Below are positions 1 to 56,578 of a DNA stretch of 56,578 bases, piece after piece. The translations under genes and the position numbers were made by a program. This stretch comes from a virus. How positions within the stretch are numbered: the stretch's first letter is position 1; each line of letters starts with the position of its first letter. A model generated the notes under the pieces. That model was not told the origin of the DNA, ran no database searches, and saw nothing but the letters and a program-made list of their open reading frames with translations. The stretch is taken from positions 1 through 56,578 of the IMG/VR virus record IMGVR_UViG_3300030012_003637; one strand, 5' to 3'.

Positions 1-2
1 CT

Positions 3-152
3 GTCACCGTTAGATCTAAAGAACAAGGTGAAGAATGTTATTATGAAAAAGTAGGAGACTATTATATAGTTTACCGAAAGAGAGATAAAAAGGTTATGAA
101 ATCTATAAACTATTTCAGGCCTAATTTAAAACAATTTATTAAAAATGTATAA
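3..152 (+). CDS. C-terminal end of an unknown protein (5' partial)
   Basis: The frame is open from the first bases of the window and stops at 150-152, so only the last 49 residues are visible. They are rich in Lys, Tyr and Arg. No domain can be named. The stop overlaps the start of the next gene by 8 bp, as is usual for translationally linked phage genes. Confidence 0.6.
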   Translation, partial: VTVRSKEQGEECYYEKVGDYYIVYRKRDKKVMKSINYFRPNLKQFIKNV

Positions 153-510
153 ATACGGAGCAAAATTATTAAGAGTAGTTGATGGTGATACAGCAGATGT
201 CATGATCGACTTAGGATTTGATACTTGGGTAAAAGCAAGATTAAGATTCAAAGGTGTAGATACCTGGGAGAAAAGAACTAGAGATAAAGCAGAAAAAGCT
301 AAAGGATTATTAGCATCAGCATTTACTAAAGAACATTTAGAGAGAAACGATGGAAGTTTTACTATTCAGTCTTTCGGTAAAGGTAAGTATGGTAGAGTTT
401 TAGCAGAAATTTTTATAGAAGGAGAAGAAAAATCTCTTAATCAGTTATTAATAGAAAATGGTCACGCTTATGTTTATGAGGGTGGTACTAAACAAGTTTT
501 TAAAGGTTAA
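145..510 (+). CDS. Staphylococcal nuclease-like (thermonuclease, SNase) protein
   Basis: At 121 aa this is a minimal SNase (OB-fold) domain. The family's Ca2+-dependent catalytic residues are visible: VVDGDT (D13, D15) near the N-terminus, a first arginine around R34, VDTWE (D39, T40, E42), and the second arginine in GKYGRV (R84). There is no signal peptide, so it should act in the cytoplasm, perhaps in host nucleic acid breakdown or nucleotide recycling. It overlaps the preceding frame and lies 2 bp before queF. The family assignment rests on motif order and is firm; the target is unknown. Confidence 0.88.
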   Translation: MYKYGAKLLRVVDGDTADVMIDLGFDTWVKARLRFKGVDTWEKRTRDKAEKAKGLLASAFTKEHLERNDGSFTIQSFGKGKYGRVLAEIFIEGEEKSLNQLLIENGHAYVYEGGTKQVFKG

Positions 511-512
511 TT

Positions 513-1424
513 ATGGCAGAAGTAAAAAATTATCAAGAAGTAGTAGATATAGCATCTAAACACTTAGGTAAAGTAGGAGGAGATGGGTATAAGGATACTT
601 ATGCTCCTGAATTATTAGTAAAAGTACCTCGATATTTAAATAGAGAAGGTTACGGATTAACTGATAAAGACTTTGTAGGAGTAGATACTTGGAACTGTTA
701 TGAAGTATCAGCTATTACTAATAAAGGATTACCTGTAGCTGGTATGTTAAAAATTGTATGTCCTTCTGATTCTCAATATCACGTAGAATCTAAATCTATT
801 AAATTATATTTAAATTCGTTTAATATGACTAGATTAGGAGATAATACAGTTGAATGTATTCTAGAGATCGAAGAAAGAGTAAAAGCTGATTTAGATAAGT
901 TACTTGAAACTAATACTACTGTAAGTTTTTATACGGATGAAGAAGACGGTAAAGCATTATCGTTTGAAGGTTATACAGATTTAGGAGATATAGTAGATTT
1001 AGATCAAATAGACTTTACAGCTTTTCAATCTGATGCTTCTCAGCTACTTATAGAAGATACTTCAGATACTCCAAAAGAAATAAAATTAAGATCTAACTTA
1101 TTAAGATCTAACTGTAGAGTAACTAATCAACCAGATTGGGGTGATGTATTTATTAGAATGAATGGTAAAAATTTACCAGCAGCAGATTCAGTAGCAAAGT
1201 ATATAGTATCTCATAGAACTGTAAGTCATTTTCATGAAGAGATATGTGAAATGGTTTTTAAGCACTTAATGGATGCATATAAGCCTGATGACCTAATGGT
1301 ATCATGTTTATATACTAGGAGAGGAGGTTTAGATATTAATCCTATTAGAGCTACTCATTCAAGATTTATTCCTGATTTCTTCACTGATACTGATTATAGA
1401 ATACAAAAAACTTTAAGACAATAA
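513..1424 (+). CDS. queF: QueF, NADPH-dependent 7-cyano-7-deazaguanine (preQ0) reductase
   Basis: QueF reduces the nitrile of preQ0 to preQ1 with NADPH in the queuosine pathway. The 303 aa length fits the two-domain (E. coli-like) type. The N-terminal half has the substrate/NADPH signature ESKSIKLYL. The C-terminal half has SNCRVTNQPDWGD with the catalytic Cys (about C201) and Asp (about D208) spaced as in E. coli QueF, followed by HRTVSHFHEE. Phages use 7-deazaguanine enzymes either for tRNA queuosine or to modify their own DNA. No queC, queD, queE or DpdA-like gene lies in this window, so the use cannot be decided. The stop overlaps the next ATG (TAATG). Confidence 0.94.
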   Translation: MAEVKNYQEVVDIASKHLGKVGGDGYKDTYAPELLVKVPRYLNREGYGLTDKDFVGVDTWNCYEVSAITNKGLPVAGMLKIVCPSDSQYHVESKSIKLYLNSFNMTRLGDNTVECILEIEERVKADLDKLLETNTTVSFYTDEEDGKALSFEGYTDLGDIVDLDQIDFTAFQSDASQLLIEDTSDTPKEIKLRSNLLRSNCRVTNQPDWGDVFIRMNGKNLPAADSVAKYIVSHRTVSHFHEEICEMVFKHLMDAYKPDDLMVSCLYTRRGGLDINPIRATHSRFIPDFFTDTDYRIQKTLRQ

Positions 1425-1681
1425 TGGCAAAAGAAACAATTGAATCCCCAGTACTTATCGCTGAAAGAGTTCCTCCTGGTGATAAATGGGAGTTAGTTAT
1501 AGATAAAGAAAATGTAATTGATGGCTTAGTACAAGCATTAACTCAATATATGCGTAAAACAAAATTTAAAGGTAACTATAGATTAGAACCTTTGAATGGT
1601 AAATTGTATGCTCTTGAAGAAGTAGAGTTAGATATAACTGAACCGGAACCAGAAAGGTTTGATCTATACGGTGAATACTAA
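1424..1681 (+). CDS. Unknown small acidic protein
   Basis: 85 aa with no recognised domain. The C-terminus is acidic (EPEPERFDLYGEY). It starts within the queF stop codon and its 3' end overlaps the following frame by 23 bp, so it is probably co-translated with both neighbours. It is likely real because of the tight coupling and sensible codon use, but its function is unknown. Confidence 0.6.
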   Translation: MAKETIESPVLIAERVPPGDKWELVIDKENVIDGLVQALTQYMRKTKFKGNYRLEPLNGKLYALEEVELDITEPEPERFDLYGEY

Positions 1682-2390
1682 TTTACATATAGAAGCTATT
1701 GGTACTAAAGAAGTAGCTATAGCACGTCAATTAAGGATGGGATCTTATTCATTAGATCTTTTGTTAAAAAATAATAGTAGTTTAGAATTTTTAACTGATG
1801 CAAAACGTTACATAGTTTTATTAAGAGATCCTATAAAAAGATTTAAAAGCGGCTATTATCACGAAGTTTACGTACATAGATTAAAAAATACAAATTTAAG
1901 AAGATTTTTTAATAACCCCCCTACTTGGAGTTTAACTAAAAGCAAAGATCCATTTTATAAAGAATTCATAAATGTTATGATTGAACTTCATCAATCAATA
2001 AGTACATTAATAGAATCACAGTTAATTTTTGATAAATATTTTAATATTAACTCTTGGGTTATTAGCGAGGATCAGAAGATATCTTATTCGTTAGAAGCTT
2101 TATCTGAATACAATAATGTATATTTTACAGATTTAAAAAATTTATCTAATCCTAAATTTTTAAATTACTTGAATTGGAGTAAAGTAAATGAAATTCCATT
2201 TCCTGAACTAAATAAAACTAAAGATTATTTTTGGGACTTTATAGATTTATTCTGGAAAGAGTATAAACAGGGAAAAATTACTGATAAAAAGCTAATAAAT
2301 CCTTTAGATTTTTATAAAGATTTTATAGATAAAGAACAAACTATAGTATCTAATATAGTAAAAAAACATAAAAATTGGTTGGAATTCTGA
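1659..2390 (+). CDS. Sulfotransferase-like protein
   Basis: The segment VLLRDPIKRFKSGYYHEV (about residues 53-70) matches the 3'-phosphate-binding motif of PAPS-dependent sulfotransferases (RDPxxRxxS). The rest, including aromatic-rich helices, has no clear motif, and the 5'-phosphosulfate loop is not obvious, so activity is uncertain. The frame opens with TTG at 1659; GTG at 1671 and ATG at 1737 (preceded by AAGG) are alternatives. A second sulfotransferase-like gene lies at 10893-11495. Promoter P1 overlaps the end of this gene. Confidence 0.55.
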   Translation: MIYTVNTNLHIEAIGTKEVAIARQLRMGSYSLDLLLKNNSSLEFLTDAKRYIVLLRDPIKRFKSGYYHEVYVHRLKNTNLRRFFNNPPTWSLTKSKDPFYKEFINVMIELHQSISTLIESQLIFDKYFNINSWVISEDQKISYSLEALSEYNNVYFTDLKNLSNPKFLNYLNWSKVNEIPFPELNKTKDYFWDFIDLFWKEYKQGKITDKKLINPLDFYKDFIDKEQTIVSNIVKKHKNWLEF

Positions 2391-2407
2391 GTAATTCTTC
2401 TTATATT
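2378..2407 (+). promoter_or_regulatory. Promoter P1 (TTG-N20-TATATT)
   Basis: TTG at 2379-2381 and TATATT at 2402-2407, spacer 20 nt. It lies over the 3' end of the sulfotransferase-like gene, 19 nt before the GIY-YIG gene, whose leader carries AAAACGGTTAT. Confidence 0.75.
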
Positions 2408-2426
2408 AAGTTAATAAAACGGTTAT

Positions 2427-2858
2427 ATGGATAAAGTTCATCATTGGTTAGAAGAAGGGTTTACTCAAGCTGGTACCTTCTTTGTTTCCGGTAAATATAC
2501 TCAAGGTGTTGATGTAGAGTTTATAGTAGATAGAAAAGATTGGTATGTTCCTGGAGTATATATCTTTGCTGATAAAAAAGGTAACGTTCTTAAAATAGGA
2601 GAGAGTGGTAAACTTGCTGATAGATTCTTTAATCAATATAAATGTATTAGTAATACTACTAATAACCGTATTAGAGAAAGCTTAAAAGCTGATTACGAAA
2701 AGGTTCATTTTTTCTTCTACCCAGTTCCTCAAGCAACTGAAAATATAATGAATAGAGAGATTACTGGAGCTTTTCATAAACAGCTAGAAGAGCAATTGTT
2801 AAAAGAATATTGGAAAAATACTGGTAAACTTCCTGTTTGGAACGAAATGAGAAAATAA
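2427..2858 (+). CDS. GIY-YIG family nuclease-like protein
   Basis: 143 aa. GVYIFADKKG and VLKIGES (about residues 45-60) form the GIY and YIG strands, with an Arg in the following helix (ADRFF) and a conserved-looking Glu and Asn in the C-terminal part (GKLPVWNE). GIY-YIG enzymes cut DNA with one metal ion and occur in phages as free-standing homing endonucleases or as host-DNA nucleases. It has its own promoter and an ACGGTTATATG leader. It sits just before the DNA polymerase gene, a common homing site, though no intron is seen there. Confidence 0.78.
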   Translation: MDKVHHWLEEGFTQAGTFFVSGKYTQGVDVEFIVDRKDWYVPGVYIFADKKGNVLKIGESGKLADRFFNQYKCISNTTNNRIRESLKADYEKVHFFFYPVPQATENIMNREITGAFHKQLEEQLLKEYWKNTGKLPVWNEMRK

Positions 2859-2861
2859 TAT

Positions 2862-5189
2862 ATGCAATTAGAAAAAAAATACTATACGGTTCAAGATTCC
2901 GATACGCTTAAGTTAATGTTTGAGCATATAAAAGACTGTGATATAATCGCTGTAGATACTGAAACTTCTGGTCTTAATCCTAGAAAGGATAAAGTAGTAG
3001 GTTGGTCTATATCTGGTGAAGAAGGAGTTGGTTTTTATATACCTACTTTGGTATGGAATTTTGATAAGGATGAATTAGAATTGCAGACTATAGATGGGAC
3101 TTCTACTGAAACTATTTCTAAAAACTTACTTAATAAACTAAAAGGAAAAAAATTAGTATTTCATAATGCATCGTTTGACTGTCAGTTTATAAAAAACTAC
3201 TACGGTGTTAATCTTATAGAAGATATATGGGTTGATACTGGATTGCTTGTTCATACTGTTTATGAAGAAGGAGCTTTTGGTTATGGTAGTCCTTTTGGTT
3301 TAAAGCCTATTGCTATAATGAATCAAGAGGCTTTAGGATTAGACGTTCAAGAAGCTGCTAATAAAGAGCAAGTAGAACTAAAGGAATCTATTAAAAAGAA
3401 TGGAGGCTCAGTTACTAAAGAGCTCTATGAAATATATAAAGCTGACTTGGATATACTTTCTAAATATGCTTCTGCCGATACAGATTTAACGTTACGTATT
3501 TGTAATCTTTATTTAAAGAAACTTAAAGAAGAAAAGATGGAAAAGTTTTTCTTCGAAGATGAGGTTATGCCTATATACAGAGAAGTAACTATTCCTATGG
3601 AATCTGCTGGAGTAGATCTTAATGTAGAGTTAATAGAAAAGACTCATACTGAAATATCTCAAGATCTTCTTAAGAATAAAGAAATAGTTATGAAATCTTT
3701 ATTAGCTTTACCTGAAGTTAAAAAATGGGTTGTAGATACTTCAATGTATAACTACCCTGTATCCCATAAAGGTAATTGGGCTCAGAATTTAGTAACTAGA
3801 TATTCTCTACCTTTACCTAAATCTGAAAAAACTGGTAAGTATTCTCTTACTCAAAAGAATATAGAAGAACTAGAAGATTCTAATGTTAAGGAGTTTTTGT
3901 TAACTGGTAATAAGGACTTAATAGATGATATTGAGAAAGCTAGGATATCTATGGCTCTATGGAAAGAATCTAACGATAATGAATATATTAATATACAGTC
4001 TAAGAAGCATTTAGGAGAAATAGTTTTTGACTATATGGGAGTTAAACCTAAAGTATCAGGTGCTAATACTAAATCTGGTAGAGCTAAGTTTGATATGAAT
4101 ATGGTTGAAGATTTATCTAAAGAGTATACTTGGGCTGAAAATCTAAGAATATATAATAAACTACTTAAGATTAAATCTACTTATGTTGATAGATTTAGAG
4201 ATAGAAATGAAGACGGTAAGTATTATTTTTATTTCAAGCAAAATGGTACTGTATCTGGTCGTTATGGATCTGATGCTCAACAGTTACCTAAACCTTTAGA
4301 GGAAGGAGAAGATGCTCCTATTATTATGAAATACGTTAATATAGTAAGAGCTTTCTTAGTAGCTGGTAAAGGTAGAAAAGTAATCGATGCTGATTATGAA
4401 TCTCTTGAACCTCATTGCTTTGCTTCAGTATCTGGAGATAAAAAACTTCAAGAGATATTTGATAACGGATGGGACTTTTATTCTTATGTAGCTATACAAA
4501 CTGAGAAGTTAGACGGAGTATCTGCTGATAAAAAAGCTGATAACTATCTTAAAAAGTTAGATCCAGTTAAAAGAAATAAAGCTAAAGCTTATTCGTTAGG
4601 AGTAGCATATGGAATGGAAGCTTATGCTCTAAAAATGACTTTAGGAGTAGATCAGAAAACTGCTGAAGGACTAATAAAAGGTTATCTAGATGGATTCCCT
4701 GGTCTTGCTAAATGGAGAGAAAACTCTCGTCAGCAAGTAAAAGATAATGGATTTATAAAAAACTATGTAGGTAGAATACGTCACTTACCTAGAGTTCAAA
4801 AGATATATTCTAAGTTTGGTGAGAAGATGATGGATTGGAGGTTTAGAAAAGACTTAGAAGCTCAAGGATATAAAAGAGATGATGTAATAAAAGTATATAG
4901 AGACTATCGTAATGGTTTAAATAACTGTCTTAACTTTCAGTTACAGTCATTAGCTGCTGCGGTAGTAAATAGAGCTGCAGTTGAAATTAATAGAGCTGCT
5001 AAAGAAAATAATATTGATGCCTATGTTCAGGCTCAAGTACATGACCAATTGATTATTAATGTGAGTGAGGATCAGGCAGAAGAGTTTGCTCCTATAGTTC
5101 AAAAGATTATGGAGACTACTACTCAACTGCCTGGGATTACTCTTAAGGCTCCGCCTGAGATAGCTAATAATTGGAGAGACGGTCATTAA
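2862..5189 (+). CDS. Family A DNA polymerase with 3'-5' exonuclease
   Basis: Replicative polymerase of the PolA/T7 gp5 class, 775 aa. The proofreading domain shows Exo I (VDTETSG, D32/E34), Exo II (FHNASFD, about residues 103-109) and Exo III (YASADTD, about 202-208). The palm and fingers show motif A (DADYESLEPH, about 508-517), motif B (RNKAKAYSLGVAYG, about 566-580) and motif C (QVHDQL, about 728-733). There is no N-terminal 5'-3' exonuclease domain, as expected for phage enzymes. It lacks a recognisable promoter of its own and follows the GIY-YIG gene by 3 bp. T4 itself uses a family B polymerase, so this phage is mosaic. Confidence 0.97.
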   Translation: MQLEKKYYTVQDSDTLKLMFEHIKDCDIIAVDTETSGLNPRKDKVVGWSISGEEGVGFYIPTLVWNFDKDELELQTIDGTSTETISKNLLNKLKGKKLVFHNASFDCQFIKNYYGVNLIEDIWVDTGLLVHTVYEEGAFGYGSPFGLKPIAIMNQEALGLDVQEAANKEQVELKESIKKNGGSVTKELYEIYKADLDILSKYASADTDLTLRICNLYLKKLKEEKMEKFFFEDEVMPIYREVTIPMESAGVDLNVELIEKTHTEISQDLLKNKEIVMKSLLALPEVKKWVVDTSMYNYPVSHKGNWAQNLVTRYSLPLPKSEKTGKYSLTQKNIEELEDSNVKEFLLTGNKDLIDDIEKARISMALWKESNDNEYINIQSKKHLGEIVFDYMGVKPKVSGANTKSGRAKFDMNMVEDLSKEYTWAENLRIYNKLLKIKSTYVDRFRDRNEDGKYYFYFKQNGTVSGRYGSDAQQLPKPLEEGEDAPIIMKYVNIVRAFLVAGKGRKVIDADYESLEPHCFASVSGDKKLQEIFDNGWDFYSYVAIQTEKLDGVSADKKADNYLKKLDPVKRNKAKAYSLGVAYGMEAYALKMTLGVDQKTAEGLIKGYLDGFPGLAKWRENSRQQVKDNGFIKNYVGRIRHLPRVQKIYSKFGEKMMDWRFRKDLEAQGYKRDDVIKVYRDYRNGLNNCLNFQLQSLAAAVVNRAAVEINRAAKENNIDAYVQAQVHDQLIINVSEDQAEEFAPIVQKIMETTTQLPGITLKAPPEIANNWRDGH

Positions 5190-5194
5190 AATAT

Positions 5195-5336
5195 TGCCCA
5201 GTAGAGCAGTAGGTAGCTCACTCTGGCTTAACCCGGCGCGAAGCAGATCTTTAACGTGAAGTGAAGCTTGTAATACAATCGATCGTGAAAAGCAAAGGGG
5301 TTAGAGAGGTCGCAGGTTCGAGTCCTGCCTGGGTCA
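5195..5336 (+). tRNA. tRNA-like gene interrupted in the anticodon loop (possible tRNA-Pro)
   Basis: The 5' half is canonical: acceptor strand 5195-5201, T8/A9, a 4-bp D stem GAGC/GCTC around an AGTAGGTA loop, then CTCTG. The 3' half is canonical: TAGAG, a 5-nt variable loop, T arm GCAGG-TTCGAGT-CCTGC (5312-5328), and acceptor strand 5329-5335 pairing with the 5' strand (first pair T-C mismatched, second G-T). Between the anticodon-stem strands lie about 76 nt instead of 7. Removing 5230-5296 would leave a CTTGGGG loop, anticodon UGG (Pro), but this is only one reading. The insert is far too short for a group I intron. AACCC (5230-5234) can pair with GGGTT (5298-5302). Confidence 0.6.
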
Positions 5337-5350
5337 ACTAAATATAAATT

Positions 5351-5503
5351 ATGGATTTTAGAATAGAACTTTTAGGAGACGGAGCCTTACTAGGCTTTAC
5401 ATACTTTGCTAAGAACGACAGGATAGAAGCATATGAAGAAGAAGATTGGAATGAATTAAACATCTACCTCGTTATAGCTAAAATAACATGGAGGTGGTGG
5501 TAA
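5351..5503 (+). CDS. Unknown 50-aa protein
   Basis: ATG at 5351, stop TAA at 5501-5503. The protein is acidic in the middle and ends in ITWRWW. It lies between the tRNA-like gene and the SAM synthetase gene, 10 bp before the latter, and may be its upstream partner in a transcript. No domain is recognised. Confidence 0.5.
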   Translation: MDFRIELLGDGALLGFTYFAKNDRIEAYEEEDWNELNIYLVIAKITWRWW

Positions 5504-5513
5504 ATAGAAAATT

Positions 5514-6464
5514 ATGATAAGAACAGCAGAATGTATAACACCAAAGCATCCAGATAAGATATGTGATAGAATATCTGATGCTATTTTAGATGCTTGTTTG
5601 GAGCAAGATCCAAACTCAAGAGTTGCAATAGAAACAATGGGAGGTCATGGAATTATATCTGTGACAGGAGAGCTAACAACATCAGCTTATGTAGAAATAC
5701 CTGATATAGTTAGATCAGTATATGACGATGAAATAGGCATACAGGTAAATATAGTTAAACAGTCTCCTGAAATATCTCAAGGAGTAGATACTGGAGGAGC
5801 AGGAGATCAAGGAATAATGATAGGTTACGCATGTAATGAAAATGAAGAAATGGTTCCGGAAGAATATTATTTAGCTCGTAAACTATGTAAAGAAATATAT
5901 AAGAAATATCCTTTTGATGGTAAAACTCAAATAACTATTAATGAACATAACCAAATAAGGGTAGTAGCTTCTTTTCAAAATGCTCCTGCAGCAGAGTTAG
6001 GTAAGATTATTACTAACTTTTTTATGCCTACTAATTATTCAGTTATAGATGTACATTGTAATCCTGCTGGAGATTGGAATATAGGAGGATTTACAGCTGA
6101 TACTGGTTTAACTGGAAGAAAATTAGCAGTAGATAACTATGGACCTAGAATTCCTTTGGGAGGAGGTGCCTTTTCAGGTAAAGATTGTTCTAAAGTAGAC
6201 AGAAGTGCTGCATATGCTGCTAGAAAAGTAGCGGTAGATTATTTAAAAAAATATAATGCTAAAGAAGTTTACGTAACTCTAGCTTATGCTATTGGATATG
6301 ATCAACCTCTTCAAGCAACAGCTACAGTAGATGGCAAACAAATTATTATAGAAGATTATGATTTATCTCCTAATGGAATATGTTCTATGTTAGACTTAAA
6401 GAAGCCTATATTTAGTAAAACTGCTGAATGGGGACATATGGGAAATAACTTTAATTGGAAATAA
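5514..6464 (+). CDS. metK: S-adenosylmethionine synthetase (methionine adenosyltransferase)
   Basis: Makes SAM from methionine and ATP. The family signatures are all present: KHPDKICDRISDAILD near the N-terminus (the usual GHPDK His is kept, the Gly is Lys), GGAGDQGIMIGYA in the middle, and GDWNIGGFTADTGLTGRK plus GGGAFSGKDCSKVDRSAAY at the C-terminal side. At 316 aa it is shorter than the roughly 380-400 aa of cellular enzymes, as in a trimmed phage version. In its neighbourhood are a SET-domain protein, an MTA/SAH-nucleosidase-like protein and adenine phosphoribosyltransferase, which together suggest SAM turnover. Activity is likely because the catalytic loops are intact. Confidence 0.95.
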   Translation: MIRTAECITPKHPDKICDRISDAILDACLEQDPNSRVAIETMGGHGIISVTGELTTSAYVEIPDIVRSVYDDEIGIQVNIVKQSPEISQGVDTGGAGDQGIMIGYACNENEEMVPEEYYLARKLCKEIYKKYPFDGKTQITINEHNQIRVVASFQNAPAAELGKIITNFFMPTNYSVIDVHCNPAGDWNIGGFTADTGLTGRKLAVDNYGPRIPLGGGAFSGKDCSKVDRSAAYAARKVAVDYLKKYNAKEVYVTLAYAIGYDQPLQATATVDGKQIIIEDYDLSPNGICSMLDLKKPIFSKTAEWGHMGNNFNWK

Positions 6465-6475
6465 TTTAATAAAAA

Positions 6476-6505
6476 GTTGGATATAAAAGAAAATTTATAT
6501 ATATT
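6476..6505 (+). promoter_or_regulatory. Promoter P2 (TTG-N20-TATATT) for the Hsp20 gene
   Basis: TTG 6477-6479, TATATT 6500-6505, spacer 20 nt. The downstream bases (ATATTTATTAATATAC, 6501-6516) also match the second motif class, so the site may be read by two sigma factors. The predicted 5' leader of about 77 nt contains CGACTCGAGAGCGA (6525-6538) and a small hairpin CCGA-GAGCT-TCGG (6556-6568). Confidence 0.7.
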
Positions 6506-6588
6506 TATTAATATACAGAAGATTCGACTCGAGAGCGATTTTTTATATATGTTAACCGAGAGCTTCGGCCTCACAAAATTAAAATGAT

Positions 6589-7026
6589 ATGAGTACATTA
6601 GAAATCTTTGAAAGGCATTTTAGTCCTTTCGACATCCTTTTTAGGAATCAATTCAAATCTGACAGCACATTTCAACCTGTTGGAAATTTTAAACAACCAC
6701 ATCCACTTAATATTTTTTACGATGACGCAGGACTTAACTTTGAAGTTGCCTGTACTGGTCTTACTAAAAAAGATATAGTATTAGATATTGAAGGGGATAT
6801 TTTAAAAATTAGTTATACTAAACCTTTTGAAGAAAGAGGTGATGATGGAGAAATCCATCCAGGAATGATCCATAACGGGTTATCTAAAAAATCATTTGAC
6901 TTAAGATATAAAATAGCACCTAAATTTGATTTAGGTAATATAGATGCTAAGTTAGTAAATGGTTTATTAGAGATCTTTATACCATTAGCTGAAGAAGCTA
7001 AACCAAAATCAATTAAAATTAAGTAA
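6589..7026 (+). CDS. Hsp20/alpha-crystallin family small heat shock protein
   Basis: ATP-independent holdase, 145 aa. The alpha-crystallin domain runs from about residue 40 to 130, with the domain-closing A-x-x-x-x-G-L-L signature (AKLVNGLLEI) and a C-terminal I-x-I motif (SIKIK) used for oligomer assembly. It begins a chaperone cluster with GroES and GroEL, each with its own TTG-N20-TATATT promoter upstream. Hsp20 genes are known in large marine phages. The start at 6589 keeps the full N-terminal arm; an ATG at 6584 is in another frame. Confidence 0.93.
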   Translation: MSTLEIFERHFSPFDILFRNQFKSDSTFQPVGNFKQPHPLNIFYDDAGLNFEVACTGLTKKDIVLDIEGDILKISYTKPFEERGDDGEIHPGMIHNGLSKKSFDLRYKIAPKFDLGNIDAKLVNGLLEIFIPLAEEAKPKSIKIK

Positions 7027-7042
7027 ATTTTATTGCTCTCGA

Positions 7043-7072
7043 GTTGGATCTTAAGTATATTTTAGTTATATT
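7043..7072 (+). promoter_or_regulatory. Promoter P3 (TTG-N20-TATATT) for groES-groEL
   Basis: TTG 7044-7046, TATATT 7067-7072, spacer 20 nt, 18 nt before groES. The TTG box lies inside TTGCTCTCGAGTTG (7033-7046), which is complementary, with two G-U pairs, to 6525-6538 in the Hsp20 leader. Confidence 0.75.
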
Positions 7073-7090
7073 ATAATAAAAGAAAGTTAT

Positions 7091-7402
7091 ATGTCAAAAA
7101 CATTGCAACCCTCTAACGATAGAATACTCCTTAAACCTATAGATGAAGGAGAAAAAACTTACGGTAATATTGTTATACCCGATATGGGTAAAGAAAAACC
7201 TGAATTAGGTGAAGTATTAGCAGTAGGACCTGGAAGAATGTCTGAGTTCGGTCATATGATCTTAATCAGATCTTGTAAAGTTGGAGATCTCGTATTAGTA
7301 CCTAAAATCGGTACTTTAAGAATAGATTTTGAAGGAGAAGAGTATTATATTGCTCAAGATAAAGAAGTATTAGCAGTAGTAAAAGAATCAGATAATGAAT
7401 AA
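7091..7402 (+). CDS. groES: GroES co-chaperonin (Cpn10)
   Basis: The lid of the GroEL chamber, 103 aa, close to the usual 95-100. It begins with the typical strand QPSNDRILLKP, has the mobile-loop region around GNIVIPDMGKEKPELGEVLAVGPG, and ends in EVLAVVKE. The 3' end overlaps groEL by 8 bp. Phage GroES homologues (for example T4 gp31) adapt the chaperonin to the phage capsid protein; here the phage also supplies GroEL, so a complete phage chaperonin is likely. Confidence 0.95.
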   Translation: MSKTLQPSNDRILLKPIDEGEKTYGNIVIPDMGKEKPELGEVLAVGPGRMSEFGHMILIRSCKVGDLVLVPKIGTLRIDFEGEEYYIAQDKEVLAVVKESDNE

Positions 7403-9038
7403 AAAAATAACATTTTCAAAAGAAGCTAGAAATAGACTAGCTCATGGAGTTGATCAATTAGCAAATGCTGTAACATCAACGTTAGGACCTTCCGGAAGGA
7501 ATGTAATTATAGAACAAGATATGGGTAATCCTGTATCAACTAAAGATGGAGTAACTGTAGCTAAATCTATTACATTAAAAGGTAAGGTAGAAAATTTAGG
7601 AGCTCAAATAGTAAAGCAAGCAGCTATAAAAACAGCTGACTTTGCTGGAGATGGTACAACTACATCTACTCTATTAGCTCAAGAAATATTAAAAGAAGGT
7701 TTATCTAAAATGGATGATGGAAGTAATGCAGTCGATATCAAAAGAGGTATAGATAAAGCTTCAAAAGGAATCGTAGATTTACTCTATGAAAATTCTAAAG
7801 ATATTACTGATGAAGAGCAAATAAAGCAAATTGCTACTATATCAGCTAATAATGATAAAGAAGTTGGTGAGTTAATTTCAACAGCCATGGACAAGGTAGG
7901 TAGAGACGGAGTAGTTACAATAGAAGAGTCGAAAACAGGTGAGACATATTTGGAAACGGTAGAAGGAATGCAATTCGGCAGAGGTTATAAATCTCCGTAT
8001 TTTGTCACTGACAATAATTCTATGACATCTATTTTAAAAGATCCTTTTATCCTTATCGTAGATAAAAGACTTAATCAAGTCAAAGAGTTACTTCCTATCT
8101 TGGAGGCTGTTTCTCAACAAAATAAATCTTTATTAATTATAGCTGAAGACATAGATGGTGAAGCTTTATCTACTCTAGTAGTAAATAAAATGAGAGGTAT
8201 ATTAGCTTGTGCTGCTGTCAAAGCTCCTGATTTTGGAGATAGAAGAAAAGCTATCTTAGAAGATATAGCAGTATTGACTGGTGGTCAAGTAGTATCAACT
8301 GAAAAAGGTATGAGATTAGATAAGTTTGATTCTGCCTGGTTAGGTAAAGCTAATAAAGCAACAGTTTCAAAAGATACTACTACTATTATAGATGCTAAAG
8401 GTACTGAAGAAACTATAACCGAAAGAGTAGATCAAATCAAAACTATGATAGATGAATCTAATTCACCTTTCGAAAAAGAAAACTTACAGAATAGATTAGC
8501 TAAGTTTATTGGAGGAGTAGCAATAGTACATGTAGGAGGTCATACTGAAATAGAGATGAAAGAGAAAAAAGATAGAGTTGAAGATGCTTTACATGCTACT
8601 AAAGCAGCCTTAGAAGAAGGTATATTACCTGGAGGTGGTATAGCTTTACTTAATGCTGCTAATAAGTTACTCGATAAATTAGGCGATGTTACTAATAAAG
8701 ATGAACTTAAAGGTTACCATATAGTAATGAACGCTTGTGAAAGACCTTTCTTTAAGATCTTAGAAAATGCAGGTATCTCAGACTCTAATACAAAAAGTAT
8801 TGAAAGTAAAATTAGAGAAGAAGATACTCTTTGGGGAGGATATAATCCAAGAATATCTAAGCATGTAAATATGTTTGATGATGGTATTATAGATCCTACT
8901 AAAGTAACTAGATTAGCTCTAGAGAATGCAGCTTCTGTAGCTGGTACATTATTAATTACTGAAGCAGTAGTATCAAAAGGAAAAGAAAAAGAAAATCAAC
9001 AACCTGGAGGTGTAGATCCAAGCATGCTTTTAGGTTAA
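7395..9038 (+). CDS. groEL: GroEL chaperonin (Cpn60)
   Basis: Full-length (547 aa) ATP-dependent chaperonin. The equatorial domain has [16 protein letters not shown] and the ATP-binding [12 protein letters not shown] with the conserved Asp; the C-terminal equatorial part has LPGGGIALL and TLLITEAVV. The C-terminus ends [11 protein letters not shown] and lacks the Gly-Gly-Met repeats found in many bacterial GroELs. It is cotranscribed with groES. It probably folds abundant phage proteins such as the capsid protein. It is also a possible target of the phage SET-domain enzyme (inference only). Confidence 0.97.
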
Positions 9039-9054
9039 ATTTAAATTAAATATT

Positions 9055-9222
9055 ATGGATAAACAAGAATTATTTGAACAAATTGAAGAGCAATTTATTA
9101 TTCTTCAAGAAGAAAATGGTAAATCAACTAAAGCTTCTCAAGCAAGAGCTAGAAAAGCAGCAGGTGAAATTAAAAAACTAATTACACCTTATAAGAAAGC
9201 GAATATGGAGGCAGTAAGATAG
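9055..9222 (+). CDS. Histone H1-like (Hc1-type) DNA-binding protein
   Basis: 55 aa, ATG 9055 to TAG 9220-9222. The sequence is an acidic N-terminal helix followed by NGKSTKASQARARKAAGEIKK and a basic C-terminal helix. This resembles the short histone H1-like proteins of Bacteroidota and the N-terminal domain of chlamydial Hc1, which condense DNA. The long lysine-rich tail of Hc1 is absent. It lies directly after groEL and before a SET-domain gene. In Chlamydia a SET methyltransferase acts on Hc1-type proteins, so this pairing is suggestive. The family call is by eye. Confidence 0.72.
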   Translation: MDKQELFEQIEEQFIILQEENGKSTKASQARARKAAGEIKKLITPYKKANMEAVR

Positions 9223-9259
9223 GGGGCGTTTTTCCCTCATCGACGAAGTCGCCACGCGC
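9221..9259 (+). repeat. GC-rich structured repeat, copy 1
   Basis: A GC-rich island in AT-rich DNA, beginning AGGGGGCG and ending GTCGCCACGCGC. It can form a hairpin CGAC-GAA-GTCG (9241-9251), with a possible second one AGGG/CCCT (9221-9224 with 9234-9237). Copy 2 at 51469-51511 has the same blocks and one extra pair in the main stem. It starts on the stop codon of the histone-like gene. Confidence 0.7.
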
Positions 9260-9265
9260 GAATTT

Positions 9266-9326
9266 AAAAAACTCTTAGATTGGAAACGAGCATTGCTGCC
9301 TAAAGTACGTCTAAGGGTTTTTTTAT
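9266..9326 (+). terminator. Probable intrinsic terminator with a long loop
   Basis: AAAAAACTCTTAGA (9266-9279) pairs with TCTAAGGGTTTTTT (9310-9323) over 14 bp (one G-U), followed by more T. The 30-nt loop can hold a small AGC-ATT-GCT hairpin. It closes the chaperone and histone-like operon just before promoter P4. Confidence 0.7.
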
Positions 9327-9334
9327 TGGGTTTA

Positions 9335-9364
9335 CTTGTTATTTATAATTATATTTCTTATATT
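9335..9364 (+). promoter_or_regulatory. Promoter P4 (TTG-N20-TATATT)
   Basis: TTG 9336-9338, TATATT 9359-9364, spacer 20 nt. An ATG at 9370 lies only 5 nt past the hexamer, at the predicted transcription start, so the first frame would be leaderless. The SET gene start at 9491 is further down. Confidence 0.7.
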
Positions 9365-9369
9365 ATAGT

Positions 9370-9507
9370 ATGCATAAAGACGCGAAATATTCAAGCGGAG
9401 AACTAGCTCAACTTGCGAGACGTAGGATGATACAAAAACATCATGGCGATGACTCTAAGTATACGCGCAAAACAAAACATAAAAAGGGTTATGATACAAC
9501 CGTATAA
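9370..9507 (+). CDS. Small basic protein (45 aa), possibly leaderless
   Basis: ATG 9370 to TAA 9505-9507. The protein is rich in Lys, Arg and His and has no recognised domain. If the first ATG is used, the mRNA would have almost no 5' leader; an internal ATG at 9427 is an alternative. It overlaps the SET gene by 17 bp. Its strong positive charge beside the histone-like gene is notable but proves nothing. Confidence 0.45.
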   Translation: MHKDAKYSSGELAQLARRRMIQKHHGDDSKYTRKTKHKKGYDTTV

Positions 9508-9877
9508 ATTCGAGACAAGGGGTATAGGTCTTATAACTGATAGACTTATCTCAAAAGGTGCGTTTGTGGGTAATTATGTATTGAAGGATATTCCAACTTC
9601 TCCTTTACAAAGACATATATACGACGGATGGGTTGAAACAGATCCGTTCGGAAGGTATTTGAATCATAATGAAAATAGTAATTTAGAGTTTGTATTAAAT
9701 AATGAAGCCGTGGAAATATTCGCGAGCCATGCTATAGAACCTTATACTGAACTTACTGTAAATTATTTCGATTTAGTAAATCTTTTAAATATACCTAAAA
9801 GTATTATTGAAGAGTTTAGTATAAGTAAATTTAATTACGAAGAAGAATTAATTAAAATAAATAAAGACTTACTTTAA
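9491..9877 (+). CDS. SET-domain protein (putative SAM-dependent lysine methyltransferase)
   Basis: The frame opens at 9443, but ATG 9491 is preceded by AAAAAGGGTT, close to the AAAGGTTATG start context used all over this genome, so a 128-aa product is preferred. The SET hallmarks are GIGLITDR near the N-terminus, GRYLNHNENSN (the NHS-x-x-PN catalytic and SAM-binding motif) and EPYTELTVNYFD (the ELT-x-DY motif). SET enzymes methylate protein lysines. Phage-encoded examples are rare. It is followed by apt and a nucleosidase-like gene, which could remove the SAH by-product. The substrate is unknown; a second SET gene lies at 40500. Confidence 0.83.
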   Translation: MIQPYKFETRGIGLITDRLISKGAFVGNYVLKDIPTSPLQRHIYDGWVETDPFGRYLNHNENSNLEFVLNNEAVEIFASHAIEPYTELTVNYFDLVNLLNIPKSIIEEFSISKFNYEEELIKINKDLL

Positions 9878-9884
9878 AATAGAT

Positions 9885-10367
9885 ATGAATTATAAAAAGT
9901 ACATTGATAACATTCCTGACTTTCCTAAACCAGGTATACTATATAGAGATATTCAACCATTATTAGCTAATCCAGATGCATTCAATGAAGCTATAGTTGA
10001 CTTAGGAACATTAACAGACGAAGTTCCTGACTATTGGGTAGGGATAGAATCAAGAGGATTTTTATTTGCTTCTGCATTATCAATGCATTTTGGAGGAGGT
10101 ATTAAAATGATTAGAAAATGGAATAAATTACCTAAAGTAGATTTAGTTCAAGCTAGTTATCAACTTGAGTACGGTGTTGATATAATAGAAATGAAAGAAG
10201 GAACTGGATCCGTAGTAATAGTAGATGATGTATATGCAACAGGCGGTACTATCAAAGCAGCAAAACAGCTAGTAGAAGAAGGAGGTTATGACCTTCTTGA
10301 TACTGTAGCATTAGTAGATATAGGAATAGGTAAAGAAAAAATTAAATCAGTTATTAAATATGAATAG
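9885..10367 (+). CDS. apt: Adenine phosphoribosyltransferase
   Basis: Converts adenine and PRPP to AMP. The N-terminal IPDFPKPGILYRDI and IESRGF segments are characteristic of Apt, and the PRPP-binding loop VVIVDDVYATGGT is complete (about residues 107-119). The 160 aa length is slightly short for the family (170-180). It overlaps the nucleosidase-like gene by 8 bp, so the adenine released by that enzyme would be salvaged at once. The phage can thus recover adenine from SAH or methylthioadenosine, or from degraded host DNA. Confidence 0.93.
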   Translation: MNYKKYIDNIPDFPKPGILYRDIQPLLANPDAFNEAIVDLGTLTDEVPDYWVGIESRGFLFASALSMHFGGGIKMIRKWNKLPKVDLVQASYQLEYGVDIIEMKEGTGSVVIVDDVYATGGTIKAAKQLVEEGGYDLLDTVALVDIGIGKEKIKSVIKYE

Positions 10368-10896
10368 TAACATACTTCTTTTATCAGCTACTAATTACGA
10401 GCATAACCATGAAGAGATACATGGAATTCCTATTCATATCATAGGTATAGGTAGAGTAAATGCTGCACTTAATACTTATAAACTTATACAAAAATATAAA
10501 CCTGATCATGTAGTTGAATTCGGTTCTTGTGGTAATTTAAAAGATCATAAAGTAGGAGAGGTATTAGAAGTAGGAACAGTATATGATGACTTTTATGGAG
10601 GACCGGTATCTAACCACCCTCCTATAGAAATCTCTAACTCTAATATAAAGTTATTTTCTACAGATACTTTTTTTGAACAAGGAGCACAATATAGTAACCA
10701 TTATAATAAAATGGTTAACGAATGTAATATTATAGAAATGGAAGGATATTCTATAGCAAAAGTTTGTTCTTCTGAAAATATTTCCTTATCTTTATATAAA
10801 TGGGTTAGTGATGACGGCTCTAATAGCGAATGGTTAGAGAACGCAAAAGCAGGTTTTGAGAACTTTAAAATTATTTTTAAAGAAAAGTTTTTATGA
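10360..10896 (+). CDS. Nucleoside phosphorylase/MTA-SAH nucleosidase-like protein
   Basis: 178 aa, a compact member of the PNP/UDP phosphorylase superfamily. Visible are IIGIGRVNAALN (phosphate-side loop), VVEFGSCGNL (the FGSxG type motif), IIEMEGYSIAKVC (the EMEG purine and ribose-binding motif) and VSDDGSNSEW with the conserved Asp that protonates the purine. The EMEG context fits MTA/SAH nucleosidase best. The product is short against about 230 aa for Pfs. It lies between apt and a sulfotransferase-like gene with overlapping ends, which supports a role in removing SAH or MTA. Confidence 0.78.
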   Translation: MNSNILLLSATNYEHNHEEIHGIPIHIIGIGRVNAALNTYKLIQKYKPDHVVEFGSCGNLKDHKVGEVLEVGTVYDDFYGGPVSNHPPIEISNSNIKLFSTDTFFEQGAQYSNHYNKMVNECNIIEMEGYSIAKVCSSENISLSLYKWVSDDGSNSEWLENAKAGFENFKIIFKEKFL

Positions 10897-11495
10897 AAAT
10901 ACTTATCGTAGCAACTCCTCGTTCAGGATCGACTTCTCTTTTAAGAGCTATATCTACTGAGCTTAAACTTATACGATACGGCGAGCCTTGGAATATAGGT
11001 ATAAGACTTAAGAAAGGAGTAATAAAGTATCCTATAGAAGAAAAAGATAGCTATGTAGTTAAATGTATATGTGATCAATTTCCTCCGTCATTAGATACTA
11101 ATCCTATAGATTTTTTTACTGAATATATAAAAGAATTTGATAAGGTAATATTATTATCAAGACAAGATAAAAGAGCAGCATATGAAAGTTTTATGTATAG
11201 TGATTTAAATAGAGAAAGTTACTACTGGCATAAACCTTATTTTATAGAAAGTACTGAAGGATATGAAAACTATAAAGTTAAAACTGAATACTTTTATAAA
11301 TTATATGAATTAATAGAACTTATATCTATCAGATCTAATAAACCTATATACTGGTATGAAGATATATACTCAGGAGATAAAGATAAGGTTATTAAAGTTC
11401 TTACGGAGCTAGGATTAGAAGAGTATTATGATAATTTTCAACCTTATATAGATCCTAAATTTAGATATAGACAATTTGAAAGAAAATTAATATGA
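10893..11495 (+). CDS. Sulfotransferase family protein
   Basis: 200 aa. VATPRSGSTSLLRAI at residues 6-20 is the 5'-phosphosulfate-binding loop of PAPS-dependent sulfotransferases. A later KVILLSRQDKRAAYESF segment corresponds to the 3'-phosphate motif. No signal peptide, so cytoplasmic. Targets in this family include sugars and lipids. The gene overlaps both neighbours by 4 bp. Together with the sulfotransferase-like gene at 1659 it hints at sulfated phage or host glycans. Confidence 0.77.
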   Translation: MKILIVATPRSGSTSLLRAISTELKLIRYGEPWNIGIRLKKGVIKYPIEEKDSYVVKCICDQFPPSLDTNPIDFFTEYIKEFDKVILLSRQDKRAAYESFMYSDLNRESYYWHKPYFIESTEGYENYKVKTEYFYKLYELIELISIRSNKPIYWYEDIYSGDKDKVIKVLTELGLEEYYDNFQPYIDPKFRYRQFERKLI

Positions 11496-11845
11496 GAGAA
11501 AGCAAAAGATTTTCTAAAGGTATTAAAAAAGTTTTAGTAGATATAGATGAAACTATTTCTACATATACAGGTAAGAGAATTTATGCATTAGCTTCTCCTT
11601 TAAAAGATAATATAAAAAAAATAAATAAACTATATGACGAAGGCTGGCATGTAACGTACTGGACTGCAAGAGGATCTGTTTCTAAAGTTGATGCTTATGA
11701 GTTTACTTGGAAGCAATTAAGTGAGTGGGGATGTAGGTTTCATGACCTTATAGTTGGATTTAGAGAAGGACCTACTTGTTATCCTACTAAACCTCATTTT
11801 GATTTAGTAATAGATGATAAGTCTAAACGTATAGAAGAGATATGA
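11492..11845 (+). CDS. HAD-superfamily hydrolase
   Basis: 117 aa, a minimal HAD fold without a cap. Motif I is VDIDET (nucleophile D17, acid D19), motif II is TYWTARG, and the C-terminal FDLVIDDKS carries the acidic motif IV. Similar small HAD proteins occur in glycan clusters and phages as sugar or nucleotide phosphatases. It overlaps the sulfotransferase and flavodoxin genes by 4 bp on each side. The substrate cannot be predicted. Confidence 0.8.
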   Translation: MRESKRFSKGIKKVLVDIDETISTYTGKRIYALASPLKDNIKKINKLYDEGWHVTYWTARGSVSKVDAYEFTWKQLSEWGCRFHDLIVGFREGPTCYPTKPHFDLVIDDKSKRIEEI

Positions 11846-12345
11846 AATTAAAATTAATATATGGATCTGATACTGGGAATACAGAATTAGTAGCAGAGGA
11901 TATTACAAAATTATTAGATGACGTAGAAGTTACAACCGTTGACGAAGTAACTGAAGACGATTGGACTAATAATGATAAATTTATTTTAGGCATACCTACA
12001 TGGTATGATGGAGAACTTCAAAGCGATTGGGAAGATTATTTTGAAGAATTTAAAACTATAGACTTTACAGGCAAAACAATAGCTATATTTGGTTTAGGAG
12101 ATCAATTAGGATATCAAGAATGGTTTTGCGACGGTATAGGTATATTAGGAGAAGTAATTTTAAATAATGGAGGTAAATTAGTTGGTTATACTAAAAATGA
12201 TGACTCTTATGATTTAGATATAGAACCTAAATGCCTTATAAACAGCGATACATTTTACGGATTATGTATCGATGAAGACAATCAATCAGAATTAACCCAA
12301 GAAAGAGTAGAAAAATGGGTTAATCAAATTAAAAATGAATTTTAA
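11842..12345 (+). CDS. Flavodoxin (long-chain)
   Basis: FMN-containing electron carrier, 167 aa. The FMN phosphate loop GSDTGNTE is at residues 8-15, GIPTWYDGELQSDW is the W loop, and IFGLGDQLGYQEWFCDG is the Y loop, followed by the long-chain insertion. It is acidic, as usual. It may replace ferredoxin under iron limitation or feed a reductive enzyme. An FNR-type reductase that could reduce it is encoded at 46798. It ends a string of overlapping genes that began at 9370. Confidence 0.94.
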   Translation: MKLKLIYGSDTGNTELVAEDITKLLDDVEVTTVDEVTEDDWTNNDKFILGIPTWYDGELQSDWEDYFEEFKTIDFTGKTIAIFGLGDQLGYQEWFCDGIGILGEVILNNGGKLVGYTKNDDSYDLDIEPKCLINSDTFYGLCIDEDNQSELTQERVEKWVNQIKNEF

Positions 12346-12354
12346 AAATAAGTT

Positions 12355-12543
12355 ATGAGCGACTCAGTAAAAAAATGGCATGAAATGCAAGAAGAAGAAA
12401 AACAAGATAACCTTCTACAAGATTATGTCGAAACAAAAAAAGAACAAGCATTAAGAAAAAGAGCATACAGAATTCTTATTGATTATACCGAACAAGAAAT
12501 TAGATTAGCTAATAAAATATTAGATGTCGAATCATCACGATAA
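12355..12543 (+). CDS. Unknown charged helical protein
   Basis: 62 aa, very rich in Glu, Lys and Arg, predicted helical. It lies 9 bp after flavodoxin and overlaps the next gene by 20 bp. No domain is recognised. Confidence 0.55.
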   Translation: MSDSVKKWHEMQEEEKQDNLLQDYVETKKEQALRKRAYRILIDYTEQEIRLANKILDVESSR

Positions 12544-13057
12544 ATATGAAATGCAAATTCATAAAAGTGAGTTTAAACCTTTAAGTTTTGATAACTCATT
12601 TAAATTTGAAATTGCTTCTACATTTGATTATAAGTTTAACAGTTTACATTTTGAGGATCTAATATCCTCTATTGATAATAGACTACCTGATTGGAATGAA
12701 AAACCTACTTTAGACGATGTTAAAAAAAGATTAGATAGTATATCTAAATGTACTTTATTTTTTCATAAAGATTTTAACGAAGTTATAGGATGGGGTTGGT
12801 TTTCTAATGTATTTACGTATGATTGGATTAATGAAGTACATCCTTTACCAACTAATAAGTCTATTTACTACGGAGGTACTTATATACGTAAAGAATTAGA
12901 TATACCGCGTACAACTGGAGTACAATTGTATAACTACGCGTTTAACTATTTTTTAGAAAGAAATGAATATATGTACGGTTATATGGATATCTGGAATAAA
13001 GCTCCTATAAAGATCTGTCATAAAATAGGAGGTAGAGAATATAAATTTATAAAATAG
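12524..13057 (+). CDS. GNAT-fold acetyltransferase-like protein (tentative)
   Basis: 177 aa. The C-terminal half has a strand (SIYYGGTYIRKE), a helix (TGVQLYNYAFNYFLE) and a closing YGYMDIW-x-KA-x-K-ICHKIGGREY segment in the order seen in GNAT acetyltransferases, where the last part is the usual N-x-A-I-x-x-Y-x-K-x-GF-like element. The acetyl-CoA loop is not clear, so this is a fold-level guess. ATG 12524 overlaps the upstream gene; ATG 12548 is an alternative. Confidence 0.45.
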   Translation: MSNHHDKYEMQIHKSEFKPLSFDNSFKFEIASTFDYKFNSLHFEDLISSIDNRLPDWNEKPTLDDVKKRLDSISKCTLFFHKDFNEVIGWGWFSNVFTYDWINEVHPLPTNKSIYYGGTYIRKELDIPRTTGVQLYNYAFNYFLERNEYMYGYMDIWNKAPIKICHKIGGREYKFIK

Positions 13058-13086
13058 TTGGAATTACGAATAAAAGTTCTTATATT
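13057..13086 (+). promoter_or_regulatory. Promoter P5 (TTG-N20-TATATT)
   Basis: TTG 13058-13060, TATATT 13081-13086, spacer 20 nt. The next ATG (13094) is 7 nt past the hexamer, at the predicted transcription start, which implies a leaderless mRNA. Confidence 0.75.
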
Positions 13087-13093
13087 ATAGTAT

Positions 13094-13585
13094 ATGATAA
13101 ATTCTCTTCCATTTAATCCTCCGTTTAAAAAAGACTGGATTATAAGGACTCTTAAAAAAGATTACTTTAAAAAACCTTATGATAGGTTTATGTGGTGGCG
13201 GAGCTATACTCCTAAGAATAAACCTTTATCTAAAAGTAAACCTCTTAGAGATCGAATAGCTAATGGAGATTTAGATCATGCTCCTTATTTATATGAATCT
13301 TATCTAGCAGAATATACTATGAACGATAAATATCTTCAATGTATAACTGTAAATGGAGAAGTAGATTATAGTAAATGGAAGCAAGATACATCAGTAGATG
13401 GAGCTAGGAAAAAAAGACTTTTAGAAGACTATGATAAAGAAGAAACTAGAAGACTAGATGAACTCAGGACAGGTTTTATGAAAGAATTTAACATAGATAG
13501 AGAGACATATTATAAAGAAGCTGAAAATAGTTCAAAAAAACTATTAGATTTTTATGATTATATGTCTAGAAAATATAAAACTTAA
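13094..13585 (+). CDS. Unknown protein, likely leaderless mRNA
   Basis: 163 aa. It is Tyr- and Trp-rich in the first third (RFMWWRSYTP) and has a charged helical C-terminal half. No family is recognised. It has its own strong-looking promoter and no room for a ribosome-binding site. Expressed as a single gene before the second-class motif at 13587. Confidence 0.6.
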   Translation: MINSLPFNPPFKKDWIIRTLKKDYFKKPYDRFMWWRSYTPKNKPLSKSKPLRDRIANGDLDHAPYLYESYLAEYTMNDKYLQCITVNGEVDYSKWKQDTSVDGARKKRLLEDYDKEETRRLDELRTGFMKEFNIDRETYYKEAENSSKKLLDFYDYMSRKYKT

Positions 13586-13586
13586 C

Positions 13587-13602
13587 ATATTTATTAATAT
13601 AC
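13587..13602 (+). promoter_or_regulatory. Candidate late promoter motif (class B)
   Basis: ATATTTATTAATATAC, 13 nt before the next ATG. It matches the CTATTTATTAATA motif found before other genes that lack a TTG-N20-TATATT promoter. Confidence 0.45.
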
Positions 13603-13615
13603 TAAACTTAAATTT

Positions 13616-13885
13616 ATGAATACTATTTTAATTATTATTGGAGTATTAGCCGTAGCACTAGGTGTCTATTACTTTGGCTTTTATAAAAAAGGTAAGATCA
13701 ACGATGTTGATGGAAATTTAGTTCCAGACGAGGTTGATGCTAAAGTAAGAAAGACTAAAGCTACTGTTAAAGAAGTAAAGAGAAGAGCTAAAAACGTCAA
13801 AGAAGAAGTTAAAGACGTAGTAGCAGCTGCAAAAGGTAAAAAAAGAGGTAGAAAGCCAAAAGCTGAAAACCTTCCGGAAGAGTAA
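13616..13885 (+). CDS. Single-pass membrane protein with a basic, AT-hook-like tail
   Basis: 89 aa. One transmembrane helix (about residues 3-23) is followed by a long charged helix with many Lys and a C-terminal KKRGRKPK, which resembles an AT-hook minor-groove binding motif. It could tether DNA to the inner membrane, but this is inference. It is preceded by a class B motif. Confidence 0.6.
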   Translation: MNTILIIIGVLAVALGVYYFGFYKKGKINDVDGNLVPDEVDAKVRKTKATVKEVKRRAKNVKEEVKDVVAAAKGKKRGRKPKAENLPEE

Positions 13886-13922
13886 GAATTTTTTTATTTT
13901 CTGTCTAACCTAAATAATTGAG

Positions 13923-14144
13923 ATGCAACAGCAATTGAATGTCGATATCAGTCAAACATCAGGAGTTACATGTGAGGAATGTGGAGGAACGTATTTCCAA
14001 AACGGACTTGTCATTAGAAAAGCATCAGGGTTACTCACTGGAACAGGAAAACCAACTTACATCCCAATACCCGTCTTCAATTGTAGAGAATGTGGACATG
14101 TCAATGCCGAGTTCTTACCACAGGAACTCACAAAATTGGACTAG
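13923..14144 (+). CDS. Small zinc-ribbon protein
   Basis: 73 aa. Two Cys pairs, CEECGG and CRECGH, about 40 residues apart, form a likely Zn ribbon. The sequence between them (TGTGKPTYIPIPVF) is regular and hydrophobic. No catalytic motif. It is the last gene before a strong terminator. Conserved small Zn-ribbon proteins like this are common in T4-like marine phages (from memory), with unknown role. Confidence 0.65.
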   Translation: MQQQLNVDISQTSGVTCEECGGTYFQNGLVIRKASGLLTGTGKPTYIPIPVFNCRECGHVNAEFLPQELTKLD

Positions 14145-14245
14145 ATACATCTACGACGGACTGCAGTCAATGATATATGGTGGCTCGTCTACGGACGAGT
14201 GATGGAGAGGCTAGATATAGAGTAGGAGCTTATCTAGCAGAAATT
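14145..14245 (+). ncRNA. Candidate structured RNA/3' UTR upstream of a terminator
   Basis: No gene fits this stretch. It holds a palindrome GACTGCAGTC (14161-14168 core), a hairpin CTCGTC-TACG-GACGAG (14184-14199) capped by a UNCG-class tetraloop, and a 7-bp stem CTAGATA/TATCTAG (14211-14217 with 14231-14237). These run directly into the intrinsic terminator. It may be a stable 3' UTR or a small RNA released from the transcript. Confidence 0.4.
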
Positions 14246-14269
14246 GAGGCCTTCGGGCCTCTTTTTTTT
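14246..14269 (+). terminator. Intrinsic terminator
   Basis: GAGGCC-TTCG-GGCCTC hairpin with a UUCG tetraloop, followed by eight T. This is the clearest terminator in the window. It separates the metabolic region from the membrane and lysis region. Confidence 0.93.
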
Positions 14270-14280
14270 ATATCTTAAAA

Positions 14281-14294
14281 CTATTTATATAAAA
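14281..14294 (+). promoter_or_regulatory. Candidate late promoter motif (class B)
   Basis: CTATTTATATAAAA directly after the terminator and 22 nt before the next gene. Position after a terminator supports a promoter role. Confidence 0.5.
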
Positions 14295-14316
14295 GGAAAA
14301 CTACGGTTACTAAAAA

Positions 14317-14592
14317 ATGTTGCATATGAAAAAAGTAAAAAAATTATTTATGGATTTTAAAAATTTATTCAAAGACGACAACGACATCAATGAAAAGTCA
14401 ATAGTTGGATTCGTAGCATTTATAGTAATGATATTATTTGCTTTCGCAGATTTAATCACTGGTTATATAGGAAAAGACTTAGTTATAAATGAATTTATTT
14501 ATGACTCATTTCTATGGATAGTACTTGGTTGTTTCGGTATAGCTGAAGCAGGAAGAGCTATTAAAGGAAATAATAATAACAACTCTCAATAA
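14317..14592 (+). CDS. Small membrane protein, holin-like
   Basis: 91 aa with two transmembrane helices (about residues 29-51 and 62-80), a charged N-terminus and a polar Asn-rich C-terminus. This topology and size fit a class II holin, but there is no sequence proof. ATG 14326 is an alternative start. It opens the block of membrane and exported proteins and follows a class B motif. Confidence 0.5.
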   Translation: MLHMKKVKKLFMDFKNLFKDDNDINEKSIVGFVAFIVMILFAFADLITGYIGKDLVINEFIYDSFLWIVLGCFGIAEAGRAIKGNNNNNSQ

Positions 14593-14594
14593 AC

Positions 14595-15836
14595 ATGAAA
14601 AAACTATTATTAATTATTGTAGCTTTATTAGTAGCAGTACCTACTTTAGCACAAGAAGAAAAGAAAAAGAAAAACTTTTTTAAAGAATTTTATAATGACT
14701 TCTTTAAATATGCTACTGTATATGGAGCTGGAGACTATAGAGCACCATACGAATCATCAGATAAAAAATATTTAATTAGACAGCCTGAAGGAGCTGGCCT
14801 ATATGATGTTCCAATCGTAGAAGACGTAACTGAGTATTTCCCTTCAGATTACAGAATCGGTATAGGTATCAGAAAATTAGGTAGATTTGCTTATGAAAGA
14901 AAGCCTGGTAACTTTTGGACTGGTGATCAAAATTTAGAAAGACAAAATGCTCTAATAGCTCCTACTTCAGCTGTCAAAGGTTGGGAGTATTTATTCCATT
15001 TTGAAAAAGAAAGACGTAGAGGAGAAGAATGGGAAAACCAAAGATACTTTTTAAGACATACAGGTAAGTACCATGTAGCTAAAGTAGAATCAAGATACCA
15101 AGGAGCATACGATTTTAATTATAATGCTGCTGACGTAAGAGCAAGATTACCGATTGGAAAGAAATTCTCAATATCAGCAGGTGCTGCATATAGAACTCAC
15201 GAAAGAGTTTATGGTGTTAATCCATATGAAATTTGGGTTAGTGCTTTAAATGATGATGGTTCACAACAACATTACTGGTATGAATTAGCTTACGAATATG
15301 GATTTACAGATGCATATTACCAAACAACTATACAAAACCCAGTAACTGGACAACAACAAAATATAGGAGGATATTTTTGGTATAATCCAGATGGTATAAT
15401 TGTAGCGTCTTCAGATCCACAATTTAGAGATGGTCCTTATAAGAGATTAATTTCATTATATAATCAAGAAGTATTAGGAGAAACAGGAACATTCGGTTTA
15501 GTAAGTCCTGTAGTTGGATTTGATTTCTATCATTATAAATCTAATTTCTGGGCTCACTTATACGGCTCAGCATTTTTACCTTACCATAAGTATGTAAAAG
15601 GTGATAAAGATGATTTCGGTAGAGTACCTTTATCCTACTTATATAGAAACGATTGGGATCAATATGGTTTAGCTGATGCAGCAGAAGGAGAACAATGGTG
15701 GGATTATCAAGCTGGAGCAAATATTGGTTGGAAATTAAGTAAATCAATAGGAATATTTGCAGAAGGTGAATATACAAGAATGTGGGATTCAGAATTCTTT
15801 ATTACAACATTTGGAATAAATTATACATTTAGATAA
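14595..15836 (+). CDS. Exported outer-membrane beta-barrel-like protein
   Basis: 413 aa. The signal peptide MKKLLLIIVALLVAVPTLAQ ends at a signal peptidase I site. The mature part is rich in aromatic residues and alternating strands (GIGIRKLGRFAYERK, YHVAKVESRYQG, SAGAAYRTHERVYG) and ends in ITTFGINYTFR, the C-terminal Phe/Arg strand typical of outer-membrane barrels recognised by BamA. A phage-encoded outer-membrane protein could block superinfection, modify a receptor or help lysis. It is flanked by small membrane proteins. Confidence 0.7.
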   Translation: MKKLLLIIVALLVAVPTLAQEEKKKKNFFKEFYNDFFKYATVYGAGDYRAPYESSDKKYLIRQPEGAGLYDVPIVEDVTEYFPSDYRIGIGIRKLGRFAYERKPGNFWTGDQNLERQNALIAPTSAVKGWEYLFHFEKERRRGEEWENQRYFLRHTGKYHVAKVESRYQGAYDFNYNAADVRARLPIGKKFSISAGAAYRTHERVYGVNPYEIWVSALNDDGSQQHYWYELAYEYGFTDAYYQTTIQNPVTGQQQNIGGYFWYNPDGIIVASSDPQFRDGPYKRLISLYNQEVLGETGTFGLVSPVVGFDFYHYKSNFWAHLYGSAFLPYHKYVKGDKDDFGRVPLSYLYRNDWDQYGLADAAEGEQWWDYQAGANIGWKLSKSIGIFAEGEYTRMWDSEFFITTFGINYTFR

Positions 15837-15838
15837 AA

Positions 15839-16120
15839 ATGGCAAAACAATTAGGTGAAGATACTAAAGTTACATTAGATCTCAAAACATTAGGGATGAT
15901 AGCTACAGGAATAGCTGCTTTAGTAGGTATGTGGTTTGCATTACAAGCTGATATAGCTGAAGCAAAAGAATTACCTGCACCCGTGATAGATAGAGTCGAA
16001 TATGATCTTAAAGATGAATTAATTCGACAAACAATAATGGACACTCAAGATGACGTCGATAAAATTTTAGAAGAATTAGAAAAAATCGATGAACGTTTAT
16101 ATGAGTTACAAAAACAATAG
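15839..16120 (+). CDS. Membrane-anchored coiled-coil protein
   Basis: 93 aa. One membrane helix (about residues 17-36, GMIATGIAALVGMWFALQAD) is followed by an acidic coiled coil with heptads ending DERLYELQKQ. The topology resembles inner-membrane spanins and tail-associated phage membrane proteins. It begins 2 bp after the barrel gene and sits 6 bp before the next gene. Confidence 0.55.
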   Translation: MAKQLGEDTKVTLDLKTLGMIATGIAALVGMWFALQADIAEAKELPAPVIDRVEYDLKDELIRQTIMDTQDDVDKILEELEKIDERLYELQKQ

Positions 16121-16126
16121 ATAAAA

Positions 16127-16534
16127 ATGAGTAAAGAAGCATTGAAAGAGGAAATTTTAGCAAAAATAGAAATAGATAAAATCCATGCTAAAAGTACAGC
16201 AAAGGAAATAGCATCCAGACATTTAGGTAAACATGGTATAAACTATATTACTATATTAGTTATTATTGGTGTAATTAGCTCTCAATTTTTAGAAGGAGGA
16301 GCATTAACAGCAGTTATTGGTTTAGTATCAACTGCAGCTATGGCTTTGATAGGTATATTACAACATATCGTAGGAGCTAAAGAAAAAGAAGAAAAACCAG
16401 AATTAGAAATAATTAAAAGTTTAATCAAGGAACTTTCTGATAAAGAGGATGACCCAATGCAAGTAGATGTAACTGATACAGACGTTACAGTAACTAAAGG
16501 CGAGAGCAAAGTAACTGCAAGCAAAAAGAAATAA
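16127..16534 (+). CDS. Membrane protein with two helices, holin-like alternative
   Basis: 135 aa. Two adjoining transmembrane helices (about residues 42-58 and 61-84) are flanked by a basic N-terminal part and an acidic, Thr/Lys-rich C-terminal tail. It may be a holin or a structural membrane protein. Linked to the next gene by a 1-bp gap. Confidence 0.5.
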   Translation: MSKEALKEEILAKIEIDKIHAKSTAKEIASRHLGKHGINYITILVIIGVISSQFLEGGALTAVIGLVSTAAMALIGILQHIVGAKEKEEKPELEIIKSLIKELSDKEDDPMQVDVTDTDVTVTKGESKVTASKKK

Positions 16535-16535
16535 T

Positions 16536-16937
16536 ATGAAAAAATTTATTTTCATAGTTTTACTCTACTTACCTTTACTATCTTTTTCACAAGAATATAT
16601 TGACGATAGTAATTTCGATGATAAAATTAACGAACAATCAGCTTTTGGAGATGATGAAAGTTCTATAGTAGTAATAGAATTTTGGGCTAAATTTAACGAA
16701 GCCAATGCGTTTGCTGATTGGGATAAAGTAGAAGGAGTAAAATACTATAGAGTAGATATTGCTAAAGCTCCAGGAGCTAAAAAAGAATATAGAGTCAGAA
16801 TGGCTCCAACTATAATAATATTCAAAGACGGAATTAATGAAGAGTCTTTTAAAGCAGGATTAGATTTAGAATGTCCTGTTACATTAGATGAGTTAACAGA
16901 AGCGATTGAAGAGGTCAAAACAGCAAATCAATTTTAA
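16536..16937 (+). CDS. Exported thioredoxin-fold protein without CxxC
   Basis: 133 aa. The signal peptide ends LLSFSQ, typical of flavobacteria. The mature part has the thioredoxin strand VVVIEFWAKF, but the usual CxxC site is replaced by FNEANAF, so no redox activity is expected. The cis-Pro element RMAPTIIIFKDG is kept. It may act in the periplasm as a binding or chaperone-like module. It is one of several exported phage proteins in this block. Confidence 0.68.
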   Translation: MKKFIFIVLLYLPLLSFSQEYIDDSNFDDKINEQSAFGDDESSIVVIEFWAKFNEANAFADWDKVEGVKYYRVDIAKAPGAKKEYRVRMAPTIIIFKDGINEESFKAGLDLECPVTLDELTEAIEEVKTANQF

Positions 16938-16946
16938 TTAAAAACA

Positions 16947-17504
16947 ATGAAAAAATTAGTATTATTTTTGGCAATGGTTTTACTAATCAGTTGTACAAAA
17001 GAAGAAGAAGTATTAACGCCAGTATTCGAAATATCTTTAGATGGTCAATCATTTGATCCTTATGAAAGATATGCTAAAGTAGAAACCTTTGGAGGAGAAA
17101 AATGGGTTGATAATAAACTAAAAAAGATTTTTATCTTGTATCTTCAAATAGATGATGGAGAACCAAGATTAGACAAACAACACTTCTCATTATATTGCTT
17201 AGATTCAGATGCAAATGATGATGGTGAATTATTAGACGTAGGTACTTATACTTGGGAAAGCCCAGATGGTAAATATGCTGGAGTTGAAATACCAGGCGAT
17301 CTAGAGTATATTGTTTGGAATGAAGTAATAGTACAAGATGCAGGTCAATTAGGAGGAGCTCATTCAGGGTTAATATGTTTAACTGCTGAAGGAGAATTTT
17401 ATAATCCTTATATTCAAAGAACAATGACTGTATCAATGAAACTTGAAAACTTCCCAATTGGATTAGATATTGATGCTACTCCTTATGGATACTTACTAAA
17501 TTAA
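16947..17504 (+). CDS. Predicted lipoprotein
   Basis: 185 aa. The N-terminus MKKLVLFLAMVLLISCTKEEE is a type II signal peptide with a lipobox (LISC) and the acidic residues after Cys that Bacteroidota use for surface export of lipoproteins. The mature part looks beta-rich. No named domain. It may sit on the host surface and affect phage adsorption, by analogy with other phage lipoproteins. Confidence 0.62.
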   Translation: MKKLVLFLAMVLLISCTKEEEVLTPVFEISLDGQSFDPYERYAKVETFGGEKWVDNKLKKIFILYLQIDDGEPRLDKQHFSLYCLDSDANDDGELLDVGTYTWESPDGKYAGVEIPGDLEYIVWNEVIVQDAGQLGGAHSGLICLTAEGEFYNPYIQRTMTVSMKLENFPIGLDIDATPYGYLLN

Positions 17505-17521
17505 AAGATAAATAAATAGTT

Positions 17522-17728
17522 ATGATGCCTTTGCCTTGTCCCTCATGTGGACAGCCTTTGGGGTTAAAGTTAGACTTTCTAGCTGTAAATCCTGCTGTAC
17601 AATGTCCACACTGTTATGCAGTATTAAAATTTAATGTAGATAAAGAATCTACTACTAAAATGCAAAAAGGGTTGAATGAAATTGAAAAGCTTAAAAAAAA
17701 GTATGAGGGCATAGCAAAGTTTAGCTGA
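17522..17728 (+). CDS. Small zinc-ribbon protein
   Basis: 68 aa. PCPSCGQPL and CPHCYAVL give a four-Cys Zn ribbon, followed by a Lys-rich helix. No catalytic motif. It precedes the DUF2589-like pair and may belong with it, although a class B motif lies between. Confidence 0.6.
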   Translation: MMPLPCPSCGQPLGLKLDFLAVNPAVQCPHCYAVLKFNVDKESTTKMQKGLNEIEKLKKKYEGIAKFS

Positions 17729-17735
17729 ATTATTT

Positions 17736-17748
17736 CTATTTATAATTG
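17736..17748 (+). promoter_or_regulatory. Candidate late promoter motif (class B)
   Basis: CTATTTATAATTG, about 70 nt before the DUF2589-like gene. The leader between contains a 7-bp hairpin ATGCAGA/TCTGCAT (17751-17757 with 17770-17776, 12-nt loop) without a T run. Confidence 0.4.
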
Positions 17749-17817
17749 TTATGCAGAATGGTTATGCGCTCTGCATGAAATTAAATTTATTCATTAACTT
17801 TTTAACTTAATTTTAAA

Positions 17818-18411
17818 ATGGCAGATTCTATCGCAAAAGATTTCGTAGGTTTACCGATTGAAGATCTAATAGTACAACCGATGGTTGGAATGGCAAAAGG
17901 TCAAGCGAAACTAAACAAAGTAACATGGGACTATATTAGTGAAGTAGCTTTTATCACAGAAAATGGTAAAACAGTTGCTAGATCATTAGATGTAGAACTA
18001 AACAGAATTGCTGTAGACGGAGCAACAGGAGAACAAAAACCTGAAGTAGTTCACAGTAGAATTCCAATGTTACCATTAGTACCACTTCCTTCTTTAGCTA
18101 TAACTAAAGCTGATATTGACTTTACTATGGAAGTAAAAACTCAATCTCAGAGTTCAGACACAACTAAAGCAAGTGCTGGTAGCACAATAACTGCAGGGTA
18201 TAAAGGTTGGGGCTTCAACTCTCAAGTAACAGTTACAGGTAATGTATCTACTACTAAAGAGAATACAAGAAGTACAGATAACTCAGCAAAATATACTGTA
18301 AATGTTACTGCAACTCAATTACCACCTACTGAAGGTATGCTTAAATTGTCAGATTACTTAACCAAAATGATGGAACCAACTAATATTCCTTTACCAAAGG
18401 ATAATAACTAA
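17818..18411 (+). CDS. DUF2589 family protein
   Basis: 197 aa. The order of segments fits DUF2589: FVGLPIEDLIVQPMVGMAKGQ at the N-terminus, a central strand region (IPMLPLVPLPSLAI), then IDFTMEVKTQSQS. The C-terminal part is Ser/Thr-rich and beta-like. DUF2589 is found in many bacteria, has no known function and often occurs in pairs. Here a second, shorter relative follows at 18469 under its own promoter. Confidence 0.75.
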   Translation: MADSIAKDFVGLPIEDLIVQPMVGMAKGQAKLNKVTWDYISEVAFITENGKTVARSLDVELNRIAVDGATGEQKPEVVHSRIPMLPLVPLPSLAITKADIDFTMEVKTQSQSSDTTKASAGSTITAGYKGWGFNSQVTVTGNVSTTKENTRSTDNSAKYTVNVTATQLPPTEGMLKLSDYLTKMMEPTNIPLPKDNN

Positions 18412-18418
18412 TAAAATA

Positions 18419-18448
18419 GTTGGACTTTAATATAATTTTTATTATATT
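18419..18448 (+). promoter_or_regulatory. Promoter P6 (TTG-N20-TATATT)
   Basis: TTG 18420-18422, TATATT 18443-18448, spacer 20 nt, 20 nt before the next ATG. The leader has AAAAAAAGGTTTCCGTAA. Confidence 0.75.
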
Positions 18449-18468
18449 ATAAAAAAAGGTTTCCGTAA

Positions 18469-18951
18469 ATGGCAAAATTACAAATTGAAGAGCTAGTTAG
18501 CGGTCTTTTAGAGGCCGCTATCGTAGCTAAACAGATAAGCGAGAGGCAGCATATCAACGCCTTAGCAAATTATTTCGATGAAAAAGGTCAACCTATTACT
18601 ACTACGGTACAGATAGGAGACAAAACAATAACCGTACCTTTCTATAGTATTGCAGATCATTCTTCAATTGGATTGGATGAGATGGAAATAGAATTTGATG
18701 CTAGATTAGGTTTTAATACGACAGAAGGTCCTTCTAAACTTAAGCAAGCATTACTTGGTAAGTATAAAGGTAAAAAGAAATATAAAAATTTAGTTAAGAA
18801 TATCGAAGTTGATCATGCTCACAATCCTAATAATATAGCTTGTGCAAAGATAAAAGTTAAATTTAAAAAAGATGATACTCCGGAAGCAGTATCGAGAATC
18901 GTAGATGGTTTTACATCTATTATGGATGAACCACGAACTACTAAAAAATAA
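18469..18951 (+). CDS. DUF2589-related protein
   Basis: 160 aa. ELVSGLLEAAIVAKQISE at the N-terminus and LDEMEIEFDARL in the middle parallel the helix and strand elements of DUF2589. The C-terminal half is basic and ends in a strand (ACAKIKVKFKK) and a helix. With the 17818 gene it forms a pair like those found in bacterial genomes. No enzyme motif is visible. Confidence 0.6.
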   Translation: MAKLQIEELVSGLLEAAIVAKQISERQHINALANYFDEKGQPITTTVQIGDKTITVPFYSIADHSSIGLDEMEIEFDARLGFNTTEGPSKLKQALLGKYKGKKKYKNLVKNIEVDHAHNPNNIACAKIKVKFKKDDTPEAVSRIVDGFTSIMDEPRTTKK

Positions 18952-18953
18952 TT

Positions 18954-19556
18954 ATGAGCTTTACTAGAGAACAAATACAAACTGCAGTTCAATCTAAAGG
19001 ACATAAGTTCTTTGAAAACGGCGATTACAACGTTAATATAGTAGGAGTAAGAAACTCAGCTACTGATAACAAAGTAACTAATAAATTTGATGATTGGATG
19101 ACAATCTCATATAAAGTAAACGGTGAATGGAACTTTCACTGCTATGACTGTACTACCGATCCAGGTAAGTACTGGGTAGATAATCTTCTTAATCCTGATG
19201 GAGTTGCAATAGTAGTCCCAGGGCAGTATAGAGGATCTCATCAAATAGGATTACATCAAGGTAAGTATGAAGCTTTGAGACAAATGAAACCTATCAAAGT
19301 TTGGAGAGACGATAATGAAGATAATGTATATGATCACATTGCAGATGATATACAAGAAGGTATTTTTGGAATTAATATACACAAAGCAGGATCAAGAGTA
19401 GAAGGATCTACTCAAATAGATAAATGGTCAGCTGGATGTCAAGTTTTTTCTAAAGAATCTGATTTTAATGAGTTTATGGATGTAATGTATAAAGCAAGAA
19501 ATACATGGAGTAACTCATTTACTTACACTTTAATAGAATCTAAAGACATAGTCTAA
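18954..19556 (+). CDS. L,D-transpeptidase-like (YkuD-type) protein, possible endolysin
   Basis: 200 aa without a signal peptide. GINIHKAG followed after about 14 residues by SAGCQVFS matches the His and Cys catalytic pattern of YkuD-fold L,D-transpeptidases (H-x-n-S-x-GC). A QIGLHQGKYEALRQ segment precedes it. It probably acts on peptidoglycan, either as lysin or as a cell-wall modifying enzyme. It is followed by two spanin-like genes, which supports a lysis cassette. The fold call is by motif only. Confidence 0.62.
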   Translation: MSFTREQIQTAVQSKGHKFFENGDYNVNIVGVRNSATDNKVTNKFDDWMTISYKVNGEWNFHCYDCTTDPGKYWVDNLLNPDGVAIVVPGQYRGSHQIGLHQGKYEALRQMKPIKVWRDDNEDNVYDHIADDIQEGIFGINIHKAGSRVEGSTQIDKWSAGCQVFSKESDFNEFMDVMYKARNTWSNSFTYTLIESKDIV

Positions 19557-19557
19557 G

Positions 19558-19944
19558 ATGAAAAATAATAATATACGAACCTATTTACTATGGGCTATAC
19601 TCGGTATATTTGTCGGGTATATGATTTTTGGTAGAAACCAAATTAAAGTTGATATCAAAAAATACGAAGCTCAAATACAAGCTTTAAACATAGTTATTGA
19701 TTCAGCAAGAACAAAAAATAAAGAATTAGAAAAAGAAGTCGCAGATTTTCAATTAGTGATTTCCGAAGCTAATAGTAAGATTAATAATCTTAATGATAAA
19801 ATTTTTATAATTAAAAAGCAAACAGATGAAAAGATTAGTGCTATTAATAGTCTTAATAATGATGAACTTTACCAGTTTTTCGCAGACAGATACAGACAGT
19901 ACCTCGATTCGATTGGAAGTCCCAATAGCGAAACTAGTAATTAA
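19558..19944 (+). CDS. Inner-membrane spanin-like protein (Rz-like)
   Basis: 128 aa. A membrane helix (about residues 8-25) is followed by a long coiled coil in the periplasmic part. This is the i-spanin layout. The last 119 bp overlap, in a different frame, the start of the next gene, as in Rz/Rz1 pairs. Spanins fuse inner and outer membranes in the last step of lysis. Sequence identity to known Rz cannot be shown by eye. Confidence 0.55.
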   Translation: MKNNNIRTYLLWAILGIFVGYMIFGRNQIKVDIKKYEAQIQALNIVIDSARTKNKELEKEVADFQLVISEANSKINNLNDKIFIIKKQTDEKISAINSLNNDELYQFFADRYRQYLDSIGSPNSETSN

Positions 19945-20236
19945 GGATCTTATTAACGGTGATGCAGCTAAAGAAGAACTAATAGTATTAGATACTATTA
20001 TACATCATAAAGATATTCAGTTAAACGTTAAAGATACTATCATTTTAAATCTTAATCAACAGATAGATAACTTTAATAAGATTATTTCTACTAAAGATAA
20101 ACAAAGAACAATACAGGAAAACTTACAAAAAGATCTTGAAAAGGCATTAAAACAAGCTAAGAGAAGAGAGTTTTTATATAAAGTTGGTACTATTGCAGGA
20201 GGTGTAATGACAGTTCTGTACTTAACCAATAAGTAA
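19826..20236 (+). CDS. Exported coiled-coil protein, possible spanin partner
   Basis: 136 aa. The signal peptide ends NFTSFSQ. There is a long coiled coil with repeated hydrophobic heptads and a C-terminal hydrophobic segment (VGTIAGGVMTVLYL). There is no lipobox Cys, so it is not a classical Rz1 lipoprotein. Its ATG lies inside the previous gene. Overlap, coiled coil and neighbours suggest a spanin pair of a different type, or a tail or membrane protein. Confidence 0.5.
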   Translation: MKRLVLLIVLIMMNFTSFSQTDTDSTSIRLEVPIAKLVIKDLINGDAAKEELIVLDTIIHHKDIQLNVKDTIILNLNQQIDNFNKIISTKDKQRTIQENLQKDLEKALKQAKRREFLYKVGTIAGGVMTVLYLTNK

Positions 20237-20239
20237 AAA

Positions 20240-20253
20240 CTATTTATTTTAAA
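20240..20253 (+). promoter_or_regulatory. Candidate late promoter motif (class B)
   Basis: CTATTTATTTTAAA, 7 nt before ATG 20261, in the gap between two membrane-protein genes. Confidence 0.45.
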
Positions 20254-20260
20254 GTAAACT

Positions 20261-21331
20261 ATGCTAAAATCGATTAAAAAAGGTATGTTTCCTTTCCTGG
20301 TAGCGTTCTCAGCTCTATCAGTATCAGGATCTGCTGCTTTCTATTCTGTATTTGGATTAAGTAAATTATTTGCAGGAGCTAGCACAGAAGTAATAATAAT
20401 GGCTGGTTCATTAGAAGTAGCTAAATTAGTTACAGCTTCTCTCTTATATCAGTATTGGGATACAATTAATAAAGCCCTTAAGTATTATTTAAGTCTAGCA
20501 GTTATTATTCTAATATTAATTACTAGTATGGGCATTTACGGATTCTTATCTGCTGCATATCAAGAAACATTTCAAAAATTAACAGTAACTCAAAATAAAA
20601 TAGAATTTTTAGAAAATAAAGCAAATTTTTATGAAGAAGATATTTCAAGATTTGATCAAGAGCTTAAACAAATATTGGACAATATTAGTACTCTTTCTAA
20701 TGCCAAATCTAGATCGATCCAGGTCAAGGACACCAGTGTGGCTGGAGGCATTCGAAATACGATTTCCACGGTTGACTTACGTCTTGCACAAGATAGACTC
20801 AGAATTGAAGAAGATAACAGGAAAGATGTCTATTTGAAAAGAACCGTCGCTGCAGACAGTTTACAAAAATATAAATTAGAGATACTAGAATTACAGAACA
20901 ATGCCGATACAGTAGGAGAATTAGGTCCTCTACAGTATCTATCTGATTTAACTAACACTCCTATGAATAAAATTATTAATATATTATTATTAGTAATTAT
21001 ATTTGTATTTGATCCATTAGCAGTTTCATTAGTAATAGCAGCTAATTTTGCTTTTAATCAAGCATTCCCAAAAAAGAGAGAAAATTTATATGGTGAATTA
21101 GAACCTGATGAAGACTGGGATGATATTATACCTGAAGAAGATGAAGAGGATCTTACTGAATTACAAAAAACTTTGTTGATGGATTTAGAAGAAGATGAAA
21201 ATGAGACTCCGGAGGAGAGAAAAGCCGAGAGGGTTAAAGCCCCAACTCCGGTAAAGTCTCCTGAATACAAAGTAGGACATAAACCTAGTAATAAAAATAG
21301 AAATCAAGATCTAAAAAAAGACTATTTATAG
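20261..21331 (+). CDS. Multi-pass membrane protein with coiled coil
   Basis: 356 aa. N-terminal helices at about 10-30, 40-60 and 72-95, then a long periplasmic or cytoplasmic coiled coil (about 100-215), a further membrane region (about 235-265, LLLVIIFVFDPLAVSLVI) and an acidic C-terminal tail. Similar membrane proteins occur in marine T4-like phages (from memory), with unknown role. The membrane layout suggests a part in envelope remodelling. Confidence 0.6.
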   Translation: MLKSIKKGMFPFLVAFSALSVSGSAAFYSVFGLSKLFAGASTEVIIMAGSLEVAKLVTASLLYQYWDTINKALKYYLSLAVIILILITSMGIYGFLSAAYQETFQKLTVTQNKIEFLENKANFYEEDISRFDQELKQILDNISTLSNAKSRSIQVKDTSVAGGIRNTISTVDLRLAQDRLRIEEDNRKDVYLKRTVAADSLQKYKLEILELQNNADTVGELGPLQYLSDLTNTPMNKIINILLLVIIFVFDPLAVSLVIAANFAFNQAFPKKRENLYGELEPDEDWDDIIPEEDEEDLTELQKTLLMDLEEDENETPEERKAERVKAPTPVKSPEYKVGHKPSNKNRNQDLKKDYL

Positions 21332-21360
21332 TTGTTAATCTGAAGTATTTTTACTATATT
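21331..21360 (+). promoter_or_regulatory. Promoter P7 (TTG-N20-TATATT)
   Basis: TTG 21332-21334, TATATT 21355-21360, spacer 20 nt. ATG 21367 lies exactly at the predicted transcription start, so the mRNA is probably leaderless. A class B-like CTATTTATAG (21322-21331) abuts it. Confidence 0.78.
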
Positions 21361-21366
21361 GTATAT

Positions 21367-21609
21367 ATGAGAGAAAAATTGTTAAAAGCCTTATTAAGTA
21401 ATGCTCAAGGAGAACTTGATAAGCATGTCGCTAATATTGAAGTCTATTTAAATCAACCAGTAGGAGTCGGAGAACATATAGATGTTGTTGAGACTATTGA
21501 AAAAGAGCTAATCAAAGTAGCAGATTGTGATGCTAGGATTGAAATGCTATCGAAATTTTTCAACGAAACTCCTGAAGAAGAAGAAGAGGATTTTAATTTA
21601 GGATCTTAA
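21367..21609 (+). CDS. Unknown small acidic protein, likely leaderless
   Basis: 80 aa, mostly helical with a C-terminal run of Glu (EEEEEDF). No domain recognised. It leads a transcript with Nmad1 and the PD-(D/E)XK nuclease. Confidence 0.55.
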   Translation: MREKLLKALLSNAQGELDKHVANIEVYLNQPVGVGEHIDVVETIEKELIKVADCDARIEMLSKFFNETPEEEEEDFNLGS

Positions 21610-21631
21610 TCTAAATTAATTAAAAAGTTAT

Positions 21632-21973
21632 ATGAGTAAAAAAGCTATCGAAGTTTTAAAAGAAGAGTACCCTATTATTTACAACGCATACAAAGAGATA
21701 ATGGATGAGCAATTTGAATTATTTGCTAAGAAACATCTTGATTATGGTATGGGTAATGTATCAGCTGGAACTCAATTAGTCAATGAAGAAGAAAGAGAGT
21801 TTGCTATGACTGGTCTTTGGTATCGAATATCTGATAAAATTAACAGATGGAAGAATATGATACTTACTGGACGTAAAGCTCAAAATGAAACCTTAATTGA
21901 TACTTTCCAAGATATTACTAACTACGGAATAATATCCCAGTTAGTATTTAACGATAAATGGAAAAATAAATAA
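21632..21973 (+). CDS. Nucleotide modification associated domain 1 (DUF1599/Nmad1) protein
   Basis: 113 aa, the whole length is the domain: a helix with KKHLDYGMGN, then TGLWYRISDKINRW and NETLIDTFQDITNYGI. The pattern (acidic helix, R-x-x-D-K-x-x-R, ET-x-x-D-x-x-D-x-x-NY) is characteristic. The family is linked to phage base-modification systems. With QueF at 513 it hints at modified DNA or nucleotides. Confidence 0.84.
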   Translation: MSKKAIEVLKEEYPIIYNAYKEIMDEQFELFAKKHLDYGMGNVSAGTQLVNEEEREFAMTGLWYRISDKINRWKNMILTGRKAQNETLIDTFQDITNYGIISQLVFNDKWKNK

Positions 21974-21974
21974 T

Positions 21975-22898
21975 ATGCCGAAAAAAATTCCAAAGCAAGT
22001 TAAACTTGTTAAGGATAGTTATATAAAGCAATCTAAGAGTCATAAGCATATCTCTTATAGTCAATTATTTACCTATCTTAGTTGTAAAAGAAAATGGGAG
22101 TTACAATATTTACGTAACGTAGCTCCTTATGAACCTTCTATACATGCCGTATTCGGCTCAGCATTTCATGAAACTTTACAGAACTATCTAGATGTAATGT
22201 ATAATGATACTGCTAAAGCAGCTAATGAAATAGATACAAATGCATACCTTTACGAAAGGATGGTAAAAAACTATAAGAGGCAGAAAATGCAAAATGGTAA
22301 CGAACATTTTTCTGATCCGGATGAAATGAATATGTTCTGGTTAGATGGCAAGCATATATTAGAGTATATTAAAAAGAAAAGAGGAGGTTACTTTTCTAAA
22401 AAGAATACTTACTTGGCAGGTATAGAAACTTTATTATATCAAGAAATAAGTCCTGGTATTTATTTTAAAGGATTTATTGATTTAGTATTCTATAATAAGT
22501 ATTTAGATGAATATACTTTAGTAGATATAAAAACCTCTACCAAAGGTTGGAATAAGTTTGCTAAAGCTGATGATAAGAAAATATTTCAATTACTTTTATA
22601 TAAAGAGTTTTTCGCTAAACAGTTTAACGTTCCTATAGAAAAAGTGAACGTAGAGTATTTTATAGTTAAAAGAAGAGTACCTGTAGAAGCTGATTTTGCT
22701 TCTATGCAAAGAAGAGTACAAGAGTTTAAACCTACGGATGGTAAAATTAAAAGAGGAAAAGCTATATCAGCTATGAATAATTTTATCAAAGACGTATTAG
22801 ATGAAAATAGAGAATATATAGATAAGACTTATCCTTGTACAGGTGATAGAAGTCCTTGCTGGCATTGCAACGTTTATGACGGAGTTTTGCAAAAATAG
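21975..22898 (+). CDS. PD-(D/E)XK nuclease, RecB/Cas4-like
   Basis: 307 aa. ISYSQLFTYLSCKRKW opens the domain, HAVFGSAFHETLQ carries the conserved His, and GFIDLVF ... LVDIKTS supplies the Asp and D-x-K of motifs II and III. Cys at about 37, 288, 295 and 298 are placed like the four iron-sulfur ligands of Cas4 and AddB nucleases. It lies 1 bp after Nmad1. It probably acts as an exonuclease in recombination or replication. Confidence 0.88.
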   Translation: MPKKIPKQVKLVKDSYIKQSKSHKHISYSQLFTYLSCKRKWELQYLRNVAPYEPSIHAVFGSAFHETLQNYLDVMYNDTAKAANEIDTNAYLYERMVKNYKRQKMQNGNEHFSDPDEMNMFWLDGKHILEYIKKKRGGYFSKKNTYLAGIETLLYQEISPGIYFKGFIDLVFYNKYLDEYTLVDIKTSTKGWNKFAKADDKKIFQLLLYKEFFAKQFNVPIEKVNVEYFIVKRRVPVEADFASMQRRVQEFKPTDGKIKRGKAISAMNNFIKDVLDENREYIDKTYPCTGDRSPCWHCNVYDGVLQK

Positions 22899-22899
22899 C

Positions 22900-22913
22900 C
22901 TATTTATATATAA
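22900..22913 (+). promoter_or_regulatory. Candidate late promoter motif (class B)
   Basis: CTATTTATATATAA, about 20 nt before ATG 22934, at the start of the glycan region. Confidence 0.4.
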
Positions 22914-22933
22914 ATATATAATTATATATAGTT

Positions 22934-23122
22934 ATGATTAAAAATGAAAAATTAACTTCGGTAAAAATTACACAACCTTTATTCGATGAATTTAAAATGG
23001 CTTGCTTGCAAGACAACTTTTCTTTTAAAAAGCTTGCAGATCGGGCAATTTTTCTTTATCTTACTAATAAGGACTTTAAAACTAAAATACATAGAGTTAC
23101 ATCCATAAAGTTAAAAAAATGA
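22934..23122 (+). CDS. Ribbon-helix-helix-like DNA-binding protein
   Basis: 62 aa. A first strand (KLTSVKITQP), then two helices (LFDEFKMACLQDN and SFKKLADRAIFLYL) in the ribbon-helix-helix order. Such proteins are dimeric repressors. Its location directly before the glycosyltransferase island (4-bp overlap with the first gene) makes it a candidate regulator of that island. Confidence 0.6.
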   Translation: MIKNEKLTSVKITQPLFDEFKMACLQDNFSFKKLADRAIFLYLTNKDFKTKIHRVTSIKLKK

Positions 23123-24552
23123 TAGAAGGTTATATACCAAGAGATAAACGTAAAAAGATATTACTACTTAGCGATGATTTAAGAATGCACTCAGGAGTAG
23201 CAACTATGTCTAGAGAGATAGTAATTAAAAATTCTCATAGATTTAATTGGTATCAATTAGGTGCAGCATTAAGCCATCCTGAAGTAGGAAAGATATTCGA
23301 TATATCTAAATCTATTACTGATGTAACTGGAGTAGAAGATGTCGAAGTAAAAGTACAACCTAATGTAGGATATGGTAATCCAGATTTAATAAGGCAGATA
23401 CTTAAGCTTGAGAAACCAGATGCTATTTTTATATTTACTGATCCAAGATATTGGGTATGGTTATTTGAAATAGAAAGAGAAATAAGAAGTAAAATTCCTA
23501 TCTTTTGGCTCAATATTTGGGATGATTATCCATCACCTATTTATAACAAGAATTTTTATAACTCAGTAGATTTACTGATGGGTATATCTAAACAAACAGT
23601 TAATATTAATAAGTTAGTATTAGCAGAAGAAGCTAAGAATAAAGTTATTGAATACGTTCCTCATGGTATAGATGAAAAATTATTCTTTCCAGTTGGTAAA
23701 GATCATGAGTACTATGATAAGTTAGTCGAATTTAAACAGCAAACTATACCAGTTGAAACTGACTTTGTAGTTTATTTTAATTCTAGAAACATTCATAGAA
23801 AGAGACCTGGTGATACGATATTTGCATTTAAATTATTTTGTGATAAACTAACAAAAGAACAAGCAAAGAAATGCGCTTTAGTAATGCATACATCAGTTAA
23901 TGATCAACATGGTACTGATTTAAAAGCAGTTAAAGAAGCTATAGCTCCTGACTTAAACATATTCTTTTCTCAAGGAAAAATAACTCCTGAACAAATGAAC
24001 TTTATGTATAATATGGCAGATGTTACTATGTTATTAAGTTCTAACGAAGGATGGGGATTATCTTTAACTGAATCGTTAATGTGCGGTACTATGATTATAC
24101 CAAACGTTACAGGAGGTATGCAAGATCAATGTAGGTTTGAAAATGAAAAAGGAGAGTGGATAGATTTTGATGCTGACTTTCCTTCTAATCATAGAGGTAC
24201 ATATAAGAAATGCGGTGAATGGGCTGAACCTGTATTTCCATCTAATATAAGTCTAGCTGGTTCTCCTGCTACTCCTTATATATTTGATGATAGATGTCAG
24301 CCAGAAGATGCAGCAGATGCATTATTTAAAGTTTATAGTTACGGTAAAGAAGAAAGGACCAAAAGAGGTAAGTTAGGTCATGACTGGGTTATGTCAGATG
24401 AAGCAAAAATGTCTTCAACGGCTATGGGTAATACTATAGGAGACTGTATGGATAAAGCTTTCAAGAAGTTTAAACCAAGAACGCAGTATGATATAATTAA
24501 AATAGAAAACAGTAAGTCTAAAAAAGTCTTACATAAATTAACAGGGTATTAA
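23119..24552 (+). CDS. Glycosyltransferase, GT-B fold (GT4-like)
   Basis: 477 aa. N-terminal DLRMHSGVATMSREI is the acceptor-side loop. The donor-binding motif NEGWGLSLTESLMCGT around residue 310 matches the E-G-x-x-x-x-x-E pattern of GT4 enzymes. Cytoplasmic. It opens a 12-kb block of glycan genes. The sugar donor cannot be read from the sequence. Confidence 0.85.
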   Translation: MIEGYIPRDKRKKILLLSDDLRMHSGVATMSREIVIKNSHRFNWYQLGAALSHPEVGKIFDISKSITDVTGVEDVEVKVQPNVGYGNPDLIRQILKLEKPDAIFIFTDPRYWVWLFEIEREIRSKIPIFWLNIWDDYPSPIYNKNFYNSVDLLMGISKQTVNINKLVLAEEAKNKVIEYVPHGIDEKLFFPVGKDHEYYDKLVEFKQQTIPVETDFVVYFNSRNIHRKRPGDTIFAFKLFCDKLTKEQAKKCALVMHTSVNDQHGTDLKAVKEAIAPDLNIFFSQGKITPEQMNFMYNMADVTMLLSSNEGWGLSLTESLMCGTMIIPNVTGGMQDQCRFENEKGEWIDFDADFPSNHRGTYKKCGEWAEPVFPSNISLAGSPATPYIFDDRCQPEDAADALFKVYSYGKEERTKRGKLGHDWVMSDEAKMSSTAMGNTIGDCMDKAFKKFKPRTQYDIIKIENSKSKKVLHKLTGY

Positions 24553-24695
24553 TGGACAATAATAATCAATCTAATGGTAATACTCAATTGAATCAACTAA
24601 GAAATGACTTCAACGAAAGAATTGGTCATAAAAAAATCTTAGGGAGTTCTTTGAGAGTACAATTAAATAAAAGAAGAAGATACAGAACAATATAG
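24552..24695 (+). CDS. Unknown small polar protein
   Basis: 47 aa from ATG 24552 (overlapping the preceding stop as TAATG) to TAG 24693-24695. The N-terminus is Asn- and Gln-rich, the C-terminus Arg- and Lys-rich. No domain. Translational coupling supports it. Confidence 0.5.
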   Translation: MDNNNQSNGNTQLNQLRNDFNERIGHKKILGSSLRVQLNKRRRYRTI

Positions 24696-24708
24696 TAAAG
24701 TTATAATA

Positions 24709-25986
24709 ATGGATAAAACCTCAGTTGTAGTAAGTTGCCCTATAGATACTTATTCAGGCTATGGAGCACGAAGTAGAGATTTAGTTAAAGCATTAATAGC
24801 TTTAGGTGAATACGATGTTAAAATATTAGCTCAGAGATGGGGTACAACCAGGACAGGTTATCTCAAAGAACATCAAGAGCACGATTTACATTCTAGGGTA
24901 ATACCTAATATCAATAGTAAACCTGATATATGGATCCAGATAACTGTTCCTAATGAGTTTCAACCAGTAGGTAAATATAATATAGGTATTACAGCAGGTA
25001 TAGAAACTACTTTATGTCCTATGCCATGGATCGAAGGATTAAATAAAATGGATTTAGTTCTTACTTCTTCTAACCACAGTAAGAAAGTTCTAACAGAATC
25101 TAAATGGACTGTTACTCATAAGCAAACTAAAAAAGAAGAAAACCTTTTCTGCAATACTCCTATAGAAGTTTTATTTGAAGGAATCGATAATACTAAGTAT
25201 AAAGTAGACCCTAATAATAATTTTGATTTATCTTCTATTAAAGAAGAGTTTTGCTTTTTATTTGTAGGACATTGGTTACAAGGAGATTTTAAACATGACA
25301 GAAAAAATATAGGATATACAATTAAAGCATTCCTTCAAACGTTTAAAAATAAACCTAACCCTCCAGCTCTTATACTAAAGACTCAACATGCTAATGCATC
25401 ATTAATAGATTTAGATGCTATAAAAGAGAAGATTAATTCAATAAGATCTACTCTGAAAGGTAAACTGCCTAACATATATATTATTCATGGTGAAGTTTCT
25501 GATAAACAGATTAATGATTTATATAATAACCCTAAAGTAAAAGCTATGGTATGTTTAACTAAAGGAGAAGGATTCGGAAGACCTTTATTAGAATTTAGCG
25601 TAGTTAAAAAACCTATCATAGCATCAGGATGGTCAGGACAGGTTGACTTTTTAGATCCTATGAAAGCAGTACTAATTGGAGGTGAGTTAGAAAACGTTCA
25701 TCAATCAGCTGCTATTAAGGATGTTCTTCTTCCTGAAGCTCAATGGTTCCAAGTTGATGATGGTGATGTAGGAAAAGCATTAAAATCAGTTCATACTAAA
25801 TATAAAAAGTATGTACCTCTAGCTAAGCAATTAGGTTTTAAAAATCAAAAAGAATTTTCATTTGAAAGTATGACAAAAAAATTAGGAGAAATATTAAAAG
25901 AAAATTTACCTGAATTTCCTAAACAGGTAGAACTTAATTTACCTTCTTTAAATATTCCTAAAATAGAATTACCTAAACTTAAATAA
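24709..25986 (+). CDS. Glycosyltransferase, GT-B fold (GT4-like)
   Basis: 425 aa. The start SYSGYGARSRDL-like loop (SGYGARSRDLVKAL) and the donor site TKGEGFGRPLLEF near residue 285 are the typical GT4 elements. The C-terminal 40 residues carry a Pro/Leu/Lys-rich repeat (LPSLNIPKIELPKLK) absent from the family core, which may be an interaction tail. Second gene of this type in the island. Confidence 0.85.
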   Translation: MDKTSVVVSCPIDTYSGYGARSRDLVKALIALGEYDVKILAQRWGTTRTGYLKEHQEHDLHSRVIPNINSKPDIWIQITVPNEFQPVGKYNIGITAGIETTLCPMPWIEGLNKMDLVLTSSNHSKKVLTESKWTVTHKQTKKEENLFCNTPIEVLFEGIDNTKYKVDPNNNFDLSSIKEEFCFLFVGHWLQGDFKHDRKNIGYTIKAFLQTFKNKPNPPALILKTQHANASLIDLDAIKEKINSIRSTLKGKLPNIYIIHGEVSDKQINDLYNNPKVKAMVCLTKGEGFGRPLLEFSVVKKPIIASGWSGQVDFLDPMKAVLIGGELENVHQSAAIKDVLLPEAQWFQVDDGDVGKALKSVHTKYKKYVPLAKQLGFKNQKEFSFESMTKKLGEILKENLPEFPKQVELNLPSLNIPKIELPKLK

Positions 25987-25987
25987 T

Positions 25988-26449
25988 ATGAAATTAGATA
26001 AAGATAAAATGGTTGAAGGTCCTTTTGGTAGTAATGCTTGTTATGAGCAAACTTTTATACAAGAAGGAAATGAAATTAAAACGTGGTTATGTTTTGGAAG
26101 CGGCTTTACTACTTCTACATTAATGACTAAAGGTTCTAAAGTAGTTAAAGAGCTTAAAGAAACCTCTCCAGAACTGTATAAAGATCTTCTACATACAGAT
26201 AAAGAAAATAGAGTATGGGCTCCAGCTACTATTACCCTTCCGGAAAAGGGGATGGTGTTTTTAGACGGCACAAGCAAGGAAGTATGGCAGTGGGCAGCTG
26301 TTAAATCTACTCTTATTACTGAAGAGGATAGAAAAACTAAAAAGTTTCCTAAAGACCAAACTCATAAAATGGATATGAAAAATATAAAACATTTTGGTCA
26401 AAGAGAATTTATGGATGCTTTAGAATATATAGATTTTTATATGGTATGA
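25988..26449 (+). CDS. Unknown conserved-looking phage protein
   Basis: 153 aa. It is a mix of strands and helices with WLCFGSGFTTST and MVFLDGTSKEVWQW. No domain recognised. It overlaps the following glycosyltransferase by 4 bp. It may be unrelated to glycan synthesis. Confidence 0.5.
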   Translation: MKLDKDKMVEGPFGSNACYEQTFIQEGNEIKTWLCFGSGFTTSTLMTKGSKVVKELKETSPELYKDLLHTDKENRVWAPATITLPEKGMVFLDGTSKEVWQWAAVKSTLITEEDRKTKKFPKDQTHKMDMKNIKHFGQREFMDALEYIDFYMV

Positions 26450-27069
26450 AAATAAGCTATGCTATTACTGTATGTAACGAATTTGTAGAGATACAAAAAC
26501 TTATTTCATTTCTTTTACAGCATAAAAGAGACGAAGATGAGATAGTAGTTTTATACGATGAAGTAAATGGAGATGAAGAGGTTGAAAACTTTTTAAGAGC
26601 AAAAAGTGTTAACTTAGATTTTATGTGGTGGAATGGAGTATTTAATAATCATTTTGCTGATTGGAAAAATACTCTCAGAGAAAGATGTAATGGCGATTAT
26701 ATATTTCAAATAGATGCTGATGAATTACCTCATTGTGATCTTATAGCTAACCTTCCTAGCGTTTTAGAAAATAATCCTGATAATGAAGTTTACTTAGTTC
26801 CTAGAGTAAATACAGTCAAAGGGTTAACTAATGAGCATATATCTAAATGGAGATGGAATGTTAACGATAAAGGTTGGGTAAACTGGCCTGATTATCAATG
26901 GAGAATATGGAAAAATAAACCAGAAATAAAATGGGTTAATAAGGTACATGAAAAATTAGAAGGTTATAAAACTTTTGCACCATTACCTGAACTAGAAGAA
27001 TATAGTTTATCACACCCTAAAACTATAGAAAGACAAGAAAAACAAAATAAATTTTACGATACATTATGA
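26446..27069 (+). CDS. Glycosyltransferase family 2-like
   Basis: 207 aa. ISYAITVCNEF at the N-terminus and GDYIFQIDADELP around residue 85-97 (the metal-binding D-x-D) are GT2 (GT-A fold) features. The short C-terminus ends after WVNKVHEKLEG, a segment seen in LPS-core type GT2 enzymes of the SunS/WaaE kind. Overlaps the next gene by 4 bp. Confidence 0.83.
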   Translation: MKISYAITVCNEFVEIQKLISFLLQHKRDEDEIVVLYDEVNGDEEVENFLRAKSVNLDFMWWNGVFNNHFADWKNTLRERCNGDYIFQIDADELPHCDLIANLPSVLENNPDNEVYLVPRVNTVKGLTNEHISKWRWNVNDKGWVNWPDYQWRIWKNKPEIKWVNKVHEKLEGYKTFAPLPELEEYSLSHPKTIERQEKQNKFYDTL

Positions 27070-28208
27070 AAAAAATATGGTACGCCCCTTATAAGTTCGA
27101 ATCATACGGACAAGAAGAAATAGACGCAGTAGTTAAATCATTAGAATCAGGATGGCTTGGAGGTCAAGGACCAAAGAGCGTTGAATTTGAAAAAGCTATA
27201 GCAAAAAGATTTGGTAAAAAATACGGAGTGTTTGTAAATTCAGGCTCATCAGCTTGTTTATTAGCAATAGCAGCTTTAGACTTACCGAAAGGATGTAAGA
27301 TAATTACCCCAGCATGTACTTTTGCTACTACTTTAGCTCCTATTATTCAGTTAGGGTTTAAGCCTATATTTGTAGATGTTGGATTAACAGATTATGTAGC
27401 TAATATAGATGAAGTATTAAGTAAAGTAGACGATGATGTTAAAGCTATTATGTTGCCTAATTTAATAGGAAATAAACCTGACTGGTATAAGCTTAAAGAA
27501 GGTCTGAGAAATATGGGCAGAGACGATGTTTTCCTTATAGAAGACAGTGCTGATACCATTACTAAGACAGATGTAACTGATGTTGCTACTACAAGTTTTT
27601 ATGCTTCACATGTTATTACTGCTGGAGGAGTAGGAGGAATGGTAATGTATAACGATAACAAACATGTTACTAAATGTCTTCAATATAGAGATTGGGGTAG
27701 ATTAGGAAACGATTCTGAGATTATGGACGATAGATTTAATCACTCAGTAGATGGAATACCTTATGACCATAAATTTTTATATTCAGTATTAGGTTATCAT
27801 ATGAAAGCTTGTGAAATGAATGCAGCATTTGGTTTAGTTCAGTTAGAAAGATTTAAAAAATTCTCTGATATTAGACGAGCTAACTTTAAAAGATATTTAG
27901 AACTGTTAGATGGAGTAGGAGATTTAATACTACCGGATGATAGCATTGAACCTAATTGGTTAGCCATTCCTTTACAAACTGAAAAGAGATTTGAGTTACT
28001 AACATTTTTAGAAGACCACAATGTACAGACTAGAGTAACCTTTGCAGGTAATGTAACTAGACATCCAGTTTATAGAGAGTATTTAGATGACTTTAAAAAT
28101 TCAGATACTATTATGAAGAATGGTTTCTTATTAGGAGCTCATCATGGAATGACTATAGAAGATGTAGAACACGTTTGTGGTTTAATAAAAGTATTTTTTA
28201 ATAAGTAA
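27066..28208 (+). CDS. DegT/DnrJ family PLP/PMP enzyme, RfbH/ColD-like sugar 3-dehydratase
   Basis: 380 aa, fold type I of the DegT/DnrJ/EryC1 family: GWLGGQGPKSVEFEKA, NSGSSACLLA and EDSADTIT (PLP ring Asp) are visible. At the position of the catalytic Lys it has His (SFYASHVITAGG, H182), as in the 3-dehydratases RfbH/DdhC and ColD rather than aminotransferases. YRDWGR and DHKFLYSVLGYHMK also match RfbH. The Cys cluster that binds the RfbH 2Fe-2S centre is missing. It thus probably removes the C3 hydroxyl of a keto-deoxy sugar, or is a derived variant. Confidence 0.8.
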   Translation: MKKIWYAPYKFESYGQEEIDAVVKSLESGWLGGQGPKSVEFEKAIAKRFGKKYGVFVNSGSSACLLAIAALDLPKGCKIITPACTFATTLAPIIQLGFKPIFVDVGLTDYVANIDEVLSKVDDDVKAIMLPNLIGNKPDWYKLKEGLRNMGRDDVFLIEDSADTITKTDVTDVATTSFYASHVITAGGVGGMVMYNDNKHVTKCLQYRDWGRLGNDSEIMDDRFNHSVDGIPYDHKFLYSVLGYHMKACEMNAAFGLVQLERFKKFSDIRRANFKRYLELLDGVGDLILPDDSIEPNWLAIPLQTEKRFELLTFLEDHNVQTRVTFAGNVTRHPVYREYLDDFKNSDTIMKNGFLLGAHHGMTIEDVEHVCGLIKVFFNK

Positions 28209-28209
28209 A

Positions 28210-28836
28210 ATGGAATATATAGAATATAGTACAGAAGATTATCCTTTCAGAGGAATTATAGAAGAAGTATTACAGACTAAAGATTTAGAAAGAATACATA
28301 GTATGGCTGATTATGAGCTTTTTGTTAAAGGAACTGATCAATCTACTATTTGGCATAAAAGGTATTATGATAATTTAGATAAATTTTTACCTTTATATGA
28401 TAAGTTTATTAATGAAGTTGTTAAACCTAGTTTCGGTGAAGATATAGTCTATCAAAAAATCCCTACTTTTAGAACACAGTTAGTTAAGAATTTAGGAGTA
28501 TTTGAGTTTCATAGAGATAGAGACTATGCTCATAACGAAGAAGAGAGAAACTTCTTTTTACCTTTTACCGATGCATATGCTACTAATACTATATGGGTTG
28601 AATCTGAAGAAGATAAAGCAGATTATTCTCCTATGACTACCCTATATGGTCAAGTAGTTAAGTGGAATGGTAATAGTCTTATGCATGGCAATAAGCAAAA
28701 TACTACTTCCAATACCAGAGTTAGTGTTGATTTTAGATGTATTCCTTTATCTAAGTATTCAGAAGAAGAAGGAGCTGCTGCTATATATTCTAAAATGAAA
28801 TTTAAAATAGGCGATTATTATAATGTCACTAAATGA
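28210..28836 (+). CDS. 2-oxoglutarate/Fe(II) oxygenase-like protein (StrG-like)
   Basis: 208 aa. The iron site is EFHRDRD (H-x-D) near residue 100 and LMHGNKQ with a downstream Arg in RVSVDFR near 157-175, the order expected for Fe(II)/2OG dioxygenases. StrG-like members occur in aminosugar and surface-glycan clusters. It lies between the DegT-type enzyme and an RmlD-like reductase, so a sugar-linked oxidation is plausible. Substrate unknown. Confidence 0.7.
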   Translation: MEYIEYSTEDYPFRGIIEEVLQTKDLERIHSMADYELFVKGTDQSTIWHKRYYDNLDKFLPLYDKFINEVVKPSFGEDIVYQKIPTFRTQLVKNLGVFEFHRDRDYAHNEEERNFFLPFTDAYATNTIWVESEEDKADYSPMTTLYGQVVKWNGNSLMHGNKQNTTSNTRVSVDFRCIPLSKYSEEEGAAAIYSKMKFKIGDYYNVTK

Positions 28837-29495
28837 AGACTTTAGTATTAGGAGACGGTATTTTAGGATCAGAAATCGTAAAACAGACTGGCTGGGAATT
28901 AATGTCTCGGAAAAAGACAGGTTTCGATATAAACTCAACAAGTCTAGAGGTTCTTAACGATTACGATATAGTTATAAATTGTATAGCTAATACTGATTGT
29001 TACTCACTAAGTAAAATAAAACACTTAGAAATAAATTATAATTTTCCTAAAAGGTTATCTGATTACTGTGTAAATAGAGGAATTAAATTAGTTCATATAT
29101 CTACTGAATTTGTATATGCTAATAACAAATATGCTCCTAATGAGGAAGATAAAGCTATTCCAGATAACACTTGGTATGCTAAAAGTAAATTACTAGCTGA
29201 TAATTATATTGAACTTACTAATGAGAAAGCTTTAATTTGTAGAGAGCTTCACAAACCTAATCCTTTCCCTTATAAAGAAGTATGGAAAATAAGAACAACA
29301 GGCGATACAGTAGATAAAATAGCAGATTTAATTATTCAGTTAATAAATAAACACGCTGTAGGAATATATAATGTTGGTACTGGATGTAAATGGTTAAAAG
29401 ACCTTGCACCTAATTGTAAAGAAGTAGATGCTCCTGATTATGTTCCTTTCGATACTACAATGGACTTAACTAAACTTAATACTTTTTTAAGATAA
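28833..29495 (+). CDS. RmlD-like NAD(P)-dependent sugar reductase
   Basis: 220 aa. The nucleotide loop LVLGDGILGSEI is a variant G-x-x-G-x-x-G, STEFVYANNK and WYAKSKLLAD supply the Ser/Thr and Y-x-x-x-K of the SDR family. The layout resembles dTDP-4-dehydrorhamnose reductase, but it is about 60-80 aa shorter. Overlaps its neighbours at both ends (4 bp and 1 bp). Confidence 0.75.
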   Translation: MKTLVLGDGILGSEIVKQTGWELMSRKKTGFDINSTSLEVLNDYDIVINCIANTDCYSLSKIKHLEINYNFPKRLSDYCVNRGIKLVHISTEFVYANNKYAPNEEDKAIPDNTWYAKSKLLADNYIELTNEKALICRELHKPNPFPYKEVWKIRTTGDTVDKIADLIIQLINKHAVGIYNVGTGCKWLKDLAPNCKEVDAPDYVPFDTTMDLTKLNTFLR

Positions 29496-30376
29496 TGAAA
29501 GATGTTTACTTTATTGTAAAAGATATAGAAGGTAAGACTTATCCTTCTAATTACCTTCTAGGTAAAATGGTATCTGAAAAATTAAATAACCATGGAATGA
29601 ATACAAAAGTTATTGATTCTATACAAGGGTTAAAAGATAGTATTTTAATTTTTAATGGCTCTTTGATAAAAGAATATGATTTAAATAAGCATACATTAGA
29701 GATGTTAAAAGGTAGAAATAATAAATTAGTTCTTAATCCTTGTGACTATTTTATTTGGATGACTTATGAAGAATTAGAGCTTTACCCGTACATGGATGCT
29801 TTTATATTTCCTAACACTCAGTATAAAAATATGATAAAAGGATTAACTGACGATCAAATTATATCTGTTATTCCGCATCATTATGATCATAGATTCGATG
29901 GAGTTAAAGTTGAAAAAAGAAAAGATTTCTGTGTAGGATATTTTGGAGTTCCTTATAAAGATAAATATTTTATACCTGATACTAGCCCAGATTGGTTAAT
30001 TTATAATATAGATTTAAGAATAGGAGAATTAGAATATGAAGCTCAGAAATTTCATGTACACTTCTCTCATAGGAGTCCTTCTTCGTTAGATTTTTTCTTA
30101 AAACCTGCTACTAAATTAGCTATAGCATCAGCAAGTAATGTTGCTTTCTTAACTTCTAAAGATACATCAGTTATGGATTTTTTACCTGAAGACTATCCTT
30201 TATTTATTTCAGAAGATTTAGATGATTTAAATAGTAAATACGAATTATTAAAAAGTAAGTTTGGGACAAAAGAATGGAAAGATTACGTAGGATTTATTAG
30301 TAACCTAAAAGAAAAATTTGATTTAAATTACCAACAAAAAGATTATAAACTATTGTTTGAACGATTATCTGAATGA
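29495..30376 (+). CDS. Putative glycosyltransferase (GT-B-like)
   Basis: 293 aa. The C-terminal KPATKLAIASASNVAFLTS, followed by a VMDFLPEDYP segment, resembles the donor-side loop of GT-B enzymes. The N-terminal half lacks a clear motif. Context within the island supports a glycosyltransferase role; the family is uncertain. Confidence 0.55.
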   Translation: MKDVYFIVKDIEGKTYPSNYLLGKMVSEKLNNHGMNTKVIDSIQGLKDSILIFNGSLIKEYDLNKHTLEMLKGRNNKLVLNPCDYFIWMTYEELELYPYMDAFIFPNTQYKNMIKGLTDDQIISVIPHHYDHRFDGVKVEKRKDFCVGYFGVPYKDKYFIPDTSPDWLIYNIDLRIGELEYEAQKFHVHFSHRSPSSLDFFLKPATKLAIASASNVAFLTSKDTSVMDFLPEDYPLFISEDLDDLNSKYELLKSKFGTKEWKDYVGFISNLKEKFDLNYQQKDYKLLFERLSE

Positions 30377-31038
30377 ACTTAACTATAGCTATAGATGATG
30401 TGAACCCTCTGAAAGGTTGGAGAATATTTGGTGATGATACTGAAAAGTATTTATTTGATCTAAATAAAACTTTCGGTGTAAAATTTACTTTATTTATTCC
30501 TTCTAATTATCATAATGAAGCTCCAATATCTAAAGATAAAAATTGGATAACAGACCTTAAAGATTCAGGTATATTTGAATTAGCAGCTCATGGTCATTTT
30601 CATCAAACTTCTAATCCTAAACGCTTAGGAGAGATGGAGTTTGCTGAATTAAGCAATGAAGAAGATATTCAAGATAGAATAAAATTAATGTTTGAAGAAT
30701 GGAATAAAGTAGGAATCAAACCAATAGGATGGAGAAATCCAGGTTGGATATGTCATCCATTAGCTAAAAAATACCTGGAAAATAAATTTGAATATGCTGC
30801 TTTACATTATGATCATAACAATAATCTTAAATGGAAGCTTAAAGAAATATTTGGTGCTGATGGAATACATGAGACTAATATTACTACTCACAAAGATAAT
30901 ATTATGTTACATTCACACATTTGTGGAGACTGGAATGATAATGTTTGGAATGAAAATAATTACAAACAATTAAACTTATCGTTGGAATTCTTATTTAAAA
31001 ATTATAAATTAGATAATAAAACTATAGCTGAATTATGA
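30373..31038 (+). CDS. Polysaccharide deacetylase-like (NodB/DUF2334 type) protein
   Basis: 221 aa. The metal site is AIDDV at residues 6-10 (Asp pair) and AAHGHFHQ (H-x-x-x-H type) near residue 75, with GWRNPGW and a C-terminal MLHSHICGDW His motif, all typical of carbohydrate esterase family 4-like deacetylases. It has no signal peptide, so it would act on a cytoplasmic sugar precursor. Overlaps both neighbours by 4 bp. Confidence 0.8.
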   Translation: MNLTIAIDDVNPLKGWRIFGDDTEKYLFDLNKTFGVKFTLFIPSNYHNEAPISKDKNWITDLKDSGIFELAAHGHFHQTSNPKRLGEMEFAELSNEEDIQDRIKLMFEEWNKVGIKPIGWRNPGWICHPLAKKYLENKFEYAALHYDHNNNLKWKLKEIFGADGIHETNITTHKDNIMLHSHICGDWNDNVWNENNYKQLNLSLEFLFKNYKLDNKTIAEL

Positions 31039-31943
31039 AAGTAGCTTTTTTTACAGAGATGAATTTCATAGGAAAAATTCCTAGAAATCATACTAATATG
31101 AGAACTGAATTTGCTTGGATGGTAGCTTTAGATGCTGATCATTATAATATTAATCAAGTCCCAGAAGATAAATATGACTTAGGTATCATAATAATTCCTA
31201 AGAAAAATCCTGATATAGATCTAGCTCAAATTAAAGAGTACTGTAATAAGGTAGCAGTTATGCAAGAAGGTCCACATTGGTATTTTCAAGATTATGATAT
31301 AGCTAGACAAGTTCATTATTATAATAGCTTACAAAAGGCTGATATTATATTTGCACATAATAAAAAAGATAAAGAATACTATCAAGGACTAACTCAACAT
31401 AAAGATATTAGAGTTATGCAATCGTTAATGATAGAAGATAGTATAGATATTAATTCTTTAACTGATAGTAAAGATAGAAAAAATTGTATTATAGGAGGTA
31501 ATTTTGTATCATGGTATGGAGGTTTTGATTCATTTATTGTAGCTAATAATGTATTTAAATCAGATGAAATATATGCTCCTTCAATGGGAAGAAAGCAAGA
31601 AGGAGAAGAAAATTTAATAAAGCATATTCCTTATACTGAATGGAATGACTGGATAAAACAACTTAGTAAATTTAGAGTAGGAATACATCTAATGAGAACT
31701 CATGCTGCAGGAACTTTTGCATTAAACTGTGCTTACTTAGGGATTCCTTGTATAGGTTATAAAGGTTTAGATACTCAAGAAACTTTACATCCATCTCTAA
31801 GCATAGACGTAGGTGATATAAATAAAGCTAATGAATTATTAAAGACTTTAAATAATAATAAAGATTTTTATGATAAGTGTAAAGAAGAAGCTAAAAAAAA
31901 CTATGATAAGTTTTATCATGAGAGAAATTTTAAAATAGATTAA
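31035..31943 (+). CDS. Putative glycosyltransferase (GT-B-like)
   Basis: 302 aa. GIHLMRTHAAGTFALNCAYLG near residues 215-240 corresponds to the donor-binding helix region in GT-B enzymes, and a C-terminal AKKNYDKFYHE helix is typical. N-terminal MKVAFFTEMNFIG begins the first Rossmann strand. Assigned by layout and neighbours. Confidence 0.6.
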   Translation: MKVAFFTEMNFIGKIPRNHTNMRTEFAWMVALDADHYNINQVPEDKYDLGIIIIPKKNPDIDLAQIKEYCNKVAVMQEGPHWYFQDYDIARQVHYYNSLQKADIIFAHNKKDKEYYQGLTQHKDIRVMQSLMIEDSIDINSLTDSKDRKNCIIGGNFVSWYGGFDSFIVANNVFKSDEIYAPSMGRKQEGEENLIKHIPYTEWNDWIKQLSKFRVGIHLMRTHAAGTFALNCAYLGIPCIGYKGLDTQETLHPSLSIDVGDINKANELLKTLNNNKDFYDKCKEEAKKNYDKFYHERNFKID

Positions 31944-31944
31944 T

Positions 31945-32385
31945 ATGAAAAAATATAAATTAGGATTCACAGCAGGTAACTTTGATTTATTACACCCTGG
32001 TTACATATATACATTTCAAGAAGCTAAAAGACATTGTGATAAACTATTAATTTTTCTACATGAAGATCCTTCTGCAACTAGATATAGTAAATACAAACCA
32101 GTTATATCTTTATATGAAAGGTATAATGTTCTTATGGCCGTACAGTATGTAGATGAAGTAGTTACTTATCAGACTGAGGAAGATTTAATAAAGTTAATAC
32201 AATTTTATAAACCTGATTTAAGAATATTAGGAGACGATTATATAGGCAAAAGATATACAGGAGATCATTTACCTATTGATGTAATTTTTACTACAAGATC
32301 CCATGGATGGTCAACAACTAAACTTAAAAACTTAATTACTAAACAAACTATGAAGCAAAATCCTGACGTAATAAAAGAAAAATAG
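31945..32385 (+). CDS. Cytidylyltransferase-like protein (TagD/RfaE-like)
   Basis: 146 aa. GFTAGNFDLLHPGYIY at residues 7-22 aligns with the HxGH loop of nucleotidyltransferases, but the second His is Tyr (HPGY). SHGWSTTKLK near the C-terminus corresponds to the I-S-T-T motif. It would activate a sugar or alditol phosphate with CTP. The His change could lower or alter activity. It is the last gene before promoter P8. Confidence 0.75.
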   Translation: MKKYKLGFTAGNFDLLHPGYIYTFQEAKRHCDKLLIFLHEDPSATRYSKYKPVISLYERYNVLMAVQYVDEVVTYQTEEDLIKLIQFYKPDLRILGDDYIGKRYTGDHLPIDVIFTTRSHGWSTTKLKNLITKQTMKQNPDVIKEK

Positions 32386-32414
32386 TTGTTTTTCTGATAG
32401 TTTTTTACTATATT
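32385..32414 (+). promoter_or_regulatory. Promoter P8 (TTG-N20-TATATT)
   Basis: TTG 32386-32388, TATATT 32409-32414, spacer 20 nt. ATG 32421 is exactly where transcription should begin, 6 nt past the hexamer, so the RmlB-like mRNA is probably leaderless. Confidence 0.8.
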
Positions 32415-32420
32415 ATATTA

Positions 32421-33308
32421 ATGAGAGTAGTAGTAACAGGAGGTTTCGGTTTTATAGGATCATCATTTGTAAATTATTTAGACTCTTTAGGACATGACGT
32501 CTTAATAGTAGATAAGATTACTTATGCTGCTAATGTAGATAATATTCATGCTGCTAATAATACTATTCTAGCTGTAGAAAAAGATATTTGTGATGTAACT
32601 GCAGAAGATCTAGGAGATTATGAATACTTAGTTAACTTTGCTGCTGAATCTCATGTTGATAATTCTATTAAAGATGGAAGACCTTTTGTTAGGAGTAATG
32701 TAGAAGGAACTTTTAATTTATTAGAACTAGCTAGAAAAAATTCTTATCTTAAAAAGTTTATTCAAATATCAACTGATGAGGTTTATGGCGATATGGAAGA
32801 TTATGGAGAGGGTGTATTAGCTAATGAAACATTTCCTCTCATGGGATCATCATATTACTCTTCTACTAAAGCATCAGCTGATTTATTAGTTCAAGCAGCA
32901 GGACGTACTTATGGACTACCTTATTTAATTACTCGTACTTGTAATAATTTTGGAGTTAAACAGAATAAAGAAAAGTTTATACCGACTATTTTTAACTGTA
33001 TAAATAACGATATTGAAATTCCTATTTACGGTGATGGTAATCAGATTAGAGAATGGATATGGGTAGAAGATAATGTAAAAATACTCTATAAATTAATGTT
33101 AGAAAATACAGGAGTAGAAAATATAGGATCAGGAGATAGATGGACTAACAGAGAACTTATTCAGTTAATAGCTGATATTTCAAATAAAGAGATTAAATTT
33201 AAATTTGTAGAAGATAGATTAGGACATGATACTAGATATGGAATGCAAACTAATTTTCAAGATTATAAATTTAAATTACTAGAAGAATATTTAAAAGAAC
33301 AATTATGA
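32421..33308 (+). CDS. dTDP-glucose 4,6-dehydratase-like protein (RmlB)
   Basis: 295 aa, short-chain dehydrogenase of the extended type. TGGFGFIGSSF at residues 6-16 binds NAD, FAAESHVDNSI is the RmlB-type loop, ISTDEVYGD supplies the acid and base residues, and YYSSTKASADLL the Y-x-x-x-K. RTCNNFGV and EWIWVEDNV are further RmlB marks. It makes a 4-keto-6-deoxy nucleotide sugar, a likely substrate for the DegT-type dehydratase at 27066. Confidence 0.88.
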   Translation: MRVVVTGGFGFIGSSFVNYLDSLGHDVLIVDKITYAANVDNIHAANNTILAVEKDICDVTAEDLGDYEYLVNFAAESHVDNSIKDGRPFVRSNVEGTFNLLELARKNSYLKKFIQISTDEVYGDMEDYGEGVLANETFPLMGSSYYSSTKASADLLVQAAGRTYGLPYLITRTCNNFGVKQNKEKFIPTIFNCINNDIEIPIYGDGNQIREWIWVEDNVKILYKLMLENTGVENIGSGDRWTNRELIQLIADISNKEIKFKFVEDRLGHDTRYGMQTNFQDYKFKLLEEYLKEQL

Positions 33309-34147
33309 TAGCTTTGGTAACAGGCGGTGCTGGATTTGTAGGTACCAATTTAATTAAAAGACTTCTCAAAGAAGGATACGAAGTAATTAGTATAGATAAC
33401 TACTTTACTGGCTTTGAACATAATCATGTAGATGGAGCTTATTATATCAATGAAGATATTAGAACGATAGATTATGAAGCTTTGAAAAAACCTACTGTAA
33501 TATATCATTTAGCTGCCTTAGCTAGAATACAACCTTCATTTGATAACCCAGTTGAATGTTTTGATATAAATGCTAAAGGTACTTTAAGACTAGCTCATTA
33601 TGCTGCTAAAAATGATATACCTTTATTTTATGCAGGAACTTCTTCTAAACATAGCGGTAAATTTAAAAACCCTTATACGTTTACAAAAGATATTGGAGAA
33701 GATATAGTAAAACTATATCAAGAGCATTATAATTTAAAAGCAAGTATAGCTAGATTTTATAATGTTTATGGTCCTAATCAATTATGTGAAGGTCCATATT
33801 GTACTGTAATAGGTATATGGATTAAAGCATTAGAGGATAGTAAACCTTTATTAATAACTGGAGATGGAGAACAAAGAAGAGATTTTACTCATGTAGATGA
33901 TATAGTAGAAGCTTTGTATTTAATGGATGAGAATCAAGCTTTTGGTTTTGAATTTGAATTAGGTAGAGGAAAAAATAACTCTTTAAATGAGTTAATAGAA
34001 TTTATTAATCCTCCTCAAAAAGAATATATCCCAGCTAGACCTGGAGAAGCTAGAGTTACTCTTAATACCGATCAAACAGCTAGTAAGGTTTTAGGTTGGG
34101 ATCCTAAAATTAATATTGAAGATTATATAAAAAATGGATTTGAATAA
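33305..34147 (+). CDS. NAD-dependent nucleotide-sugar epimerase/dehydratase
   Basis: 280 aa. TGGAGFVGTNLIKRL at residues 6-20 and HLAALARIQPS, SSKHSG and YTFTKDIGED (Y-x-x-x-K) are the extended SDR marks, closest to UDP-glucose 4-epimerase relatives. YNVYGPNQ is also typical. Overlaps its neighbours (4 bp and 14 bp). Confidence 0.85.
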   Translation: MIALVTGGAGFVGTNLIKRLLKEGYEVISIDNYFTGFEHNHVDGAYYINEDIRTIDYEALKKPTVIYHLAALARIQPSFDNPVECFDINAKGTLRLAHYAAKNDIPLFYAGTSSKHSGKFKNPYTFTKDIGEDIVKLYQEHYNLKASIARFYNVYGPNQLCEGPYCTVIGIWIKALEDSKPLLITGDGEQRRDFTHVDDIVEALYLMDENQAFGFEFELGRGKNNSLNELIEFINPPQKEYIPARPGEARVTLNTDQTASKVLGWDPKINIEDYIKNGFE

Positions 34148-35291
34148 ATTTACTTTTGTTATTCCTTCTAGAAATAATCTAGAGTTTTTAAAATTAGCTT
34201 ATGAATCTATACGTAATTTAGAAACTAAGCATGAAATTTTAGTTTTAGATGATGCTTCAGAAGATGGTACATCGTCTTGGATCGAAGAACAAAATGATGA
34301 AGACTTAATAACTTTTTATAATCCTGGACCAGAAAGGATTGGAATAGTAGGAATGTTTGATAAGGGAATAGAATTAGCTCGTACAGATATCATAATGGCT
34401 TTTCATGCTGATATGGTTGCATGTAAAGATTTAGATAAAAATATTCTTAAACATTTAGATAAAGGAGTAGTAGTCTCTGCCACAAGAGTAGAACCTCCTT
34501 TACATCCAGATGGTCCAGAGAAAATTATTCGTAATTATGGAATAGAAGCAGATGAATTTAACTTTGAAGCTTGGTATTCCGGAAGTGAATCATTAAAAGA
34601 AAATAAAACTACTGAGGGTATATTTGCTCCTTGGTGTATGTTTAAAGAAGATTTTTTTAAAGTAGGAGGTCATGATAAATTATTTGCCCCTCAATCTAAA
34701 GAAGACTCAGACTTATTTAATAGATTTCAATTAAACGGATATAAATTTATTCAACCTTGGGATGCTTTAGTATATCATTTTACTTCTAGAGGTTCTAGAT
34801 TTAATAAGTATTCTGGAGGTTCAGCTGGAAAGAATTCAAACGAATGGTTAAAGACTACTACTAAGAATGGAAGAAACTTTTTACGTAAATGGGGTCATTT
34901 TGTAATGCATGATCAGTATATGAAACCTATAATACCTAACAAGTATGATGTTGGCTTTATAATTAAAAATTGTGATAATGATATGCTTGCTTTATTAGAA
35001 CCTTATTGTGATACTATATATGTTGATTGTGACTATTCAGATTATATAAAAGAAGAGCAGCAAAATACTTTAATTAATTTATCAACAAGAGTTTTACCTT
35101 ACGATAATGAAAAGCAAAACTCAATTTTAATTGAAGTAGATAGAAAAGAGTTTAACGAACAAGATATGATTATTATCCAAAAGCTCTCCCAGATATTAGA
35201 TGATAGTGGTAAAGTTGGAGAATTTAAATTAAATAATCTATTTATTAATATAATTAAGTATGAAAAAATTAATCATAGAATTTACGCATAA
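34134..35291 (+). CDS. Glycosyltransferase family 2
   Basis: 385 aa. FTFVIPSRNNLEFL at the N-terminus, LDDASEDGTSSW (nucleotide site) and MAFHADMV (D-x-D variant, around residue 89) fit GT2. The C-terminal third (after about 260) is a separate alpha/beta part of unknown role. It ends the glycan island; its 3' end overlaps a small gene by 32 bp. Confidence 0.85.
   Translation: MDLNKFTFVIPSRNNLEFLKLAYESIRNLETKHEILVLDDASEDGTSSWIEEQNDEDLITFYNPGPERIGIVGMFDKGIELARTDIIMAFHADMVACKDLDKNILKHLDKGVVVSATRVEPPLHPDGPEKIIRNYGIEADEFNFEAWYSGSESLKENKTTEGIFAPWCMFKEDFFKVGGHDKLFAPQSKEDSDLFNRFQLNGYKFIQPWDALVYHFTSRGSRFNKYSGGSAGKNSNEWLKTTTKNGRNFLRKWGHFVMHDQYMKPIIPNKYDVGFIIKNCDNDMLALLEPYCDTIYVDCDYSDYIKEEQQNTLINLSTRVLPYDNEKQNSILIEVDRKEFNEQDMIIIQKLSQILDDSGKVGEFKLNNLFINIIKYEKINHRIYA
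35238..35253 (+). promoter_or_regulatory. Candidate late promoter motif (class B)
   Basis: CTATTTATTAATATAA inside the 3' end of the GT2 gene, 6 nt before ATG 35260. A very close copy occurs at 35437. Confidence 0.45.
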
Positions 35292-35436
35292 ATCTGGAGA
35301 AGTAGAAGAGATAGAATTTGTAACTGATAGAGGTTATGATTGGACTGTTGAGCAATGGACTAGAAATAGATGGATTGTAGACCATAAATTAATATCAGAA
35401 GAAAACGTAAATAACAAAAAAATGCTATTAGGCTAA
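35260..35436 (+). CDS. Unknown small protein
   Basis: 58 aa, ATG 35260 to TAA 35434-35436, in a different frame from the GT2 gene whose end it overlaps. It has a regular strand pattern and RGYDWTVEQWTRNRW. No domain. Class B motifs lie on both sides. Confidence 0.55.
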   Translation: MKKLIIEFTHKSGEVEEIEFVTDRGYDWTVEQWTRNRWIVDHKLISEENVNNKKMLLG

Positions 35437-35451
35437 CTATTTATTAATATG
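35437..35451 (+). promoter_or_regulatory. Candidate late promoter motif (class B), overlapping a start codon
   Basis: CTATTTATTAATATG, where the last three bases are the start codon of the next gene at 35449. If it is a promoter, transcription would begin at or after the ATG, so it could also serve as a translation or processing signal. Confidence 0.4.
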
Positions 35452-35808
35452 AAAATCGAAAACCTTATTAAACAAATTACTGAATCTGCAAAAATCAATT
35501 TTGCTGGACATCAATTTGTCTTAAAAGTTGACACTAACGAAGATCCTCAAAAGAAAGGAGTTAAAGTTCAATTCATTCCTACCGAATTTGGATCAATGAC
35601 TAGAACTGAACAAAATGATATTGCTATTGAATTAGAAGAAAGACTAGAAAAAGGTCTTGCTGAATATGATTTAAGAGTAGAAAGAGATAGAAACTTAAAA
35701 GACAAAACTATTATTGGATTTTTTATTTATATAGAATATTTTGATAAAATTATTAGAAAAGCTTTATCAAAACAAAATCCAGATACAATTGATGAACCAG
35801 AAGTATGA
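35449..35808 (+). CDS. Unknown protein
   Basis: 119 aa, helical and charged. FIPTEFGSMTRTEQND and the C-terminal YIEYFDKIIRKALSK show no known motif. It overlaps the next gene by 4 bp. Likely a phage structural or assembly accessory by context, but not shown. Confidence 0.55.
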   Translation: MKIENLIKQITESAKINFAGHQFVLKVDTNEDPQKKGVKVQFIPTEFGSMTRTEQNDIAIELEERLEKGLAEYDLRVERDRNLKDKTIIGFFIYIEYFDKIIRKALSKQNPDTIDEPEV

Positions 35809-36206
35809 GCAAACCAGAAGCTGTAATTAAAAGAACTTTTCATAATATTTATCCAATTCGTTTCAGAATTAAAAAGAAACAGTTAGATAGGTCTTCCTTT
35901 AATAGAAAACTTTTTATAGATCTTTGTACTAATTTAAAGAAAGTAGAAATTAGAAGAGATCACTTATTACAAGCAGTTGGTATAGATGTTACAGCTTTTG
36001 AAGACTTATACTTTCATATAATTGAAAACTTACTTAATCTTTCTTTTAATAAAGAACAACTTAATCTTTTACATACTTACCTCTATGAATTATCTCCTAA
36101 TGATGAATGGGATGGTTTTATTGAATTAAAAATAGGAAATACTATGAGAAAATTCAATATAAAAGAGCCTAAACAAGTATGGGAAATACTGCAATTAATT
36201 AAGTAA
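35805..36206 (+). CDS. Unknown protein
   Basis: 133 aa, basic at the N-terminus (FRIKKKQLDR) and helical after that. No recognised domain. Coupled to the preceding gene by ATGA; followed by promoter P9. Confidence 0.55.
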   Translation: MSKPEAVIKRTFHNIYPIRFRIKKKQLDRSSFNRKLFIDLCTNLKKVEIRRDHLLQAVGIDVTAFEDLYFHIIENLLNLSFNKEQLNLLHTYLYELSPNDEWDGFIELKIGNTMRKFNIKEPKQVWEILQLIK

Positions 36207-36209
36207 AAA

Positions 36210-36239
36210 GTTGGTTTTCTGAGATATTTTTCTTATATT
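36210..36239 (+). promoter_or_regulatory. Promoter P9 (TTG-N20-TATATT)
   Basis: TTG 36211-36213, TATATT 36234-36239, spacer 20 nt. The leader has AAAAAGGTTATGTTATG; the first ATG is in another frame and the gene starts at 36262. Confidence 0.78.
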
Positions 36240-36261
36240 TATATAGTAAAAAGGTTATGTT

Positions 36262-36738
36262 ATGTTCGTTTGGTACCTACATGGTTTAGAATCTCCTGCT
36301 GGAGGTCCAAAAGTTGACTTCTTAGAAAGTATTGCTGATAAAGTATTTGCTCCTCAGATAGATTATAGAAATCTAAATTCATTTAAAAGTTTATTAGATA
36401 TCGCTAAAAAATTATATCCTCCTGATTTAATTATAGGCTCTTCTATGGGAGGGTACTTTGCAGATGCTTTAGGAAGTCATTTAGGCGTTGATGTTTTACT
36501 ATTTAATCCTGCATTACATAGTAGACCGATTGAACCTATAGGAGTTACTTATGGTGATAATAAATGGAAAAGAAACTTTGTTGTTGGAATGGAGGATAGT
36601 GTTATAGATCCTAAACGTACTAAAGCTTATAAAAACTTACCTGATAGTTGGACTGAGATAAAAGGAATGGGGCATAGAATTAGTATCGAAGTATTTAAAG
36701 ATATTTATAATAAAGTCATACTAAATGAAACTAACTAA
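36262..36738 (+). CDS. YqiA-like (UPF0227) alpha/beta-hydrolase
   Basis: 158 aa. LHGLESPAGGPK is the oxyanion loop, IIGSSMGGYFAD (nucleophile Ser, about residue 67) the elbow, and MGHRIS the catalytic His. An acid residue lies in MEDSVID. The size is close to YqiA, an esterase/CoA thioesterase-like family. No signal peptide. Its phage role is unknown. Confidence 0.82.
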   Translation: MFVWYLHGLESPAGGPKVDFLESIADKVFAPQIDYRNLNSFKSLLDIAKKLYPPDLIIGSSMGGYFADALGSHLGVDVLLFNPALHSRPIEPIGVTYGDNKWKRNFVVGMEDSVIDPKRTKAYKNLPDSWTEIKGMGHRISIEVFKDIYNKVILNETN

Positions 36739-37249
36739 AATATTATTAGAAAATAACTGGAGACCTTTGACTTCTTCTGAAGTTAAAAATGATAAAGATG
36801 AATTATTTAAAATGATAGATAATGCATATGCTCCTTTAGGAGGTCATCCAAACGTTACTAATCCAAACGATATCGATACAGCAGCAGATGGATATATAGT
36901 AATAGATTTAGATGATGATCCAGAAGATGATGCCACTATAATGACTAAGCAAAGACCTGGAGGTACTAAATTAGTAGGCATGGGTCATGATGGATCTAAA
37001 CCTGCTAAATCAGCTGCAGTTGCAAAAACAGTTAGTAGTTTAAATAAAAACGGATACTACATAGAAGTTTCCGGAAAGATATTAGATATTCTTAAAGCTA
37101 AAGGTGTAGCTATAGTAGATGATGAAGATACAGTTAGAAAAGCTTTAAAAGGTAAAGAAATAGTTTGGCATGGTGATGGCTCTTATGATAGAGTAATAGG
37201 AACTAAAAAGATAAGAAAAGTTATGATGGGTAAACCAAAAATAACTTAA
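36725..37249 (+). CDS. Unknown phage protein, possibly GNAT-like
   Basis: 174 aa. It has NAYAPLGGHPNVTNP, an acidic DLDDDPEDD stretch and GHDGSKPAKSA, with a closing strand-loop (GYYIEVSGKILDIL). Proteins with this pattern in T4-like phages have been annotated as acetyltransferase-like; I cannot confirm it. Overlaps the hydrolase gene by 14 bp. Confidence 0.5.
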   Translation: MKLTKILLENNWRPLTSSEVKNDKDELFKMIDNAYAPLGGHPNVTNPNDIDTAADGYIVIDLDDDPEDDATIMTKQRPGGTKLVGMGHDGSKPAKSAAVAKTVSSLNKNGYYIEVSGKILDILKAKGVAIVDDEDTVRKALKGKEIVWHGDGSYDRVIGTKKIRKVMMGKPKIT

Positions 37250-37255
37250 GTTTTA

Positions 37256-37285
37256 GTTGTTTTTCTGAATATTTATGCTTATATT
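37256..37285 (+). promoter_or_regulatory. Promoter P10 (TTG-N20-TATATT)
   Basis: TTG 37257-37259, TATATT 37280-37285, spacer 20 nt, 28 nt before the next ATG with an AACGGTTATAT leader. Confidence 0.78.
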
Positions 37286-37313
37286 TAAGCTGAACTAATT
37301 TAAACGGTTATAT

Positions 37314-37706
37314 ATGAAATTAAAAATGATCCCTTGTCCTAAATGTGAAAACCCTTTTCCTGAAAAAAGAAAAGAATTAGGTTATCACGTATGTGTAAAT
37401 TGTTCCACCACAGATAAAGTAGTTGGTATTACTACGGTAGAAGGTACCGGAGACCATACCTGGAATGATATTATCATTATGGATAGAAAAAAAGCTATTA
37501 GTATAGCTCAAAAAGAAGCTGAAATTACTGGCAGAAGAGTAGAGATCGATATTGAAGTTCAAGACTATGAAAAAGATGAAGAAGCAGTATCTCAATCAGC
37601 TAATGAAGCTATTACTAAATCTTTAAGTGAATCTCAACAGGACCAAAATTATGATGTATTTGATCCTAATAAACAATTCGAAGGTATACAAGGAATTGAT
37701 TACTAA
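37314..37706 (+). CDS. Zinc-ribbon protein with acidic tail
   Basis: 130 aa. CPKCENPFPEKRKELGYHVC-like N-terminal part supplies two Cys pairs (CPKC and CVNC) about 22 residues apart. The rest is a helix and an acidic, Gln/Ser-rich tail. Looks like a small DNA- or RNA-binding adaptor. No enzyme motif. Confidence 0.62.
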   Translation: MKLKMIPCPKCENPFPEKRKELGYHVCVNCSTTDKVVGITTVEGTGDHTWNDIIIMDRKKAISIAQKEAEITGRRVEIDIEVQDYEKDEEAVSQSANEAITKSLSESQQDQNYDVFDPNKQFEGIQGIDY

Positions 37707-38110
37707 TGTCTTGGATAGGAAAAAATAGAGCAATTTCAGCTATAGATTGGATTGAAGAGAATAAACCTCAAGATGGTCCTTTTATAGTATTTTATAAAGA
37801 CGATCCTATATCAGTTACTACGGATATTAATGAATCTAAAAATAAACAAGTTAGATGGGAGATGCATTTCAAAGATGGTAAAAGAGCTGATGGTAACTCA
37901 TATGGATGGTTTTGGGATGGTACTCTTAAACAAATATTAGGCTGGAAAGATAATAAAAAGCATGGCGCTAATATTAGATTTTATCCTAATGGAATGGTAG
38001 TTGATCAATGGAATTATAAAAATGGAATCAGAGATGGGATATGGATATCTAGAAATAAAGATGGTTCTATAAGAAAAAAAACTATTTACGATAATGGCAA
38101 GACCAAGTAA
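37706..38110 (+). CDS. MORN-repeat (MORN_2) protein
   Basis: 134 aa. Repeated strands of the form W-x-x-x-x-x-D-G-x-x-x (WEMHFKDGKR, FWDGTLKQILGW, FYPNGMVVDQWNYKNG, RNKDGSIRKKTIYDNG) are the MORN_2 pattern found in toxin-antitoxin-related and other repeat proteins. It starts on the stop codon of the preceding gene and overlaps the HNH gene by 17 bp. Confidence 0.78.
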   Translation: MSWIGKNRAISAIDWIEENKPQDGPFIVFYKDDPISVTTDINESKNKQVRWEMHFKDGKRADGNSYGWFWDGTLKQILGWKDNKKHGANIRFYPNGMVVDQWNYKNGIRDGIWISRNKDGSIRKKTIYDNGKTK

Positions 38111-38723
38111 GATACTAACTAAAGAAGATATTCTAAGAGCTCAGAAGATGACTAGATCTAATTTTGCAGCTGCTAGATACCTTCACGTTTCTTATAACCA
38201 TTATAAGAAGTATGCTAAAATGTATAAAGATGATAATGGAGTAAGCTTATTAGAGGTTCATAAAAATCAAGCAGGAAAAGGTATTCCTAAATTTTTATCT
38301 AATAAAGGTAAAGAGCCTCCTTTAATGGATTTATTGGAAGGCAGAATACCTATAGAGCATTTTGATGCACAGAAAGTTAAATCTAGAATTATTCAAGAAT
38401 GTCTTTTAGAAGAGAAATGTGCTAAGTGTGACTTTATGGAAAGAAGAGTTCATGATACTAAAGTACCTTTAATTCTTACGCATAAAGATAAAAATAGAAA
38501 AAATTGGCATTTAGATAATTTAGAGTTTTTATGCTATAATTGTGCATTCTTATATTATGCTGATCCGATAACTGAACAACAAGTTCATGCAATGGAAGAC
38601 TATGTTGATAAGTCTAAAGAAGAGCACAACTGGCAATTGGATGAACATCATATAGAACATCTTAAAGAACTTGGACTATACGAAGATATAAACCCAGGTG
38701 ATGAGTTCATAGAAAAATATTAA
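38094..38723 (+). CDS. HNH-type zinc-finger endonuclease-like protein with N-terminal HTH
   Basis: 209 aa. The first 60 residues look like a helix-turn-helix (FAAARYLHVSYNHYKKY). CAKCDFMERR, LTHKDKNRKNWHLDNLEFLCYNC (about residues 111-156) give the two Cys pairs and the H-x-x-x-N-x-x-x-x-N-L core of HNH enzymes. It may be a homing endonuclease or a DNA-binding regulator. No flanking intron seen. Confidence 0.7.
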   Translation: MARPSKILTKEDILRAQKMTRSNFAAARYLHVSYNHYKKYAKMYKDDNGVSLLEVHKNQAGKGIPKFLSNKGKEPPLMDLLEGRIPIEHFDAQKVKSRIIQECLLEEKCAKCDFMERRVHDTKVPLILTHKDKNRKNWHLDNLEFLCYNCAFLYYADPITEQQVHAMEDYVDKSKEEHNWQLDEHHIEHLKELGLYEDINPGDEFIEKY

Positions 38724-38738
38724 CTATTTATAATCATG
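38724..38738 (+). promoter_or_regulatory. Candidate late promoter motif (class B), overlapping a start codon
   Basis: CTATTTATAATCATG; the final ATG is the start at 38736, as in the 35437 copy. Confidence 0.38.
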
Positions 38739-38885
38739 AAAACTAAAAAACATAATAAGTTTTCTACGTTTAAAAAACGTAAACCGCACGAAAGAAAAGT
38801 AGCTGACAGTTTAGTCAAGACTCATGAACGAAATGAAAAGTTACGAGAAAAAGAGATTAGCACTAATATTTTAGATCTCTTCTAG
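38736..38885 (+). CDS. Unknown small basic protein
   Basis: 49 aa, ATG 38736 to TAG 38883-38885. Lys- and Arg-rich (KTKKHNKFSTFKKRKPHERK), helical at the end. Probably nucleic acid binding by charge alone. Confidence 0.5.
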   Translation: MKTKKHNKFSTFKKRKPHERKVADSLVKTHERNEKLREKEISTNILDLF

Positions 38886-38904
38886 TTTAATTTAAAATTA
38901 TTTT

Positions 38905-39495
38905 ATGAGAAAAATAACTTTAGTATTCACTTTAGTAGTAATTTTGTCTGTGCTTACAGCATTCGCAAACATTATAACAGTACCAATAGTTAACACTCCT
39001 CCAGTAAATCAATTAGTTTCTTATCCTTTGGAGTTAAAAAAAATAAAGATAGAAACAAATAAAATAGAACTTAAAGCAAAAGATCATAGTGCATTTTTAA
39101 ATGCAATAGGATTTAGAGAATCGTCAAATAACTATAAAGCAATTAATAGATTAGGGTACTTAGGTAAGTATCAATTCGGTAAAAAAACTTTAAGAGCGAT
39201 AGGTATTTCCGTATCAAAAGAAGAGTTTCTTAATAGCCCTATGATTCAAGAAGAAGCTATGCAGTTGCTTTTAGAACATAATCGAAAAAACCTAAAAAGA
39301 TTTATAAAAAAATATAATAATACTACTGTTCATGGAATATATGTAACCGAGTCAGGAATATTAGCAGCAGCTCACTTAGGAGGCGCAGGTAATATTAGAA
39401 AGTGGTTTAGAAAAGGAGAAGATTTCAAAGACGGATACGGTACTACTATTACATCTTATATGGTAAAATTTCAAGGATATCAGTTGGAATTCTGA
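38905..39495 (+). CDS. Exported lytic transglycosylase/lysozyme-like protein
   Basis: 196 aa. A signal peptide (about residues 1-21) is followed by FLNAIGFRESSNNYKAINR, where the Glu of RES is the likely catalytic acid, and LGKYQFGKKTLRAIGI, the typical lysozyme-fold substrate helix. AAHLGGAGNIRKWF is the C-terminal helix. It probably cuts peptidoglycan in the periplasm, either for lysis or DNA entry. It is separate from the L,D-transpeptidase-like protein. Confidence 0.78.
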   Translation: MRKITLVFTLVVILSVLTAFANIITVPIVNTPPVNQLVSYPLELKKIKIETNKIELKAKDHSAFLNAIGFRESSNNYKAINRLGYLGKYQFGKKTLRAIGISVSKEEFLNSPMIQEEAMQLLLEHNRKNLKRFIKKYNNTTVHGIYVTESGILAAAHLGGAGNIRKWFRKGEDFKDGYGTTITSYMVKFQGYQLEF

Positions 39496-39512
39496 TAAAA
39501 TATTCATATATT
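39483..39512 (+). promoter_or_regulatory. Promoter P11 (TTG-N20-TATATT)
   Basis: TTG 39484-39486, TATATT 39507-39512, spacer 20 nt. It overlaps the end of the lysozyme-like gene; the leader has AAATAAAGGTTATG. Confidence 0.78.
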
Positions 39513-39534
39513 GTAGTATATTAAAATAAAGGTT

Positions 39535-39726
39535 ATGTTTAAAAATATAGTATTCAGTAAAACTGATTTCGATGGAAAAGCTGAAGGAGGTATCTTCTTT
39601 AGATCATTTGAACTTAATAAATTTTTAGAAAGAGTAGAGGCTAGCGACGAAGAAGTTGTTGGTTTAAAGTTCGAAGGAAATAACGTTGAAATTTTAGTTA
39701 ATAAAAATAAAAGAATGTCTGTATAA
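39535..39726 (+). CDS. Unknown small protein
   Basis: 63 aa; short strands and helix, no recognised domain. First of a run of five overlapping genes from promoter P11. Confidence 0.55.
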   Translation: MFKNIVFSKTDFDGKAEGGIFFRSFELNKFLERVEASDEEVVGLKFEGNNVEILVNKNKRMSV

Positions 39727-40049
39727 TGGCAGCAGAAAAAAGAGGCTTTACAGGTAAATTAGATTATGACTTTCCTACTCATGGAGTATGTGAAGTACAA
39801 TTAGCTAATGAAGAATGGTACAGAGTTACTGAAAGAGACTTTAGATCGTTTGATGGTCCTAGGAGGTATACTATTCCTGATTATACTCTTCATAAAGCTA
39901 TGGATGTTCCTATGACTACTACTAAGTATATAGGTCCAGTTTACCTATGGGGTACTAATACTTATGTTCCTTATAGAGGTACTAGAAAATTATTAGAAAC
40001 TGAAGAAAGAAAAAAAGAAAGAGCAGAATTAAATAAAGCTAGATCATGA
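39726..40049 (+). CDS. Unknown protein
   Basis: 107 aa. It contains WYRVTERDFRSFDGPRRY and a C-terminal charged helix. No domain recognised. Starts in the stop codon of the preceding gene and overlaps the next by 4 bp. Confidence 0.55.
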   Translation: MAAEKRGFTGKLDYDFPTHGVCEVQLANEEWYRVTERDFRSFDGPRRYTIPDYTLHKAMDVPMTTTKYIGPVYLWGTNTYVPYRGTRKLLETEERKKERAELNKARS

Positions 40050-40342
40050 AAAAATTATATTTCGATACACCTGCTGAGTTTGAAAAACTATTTTCTAAAA
40101 AAACTAGAGAGGTTACAGATGGTATAGTAGAAGGAATAGAAACAGCTATTCAAGAGCAGAAAAAATCTGCTATGTTATTTAATATAATTTTTGCTAATGA
40201 AGAAGTTTCATTCGAAATATCTCTTCCTAAAAGTGAATGGGTAGGAGCATTAAAAAATTGTCTCGATTATTATCATGAACATAGCGAAACTGATCTTGCT
40301 ATAGATTGTTGGAAGTTATTAGAATGTGCTAAGTTACAGTAA
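40046..40342 (+). CDS. Unknown protein
   Basis: 98 aa with a central beta region (MLFNIIFANEEVSFEISLP) and a C-terminal helix (WVGALKNCLDYYHEH). No domain recognised. Confidence 0.55.
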   Translation: MKKLYFDTPAEFEKLFSKKTREVTDGIVEGIETAIQEQKKSAMLFNIIFANEEVSFEISLPKSEWVGALKNCLDYYHEHSETDLAIDCWKLLECAKLQ

Positions 40343-40525
40343 TTGAAACCTTTTGAAGAGTTATTTATAGAACCTAGAACTTGGAAGTTTGAGTCATCAA
40401 GCTCAGATAAAGTATATACAGTTACTGAAGGTAAATGGTTGTTTTGTGACTGCTGGGGGTATATAGCTCATAAGAAATGTAAACATATTAAACAAGTAAA
40501 TGAACTCATTAATTCAGAGTCGTAA
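40343..40525 (+). CDS. SWIM zinc-finger protein
   Basis: 60 aa from a TTG start immediately after the preceding stop. CDCWGYIAHKKCKH fits the SWIM pattern C-x-C-x(n)-C-x-H. SWIM fingers bind DNA or proteins in recombination and ubiquitin-type factors. Its last 26 bp overlap the SET gene, so both are probably coexpressed. Confidence 0.6.
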   Translation: MKPFEELFIEPRTWKFESSSSDKVYTVTEGKWLFCDCWGYIAHKKCKHIKQVNELINSES

Positions 40526-40886
40526 ATTAGAAGTTAAAAAAAGTAATATACACGGGTACGGAGTATTTGCTAAAGAAAATATAAACAAAGGAGAAGTATT
40601 AGAAGAATGCCATTTTATGTCCATTCCTTATACCACAGTATTTGATAAAAAATATAACCAAATTTTAGATTATGGTTTTAAATATCCTATTGAGGATCCA
40701 TCTGAATTAGCATGGCCTTTAGGTAATGGCTGCATCTATAACTCTTCTAAAAATAATAATGCTGATTGGAATCTAGATCTTGAACGAAGACTATTTATTT
40801 TCAGAGCTATAAAAGACATAAAAAAAGGAGAAGAAATATGTACATACTATGAAGATAATGTTGAATGGTTTACTAAAAATAACTAG
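40500..40886 (+). CDS. Second SET-domain protein (putative lysine methyltransferase)
   Basis: 128 aa. HGYGVFAKENINKGEVLEE is the SET-N strand region, CIYNSSKNNNADW corresponds to the NHS-x-x-PN motif (here NSSKNN, a weakened core), and IKKGEEICTYYED the C-terminal GEE-x-x-x-Y-Y motif. The His of the motif is Ser, so activity needs testing. It overlaps a SWIM finger protein that could direct it to its target. Confidence 0.75.
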   Translation: MNSLIQSRKLEVKKSNIHGYGVFAKENINKGEVLEECHFMSIPYTTVFDKKYNQILDYGFKYPIEDPSELAWPLGNGCIYNSSKNNNADWNLDLERRLFIFRAIKDIKKGEEICTYYEDNVEWFTKNN

Positions 40887-40893
40887 GAAAACA

Positions 40894-40923
40894 GTTGGAA
40901 GTCTGAGATATTCTTCTTATATT
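40894..40923 (+). promoter_or_regulatory. Promoter P12 (TTG-N20-TATATT)
   Basis: TTG 40895-40897, TATATT 40918-40923, spacer 20 nt. The leader has AAATTAAGGTTATG. Confidence 0.78.
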
Positions 40924-40942
40924 AAGGTATAAAATTAAGGTT

Positions 40943-41221
40943 ATGTATAATATAAGTTTCGAAGTTTGGCTAAAAGATGAAGTAAAAGATATCTTGAAAG
41001 CTAATTATGTAGATAAGTCTTTATCTACGGATGATTTTCTAAGATTAGTTTTAGAAGTTAAGAATTATCTAGGTGAATGTGATTCTCCTGAAGAAGTAGA
41101 AATCGAAGAGGTAGTAAATTATATCTTTGAATCTTCTTCTTATAAAGATAAGATGTGGGTAATTTATCCTGAAGAGCATAAGTATGCTGGTCAAGAAAGA
41201 AGTTTAACTCCTAATTGTTAA
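40943..41221 (+). CDS. Unknown protein
   Basis: 92 aa, acidic, helical, no recognised domain. First gene of a promoter P12 transcript. Confidence 0.55.
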   Translation: MYNISFEVWLKDEVKDILKANYVDKSLSTDDFLRLVLEVKNYLGECDSPEEVEIEEVVNYIFESSSYKDKMWVIYPEEHKYAGQERSLTPNC

Positions 41222-41223
41222 TT

Positions 41224-41511
41224 ATGACTAAAAGAGAAAAGCAAAGATCGTTGACTAAAGAATTTTTAACTTGGGTAAAAGATATTTATCCGAAAGCTGA
41301 GTTTGATGACTCAGATGGTTATGGATATACTGATATATCTATAGATGGTGATTTTAAAGGAGATAATGTAATATCTTTTAGAAGGCATCATAATCAAGTT
41401 GACGCGTATAACTGGGCTGAAGATCATATATTAGAAGCTGAGAAAGTTATGGATAAAAAATTAGATGAATTAAAAAATAAATATCAATTATATTATGGTA
41501 GAAGTAATTAA
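41224..41511 (+). CDS. Unknown protein
   Basis: 95 aa from ATG 41224; the open frame extends to 41215, which would overlap the preceding stop. The protein is charged with YGYTDISIDGDFKGDN and a helical tail. No domain recognised. Confidence 0.55.
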   Translation: MTKREKQRSLTKEFLTWVKDIYPKAEFDDSDGYGYTDISIDGDFKGDNVISFRRHHNQVDAYNWAEDHILEAEKVMDKKLDELKNKYQLYYGRSN

Positions 41512-41665
41512 GCATGCATTAGGATTTTGTGGAGAGCATTGGCATCCTAATATTTGGACTGCTCTTGCTGGATCTCCTGTAATAGCATCTACGGTATATT
41601 ACGTTAAGTGTAAGTGCGGTGGATGGTTTAAGCATAAAAAAGGTTGTGATCATGAAGTGCATTAA
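41495..41665 (+). CDS. Small Cys/His-rich protein
   Basis: 56 aa, ATG 41495 to TAA 41663-41665. FCGEHWHPN and CKCGGWFKHKKGCDHEVH give a possible Zn site. It overlaps both neighbours (17 and 14 bp). Small zinc proteins cluster here with the DksA-like gene. Confidence 0.5.
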   Translation: MVEVIKHALGFCGEHWHPNIWTALAGSPVIASTVYYVKCKCGGWFKHKKGCDHEVH

Positions 41666-41888
41666 GTGTACTGAGGAGATAAATCCTCTTAGATTAAAAG
41701 CATTACCAGATACTAAAACTTGTGTAAGTTGTAGTAATACTGGAAGGTGGTACGTAAGAAATATTATTTCCGGAAAGACTACTTATGCTGAAACTGAAGT
41801 AATTAAAGATCCTAATGTAGCTAAAAGTATAGCTGCTATGGATCGAAGACAAGGATGGGGAAGTAATCTCCATAAAGTTAAAAGATAA
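41652..41888 (+). CDS. DksA/TraR-type four-Cys zinc-finger protein
   Basis: 78 aa from ATG 41652 (the open frame begins at 41619 but ATG 41652 begins directly with MKCIKC). CIKC ... CVSC, 18 residues apart, with RLKALPDTKTC in between, matches the DksA/TraR Zn-finger pattern. No coiled coil, so it is only the finger, perhaps acting on host RNA polymerase. Confidence 0.7.
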   Translation: MKCIKCTEEINPLRLKALPDTKTCVSCSNTGRWYVRNIISGKTTYAETEVIKDPNVAKSIAAMDRRQGWGSNLHKVKR

Positions 41889-41903
41889 ATTTAAATTAAA
41901 GTT

Positions 41904-42134
41904 ATGAATAAATTAAAGTTTTATTGGAATTTATACTATCCAGTTATTTTATCATTTTTATCATTTCTGTATTCTGTTGGATTATGGTTTAGCGGACATC
42001 AATTAGAAGGTATATTTGTTGGTATATGGGTACCTTCTATACTTGCATTTGCTATTTGCATTAGGCAGAGAAGAAATGACTTTTTTAGAGCAATGGCTGC
42101 TAAAAGAAGATACAGAGGGAGGAGAAGAAAATGA
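41904..42134 (+). CDS. Small membrane protein
   Basis: 76 aa. Two membrane helices (about residues 8-27 and 33-52) and a strongly basic C-terminal tail (RRNDFFRAMAAKRRYRGRRRK). Unknown function. Overlaps the next gene by 4 bp. Confidence 0.58.
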   Translation: MNKLKFYWNLYYPVILSFLSFLYSVGLWFSGHQLEGIFVGIWVPSILAFAICIRQRRNDFFRAMAAKRRYRGRRRK

Positions 42135-42424
42135 TAACAGGTAATATGTTAATAATGTTTATAGTTGGGTTTATTATATTCTGTTTTTATATAGCAGGAT
42201 TAATTTATGCTATCTACTGGGGTCATAGTACGCAGAGGAAAGAAATGATGAATGACCCAGAGCTACAAAATTATTATAACAGGCATCATAATTACGACGC
42301 TGGTATAGATTGGTCGAAACATAACCCTCATGTTAATGAATCAGATAGTTATGTTAAAAATTTATTTAAACCTAAAAGAAAAAATAGAAAAGAAAACGTA
42401 GGTAAAAGCACGTTTTGGGATTAA
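42131..42424 (+). CDS. Small membrane protein with basic tail
   Basis: 97 aa. One N-terminal membrane helix (about residues 5-28), then a polar, His- and Lys-rich tail. No domain recognised. Confidence 0.55.
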   Translation: MITGNMLIMFIVGFIIFCFYIAGLIYAIYWGHSTQRKEMMNDPELQNYYNRHHNYDAGIDWSKHNPHVNESDSYVKNLFKPKRKNRKENVGKSTFWD

Positions 42425-42699
42425 TGAAAAGAAAAGTAAGAAGATACTGGACTAAAGATTTTTTAAGATTATTAGTTAGAGAAAGAAAGTTAAGTCCTAT
42501 TGAAAGAATATCCAGCAGAGTAGGGTATATGGGAGCAGGATTTATTATGGCTGGTCATTGGACTGTAGAGCCTATTTTATTTATGATAGGTTTTTGCTGT
42601 GTATTATTTCAAGTAACAGTTAGAAGACAATGGAACTTAGTAGTTCTTCAAATTAATGGATTGATAGCTTGGGCTATTCATTTTTTTAATAATTTATAG
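42424..42699 (+). CDS. Small membrane protein
   Basis: 91 aa from ATG 42424, which overlaps the preceding stop (TAATG); a TTG at 42415 gives 3 more residues. A basic N-terminus (MKRKVRRYWTKDF) is followed by hydrophobic helices (about 40-60 and 62-88). Unknown. Confidence 0.55.
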   Translation: MKRKVRRYWTKDFLRLLVRERKLSPIERISSRVGYMGAGFIMAGHWTVEPILFMIGFCCVLFQVTVRRQWNLVVLQINGLIAWAIHFFNNL

Positions 42700-42728
42700 T
42701 TGGAATTTTAATAAAAATTAATTATATT
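42699..42728 (+). promoter_or_regulatory. Promoter P13 (TTG-N20-TATATT)
   Basis: TTG 42700-42702, TATATT 42723-42728, spacer 20 nt. ATG 42734 lies 5 nt past the hexamer, about the predicted transcription start, so it is probably leaderless. Confidence 0.78.
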
Positions 42729-42733
42729 ATAAT

Positions 42734-42886
42734 ATGGAAACCTTTGAAGATTATATGAATAAAAAAAAGTACGAAGATCTAGTTAATGAAATAATAGATT
42801 TAAAAATGAGACATCCATTATCTGAAGAAGATAAGTTAAAATTACAGAAACTCCAACAAAAATTAAACGGTGACAAAAAAGTATAA
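42734..42886 (+). CDS. Unknown small helical protein, likely leaderless
   Basis: 50 aa, ATG 42734 to TAA 42884-42886. Charged helix; its 3' end overlaps the nucleotidyltransferase gene by 17 bp, suggesting coupled translation of a GTG-started gene. Confidence 0.55.
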   Translation: METFEDYMNKKKYEDLVNEIIDLKMRHPLSEEDKLKLQKLQQKLNGDKKV

Positions 42887-43337
42887 GGTAATGCTAGTAA
42901 GTGGAGGATTCGATCCAGTCCACAAAGGTCATTTACAGATGATTGAAGCAGCAAGAGAATTAGCAGACGAAGTTTGGGTCATTTTAAATAGTAATAGTTG
43001 GTTAAGGAATAAGAAAGGAAAAGCTTTTATGAAAGAATCTGAAAGGGAATATATTATGTCTCAAATTAAAGGAGTTACTAAAACCTTTGTATGTAACCCT
43101 AGAATACCAGCAGACAAAACAGTATGTGATGGCATTTATTCAGCTGTTATGGCTTATAGAAGAGAGATAAACGGCAAAATGAGAATGGCATTTGGCAATG
43201 GAGGAGATAGAGTCCAGGGTAACATTCCGGAAGAAGATTACTGTAAGTCAATGGATGTAGATATGGTATGGAATTTAGGCGAAAAGATTCAATCATCATC
43301 TTGGTTACTAGAAAAATATCAGAATTCAGCAGTATAG
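42870..43337 (+). CDS. Nucleotidyltransferase (CoaD/NadD/TagD-like)
   Basis: 155 aa from a GTG start inside the preceding gene. VSGGFDPVHKGHLQMI is the full HxGH loop, WVILNSNSWLRNKKG the nucleotide pocket, and SSSWLLEKY corresponds to the ISSS-x-x motif. It joins a nucleoside monophosphate to a phosphorylated acceptor. Its HxGH is intact, unlike the copy at 31945. Substrate not predictable. Confidence 0.82.
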   Translation: MTKKYKVMLVSGGFDPVHKGHLQMIEAARELADEVWVILNSNSWLRNKKGKAFMKESEREYIMSQIKGVTKTFVCNPRIPADKTVCDGIYSAVMAYRREINGKMRMAFGNGGDRVQGNIPEEDYCKSMDVDMVWNLGEKIQSSSWLLEKYQNSAV

Positions 43338-43350
43338 ACTACTTTACTAG

Positions 43351-43364
43351 ATATTTATAATAAA
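43351..43364 (+). promoter_or_regulatory. Candidate late promoter motif (class B)
   Basis: ATATTTATAATAAA, 10 nt before the Hint-domain gene at 43375. Confidence 0.45.
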
Positions 43365-43374
43365 TTAATTTACT

Positions 43375-45564
43375 ATGAATGGAACTTTATTTTCATCTGA
43401 CTTTGTTGTCGATGCAGAAGGTAATGAAAGATTATTAGAAATCAATACCGATACTGGCTTTACTCAAGACTTTATTAATAATAATTTATCTTTTACTGAT
43501 CTATTCTCAGTCTTTAGTTCAAATAATATTACTGAAGTAGTAGTTATTCATAAAGAGTTTCAAAGAGAGTTCGTAAATAAATTAAAGACTGATTTAGAAG
43601 CTTTTGATAATACTATAACTTTCACAGTTCAAAAAGAAAATTCAGAATCTATTTATCCAACAGCAGTTGCAGATGCTGCTAATAAGTTTATATTAAGATT
43701 AGCTTATAACGAGAATGCATTACTTGATTCTACTTATGCTAAAAATAATTATAATTTATTAAAACTTTTTTACGATAATAGTAACCAAGCATCAGTATCA
43801 GAATTTTATTATTCAGGCTCTGATGGAATAGTAAATACTATCCAAGCTTCTGCAAATAGTTCTTCGTTACCTGATTATGTAACTAAACCTATTCAAGTTT
43901 GGAATTCAACTAATACTTTTTATAAACAAAATTTTGATACCTTAACTGGAAGTTTAGATTCAAATGATTTTATCCAAAAATATCATCATAATACTTCTGA
44001 AGAAGAGAATAATAGTATTACATCTTATAGAGTTTTTTCTATAGCATATGGTTCTAATATTGATGTAGTTTTTTTAGGAATGTATAAACAAATAGCTATA
44101 TTAGATATTCCTGACTCATTAACTACAAAAAATAATGGAGCATTAGATACTAAACATTATTATGAATTTGCTTCTAACTATCCTAAATTTGATGGAGAAG
44201 GAGGTATAACAAGCACTGCTGCTGTTTATTTACCCTCAGGCTCTCAAATTATTTCTAATTTAAGTGTAGGAGATGAAATTAGTTCTTTTCATGTAGAAGG
44301 ATCCCCAGATGCTGATTCAGATGCTATATTAACAGATTGGAAACATGCCGGTACTGAACTACCCTCAGGTTCTTTTCAAACTTCTTCTTTAGTTGAAGCT
44401 GTAAATAATTTAAATGCTAAAAATAATATTTTAGCTAAATTAGTTATGACAAATGATGATGTAGTATATGCTAGTCCTAATACATTATTTTTAACTCATG
44501 TAACTGAGTCAAATGAATTAACTTATAAAGGAGCATCTCATATTTACCCAGGGTATTCTTTAATGAAAAACGATGGTGCTAGGATAGAAGTTTCTCAAAG
44601 TCTTTTAGAAGTTTACGATAGTCCTCAACAGCTTTATAATTTAGATATAGAAAGTAGAGACGTCTATATAATTAGTAGCTCAGGAGTATTAGTTCACAAC
44701 TGTTTTACTGCTGGTACTTCTATTACTTTAGCTGATGGTAGTTTAAAGTCTATTGAAAATATAAAGGATTATGACGAAGTGTTATGCTGGAGTCATGCAA
44801 CAGAGGAACTAATTCCTGGAAAAGTTGAAACAGTATCAAAAAAATTAAGTGATCAAGTTTATACCATTAAGCACGGTAATGAAAAAACAACAGTAACAGC
44901 TGAACATCCTTTTTATGTAGTTAATAAAAACGAATACGTTGCAGCGAAAAATTTAAAGGAAGGAGATATTTTTATTACTGATACAGGATCTGAAACTAAA
45001 GTCAAAGAAGTAATCATTCCTGAAGATGATAAATTTATAGAAGTTTACAACTTAGGAAATGTATCCCCAGTTCATAATTTTTTTGCTGATGGGGTATTAG
45101 TTCATAATTTTAAAGGATTACCTCCTGGAGGTTTATGTTGTTTTGTAGAAGGTACTGAAATTAGTTTAGCTAATGAAGATATAAAAAATATAGAAGATAT
45201 AGTAATTGGTGATGAAGTATTATCTTGGAACGGAGAAGAGTTGGTAGTAAGTAAAGTAATAGATATCGAACCAACAGTAGTAGGAGATAGAGATTTATAT
45301 ACTATTAATGGAGAAGGAATATGTAATATCGAATTTACACCAGAGCATCCTTTCCTTACTAAACAAGGATGGAAAGCTTTAAAACCAGATGTAGAAGAAT
45401 TTGGTATATTAGAACCTGGAGATGAGATAAATTGTTGCGGAGAATGGAAAGCTATTTCTTCTATAGATGTAATAGATTCTAAACCAGATCAAAGAGTATT
45501 TAACTTTACAGTAAAAGAATATCACAACTATGTTGCCAATGGTATTATAGTTCACAATAAATAA
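43375..45564 (+). CDS. Large protein with three tandem C-terminal Hint (intein-like) domains
   Basis: 729 aa. The first part (1-280) includes DFVVDAEGNERLLEINTDTG, resembling an ATP-grasp E-x-N metal motif, but is otherwise unassigned. Domain 1 (about 282-442) lacks the Cys-1 and TxxH but ends VHN-C. Domain 2 starts at C443 (CFTAGTSITLADGS), has TAEHP, and ends VHN-F at 578. Domain 3 starts at C589 (CFVEGTEISL), has TPEHP, and ends VHN-K at 728. Such Hint domains self-cleave or splice. The last residue after domain 3 is a single Lys, so C-terminal release or cross-linking is more likely than splicing. Confidence 0.85.
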   Translation: MNGTLFSSDFVVDAEGNERLLEINTDTGFTQDFINNNLSFTDLFSVFSSNNITEVVVIHKEFQREFVNKLKTDLEAFDNTITFTVQKENSESIYPTAVADAANKFILRLAYNENALLDSTYAKNNYNLLKLFYDNSNQASVSEFYYSGSDGIVNTIQASANSSSLPDYVTKPIQVWNSTNTFYKQNFDTLTGSLDSNDFIQKYHHNTSEEENNSITSYRVFSIAYGSNIDVVFLGMYKQIAILDIPDSLTTKNNGALDTKHYYEFASNYPKFDGEGGITSTAAVYLPSGSQIISNLSVGDEISSFHVEGSPDADSDAILTDWKHAGTELPSGSFQTSSLVEAVNNLNAKNNILAKLVMTNDDVVYASPNTLFLTHVTESNELTYKGASHIYPGYSLMKNDGARIEVSQSLLEVYDSPQQLYNLDIESRDVYIISSSGVLVHNCFTAGTSITLADGSLKSIENIKDYDEVLCWSHATEELIPGKVETVSKKLSDQVYTIKHGNEKTTVTAEHPFYVVNKNEYVAAKNLKEGDIFITDTGSETKVKEVIIPEDDKFIEVYNLGNVSPVHNFFADGVLVHNFKGLPPGGLCCFVEGTEISLANEDIKNIEDIVIGDEVLSWNGEELVVSKVIDIEPTVVGDRDLYTINGEGICNIEFTPEHPFLTKQGWKALKPDVEEFGILEPGDEINCCGEWKAISSIDVIDSKPDQRVFNFTVKEYHNYVANGIIVHNK

Positions 45565-45566
45565 TT

Positions 45567-45701
45567 ATGGGAGTATATAGAACACAAAAATTTACTGCTA
45601 TTAAAGATCAAACATCTACAGCAGTTAGTGCACAAAGACAAAATAATCTTAAGGCTATAGTTAATAATTTTATTACTTATTTTAAAGCTAAACATAGTTA
45701 G
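45567..45701 (+). CDS. Unknown small protein
   Basis: 44 aa, ATG 45567 to TAG 45699-45701, 2 bp after the Hint gene. Polar N-terminal half and helical C-terminal half. Possibly translated with the Hint protein; function unknown. Confidence 0.48.
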   Translation: MGVYRTQKFTAIKDQTSTAVSAQRQNNLKAIVNNFITYFKAKHS

Positions 45702-45708
45702 TAAATTA

Positions 45709-45738
45709 GTTGCTATTCCGATTATTTTTTCTTATATT
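45709..45738 (+). promoter_or_regulatory. Promoter P14 (TTG-N20-TATATT)
   Basis: TTG 45710-45712, TATATT 45733-45738, spacer 20 nt, upstream of 45758. Confidence 0.75.
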
Positions 45739-45757
45739 TTAATTTAAATGTTATGTT

Positions 45758-45946
45758 ATGAAAGAGTTATATTTTTTAAGATCCTATAAGATCAATCACA
45801 GAACAATAGATTCAGTAATGGACGGTTATCATATCGAAGTAGAAGGATATAGATACGAACGTCTTAATGCTAAACCTAGAGGTAGATCCATTGAGAAAAG
45901 ACTAAGGAGTATGGATGAACAAACTCAACTAGTAATCTATTCTTAA
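45758..45946 (+). CDS. Unknown small basic protein
   Basis: 62 aa, Tyr- and Arg-rich (YEVEGYRYERLNAKPRGRSIEKR-like). ATG 45748 and 45753 in the leader are out of frame. No recognised domain. Overlaps the next gene by 1 bp. Confidence 0.5.
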   Translation: MKELYFLRSYKINHRTIDSVMDGYHIEVEGYRYERLNAKPRGRSIEKRLRSMDEQTQLVIYS

Positions 45947-46302
45947 TGAAAGATTTAAATTGGTATTATATATTTTTAGGATTTTTAGTTACCATACTAG
46001 CCCAAGTAGGTGCATGGTATCAACACAATCTTCAATTTAAGAATCCTAAATATGATGAAACATGGTGGGGTATGTATATCTTAGCTATTCCACTTACTTA
46101 TGTTTTTATTTTAGCTACTAAATATAATGTAATAGGGTATGGAGGTTCAATCTGGGGAGGTAGATTTGTAGGCTTTGCTTTAGGAATGTTAGTATATGCT
46201 GTAATGATACAAATATATTTTAAAGAACCTTTTACGTTAAAGATAGCAGTTCAACTTCTTCTTTGTACATCTATTTTAGCTGTGCAAGCTTTTTGGAAAT
46301 AA
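45946..46302 (+). CDS. Four-helix membrane protein
   Basis: 118 aa with four predicted membrane helices (about 6-24, 42-59, 70-88, 99-117). It resembles small multidrug transporter-like proteins in size and helix number, but no signature is visible. Followed by promoter P15. Confidence 0.52.
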   Translation: MKDLNWYYIFLGFLVTILAQVGAWYQHNLQFKNPKYDETWWGMYILAIPLTYVFILATKYNVIGYGGSIWGGRFVGFALGMLVYAVMIQIYFKEPFTLKIAVQLLLCTSILAVQAFWK

Positions 46303-46332
46303 GTTGGAATCCTGCTAATTTTTTCTTATATT
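46303..46332 (+). promoter_or_regulatory. Promoter P15 (TTG-N20-TATATT)
   Basis: TTG 46304-46306, TATATT 46327-46332, spacer 20 nt, 19 nt before ATG 46352 with an AAAGGAAG leader (a true purine-rich Shine-Dalgarno-like sequence). Confidence 0.78.
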
Positions 46333-46351
46333 TATAGATAAAGGAAGTAAT

Positions 46352-46594
46352 ATGTCAGATACAAATAGATACGTAGTAAAAATAGAAGCATACGTTTACG
46401 GTAAAAATGATTATCATGCTAGAATGAATGCTCATAAAATGCTTGATAATATAAATGCTAAGAACTTAAATGCTGATGCTGAAATAAAAGAACTAGGTTC
46501 TCAACCTTTCGGTACTATGCAATATAGGGAGTTAGAAGATTTTAGCCGTCCATCTAAATTAGATGCAGATGATGATGCTCCATTACCATTTTAA
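46352..46594 (+). CDS. Unknown small protein
   Basis: 80 aa. A short beta-alpha-beta segment (YVVKIEAYVYGKNDYHARMNAHKML) and an acidic tail. No domain recognised. Confidence 0.55.
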   Translation: MSDTNRYVVKIEAYVYGKNDYHARMNAHKMLDNINAKNLNADAEIKELGSQPFGTMQYRELEDFSRPSKLDADDDAPLPF

Positions 46595-46595
46595 T

Positions 46596-46820
46596 ATGAT
46601 AGAAATAATAAAGTCTATAAGTGGGTATTTAGTAATAGGTTGTGTATGGATAATATGGTTTGAAAGATTCTGTATTAATAATAAGATAGGAGGAGCTTTT
46701 TCAAATAAAGAAAGATATTATCAAATGGTATTATGGCCGATTAATTTAGGAGTATTCCTTTTTAGTTGGCTAGAAGAAGTTATAAAACAGATAAAGAATG
46801 ATGGACATGGCAATAATTAA
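46596..46820 (+). CDS. Small membrane protein
   Basis: 74 aa from ATG 46596 (the frame opens at 46563, inside the preceding gene). Hydrophobic segments at about 5-23 and 44-60, with a basic tail. Its end overlaps the FNR gene start by 23 bp. Confidence 0.52.
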   Translation: MIEIIKSISGYLVIGCVWIIWFERFCINNKIGGAFSNKERYYQMVLWPINLGVFLFSWLEEVIKQIKNDGHGNN

Positions 46821-47514
46821 GAATATAATTCAAGAAACTAAAAATGTAAGAAGGTTTATAATTGAAGATCCTTTGAAGGATAGAATAATATATGAACCAG
46901 GACAATTAGTAAATCTTTATTTAAATACTCCTATGGATTCTAAACCTCACGTTAGGAGTTATTCAGTAGCATCAGCTCCTGATGATACCAACGAATTTGA
47001 AATAATAGTTACAGATCAACCAGGAGGGTTAATGAGTGATTTTTTATTTAATCAAGTTGATATAGGAAGCGAAATAATATATAAAGGACCTATGGGGATG
47101 TTTACCCTTCCGGAAGAGATTGATAGAGATTTATTCTTAGTTTGTACAGGATCAGGAATCAGTCCTTTTAGATCTATGGCTAAGTTCCTTACTAATAATA
47201 AAGTAAGTACTAAAAATATACATTTAATATTTGGTTGTAGAACTAAAGAAGACTTACTTTATTATAATGAACTAAAAGAATTAGAAAAAGTAAATCCTAA
47301 TTTTAAATACCATATTGCGTTGTCTAGAGTTGAAGAAGAAGGTTTTCATAAAGGATATGTTCATGATATCTATCTTCCTTTAATCAAAGACTTAAAAAAT
47401 AAACCTTTATTCTACCTTTGTGGTTGGAGAAATATGATACTAGATGCTAAAGATAATCTAAGTGAATTAGGTTATAAAATGGTAAAAGATATTAAAATAG
47501 AGGTTTATAACTAG
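46798..47514 (+). CDS. Ferredoxin/flavodoxin-NADP+ reductase-like flavoprotein
   Basis: 238 aa. RSYSVASAP is the FAD isoalloxazine motif (R-x-Y-S), VCTGSGISPFRSM the NAD(P) phosphate motif, and YLCGWRNMI the C-terminal nicotinamide region. No iron-sulfur domain, so it is a plain FNR. It could reduce the phage flavodoxin (11842). The start may be 46798, 46801 or 46807. Confidence 0.9.
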   Translation: MMDMAIIKNIIQETKNVRRFIIEDPLKDRIIYEPGQLVNLYLNTPMDSKPHVRSYSVASAPDDTNEFEIIVTDQPGGLMSDFLFNQVDIGSEIIYKGPMGMFTLPEEIDRDLFLVCTGSGISPFRSMAKFLTNNKVSTKNIHLIFGCRTKEDLLYYNELKELEKVNPNFKYHIALSRVEEEGFHKGYVHDIYLPLIKDLKNKPLFYLCGWRNMILDAKDNLSELGYKMVKDIKIEVYN

Positions 47515-47533
47515 GAAAATAACTAGGGAAATA

Positions 47534-47563
47534 GTTGCTTTTCTGGAAAATTATTCATATATT
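47534..47563 (+). promoter_or_regulatory. Promoter P16 (TTG-N20-TATATT)
   Basis: TTG 47535-47537, TATATT 47558-47563, spacer 20 nt. Preceded by a GGGAAATAG box shared with P12, P17 and P19; leader AAATAAAGGTTATG. Confidence 0.78.
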
Positions 47564-47594
47564 AAGGTATATTAATAATTAAAAAATAAAGGTT

Positions 47595-48095
47595 ATGTAT
47601 AAAAATTCAAATTCTGTTATTTCTGGTACTGATAGCAAAAAAGCTAAAAGTGAAAAAAAAGATTGTGTAGTAAAAGCTATTGCTTCTTCTACTAACGTAG
47701 ATTATGATACTGCTCATAGTTGGGTAAAAGAAAACTTCGAAAGAGAAGATAAAAAAGGAACTAGTAACTGGATGATTTCTAAAAGGTTTAAGAATCAAGA
47801 TATGGAAATCGGAGGTAAAAAGTTTAAAGTTAGCAAGTGTAAGTCTTGGGAGGTAACAAATACTTATAAACTTTATGGTGAATTGATTAATCGTCAGAAG
47901 ACAGTTAAATCTTTTAGAAAAGATAAGCCTAAAGGTACTTATATGGTATTAGTTAGTAAGCATGCATTTACTATTAAAGAAGGTACTTTAATAGATAATC
48001 ATGGAGAAGAGTGGAGACCTACTAGAAAGGTAATCGGAGCTTATAAGTTCTCTCCAGTTAGTAAAGAAGTTCAACTTTCCCTAGATTTTTCTTAG
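47595..48095 (+). CDS. Papain-like cysteine peptidase-like protein
   Basis: 166 aa. KKDCVVKAIASS (Cys about residue 24) heads a helix as in papain-fold enzymes, and GTYMVLVSKHAFTIKEG supplies the His on a strand, with IDNHGE offering an Asn/Asp. This C-H-N order fits the small papain-like proteases found in phages. It may be a deubiquitinase-like fold used for capsid or host proteins. Activity untested. Confidence 0.6.
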   Translation: MYKNSNSVISGTDSKKAKSEKKDCVVKAIASSTNVDYDTAHSWVKENFEREDKKGTSNWMISKRFKNQDMEIGGKKFKVSKCKSWEVTNTYKLYGELINRQKTVKSFRKDKPKGTYMVLVSKHAFTIKEGTLIDNHGEEWRPTRKVIGAYKFSPVSKEVQLSLDFS

Positions 48096-48101
48096 GGAAT
48101 A

Positions 48102-48131
48102 GTTGGAAGTCTGAGAAAAAGTTCTTATATT
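48102..48131 (+). promoter_or_regulatory. Promoter P17 (TTG-N20-TATATT)
   Basis: TTG 48103-48105, TATATT 48126-48131, spacer 20 nt. Leader AAAAAAGGTTATG. Confidence 0.78.
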
Positions 48132-48161
48132 TAAGTATATAAATCAATAATAAAAAAGGTT

Positions 48162-49070
48162 ATGTCAAATCAATTAATTTTCGAAACTCTTAAAGCTAAA
48201 GAGGATAAACTGCAAGCTAAATTAGATAAATTACAAGAAAAAAATAGAGAAGTTAGAGATAATAAATCTAAAGCTCTTAACGATACTTTGAGATCTTATT
48301 TTGAAGGTACTGAAGGTATTGAAACTAACTTAGTAGATCTTAGGTATGAAAATAGTTATGGTTCTTCTATGGAGATTTCTGCTCAAGGTAATTCATACGA
48401 AAAAGAAGTATGGAATGAAGAAAAAGAAGAATATGAAGTTCAAACTAGATTTAGAAGAAATGAAATATGTACTGTAAAAGTAAAAGAGTATAGTAGATAT
48501 GATAATGACGAAGATACTGGTGATCATTTTGTGGATCTAGGTATTAGTACTTATTCTTCTTCTGATAATTACTCAGAGTTTAATTTAGAAAGAATGTTAT
48601 TTACTGGTCAAGTTGCTTTAATTATTAAAGACTTTAAAGATGATATCTTAGCTGATATGAATAAAGTTTATAAGCAGCATACTAAATTAACTGATAAGTC
48701 TTGGGATAAAGTATCTGCTGTTAAGGCTCAGATCCAAGAAATCGAAGATCAAAGATCTAAATTTAAGCATGATATTTTCATGGAAGATCTTAAAAATGGT
48801 ATCGAACTTTTAGATGATAAAACTGCTTCGATCCAGGTAAGATACGACTGGCATGTTGGCAGTATTATAGCTGCTAAGATTACTAGAACTTCTTACTCAG
48901 GTAAGTCTGTTGACTTAGAAGTTAAAACTAAAGGAAGATCTTGGAATAGCGAAACTGAAAAGTATGAAGATCAGATCTTTACTAAGACTTTAGATAAAGT
49001 AAGAGTTTCTAAACTTGAAGATTCATTTTTAAACGGTTATAATAATTTAACTTGGAAAAAAGTATCGTAA
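48162..49070 (+). CDS. Unknown coiled-coil protein
   Basis: 302 aa. N-terminal coiled coil (about residues 8-50), a beta-rich middle (SYGSSMEISAQGN), a second coiled coil (about 160-205) and a beta-rich end. No domain recognised. Size and own promoter mark it as a substantial phage protein of unknown function. Confidence 0.58.
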   Translation: MSNQLIFETLKAKEDKLQAKLDKLQEKNREVRDNKSKALNDTLRSYFEGTEGIETNLVDLRYENSYGSSMEISAQGNSYEKEVWNEEKEEYEVQTRFRRNEICTVKVKEYSRYDNDEDTGDHFVDLGISTYSSSDNYSEFNLERMLFTGQVALIIKDFKDDILADMNKVYKQHTKLTDKSWDKVSAVKAQIQEIEDQRSKFKHDIFMEDLKNGIELLDDKTASIQVRYDWHVGSIIAAKITRTSYSGKSVDLEVKTKGRSWNSETEKYEDQIFTKTLDKVRVSKLEDSFLNGYNNLTWKKVS

Positions 49071-49279
49071 GTATAATTAATAAAACTGATTTAGTGATCA
49101 TGAGCTGTGAGAATGACGAGCAGCTCTTGGTCGCTGAAAGGTATGCAGATCAAGCTGAAAAGTGTATGCTTAGTATGTTTGGATCTGAATTAACTTCTGA
49201 AGAAGCTGTTACTTATGCTGATTTTAGAAAGAATAATAAAGATAAGATATCAGCTAAAAGAATAATGTTAAAAAAATAA
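49052..49279 (+). CDS. Unknown small protein (start uncertain)
   Basis: 75 aa from a TTG at 49052 or 59 aa from ATG 49100. Helical, with two Cys in the middle. The overlap with the preceding gene and the 1-bp gap to the S21 gene suggest coupled translation. Confidence 0.48.
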   Translation: MEKSIVSIINKTDLVIMSCENDEQLLVAERYADQAEKCMLSMFGSELTSEEAVTYADFRKNNKDKISAKRIMLKK

Positions 49280-49280
49280 T

Positions 49281-49481
49281 ATGTTAGTAGTCAAAGTAGG
49301 TAAAAAAGAAAATATTAATCAAGCGGTTAAACGCTTAAAAAGAAAGGTTAGAAATGTTGGACTAATTAAAGAGATTAGAAAACGCCAACAGTTTGATAAA
49401 CCTTCAGTTATTAAACGAAAAGCTAAACAAAAAGCTATTCGTAAAGAAAAATGGTTACGAGAAAACGGAGAGTATGTATAG
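49281..49481 (+). CDS. rpsU: Ribosomal protein bS21
   Basis: 66 aa, size and charge as bS21. INQAVKRLKRKVRNVG, LIKEIRKRQQFDKPSVIKRK and the final basic helix match the family (the F-x-KPS-x-KR motif is diagnostic). bS21 sits at the 30S platform next to the 3' end of 16S rRNA; in Bacteroidota it helps hide the anti-Shine-Dalgarno sequence. A phage copy could replace the host protein and shift translation to phage mRNAs. Overlaps the next small gene by 8 bp. Confidence 0.92.
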   Translation: MLVVKVGKKENINQAVKRLKRKVRNVGLIKEIRKRQQFDKPSVIKRKAKQKAIRKEKWLRENGEYV

Positions 49482-49569
49482 TGATTTAAGTGTAACCGAG
49501 GAAGGTATATTAGTAATGTTAGTAACAGCTTTACTCTTATACATGTTAACATACTTAATAGAAAAATAG
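49474..49569 (+). CDS. Membrane microprotein
   Basis: 31 aa, ATG 49474 to TAG 49567-49569; one hydrophobic helix (LVMLVTALLLYMLTYLI). Starts inside the S21 gene. Confidence 0.4.
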   Translation: MYSDLSVTEEGILVMLVTALLLYMLTYLIEK

Positions 49570-49571
49570 TT

Positions 49572-49664
49572 ATGATAGAAGTAAAAATAATAGAAGTAGT
49601 AATATTAGCTGTAGTATGCGTCCAATTAGGACTTTTACTAGGCTTATCAATAAGAATAAAATAA
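49572..49664 (+). CDS. Membrane microprotein
   Basis: 30 aa, ATG 49572 to TAA 49662-49664; one hydrophobic helix with a Cys. Head-to-tail with the previous microprotein. Confidence 0.4.
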   Translation: MIEVKIIEVVILAVVCVQLGLLLGLSIRIK

Positions 49665-49665
49665 T

Positions 49666-49821
49666 ATGAATAGTTATAAAGTTGAATTTTGGTACAGGTA
49701 TGACGGAGATACTATGGAACCAACTATAATAGATGTAGAAGCTGAAGATGAGGCTACTGCATTAAGTGTAGCTAAAATAAGAGCACCGAGAGGAGCTAAA
49801 GAATTTGAAATAGTAAAATAA
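49666..49821 (+). CDS. Unknown small protein
   Basis: 51 aa, ATG 49666 to TAA 49819-49821. Acidic centre and a helix (DEATALSVAKIRAPRG). It resembles short phage DUFs of the form YKVEFWYRYDGD but no family is named. Confidence 0.48.
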   Translation: MNSYKVEFWYRYDGDTMEPTIIDVEAEDEATALSVAKIRAPRGAKEFEIVK

Positions 49822-49822
49822 T

Positions 49823-49954
49823 ATGACAGAAGAAGATTATAAATACCGTCAAGGTAGAAGAAAAAAACAAGTAGAAGGTCACGCTATGATGGCTATGGTA
49901 GGATTAATGGGCATAGTTTTAATGCTATTAGTTATTAGTTTTATTACATCATGA
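49823..49954 (+). CDS. Membrane microprotein
   Basis: 43 aa, ATG 49823 to TGA 49952-49954. Basic N-terminus then a Met-rich membrane helix. Overlaps the next gene by ATGA. Confidence 0.45.
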   Translation: MTEEDYKYRQGRRKKQVEGHAMMAMVGLMGIVLMLLVISFITS

Positions 49955-50169
49955 TAAAGTATCCAGATATAGTAGCCGTTTATAAAACTTCTGATAGAGC
50001 CAATGCAAAGAAGTTTATGAAGATCTTTAAAAATACTTTAATTGATAAAGTCTTAGATAGTAGATCAAGAGCAATACCTAAAGGAGCTAAGATAGTAGAC
50101 TTAGGAGTAGGAAAGGACTTTAAAAAGAAATGGAAAGCTAAACATAAAATTTATACTTTAACTAAATGA
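49951..50169 (+). CDS. Unknown basic protein
   Basis: 72 aa, Lys-rich, with KIFKNTLIDKVLDSRSRAIP. No recognised domain. Coupled by ATGA on both sides. Confidence 0.52.
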   Translation: MIKYPDIVAVYKTSDRANAKKFMKIFKNTLIDKVLDSRSRAIPKGAKIVDLGVGKDFKKKWKAKHKIYTLTK

Positions 50170-50693
50170 TTAACGAAGAAGTTATACTTACTGAAAAAGA
50201 ATGTCGATCTATCATTGAATTAAATGACGGATTCAAAAGAAGTAAGGTACATAATAAGGGATCAAAAAGAATAACTAGTACTAATAGAACTAATTATGAA
50301 AGTATAATAGAATCAAAACCTATTGTTGATCTTCTTCTTCCTAAATTATCAAAGTATGATATAATTAGTTTACCTGAGTACTGTAACGTAGCAAGGTATA
50401 ATGAAGGTGAATGGTTTGCTAAACATGTAGATGCTGGTCCAGCTAATGTAGATAAGAAAAGATTTAAAACTTTAATAGTACAGTTATCTAATCCAGATGA
50501 TTATGAAGGAGGTGAGTTAGTAATTTGGGATCAAAGTAATAATGAAATAGTATCAAATAAAGCAGTTGGTAATATGATCTTATTTGAATCTAAACTTATG
50601 CATCAAGCTAACAAAGTCAAGAGAGGTATAAGATATTCGTTAGTATTCTTTTTAAGAACAGATAACTTTAAAATTAATAAACCTATAATATAA
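50166..50693 (+). CDS. 2OG-Fe(II) oxygenase (prolyl hydroxylase-like)
   Basis: 175 aa. WFAKHVDAG gives the H-x-D, LMHQANKVKRGIRYSL the distal His and the 2OG-binding Arg, in the PKHD-type order. DYEGGELVIW is the typical strand before the distal part. Could hydroxylate a protein or nucleic acid base. A different oxygenase lies at 28210. Confidence 0.82.
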   Translation: MINEEVILTEKECRSIIELNDGFKRSKVHNKGSKRITSTNRTNYESIIESKPIVDLLLPKLSKYDIISLPEYCNVARYNEGEWFAKHVDAGPANVDKKRFKTLIVQLSNPDDYEGGELVIWDQSNNEIVSNKAVGNMILFESKLMHQANKVKRGIRYSLVFFLRTDNFKINKPII

Positions 50694-50697
50694 AATT

Positions 50698-51063
50698 ATG
50701 ATTAAAAGATATATTGGAATAGCTTTTTTATTCCTTAGTTTAAATTTATACTCACAAGCTTATACTGTAACTAAAATAGGCAGCTATTATGAAATTAACT
50801 TTGTTGACGAATTTGCTGATCAATGGTTTTTAGATGGTGAACCTATTCTTGTATATGGAGAGTTAAAGCTAAATGAAAAAGAGTATAAGCAACTGATTAA
50901 AGATATTAAAAAGACTTTAAAGCAGCCAGAGAAAGAATTAGATAGAGCAAGCTATGCTGTTATCAAATATGGATGGGTTAGGGATAGTGTATGGATTTAT
51001 AAGAATGAAAAAGCATTCAGCGTTACATTAAACGATATAGAATATTTAAATAGTAAATTATAA
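50698..51063 (+). CDS. Exported protein of unknown function
   Basis: 121 aa. The signal peptide ends SLNLYSQ (flavobacterial style). Mature part short and charged with a C-terminal strand (KAFSVTLNDIEYL). No domain recognised. Confidence 0.58.
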   Translation: MIKRYIGIAFLFLSLNLYSQAYTVTKIGSYYEINFVDEFADQWFLDGEPILVYGELKLNEKEYKQLIKDIKKTLKQPEKELDRASYAVIKYGWVRDSVWIYKNEKAFSVTLNDIEYLNSKL

Positions 51064-51064
51064 T

Positions 51065-51403
51065 ATGGATAAGAAGAATACTTACTTTGTAGATATAGAT
51101 GGAACGATCTTTAAATATAGAAAGTTTGAAACTTATGAGAGTTCTAAAGCCGAAGTTATACCTTCAACCTTAGAGTATCTAATAAGAGTCAAAGAAGAAG
51201 GCCATATGATAATACTAACTACAGCTAGACCAGAGGAGCTAAGAATACATACAGTTATGGAGTTAAATACTAACAACGTTCCTTATGATAGATTAGTAAT
51301 GGGAATAGAAAGAGGTCCAAGATATCTTATTAATGATATGGATCCAAAGATAAAACAAGAAAGAGCTATTGCATTAAACTTAATTAGAGATGAAGGGATA
51401 TAA
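51065..51403 (+). CDS. HAD-superfamily phosphatase-like protein
   Basis: 112 aa. FVDIDGTIFK is motif I, ILTTARP motif II, and YLINDMD the acidic motif. It is a minimal cap-less HAD similar in size to the one at 11492. Phage members often act on nucleotides or polynucleotide ends. Ends just before the GC-rich repeat. Confidence 0.78.
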   Translation: MDKKNTYFVDIDGTIFKYRKFETYESSKAEVIPSTLEYLIRVKEEGHMIILTTARPEELRIHTVMELNTNNVPYDRLVMGIERGPRYLINDMDPKIKQERAIALNLIRDEGI

Positions 51404-51593
51404 TAAACTTACAATAAAGCAAAGACTCCGAGGGTGGGGCTTTGATATGGACCAATTGAGGGAGAGTGAGGGGGCGCTTTTCTCCTCTCTCGACCGAAGG
51501 TCGCCACGCGCATTTTCAACTAACGTTTCAAATGATCTTCCTAACTACTGCCATTACTCCGGTTTAAGGACGGTAAGGAGTTATATGGAATAA
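51390..51593 (+). CDS. Doubtful ORF spanning the GC-rich repeat
   Basis: 67 codons starting inside the HAD gene. Its middle is made of the GC-rich repeat (51469-51511), whose stem shows a paired change relative to copy 1, and its codon use is unlike the neighbours (many Arg CGA/CGG/AGG, Ser and Leu). It is more likely an RNA or DNA element than a gene. Confidence 0.2.
   Translation: MKGYNKLTIKQRLRGWGFDMDQLRESEGALFSSLDRRSPRAFSTNVSNDLPNYCHYSGLRTVRSYME
51469..51511 (+). repeat. GC-rich structured repeat, copy 2
   Basis: AGGGGGCGC then a pyrimidine stretch, CGACC-GAA-GGTCG hairpin (51491-51503) and CCACGCGC. Against copy 1 (9221-9259) the main stem is one pair longer (CGACC/GGTCG for CGAC/GTCG), a paired insertion that keeps the fold. 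A second stem GAGG/CCTC (51468-51471 with 51484-51487) is possible. Confidence 0.7.
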
Positions 51594-51904
51594 ATAAAGG
51601 CTGAGGTATAGTAGACTTTGGTTAATACTCTATATCATTTTATATTAGATAATAGGAGAGAGACTATCTAAGCCATATTAGATAAAGGGATAGAAGCTAT
51701 GCTTACCATAAAGACTATTAATAATAGGGAGTGTATATATTCATATATTAATATACTTATATAAACATATATGTTCTATAGAATAAACAGATAGTAACGT
51801 ATAAAATATAAGGGTAATAGATCAGGCACCCACCTCCCTCCCTTCTTTTTTTTCTCTATATAGGATATTTTCCAGGCCATACAGGGGAAATAATACGGAA
51901 AATA
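51594..51904. other. Poorly coding AT-rich stretch
   Basis: No open reading frame with a plausible start and length is seen. The stretch has many short ATATAT/TATAATA runs and short palindromes, then a pyrimidine-rich tract (51826-51854). It could hold an origin or a control region, but I see no proven feature. Confidence 0.5.
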
Positions 51905-51934
51905 GTTGGATATATGAGATATATTTCGTATATT
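51905..51934 (+). promoter_or_regulatory. Promoter P18 (TTG-N20-TATATT)
   Basis: TTG 51906-51908, TATATT 51929-51934, spacer 20 nt. Leader AAATAAAGGTTATA before ATG 51957. Confidence 0.75.
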
Positions 51935-51956
51935 TAAGTATTAAATAAAGGTTATA

Positions 51957-52067
51957 ATGAAAAGGTTATATAATAAACTCAAGGAGCCTATAGTAAGTTT
52001 CTTATTTATAGCACTAGTATTTTACTTATTGTATATCAGCCTATGGATGTTTTGTCCTTGTCCATAA
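51957..52067 (+). CDS. Membrane microprotein
   Basis: 36 aa, ATG 51957 to TAA 52065-52067. One membrane helix (about residues 13-31) and a C-terminal CPCP. A full promoter and leader precede it, which makes it more credible than its size suggests. Confidence 0.5.
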   Translation: MKRLYNKLKEPIVSFLFIALVFYLLYISLWMFCPCP

Positions 52068-52524
52068 AAGGCCTCTATAGTACTATTAGTCTGATTTAAG
52101 ACTGATCTACATATGCCATCAATGTGATATAACACTGCCAGTATAGTTCCCTATACGGTACCTCTATGGCTATATCTGCCCAGACCTATCTTCCTCTTTC
52201 TCATAACTTTTTACCTATAGGTTTATATATAAATATATATAGATATATAGAGATACTAAGTTTAGCCTATAAAAATACAGGATTTATACGGGATTAATAA
52301 AAATAAGTATAAATTATTACCTATAGTACTATCTATTGTGGTACTTATCGTTATACTTACTGGAATAATATTGGTAATCCTTTGGTGATACCTTCAGATC
52401 CAATATACTAACAATTACTCTATAATAATATAAGAAGATTTTTGGTAGTTTCCAACGAAAACCATGGAAATTTTCCGAAAAAAAATTTTGTATATAGGGG
52501 TTTTTTCTATATTTATATAAAATT
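52068..52524. other. Long non-coding stretch
   Basis: About 460 bp without a supported gene. It includes a hairpin AGTCT/AGACT (52088-52103), a TATATA-rich run (about 52226-52255), and CCATGGAAATTTTCC (52462-52476). A hydrophobic frame around 52305-52387 has no standard start codon. The role may be regulatory or replicative. Confidence 0.45.
52487..52513 (+). promoter_or_regulatory. Possible promoter (17-nt spacer variant)
   Basis: TTG 52488-52490 and TATATT 52508-52513, spacer 17 nt instead of 20, 11 nt before ATG 52525. It does not fit the phage class exactly and may be a host-type promoter. Confidence 0.4.
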
Positions 52525-52959
52525 ATGAAGAAAATCGACCCTCATACCTTATTTTCTCTATTCGAAGCTAATGATGAGCAAGTATACGAAGAGAATAACG
52601 TTACAGAAGTACTACAGAATCCTTATGTACTAATGGGCATGGTAGTTAGAGGGGTTGATAACTTTTTCCTATTAGATGCTATATATACCAAGAATCATAG
52701 GAAGGAATACCTCAGAACCAAGGATCAAATACAACATAAATATTTTTCAAAGCTTTTTACCTACTTAGAAAGGATAAATTCCGATAAATTTGAGACAAAA
52801 TACATTATCGGTGAGACTTTTGACAGTGGACAAGTAAATAAATCGTTACATACCATGTTATATTTCTTTGAAAACCTCGAAGAATACGAGAAATGCGCAA
52901 TAATCAAGAAATATATAGATTTACTTTACGAAAAACCCAATGTTCGGTTACATATTTAG
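52525..52959 (+). CDS. Unknown protein
   Basis: 144 aa, mainly helical, acidic at the N-terminus. It lies downstream of the long non-coding stretch. No domain recognised. Codon use is like that of neighbours. Confidence 0.55.
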   Translation: MKKIDPHTLFSLFEANDEQVYEENNVTEVLQNPYVLMGMVVRGVDNFFLLDAIYTKNHRKEYLRTKDQIQHKYFSKLFTYLERINSDKFETKYIIGETFDSGQVNKSLHTMLYFFENLEEYEKCAIIKKYIDLLYEKPNVRLHI

Positions 52960-52976
52960 GAATTAAACTCTAAAAT

Positions 52977-53060
52977 ATGATTACTTTATTAAAAGTAGTA
53001 GGATTATTTATACTATTTTGGTTCGTTATGAACAGGTGGTTTAAATATTTAGATAAATAA
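52977..53060 (+). CDS. Membrane microprotein
   Basis: 27 aa, ATG 52977 to TAA 53058-53060. One helix (LLKVVGLFILFWFVM) with a basic end. Small and uncertain. Confidence 0.4.
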   Translation: MITLLKVVGLFILFWFVMNRWFKYLDK

Positions 53061-53071
53061 AAGGGGAAATA

Positions 53072-53101
53072 GTTGGAATTCTGCATAATTCTTCTTATAT
53101 T
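53072..53101 (+). promoter_or_regulatory. Promoter P19 (TTG-N20-TATATT)
   Basis: TTG 53073-53075, TATATT 53096-53101, spacer 20 nt. Preceded by AAGGGGAAATAG; leader AAAAACGGTTATATG. Confidence 0.78.
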
Positions 53102-53124
53102 ATGGTATATTTAAAAACGGTTAT

Positions 53125-53445
53125 ATGAATTATCAAGAAAAGGTAAAAAAATCCAAGAAATTATTAGATAAAGTTTATTCTCTAAAGGATAAAGAGGATA
53201 TCTTAGTAGAGTTTGGAGTAGATAGGTTTAGTAAGAAGCCTAGAGAGTTTAGAATTAGAGCTTATAATAATTACAGAGGCGACGGCGTTCACTATAGTAT
53301 ATGGGAAAATAAAGGTATAGGAGGTATGAATATAGAGAAGGTAGGTAAGACTACTATGAAAGGATATACATATGATATGATGTCTCAAAAGACTACTTTT
53401 ACGTTTCCTTTATATGAAATGAACATAGTAGAACCAAAGTCATGA
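53125..53445 (+). CDS. Unknown basic protein
   Basis: 106 aa. Lys-rich N-terminal helix, then a beta-rich part (RIRAYNNYRGDGVHYSIW). No recognised domain. Overlaps the next gene by 4 bp. Confidence 0.55.
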   Translation: MNYQEKVKKSKKLLDKVYSLKDKEDILVEFGVDRFSKKPREFRIRAYNNYRGDGVHYSIWENKGIGGMNIEKVGKTTMKGYTYDMMSQKTTFTFPLYEMNIVEPKS

Positions 53446-53708
53446 TAGTACCTCAGTATCTCCAGTCTCAACTCTCAGATTTTATTACCCATAGATTTAA
53501 AGATATCTCTATAGATAAACACTCTATGGACAAACCAGACTGGAATCTAACGGTTACCGGCAAATACTCTTATATCATGAATATACGTAAAGGTTATCCT
53601 ATAAGCGTAATGGTATCGGAGATATCTAAACAAAAATATACCGAAGAGGCCTTCTATAATAGAGCCGCTTTAGAATTTGAATTAAACGATAATATAAAGT
53701 ATGGATAA
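53442..53708 (+). CDS. Unknown protein
   Basis: 88 aa, mixed strands and helices (WNLTVTGKYSYIMNIRKG). No recognised domain. Overlaps the lipoprotein gene by 8 bp. Confidence 0.55.
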   Translation: MIVPQYLQSQLSDFITHRFKDISIDKHSMDKPDWNLTVTGKYSYIMNIRKGYPISVMVSEISKQKYTEEAFYNRAALEFELNDNIKYG

Positions 53709-54324
53709 ACTAATAGAAAAAATTTCGTGGCAACTTTGCGCGTTTTGCGCGGCGAGCGCGGTGCTTTTTTCATGTACTATAGAAGAGATCTCCCCTCCCC
53801 CTTGCCTTGACGGTGATTGCAACGCCGAAATGATCTTTCCGGTCGAAGCAGATGAGAACGGTTATTACCATATTGAGTTAGATTGGACAGGAGAATACTT
53901 ACCTTACTTCAACGTTGACGTTTTTGCATCTAAACTTAATAGCCATTATACGTATAACGGAGTTCATAACGTAGAAGCACGTTTCGATAGCGATACTTAT
54001 TGGATTATAGGAGATACCTTAACGGTAACGGTTAATAACTACAACCCTTTCCAAGGTCCATACGATTATTCCGGCAATCTTCTACCTAATAGCACCACCA
54101 CAGTAGACTTAACCCAGTTTGCAGGTATGAAAGTTAACATGGTTCAGGGTACTAGCATAAGATTTTCAGATGACCACCACAGATTACGTAGTAGACGTTC
54201 AGTAGGACCTATTCCTCCTATGGCTATAGGTGATACTATTACGCTTTATATGGAGGTTTATTGGGATGCAGGTAGTGAATCCGTACTTAAAGACAACTTT
54301 TTGGAAAAATTTATTGTAGAATAG
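53701..54324 (+). CDS. Predicted lipoprotein
   Basis: 207 aa. A basic start and hydrophobic segment lead to LFSCTIEE, a lipobox with acidic residues after the Cys. The mature part looks like beta-strands (YHIELDWTGEYLPYFNVD). The signal segment has several GCG/CGC-rich codons unlike the rest of the gene. Likely anchored in the outer membrane of the host. Confidence 0.62.
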   Translation: MDKLIEKISWQLCAFCAASAVLFSCTIEEISPPPCLDGDCNAEMIFPVEADENGYYHIELDWTGEYLPYFNVDVFASKLNSHYTYNGVHNVEARFDSDTYWIIGDTLTVTVNNYNPFQGPYDYSGNLLPNSTTTVDLTQFAGMKVNMVQGTSIRFSDDHHRLRSRRSVGPIPPMAIGDTITLYMEVYWDAGSESVLKDNFLEKFIVE

Positions 54325-54353
54325 TTGATCTTTTGAAAAAAAATCATTATCTT
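54324..54353 (+). promoter_or_regulatory. Promoter P20 (TTG-N20-TATCTT, diverged)
   Basis: TTG 54325-54327 and TATCTT 54348-54353, spacer 20 nt; one base off the class hexamer. ATG 54445 is 91 nt away. Weakest of the class. Confidence 0.5.
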
Positions 54354-54444
54354 AATTATATATTAAGAATTAAATATAAATAAATACTTAATTATATTAA
54401 TAATATATGAATAATTTAATAATATAACAAATAATTAATCTAAT

Positions 54445-55179
54445 ATGTCATTGCAAGCGGAGAAAATCCATTCGAATTACGAGAAACATCTTAAAATAGT
54501 CGATCACTACATTACCGATCGTAAGGATAAATGTAAAAAGCTTATAGAACACCTTGGCGAAGCCTATATTATGGCTCCAGCTAGTGGTAAGTCTTGGCAT
54601 CATAATGCATTTCCAGGTGGTTATGTAGATCATGTTAATAGAGTAGTAGAGTTTTCACTTAAACAGATGAAACTTTACAAGGAGATGGGAGGTACTATAG
54701 ACTTTACAGAAGAAGAATTAGTATTTGCAGCTTTATTCCATGATTTAGGTAAAATAGGAGATGGTACTAAAGAGAATTACGTAATACAGACCGATGAATG
54801 GAGGAAAAATAAACTATTTGAAAACTATACTTACAATCCAGACTTGGATTTTATGTTAGTTCCTGATAGATCTTTGTTTATACTACAGAAATTTGGTATA
54901 CCTGTTACGCAGAACGAATTTTTAGGTATAAGATTACATGATGGCGTGTTCGATAAGGCTAATGAAGCCTATTTTTACAGTAACTACCCTACTTCTAGGA
55001 TGAAAACTAATATCGTATTCATTTTACACTCGGCAGACTTCTTAATGTCTAAGTTAGAATTTGATCTTTGGCGTAATGATGGGGGAAAACTAGTTCCTAA
55101 AGAAACTAAACCAAGATACGGTCAAAAGAAACCTATAAAAGCCTCAAAAGGCCTAAATAAAATGTTAAAAAACTTATAA
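54445..55179 (+). CDS. HD-domain phosphohydrolase
   Basis: 244 aa. AFPGGYVDHVNRVV provides the first His, FAALFHDLGKIGDG the H-D pair, and a later HSADFL the last Asp. HD enzymes hydrolyse nucleotides and phosphodiesters. It lies immediately upstream of a membrane protein and the gp55-like sigma factor. May act on dNTPs or a signalling nucleotide. Confidence 0.85.
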   Translation: MSLQAEKIHSNYEKHLKIVDHYITDRKDKCKKLIEHLGEAYIMAPASGKSWHHNAFPGGYVDHVNRVVEFSLKQMKLYKEMGGTIDFTEEELVFAALFHDLGKIGDGTKENYVIQTDEWRKNKLFENYTYNPDLDFMLVPDRSLFILQKFGIPVTQNEFLGIRLHDGVFDKANEAYFYSNYPTSRMKTNIVFILHSADFLMSKLEFDLWRNDGGKLVPKETKPRYGQKKPIKASKGLNKMLKNL

Positions 55180-55180
55180 A

Positions 55181-55489
55181 ATGGAAATTTTTTACGTAAT
55201 TATTGGAATATTAGTTGCCTTTTCGGGAACTTTAGTGTATATTATTAGAAACTTGATGGTAAAAGTAGAGAAATACGAAGATGTTACCTTAGATCAAACA
55301 CAATATCTTCAGAATATCTCTAATATTATCGGAGAGTCTAAAAAACACTTACAGAATCTTGATGAACGAGGGGTCTTTCAAAGTGATGATGAAGTGGGAG
55401 AATTTTTTAAACAGATGACAGCTGTCCAAGAAGAATTGGACAAGTATATGCTCCCGGAAAATTATGGCAAGGAAGAGATCGAAAGCTAA
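55181..55489 (+). CDS. Membrane-anchored coiled-coil protein
   Basis: 102 aa. N-terminal helix (about residues 5-24) then an acidic coiled coil. Its 3' end overlaps the sigma factor gene by 26 bp, so it is probably translated with it. Unknown role. Confidence 0.55.
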   Translation: MEIFYVIIGILVAFSGTLVYIIRNLMVKVEKYEDVTLDQTQYLQNISNIIGESKKHLQNLDERGVFQSDDEVGEFFKQMTAVQEELDKYMLPENYGKEEIES

Positions 55490-56168
55490 CTACTTTACAA
55501 AAGAGACAGAAGAATACATAGTTAAATTTAACGAGTCTGAAGATCAAGATTATAGAAAAAAGATCTTTACAGAACACATTTACTACCCTTTTTACAAGCT
55601 AGCAGAAAACATTATACATACTTTTAAGTTTTACTACACCGACGTAGAGAAGATAGAAGACTTAAAGCACGAAATAGTATCAGTTATTTACGAGGAAAAG
55701 ATTATGAAGTTTGATCCTACTAATGGAGCAAAAGCATACTCTTATTTTGGAACTATAGTTAAAAGATGGTTAATAAACTATAATAATAAAAACTATAAAA
55801 AACTAAAACAGGTAGGAAATTTTTCCGATATAGAAGACCAATACGAACAGGAATTAAAAGTAGATCATAAAGCTGCTAAAAACTTAAGTGATTTTATCGA
55901 TAACTGGGTAGAACATGCATATAGCATATTAGAAGAGTTATTTGCTAAAGACTCAGATAAACATATAGCAGATGCAGTATTAACTATTTTTAAAACTAGA
56001 CACGATCTAGATATATTTAAAAAGAAAGCTCTTTATATATACATAAGAGAAATGACTGATTGTGATACTCCTAATTTAACAAAAGTAATAAACGTATTAA
56101 AAGCAGACTTTAGAAAACGCTATCAAAAAGCCTACGATATTGGGCTTTTACGAAATAATTCTGATTAA
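55464..56168 (+). CDS. T4 gp55-like late sigma factor
   Basis: 234 aa. The region HIYYPFYKLAENIIHTF followed by EDLKHEIVSVIYE and KFDPTNGAKAYSYFGTIVKRWLI is the region-2 (core-binding and -10 recognition) segment of T4 gp55-type sigma factors. The rest is helical. It should redirect host RNA polymerase to late promoters, for which the CTATTTATTAATA motif in this window is a candidate. Confidence 0.88.
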   Translation: MARKRSKANYFTKETEEYIVKFNESEDQDYRKKIFTEHIYYPFYKLAENIIHTFKFYYTDVEKIEDLKHEIVSVIYEEKIMKFDPTNGAKAYSYFGTIVKRWLINYNNKNYKKLKQVGNFSDIEDQYEQELKVDHKAAKNLSDFIDNWVEHAYSILEELFAKDSDKHIADAVLTIFKTRHDLDIFKKKALYIYIREMTDCDTPNLTKVINVLKADFRKRYQKAYDIGLLRNNSD

Positions 56169-56170
56169 AA

Positions 56171-56186
56171 CTATTTATTAATAAAG
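56171..56186 (+). promoter_or_regulatory. Candidate late promoter motif (class B)
   Basis: CTATTTATTAATAAAG, 4 nt before ATG 56191, immediately after the sigma factor gene. Confidence 0.48.
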
Positions 56187-56190
56187 AATT

Positions 56191-56562
56191 ATGAGCATCG
56201 ATAAAGAAATATTTAAAGGTAAAACTTTATCTGACCTTTTTGGAGAGATTTACGACAACTCTAAAGAAACTAAAGCCCAGGTAAAAGGACTTATAGGAGA
56301 GTTAAAACCTCTTATAGAAAATATTGGTGACGCTACACTTTTAGTACCTATGATTAAAGAGTATATGGAGATAGGTGTTAAGAATGATGAGCACCTTATT
56401 AAGCTAGCTCAAGTCATTCAAAGACTAGAAGCAACAATAGCTAGAGGCGGCACTGAAGAGTTTGATTTATCTGAACTTCAAGATCTAATAGAAGAACAAG
56501 GTCTTATGGATGATGAAGTAAAACAAGTAGGAGAAGGTAAAGGAGATAAAGAAGAAGAGTAA
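56191..56562 (+). CDS. Unknown acidic protein next to the sigma factor
   Basis: 123 aa. Helical N-terminal part, then an acidic C-terminus (EDKEEE-type end). In position it could be a co-activator such as gp33, but the sequence shows no proof. Preceded by a class B motif. Confidence 0.55.
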   Translation: MSIDKEIFKGKTLSDLFGEIYDNSKETKAQVKGLIGELKPLIENIGDATLLVPMIKEYMEIGVKNDEHLIKLAQVIQRLEATIARGGTEEFDLSELQDLIEEQGLMDDEVKQVGEGKGDKEEE

Positions 56563-56564
56563 AC

Positions 56565-56578
56565 ATGTTATTAGGTAA
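56565..56578 (+). CDS. Start of a further gene (3' partial)
   Basis: ATG at 56565 followed by four codons before the window ends. Too short to identify. Confidence 0.3.

Follow-up and report, generated by a model that had tools for sequence, protein, structure and literature searches.

For the tRNAs of phages, the usual explanations are codon supply and escape from tRNA-cutting defences. Non-coding RNAs that mimic tRNA are already known as such, tmRNA and YrlA among them, and in engineered tRNA scaffolds a cargo RNA is placed in the anticodon arm. YrlA is a non-coding, tRNA-mimicking RNA of 90-150 nt (PMC8394870); according to a 2014 review of group I introns in bacteria, the introns known from phages at that time all lay in protein-coding genes (PMC3984707). 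The RNA gene described here represents a new RNA family. It lies in a window of 56,578 nt, the whole stretch of DNA that was analysed, from a marine phage that probably infects Bacteroidota; the closest isolate is Flavobacterium phage immuto, with a polA 68% identical.

At 5195-5336 the window holds an RNA gene shaped like a tRNA, with 76 nt (5226-5301), enclosed by a 5-bp anticodon stem (CTCTG/TAGAG), in place of the 7-nt anticodon loop; position 1 of the tRNA is 5195 and its discriminator base is 5336. The mature RNA, as we infer its ends, probably spans about 5195-5336 with an added CCA (Table 1).

Table 1. Features of the RNA gene in the window, the neighbouring ORF and the type B relatives
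Feature	Position	Strand	Support
Whole RNA gene with insert, apparently initiator-tRNA-derived	5194..5341	+	R1 175.7 bits over full model; 26-member alignment
Acceptor stem, 5' strand; U1.C72 mismatch, G2.U71 wobble	5195..5201	+	
D arm GAGC-AGTAGGTA-GCTC, A11:U24; identical 16 nt in several Bacteroidota initiator tRNAs	5204..5219	+	
Anticodon stem, 5' strand, extended to 7 bp (27-33)	5221..5227	+	
Invariant UUAA bulge where the anticodon would formerly have stood	5228..5231	+	32/32 members (constancy inflated by search patterns)
Structured insert, 68 nt, type A long form	5232..5299	+	R2 93.2 bits; helix 5232-5234/5297-5299 covaries
Optional hairpin in insert: outer AAGC/GCTT, inner CTT/AAG, loop TAACGTG	5241..5269	+	Compensatory changes, C-G to U-A and U-A to A-U
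Core CGATCGTGAAAAGC, most conserved; final GC pairs with 5238-5239	5280..5293	+	
Anticodon stem, 3' strand (37-43)	5300..5306	+	Covariation
T arm GCAGG-TTCGAGT-CCTGC	5312..5328	+	Covarying stem, invariant GGTTCGAGTCC
Acceptor stem, 3' strand, and discriminator A; CCA not encoded	5329..5336	+	
50-aa ORF; missing, as is the RNA gene, at the polA-metK junction of L002 and L019	5351..5503	+	
Type B members	L032:6429-6571, L033:7672-7814, L036:2579-2721, L051:727-869		

Structure and conservation

With introns allowed, ARAGORN reports a tRNA at 5194-5338 that contains a 67-nt 'intron', and makes no intron-tRNA call in any of 100 dinucleotide-shuffled windows; with introns off there is no call. The Rfam tRNA model (RF00005) reaches 16.2 bits in the window, on the 3' half only, against a gathering cut-off of 29 bits, while the short-form member L034 scores 33.7 bits and L054 45 bits; the long form is missed by default tRNA finding. 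The folding energy of the window sequence taken alone is not below that of shuffles (z 0.01), and since thermodynamic folding is uninformative, the case rests on covariation among relatives.

Scans of IMG/VR, of which seven patterns were productive, gave 33 distinct members after removal of ordinary tRNAs (L050, L053, L056, L057 and L061 were discarded on this ground); their contexts vary, phage tRNA genes are often close by, and 20 records hold one copy each. Across the 26 type A members, whose minimum pairwise identity is 60%, the named 34-pair structure has 98.2% of its cells paired, as against 83.8% for shuffles and no more than 53.3% for slid pairs. Double-sided change is seen at 21 of the 34 pairs (12.7 in shuffles, at most 10 in slid structures), the double-sided changes in the alignment number 117 versus 30, and RNAalifold recovers the same frame independently. 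The acceptor, D, T and anticodon stems all covary, forming a tRNA cloverleaf whose acceptor, D and T arms have their canonical shape; the two halves covary in the relatives as well and are not unrelated there. The sequence-only reading, which had described a tRNA with 76 nt in place of the 7-nt loop, is thus borne out by the ARAGORN call, the shuffles and the covariation, and its coordinates hold; its third option, a tRNA disrupted by insertion, is excluded by an insert that is conserved and covarying in 33 members.

The anticodon stem has 7 bp, namely five canonical pairs, a covarying 32:38 pair (G.U, A-U or C-G) and C33:G37, present in all. The normal 7-nt loop with U33 and a readable anticodon is absent; C33:G37 and the UUAA bulge occur in 32 of 32 members with a mean column identity of 1.00, an apparent constancy inflated by the presence of CTTAA in four of the seven patterns, and the bulge is also found in seven members first found without the CTTAA requirement (L028-L031, L047-L049). 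Beyond the UUAA bulge, which lies on the 5' side, a helix opens with C:G and its other pairs vary yet stay paired, CCC/GGG covarying with CUC/GAG, CCA/UGG and CCU/AGG, and with CUGAAG/CUUCAG in L051; a two-pair GC step and the core follow. An earlier proposal that AACCC and GGGTT extend the anticodon stem was slightly off in its register, which in the relatives runs through C33:G37, the 4-nt UUAA bulge and then CCC/GGG.

The insert is modular in length, 37-39 nt in the short form, which lacks the extra hairpin, and 62-70 nt in the long form. The core, with the consensus CGAUCGUNAAAAGY, is nearly or fully invariant in type A, long and short alike; its mean column identity is 0.91, to be set beside 0.79 for the acceptor stem, 0.63 for the end positions and 0.84 for the anticodon stem of the tRNA body. 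In types B (L032, L033, L036, L051) and C (L054) the frame is unchanged and the insert differs, consisting of a hairpin whose loop contains UAAUUA and a distal core unlike that of type A. The 8-nt loops of type B carry the 6-nt palindromes AUGCAU and GUGCAC, which recall kissing-loop dimer sites, and type A has an invariant CGAUCG; dimerization through such palindromes is suggestive, but it was set aside, as type B offers no more than two variants and type C has none.

Parentage, distribution and genomic setting

Judged by its sequence, the tRNA body derives from an initiator tRNA(fMet) of Bacteroidota or phage, a parentage that is newly added here. The best 20 R1 matches fetched from Bacteroidota genomes are without exception initiator tRNA-Met(CAU); since ten candidates were scored per genome, it is on these top matches that the isotype claim depends. 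Several of the 20 share the 20-nt GTAGAGCAGTAGGTAGCTCG with family members, and in one genome the initiator reaches 65.6 bits, followed by another tRNA at 49.9. Of 32 members, 30 are mismatched at 1:72 or 2:71, compared with 6 of 48 ordinary tRNAs of the same set, four of the six being tRNA-Met. The 1:72 mismatch itself is present in 24/32 members and A11:U24 in 23/32, and the window has both. A Y11:R24 pair, unlike initiators, is found in 9/32, so that either the chassis has drifted or some members come from other tRNAs; in type C the acceptor stem is well paired. The CAU anticodon and the three G-C pairs of the initiator anticodon stem are missing from the family, and the window's GGCUUAACCCG can be read as the initiator GGGCUCAUAACCCG minus the anticodon CA and one G. 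Two loci encode an initiator tRNA-Met of their own (L017:16721-16798, L051:653-727), directly followed in L051 by the element; a phage-encoded initiator tRNA-Met is the likely parent type.

Within the collections searched, the family is restricted to phages. Model R1, which gives known members 69-176 bits, retrieved no true member from 296 Bacteroidota genomes, the listed matches all being tRNA-sized and at most 65.6 bits; on genome contigs a strict pattern had no match, and the 14 matches of a looser one were dismissed as chance, with no surrounding tRNA. Searches of members against named phages by blastn returned only ordinary tRNA T arms and one odd, unrelated tRNA-like gene, and the complete genome of phage immuto lacks the element. 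No free-standing copy of the cargo outside the tRNA chassis was found, a weak R2 match in L011/L012 being discarded as not member-like, with the tRNA halves missing. Rfam holds no matching family beyond tRNA itself, and no description of such an RNA was found in open-licence papers. Two other unannotated genes were noticed: in Cellulophaga phage phi13:2 (L099:1949-2035) a tRNA-like gene missed by ARAGORN, with a 7-bp acceptor stem, additional D-side sequence and a very short anticodon arm, and in Streptococcus phage Javan85 (L027:231-440) an ARAGORN tRNA-Leu that contains an insert of 135 nt and precedes the gene for the terminase small subunit.

The gene upstream of the element varies: it is polA in the window, QueC at at least ten loci, a 47-aa ORF in six, with tRNA-Gln or small predicted proteins at other loci. 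Roughly half of the members have their RNA begin 4-7 nt past the stop codon of the gene upstream. The polA-metK gap, filled in the window by the RNA gene and the 50-aa ORF, is only 10 nt in L002 and L019, and a copy of the element is present at another place in the L019 phage (L041; G003:82743-82892). An empty site together with a copy elsewhere in the same phage indicates that the whole gene moves and that the insert stays with it; the insert-less version of the locus that the sequence-only reading had suggested looking for in relatives was not what they held, the whole gene being missing there. As for the neighbourhood, metK (a phage-encoded S-adenosylmethionine synthetase) lies at 5514-6464 of the window and directly follows the pair formed by the element and the 50-aa ORF; Hsp20, GroES and GroEL come further on, and queF lies at 513-1424; the loci with queC, of the 7-deazaguanine pathway, upstream are L028, L029, L032, L034, L037, L039, L048, L049, L059 and L063.

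Function and competing explanations

With moderate confidence, we read the element as a stable, non-decoding phage RNA of about 142 nt, derived from an initiator tRNA and bearing a structured module in the anticodon arm; a tRNA-derived regulatory RNA is also the best fit of the three options raised at the outset. In the course of evolution an initiator tRNA(fMet) would have lost its CAU anticodon and grown the module in its anticodon arm. The RNA would be co-transcribed with the upstream gene, and established tRNA biology suggests that RNase P and the 3' tRNA-processing enzymes would excise it, that its tRNA fold would protect and stabilize it, and that it would stay uncharged. A role in decoding is not expected, because a readable anticodon is missing; the variable acceptor stem and discriminator base speak against a single synthetase that charges the RNA, which should also stay off EF-Tu owing to its initiator-type acceptor mismatch. 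The insert, with the UUAA bulge and the CGAUCGUGAAAAGC core, would be held out at the anticodon position to bind protein or RNA. The likeliest target would be translation-initiation or tRNA-processing factors that recognize the initiator body; next comes a role as decoy for a tRNA-targeting defence enzyme, and then a phage partner. Neither 16S/23S rRNA nor the window itself shows complementarity that is significant or beyond chance. A bolder proposal, possible but rather doubtful, has the phage use the RNA as a weapon or shield: the RNA would enter the initiator-tRNA pathway, where its module would block or redirect translation initiation during infection; its point of entry may be IF2, the formyltransferase, the 30S P site or a defence enzyme that targets initiator tRNA.

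A small tRNA intron of a new class, by which 66-70 nt (or 37-39 nt) would be cut out and the halves rejoined into a working tRNA, is the explanation to which the position of the insert lends itself, as it lies at the canonical intron site, in agreement with ARAGORN, and has the constant UUAA/C33:G37 context expected of splicing. However, no normal loop would result: excision leaves a 6-bp stem, or C33 with the anticodon UUA (ochre, in canonical numbering), CAU is impossible, and the UGG reported earlier is the product of one arbitrary splice choice. An ochre suppressor formed by splicing was rejected, since window genes mostly end in TAA (24 of 37 checked) and C33 is abnormal. The insert, at 37-70 nt, is far below group I size, as had been remarked from the sequence, and has neither a catalytic core, which takes well over 100 nt, nor an Rfam intron match; its single 4-nt bulge is not an archaeal bulge-helix-bulge, and RtcB or a PF09414 RNA ligase is present in 0 of 13 phage records. 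The acceptor stem and N73 vary, and no intron-less homologue was seen. Since relatives lack the whole gene and the core is as conserved as the exons, the intron is unlikely.

Still less probable is a cis-acting processing signal, in which an RNase P cut would give the upstream mRNA its 3' end and its stability and the insert would be secondary: the short distance to the upstream stop codon, kept behind the unrelated queC, 47-aa ORF and polA, speaks for it, but an ordinary tRNA would suffice, several members instead follow tRNA-Gln or tRNA-Met, and the insert core and UUAA bulge are left unexplained. A phage Y RNA of YrlA type, with a tRNA-like module and a protein-binding stem that tethers the Ro60/Rsr ring, is very improbable. 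One domain of such RNAs resembles a tRNA in its acceptor, D and T arms (PMC8394870), and L051, the only matching member, gives a weak model match (15.8 bits, E 0.66, cut-off 69), with none for types A and C; however, TROVE/Ro60 protein is found in 0 of 16 records, and the 5' and 3' ends, which in YrlA build the protein-binding stem, here build the tRNA acceptor stem. That the gene is related to tmRNA, or is a tRNA pseudogene in decay, is scarcely credible: tmRNA likewise has its anticodon arm replaced, and L051 has a tiny T-arm match of 11.3 bits, but the D stem covaries, the alignment shows no conserved tag frame and 3:70 is C-G in most members and never G.U, the alanine identity pair G3.U70 being missing, while a pseudogene would not covary.

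On the favoured reading of a stable, non-decoding RNA, this phage family appears to keep an initiator body and to abandon decoding, its module being conserved as strongly as the tRNA itself, and would provide a natural example of RNA carried in a tRNA anticodon arm. It also offers a direct way to ask whether phages influence initiation through an initiator-tRNA mimic, in hosts whose ribosomes do not use Shine-Dalgarno pairing (PMC9976891).

Comparison with known systems

The closest counterpart is the Bacteroidota initiator tRNA(fMet), with which the element shares the D arm GTAGAGCAGTAGGTAGCTCG, A11:U24, the 1:72 mismatch, the V loop AGGTC and the T loop TTCGAGT; differently from it, the element has no CAU and no GGG/CCC anticodon stem, and carries a 37-70 nt insert with the UUAA bulge. 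YrlA (RF02553) is alike in size, tRNA mimicry and possession of a second functional module, whereas its module topology differs, no Ro60/TROVE gene was found here and the match is not significant. In tmRNA (RF00023) a tRNA-like domain is likewise joined to a long insert that replaces the anticodon arm; the phage element, in contrast, has a D stem, no tag frame, no G3.U70 and an insert of just 37-70 nt. Group I introns of bacterial tRNA genes also interrupt the anticodon loop, but the element is far smaller and lacks a catalytic core, and no intron-less allele has been seen. Among phage stable RNAs, T4 RNAs C and D (species 1 and 2; 139 and 119 nt) lie by a tRNA cluster, and RNA C has a 3' T arm; R1 gives RNA C (L084:909-1047) only 14.5 bits (E 0.37), on its 3' end, and with no shared insert it is not a homologue by this model. 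Finally, the engineered tRNA scaffolds for recombinant RNA (PMC3753655) are similar in that a cargo RNA is housed in a tRNA body for stability; conversely, the phage element is natural and initiator-based, and its cargo is conserved.
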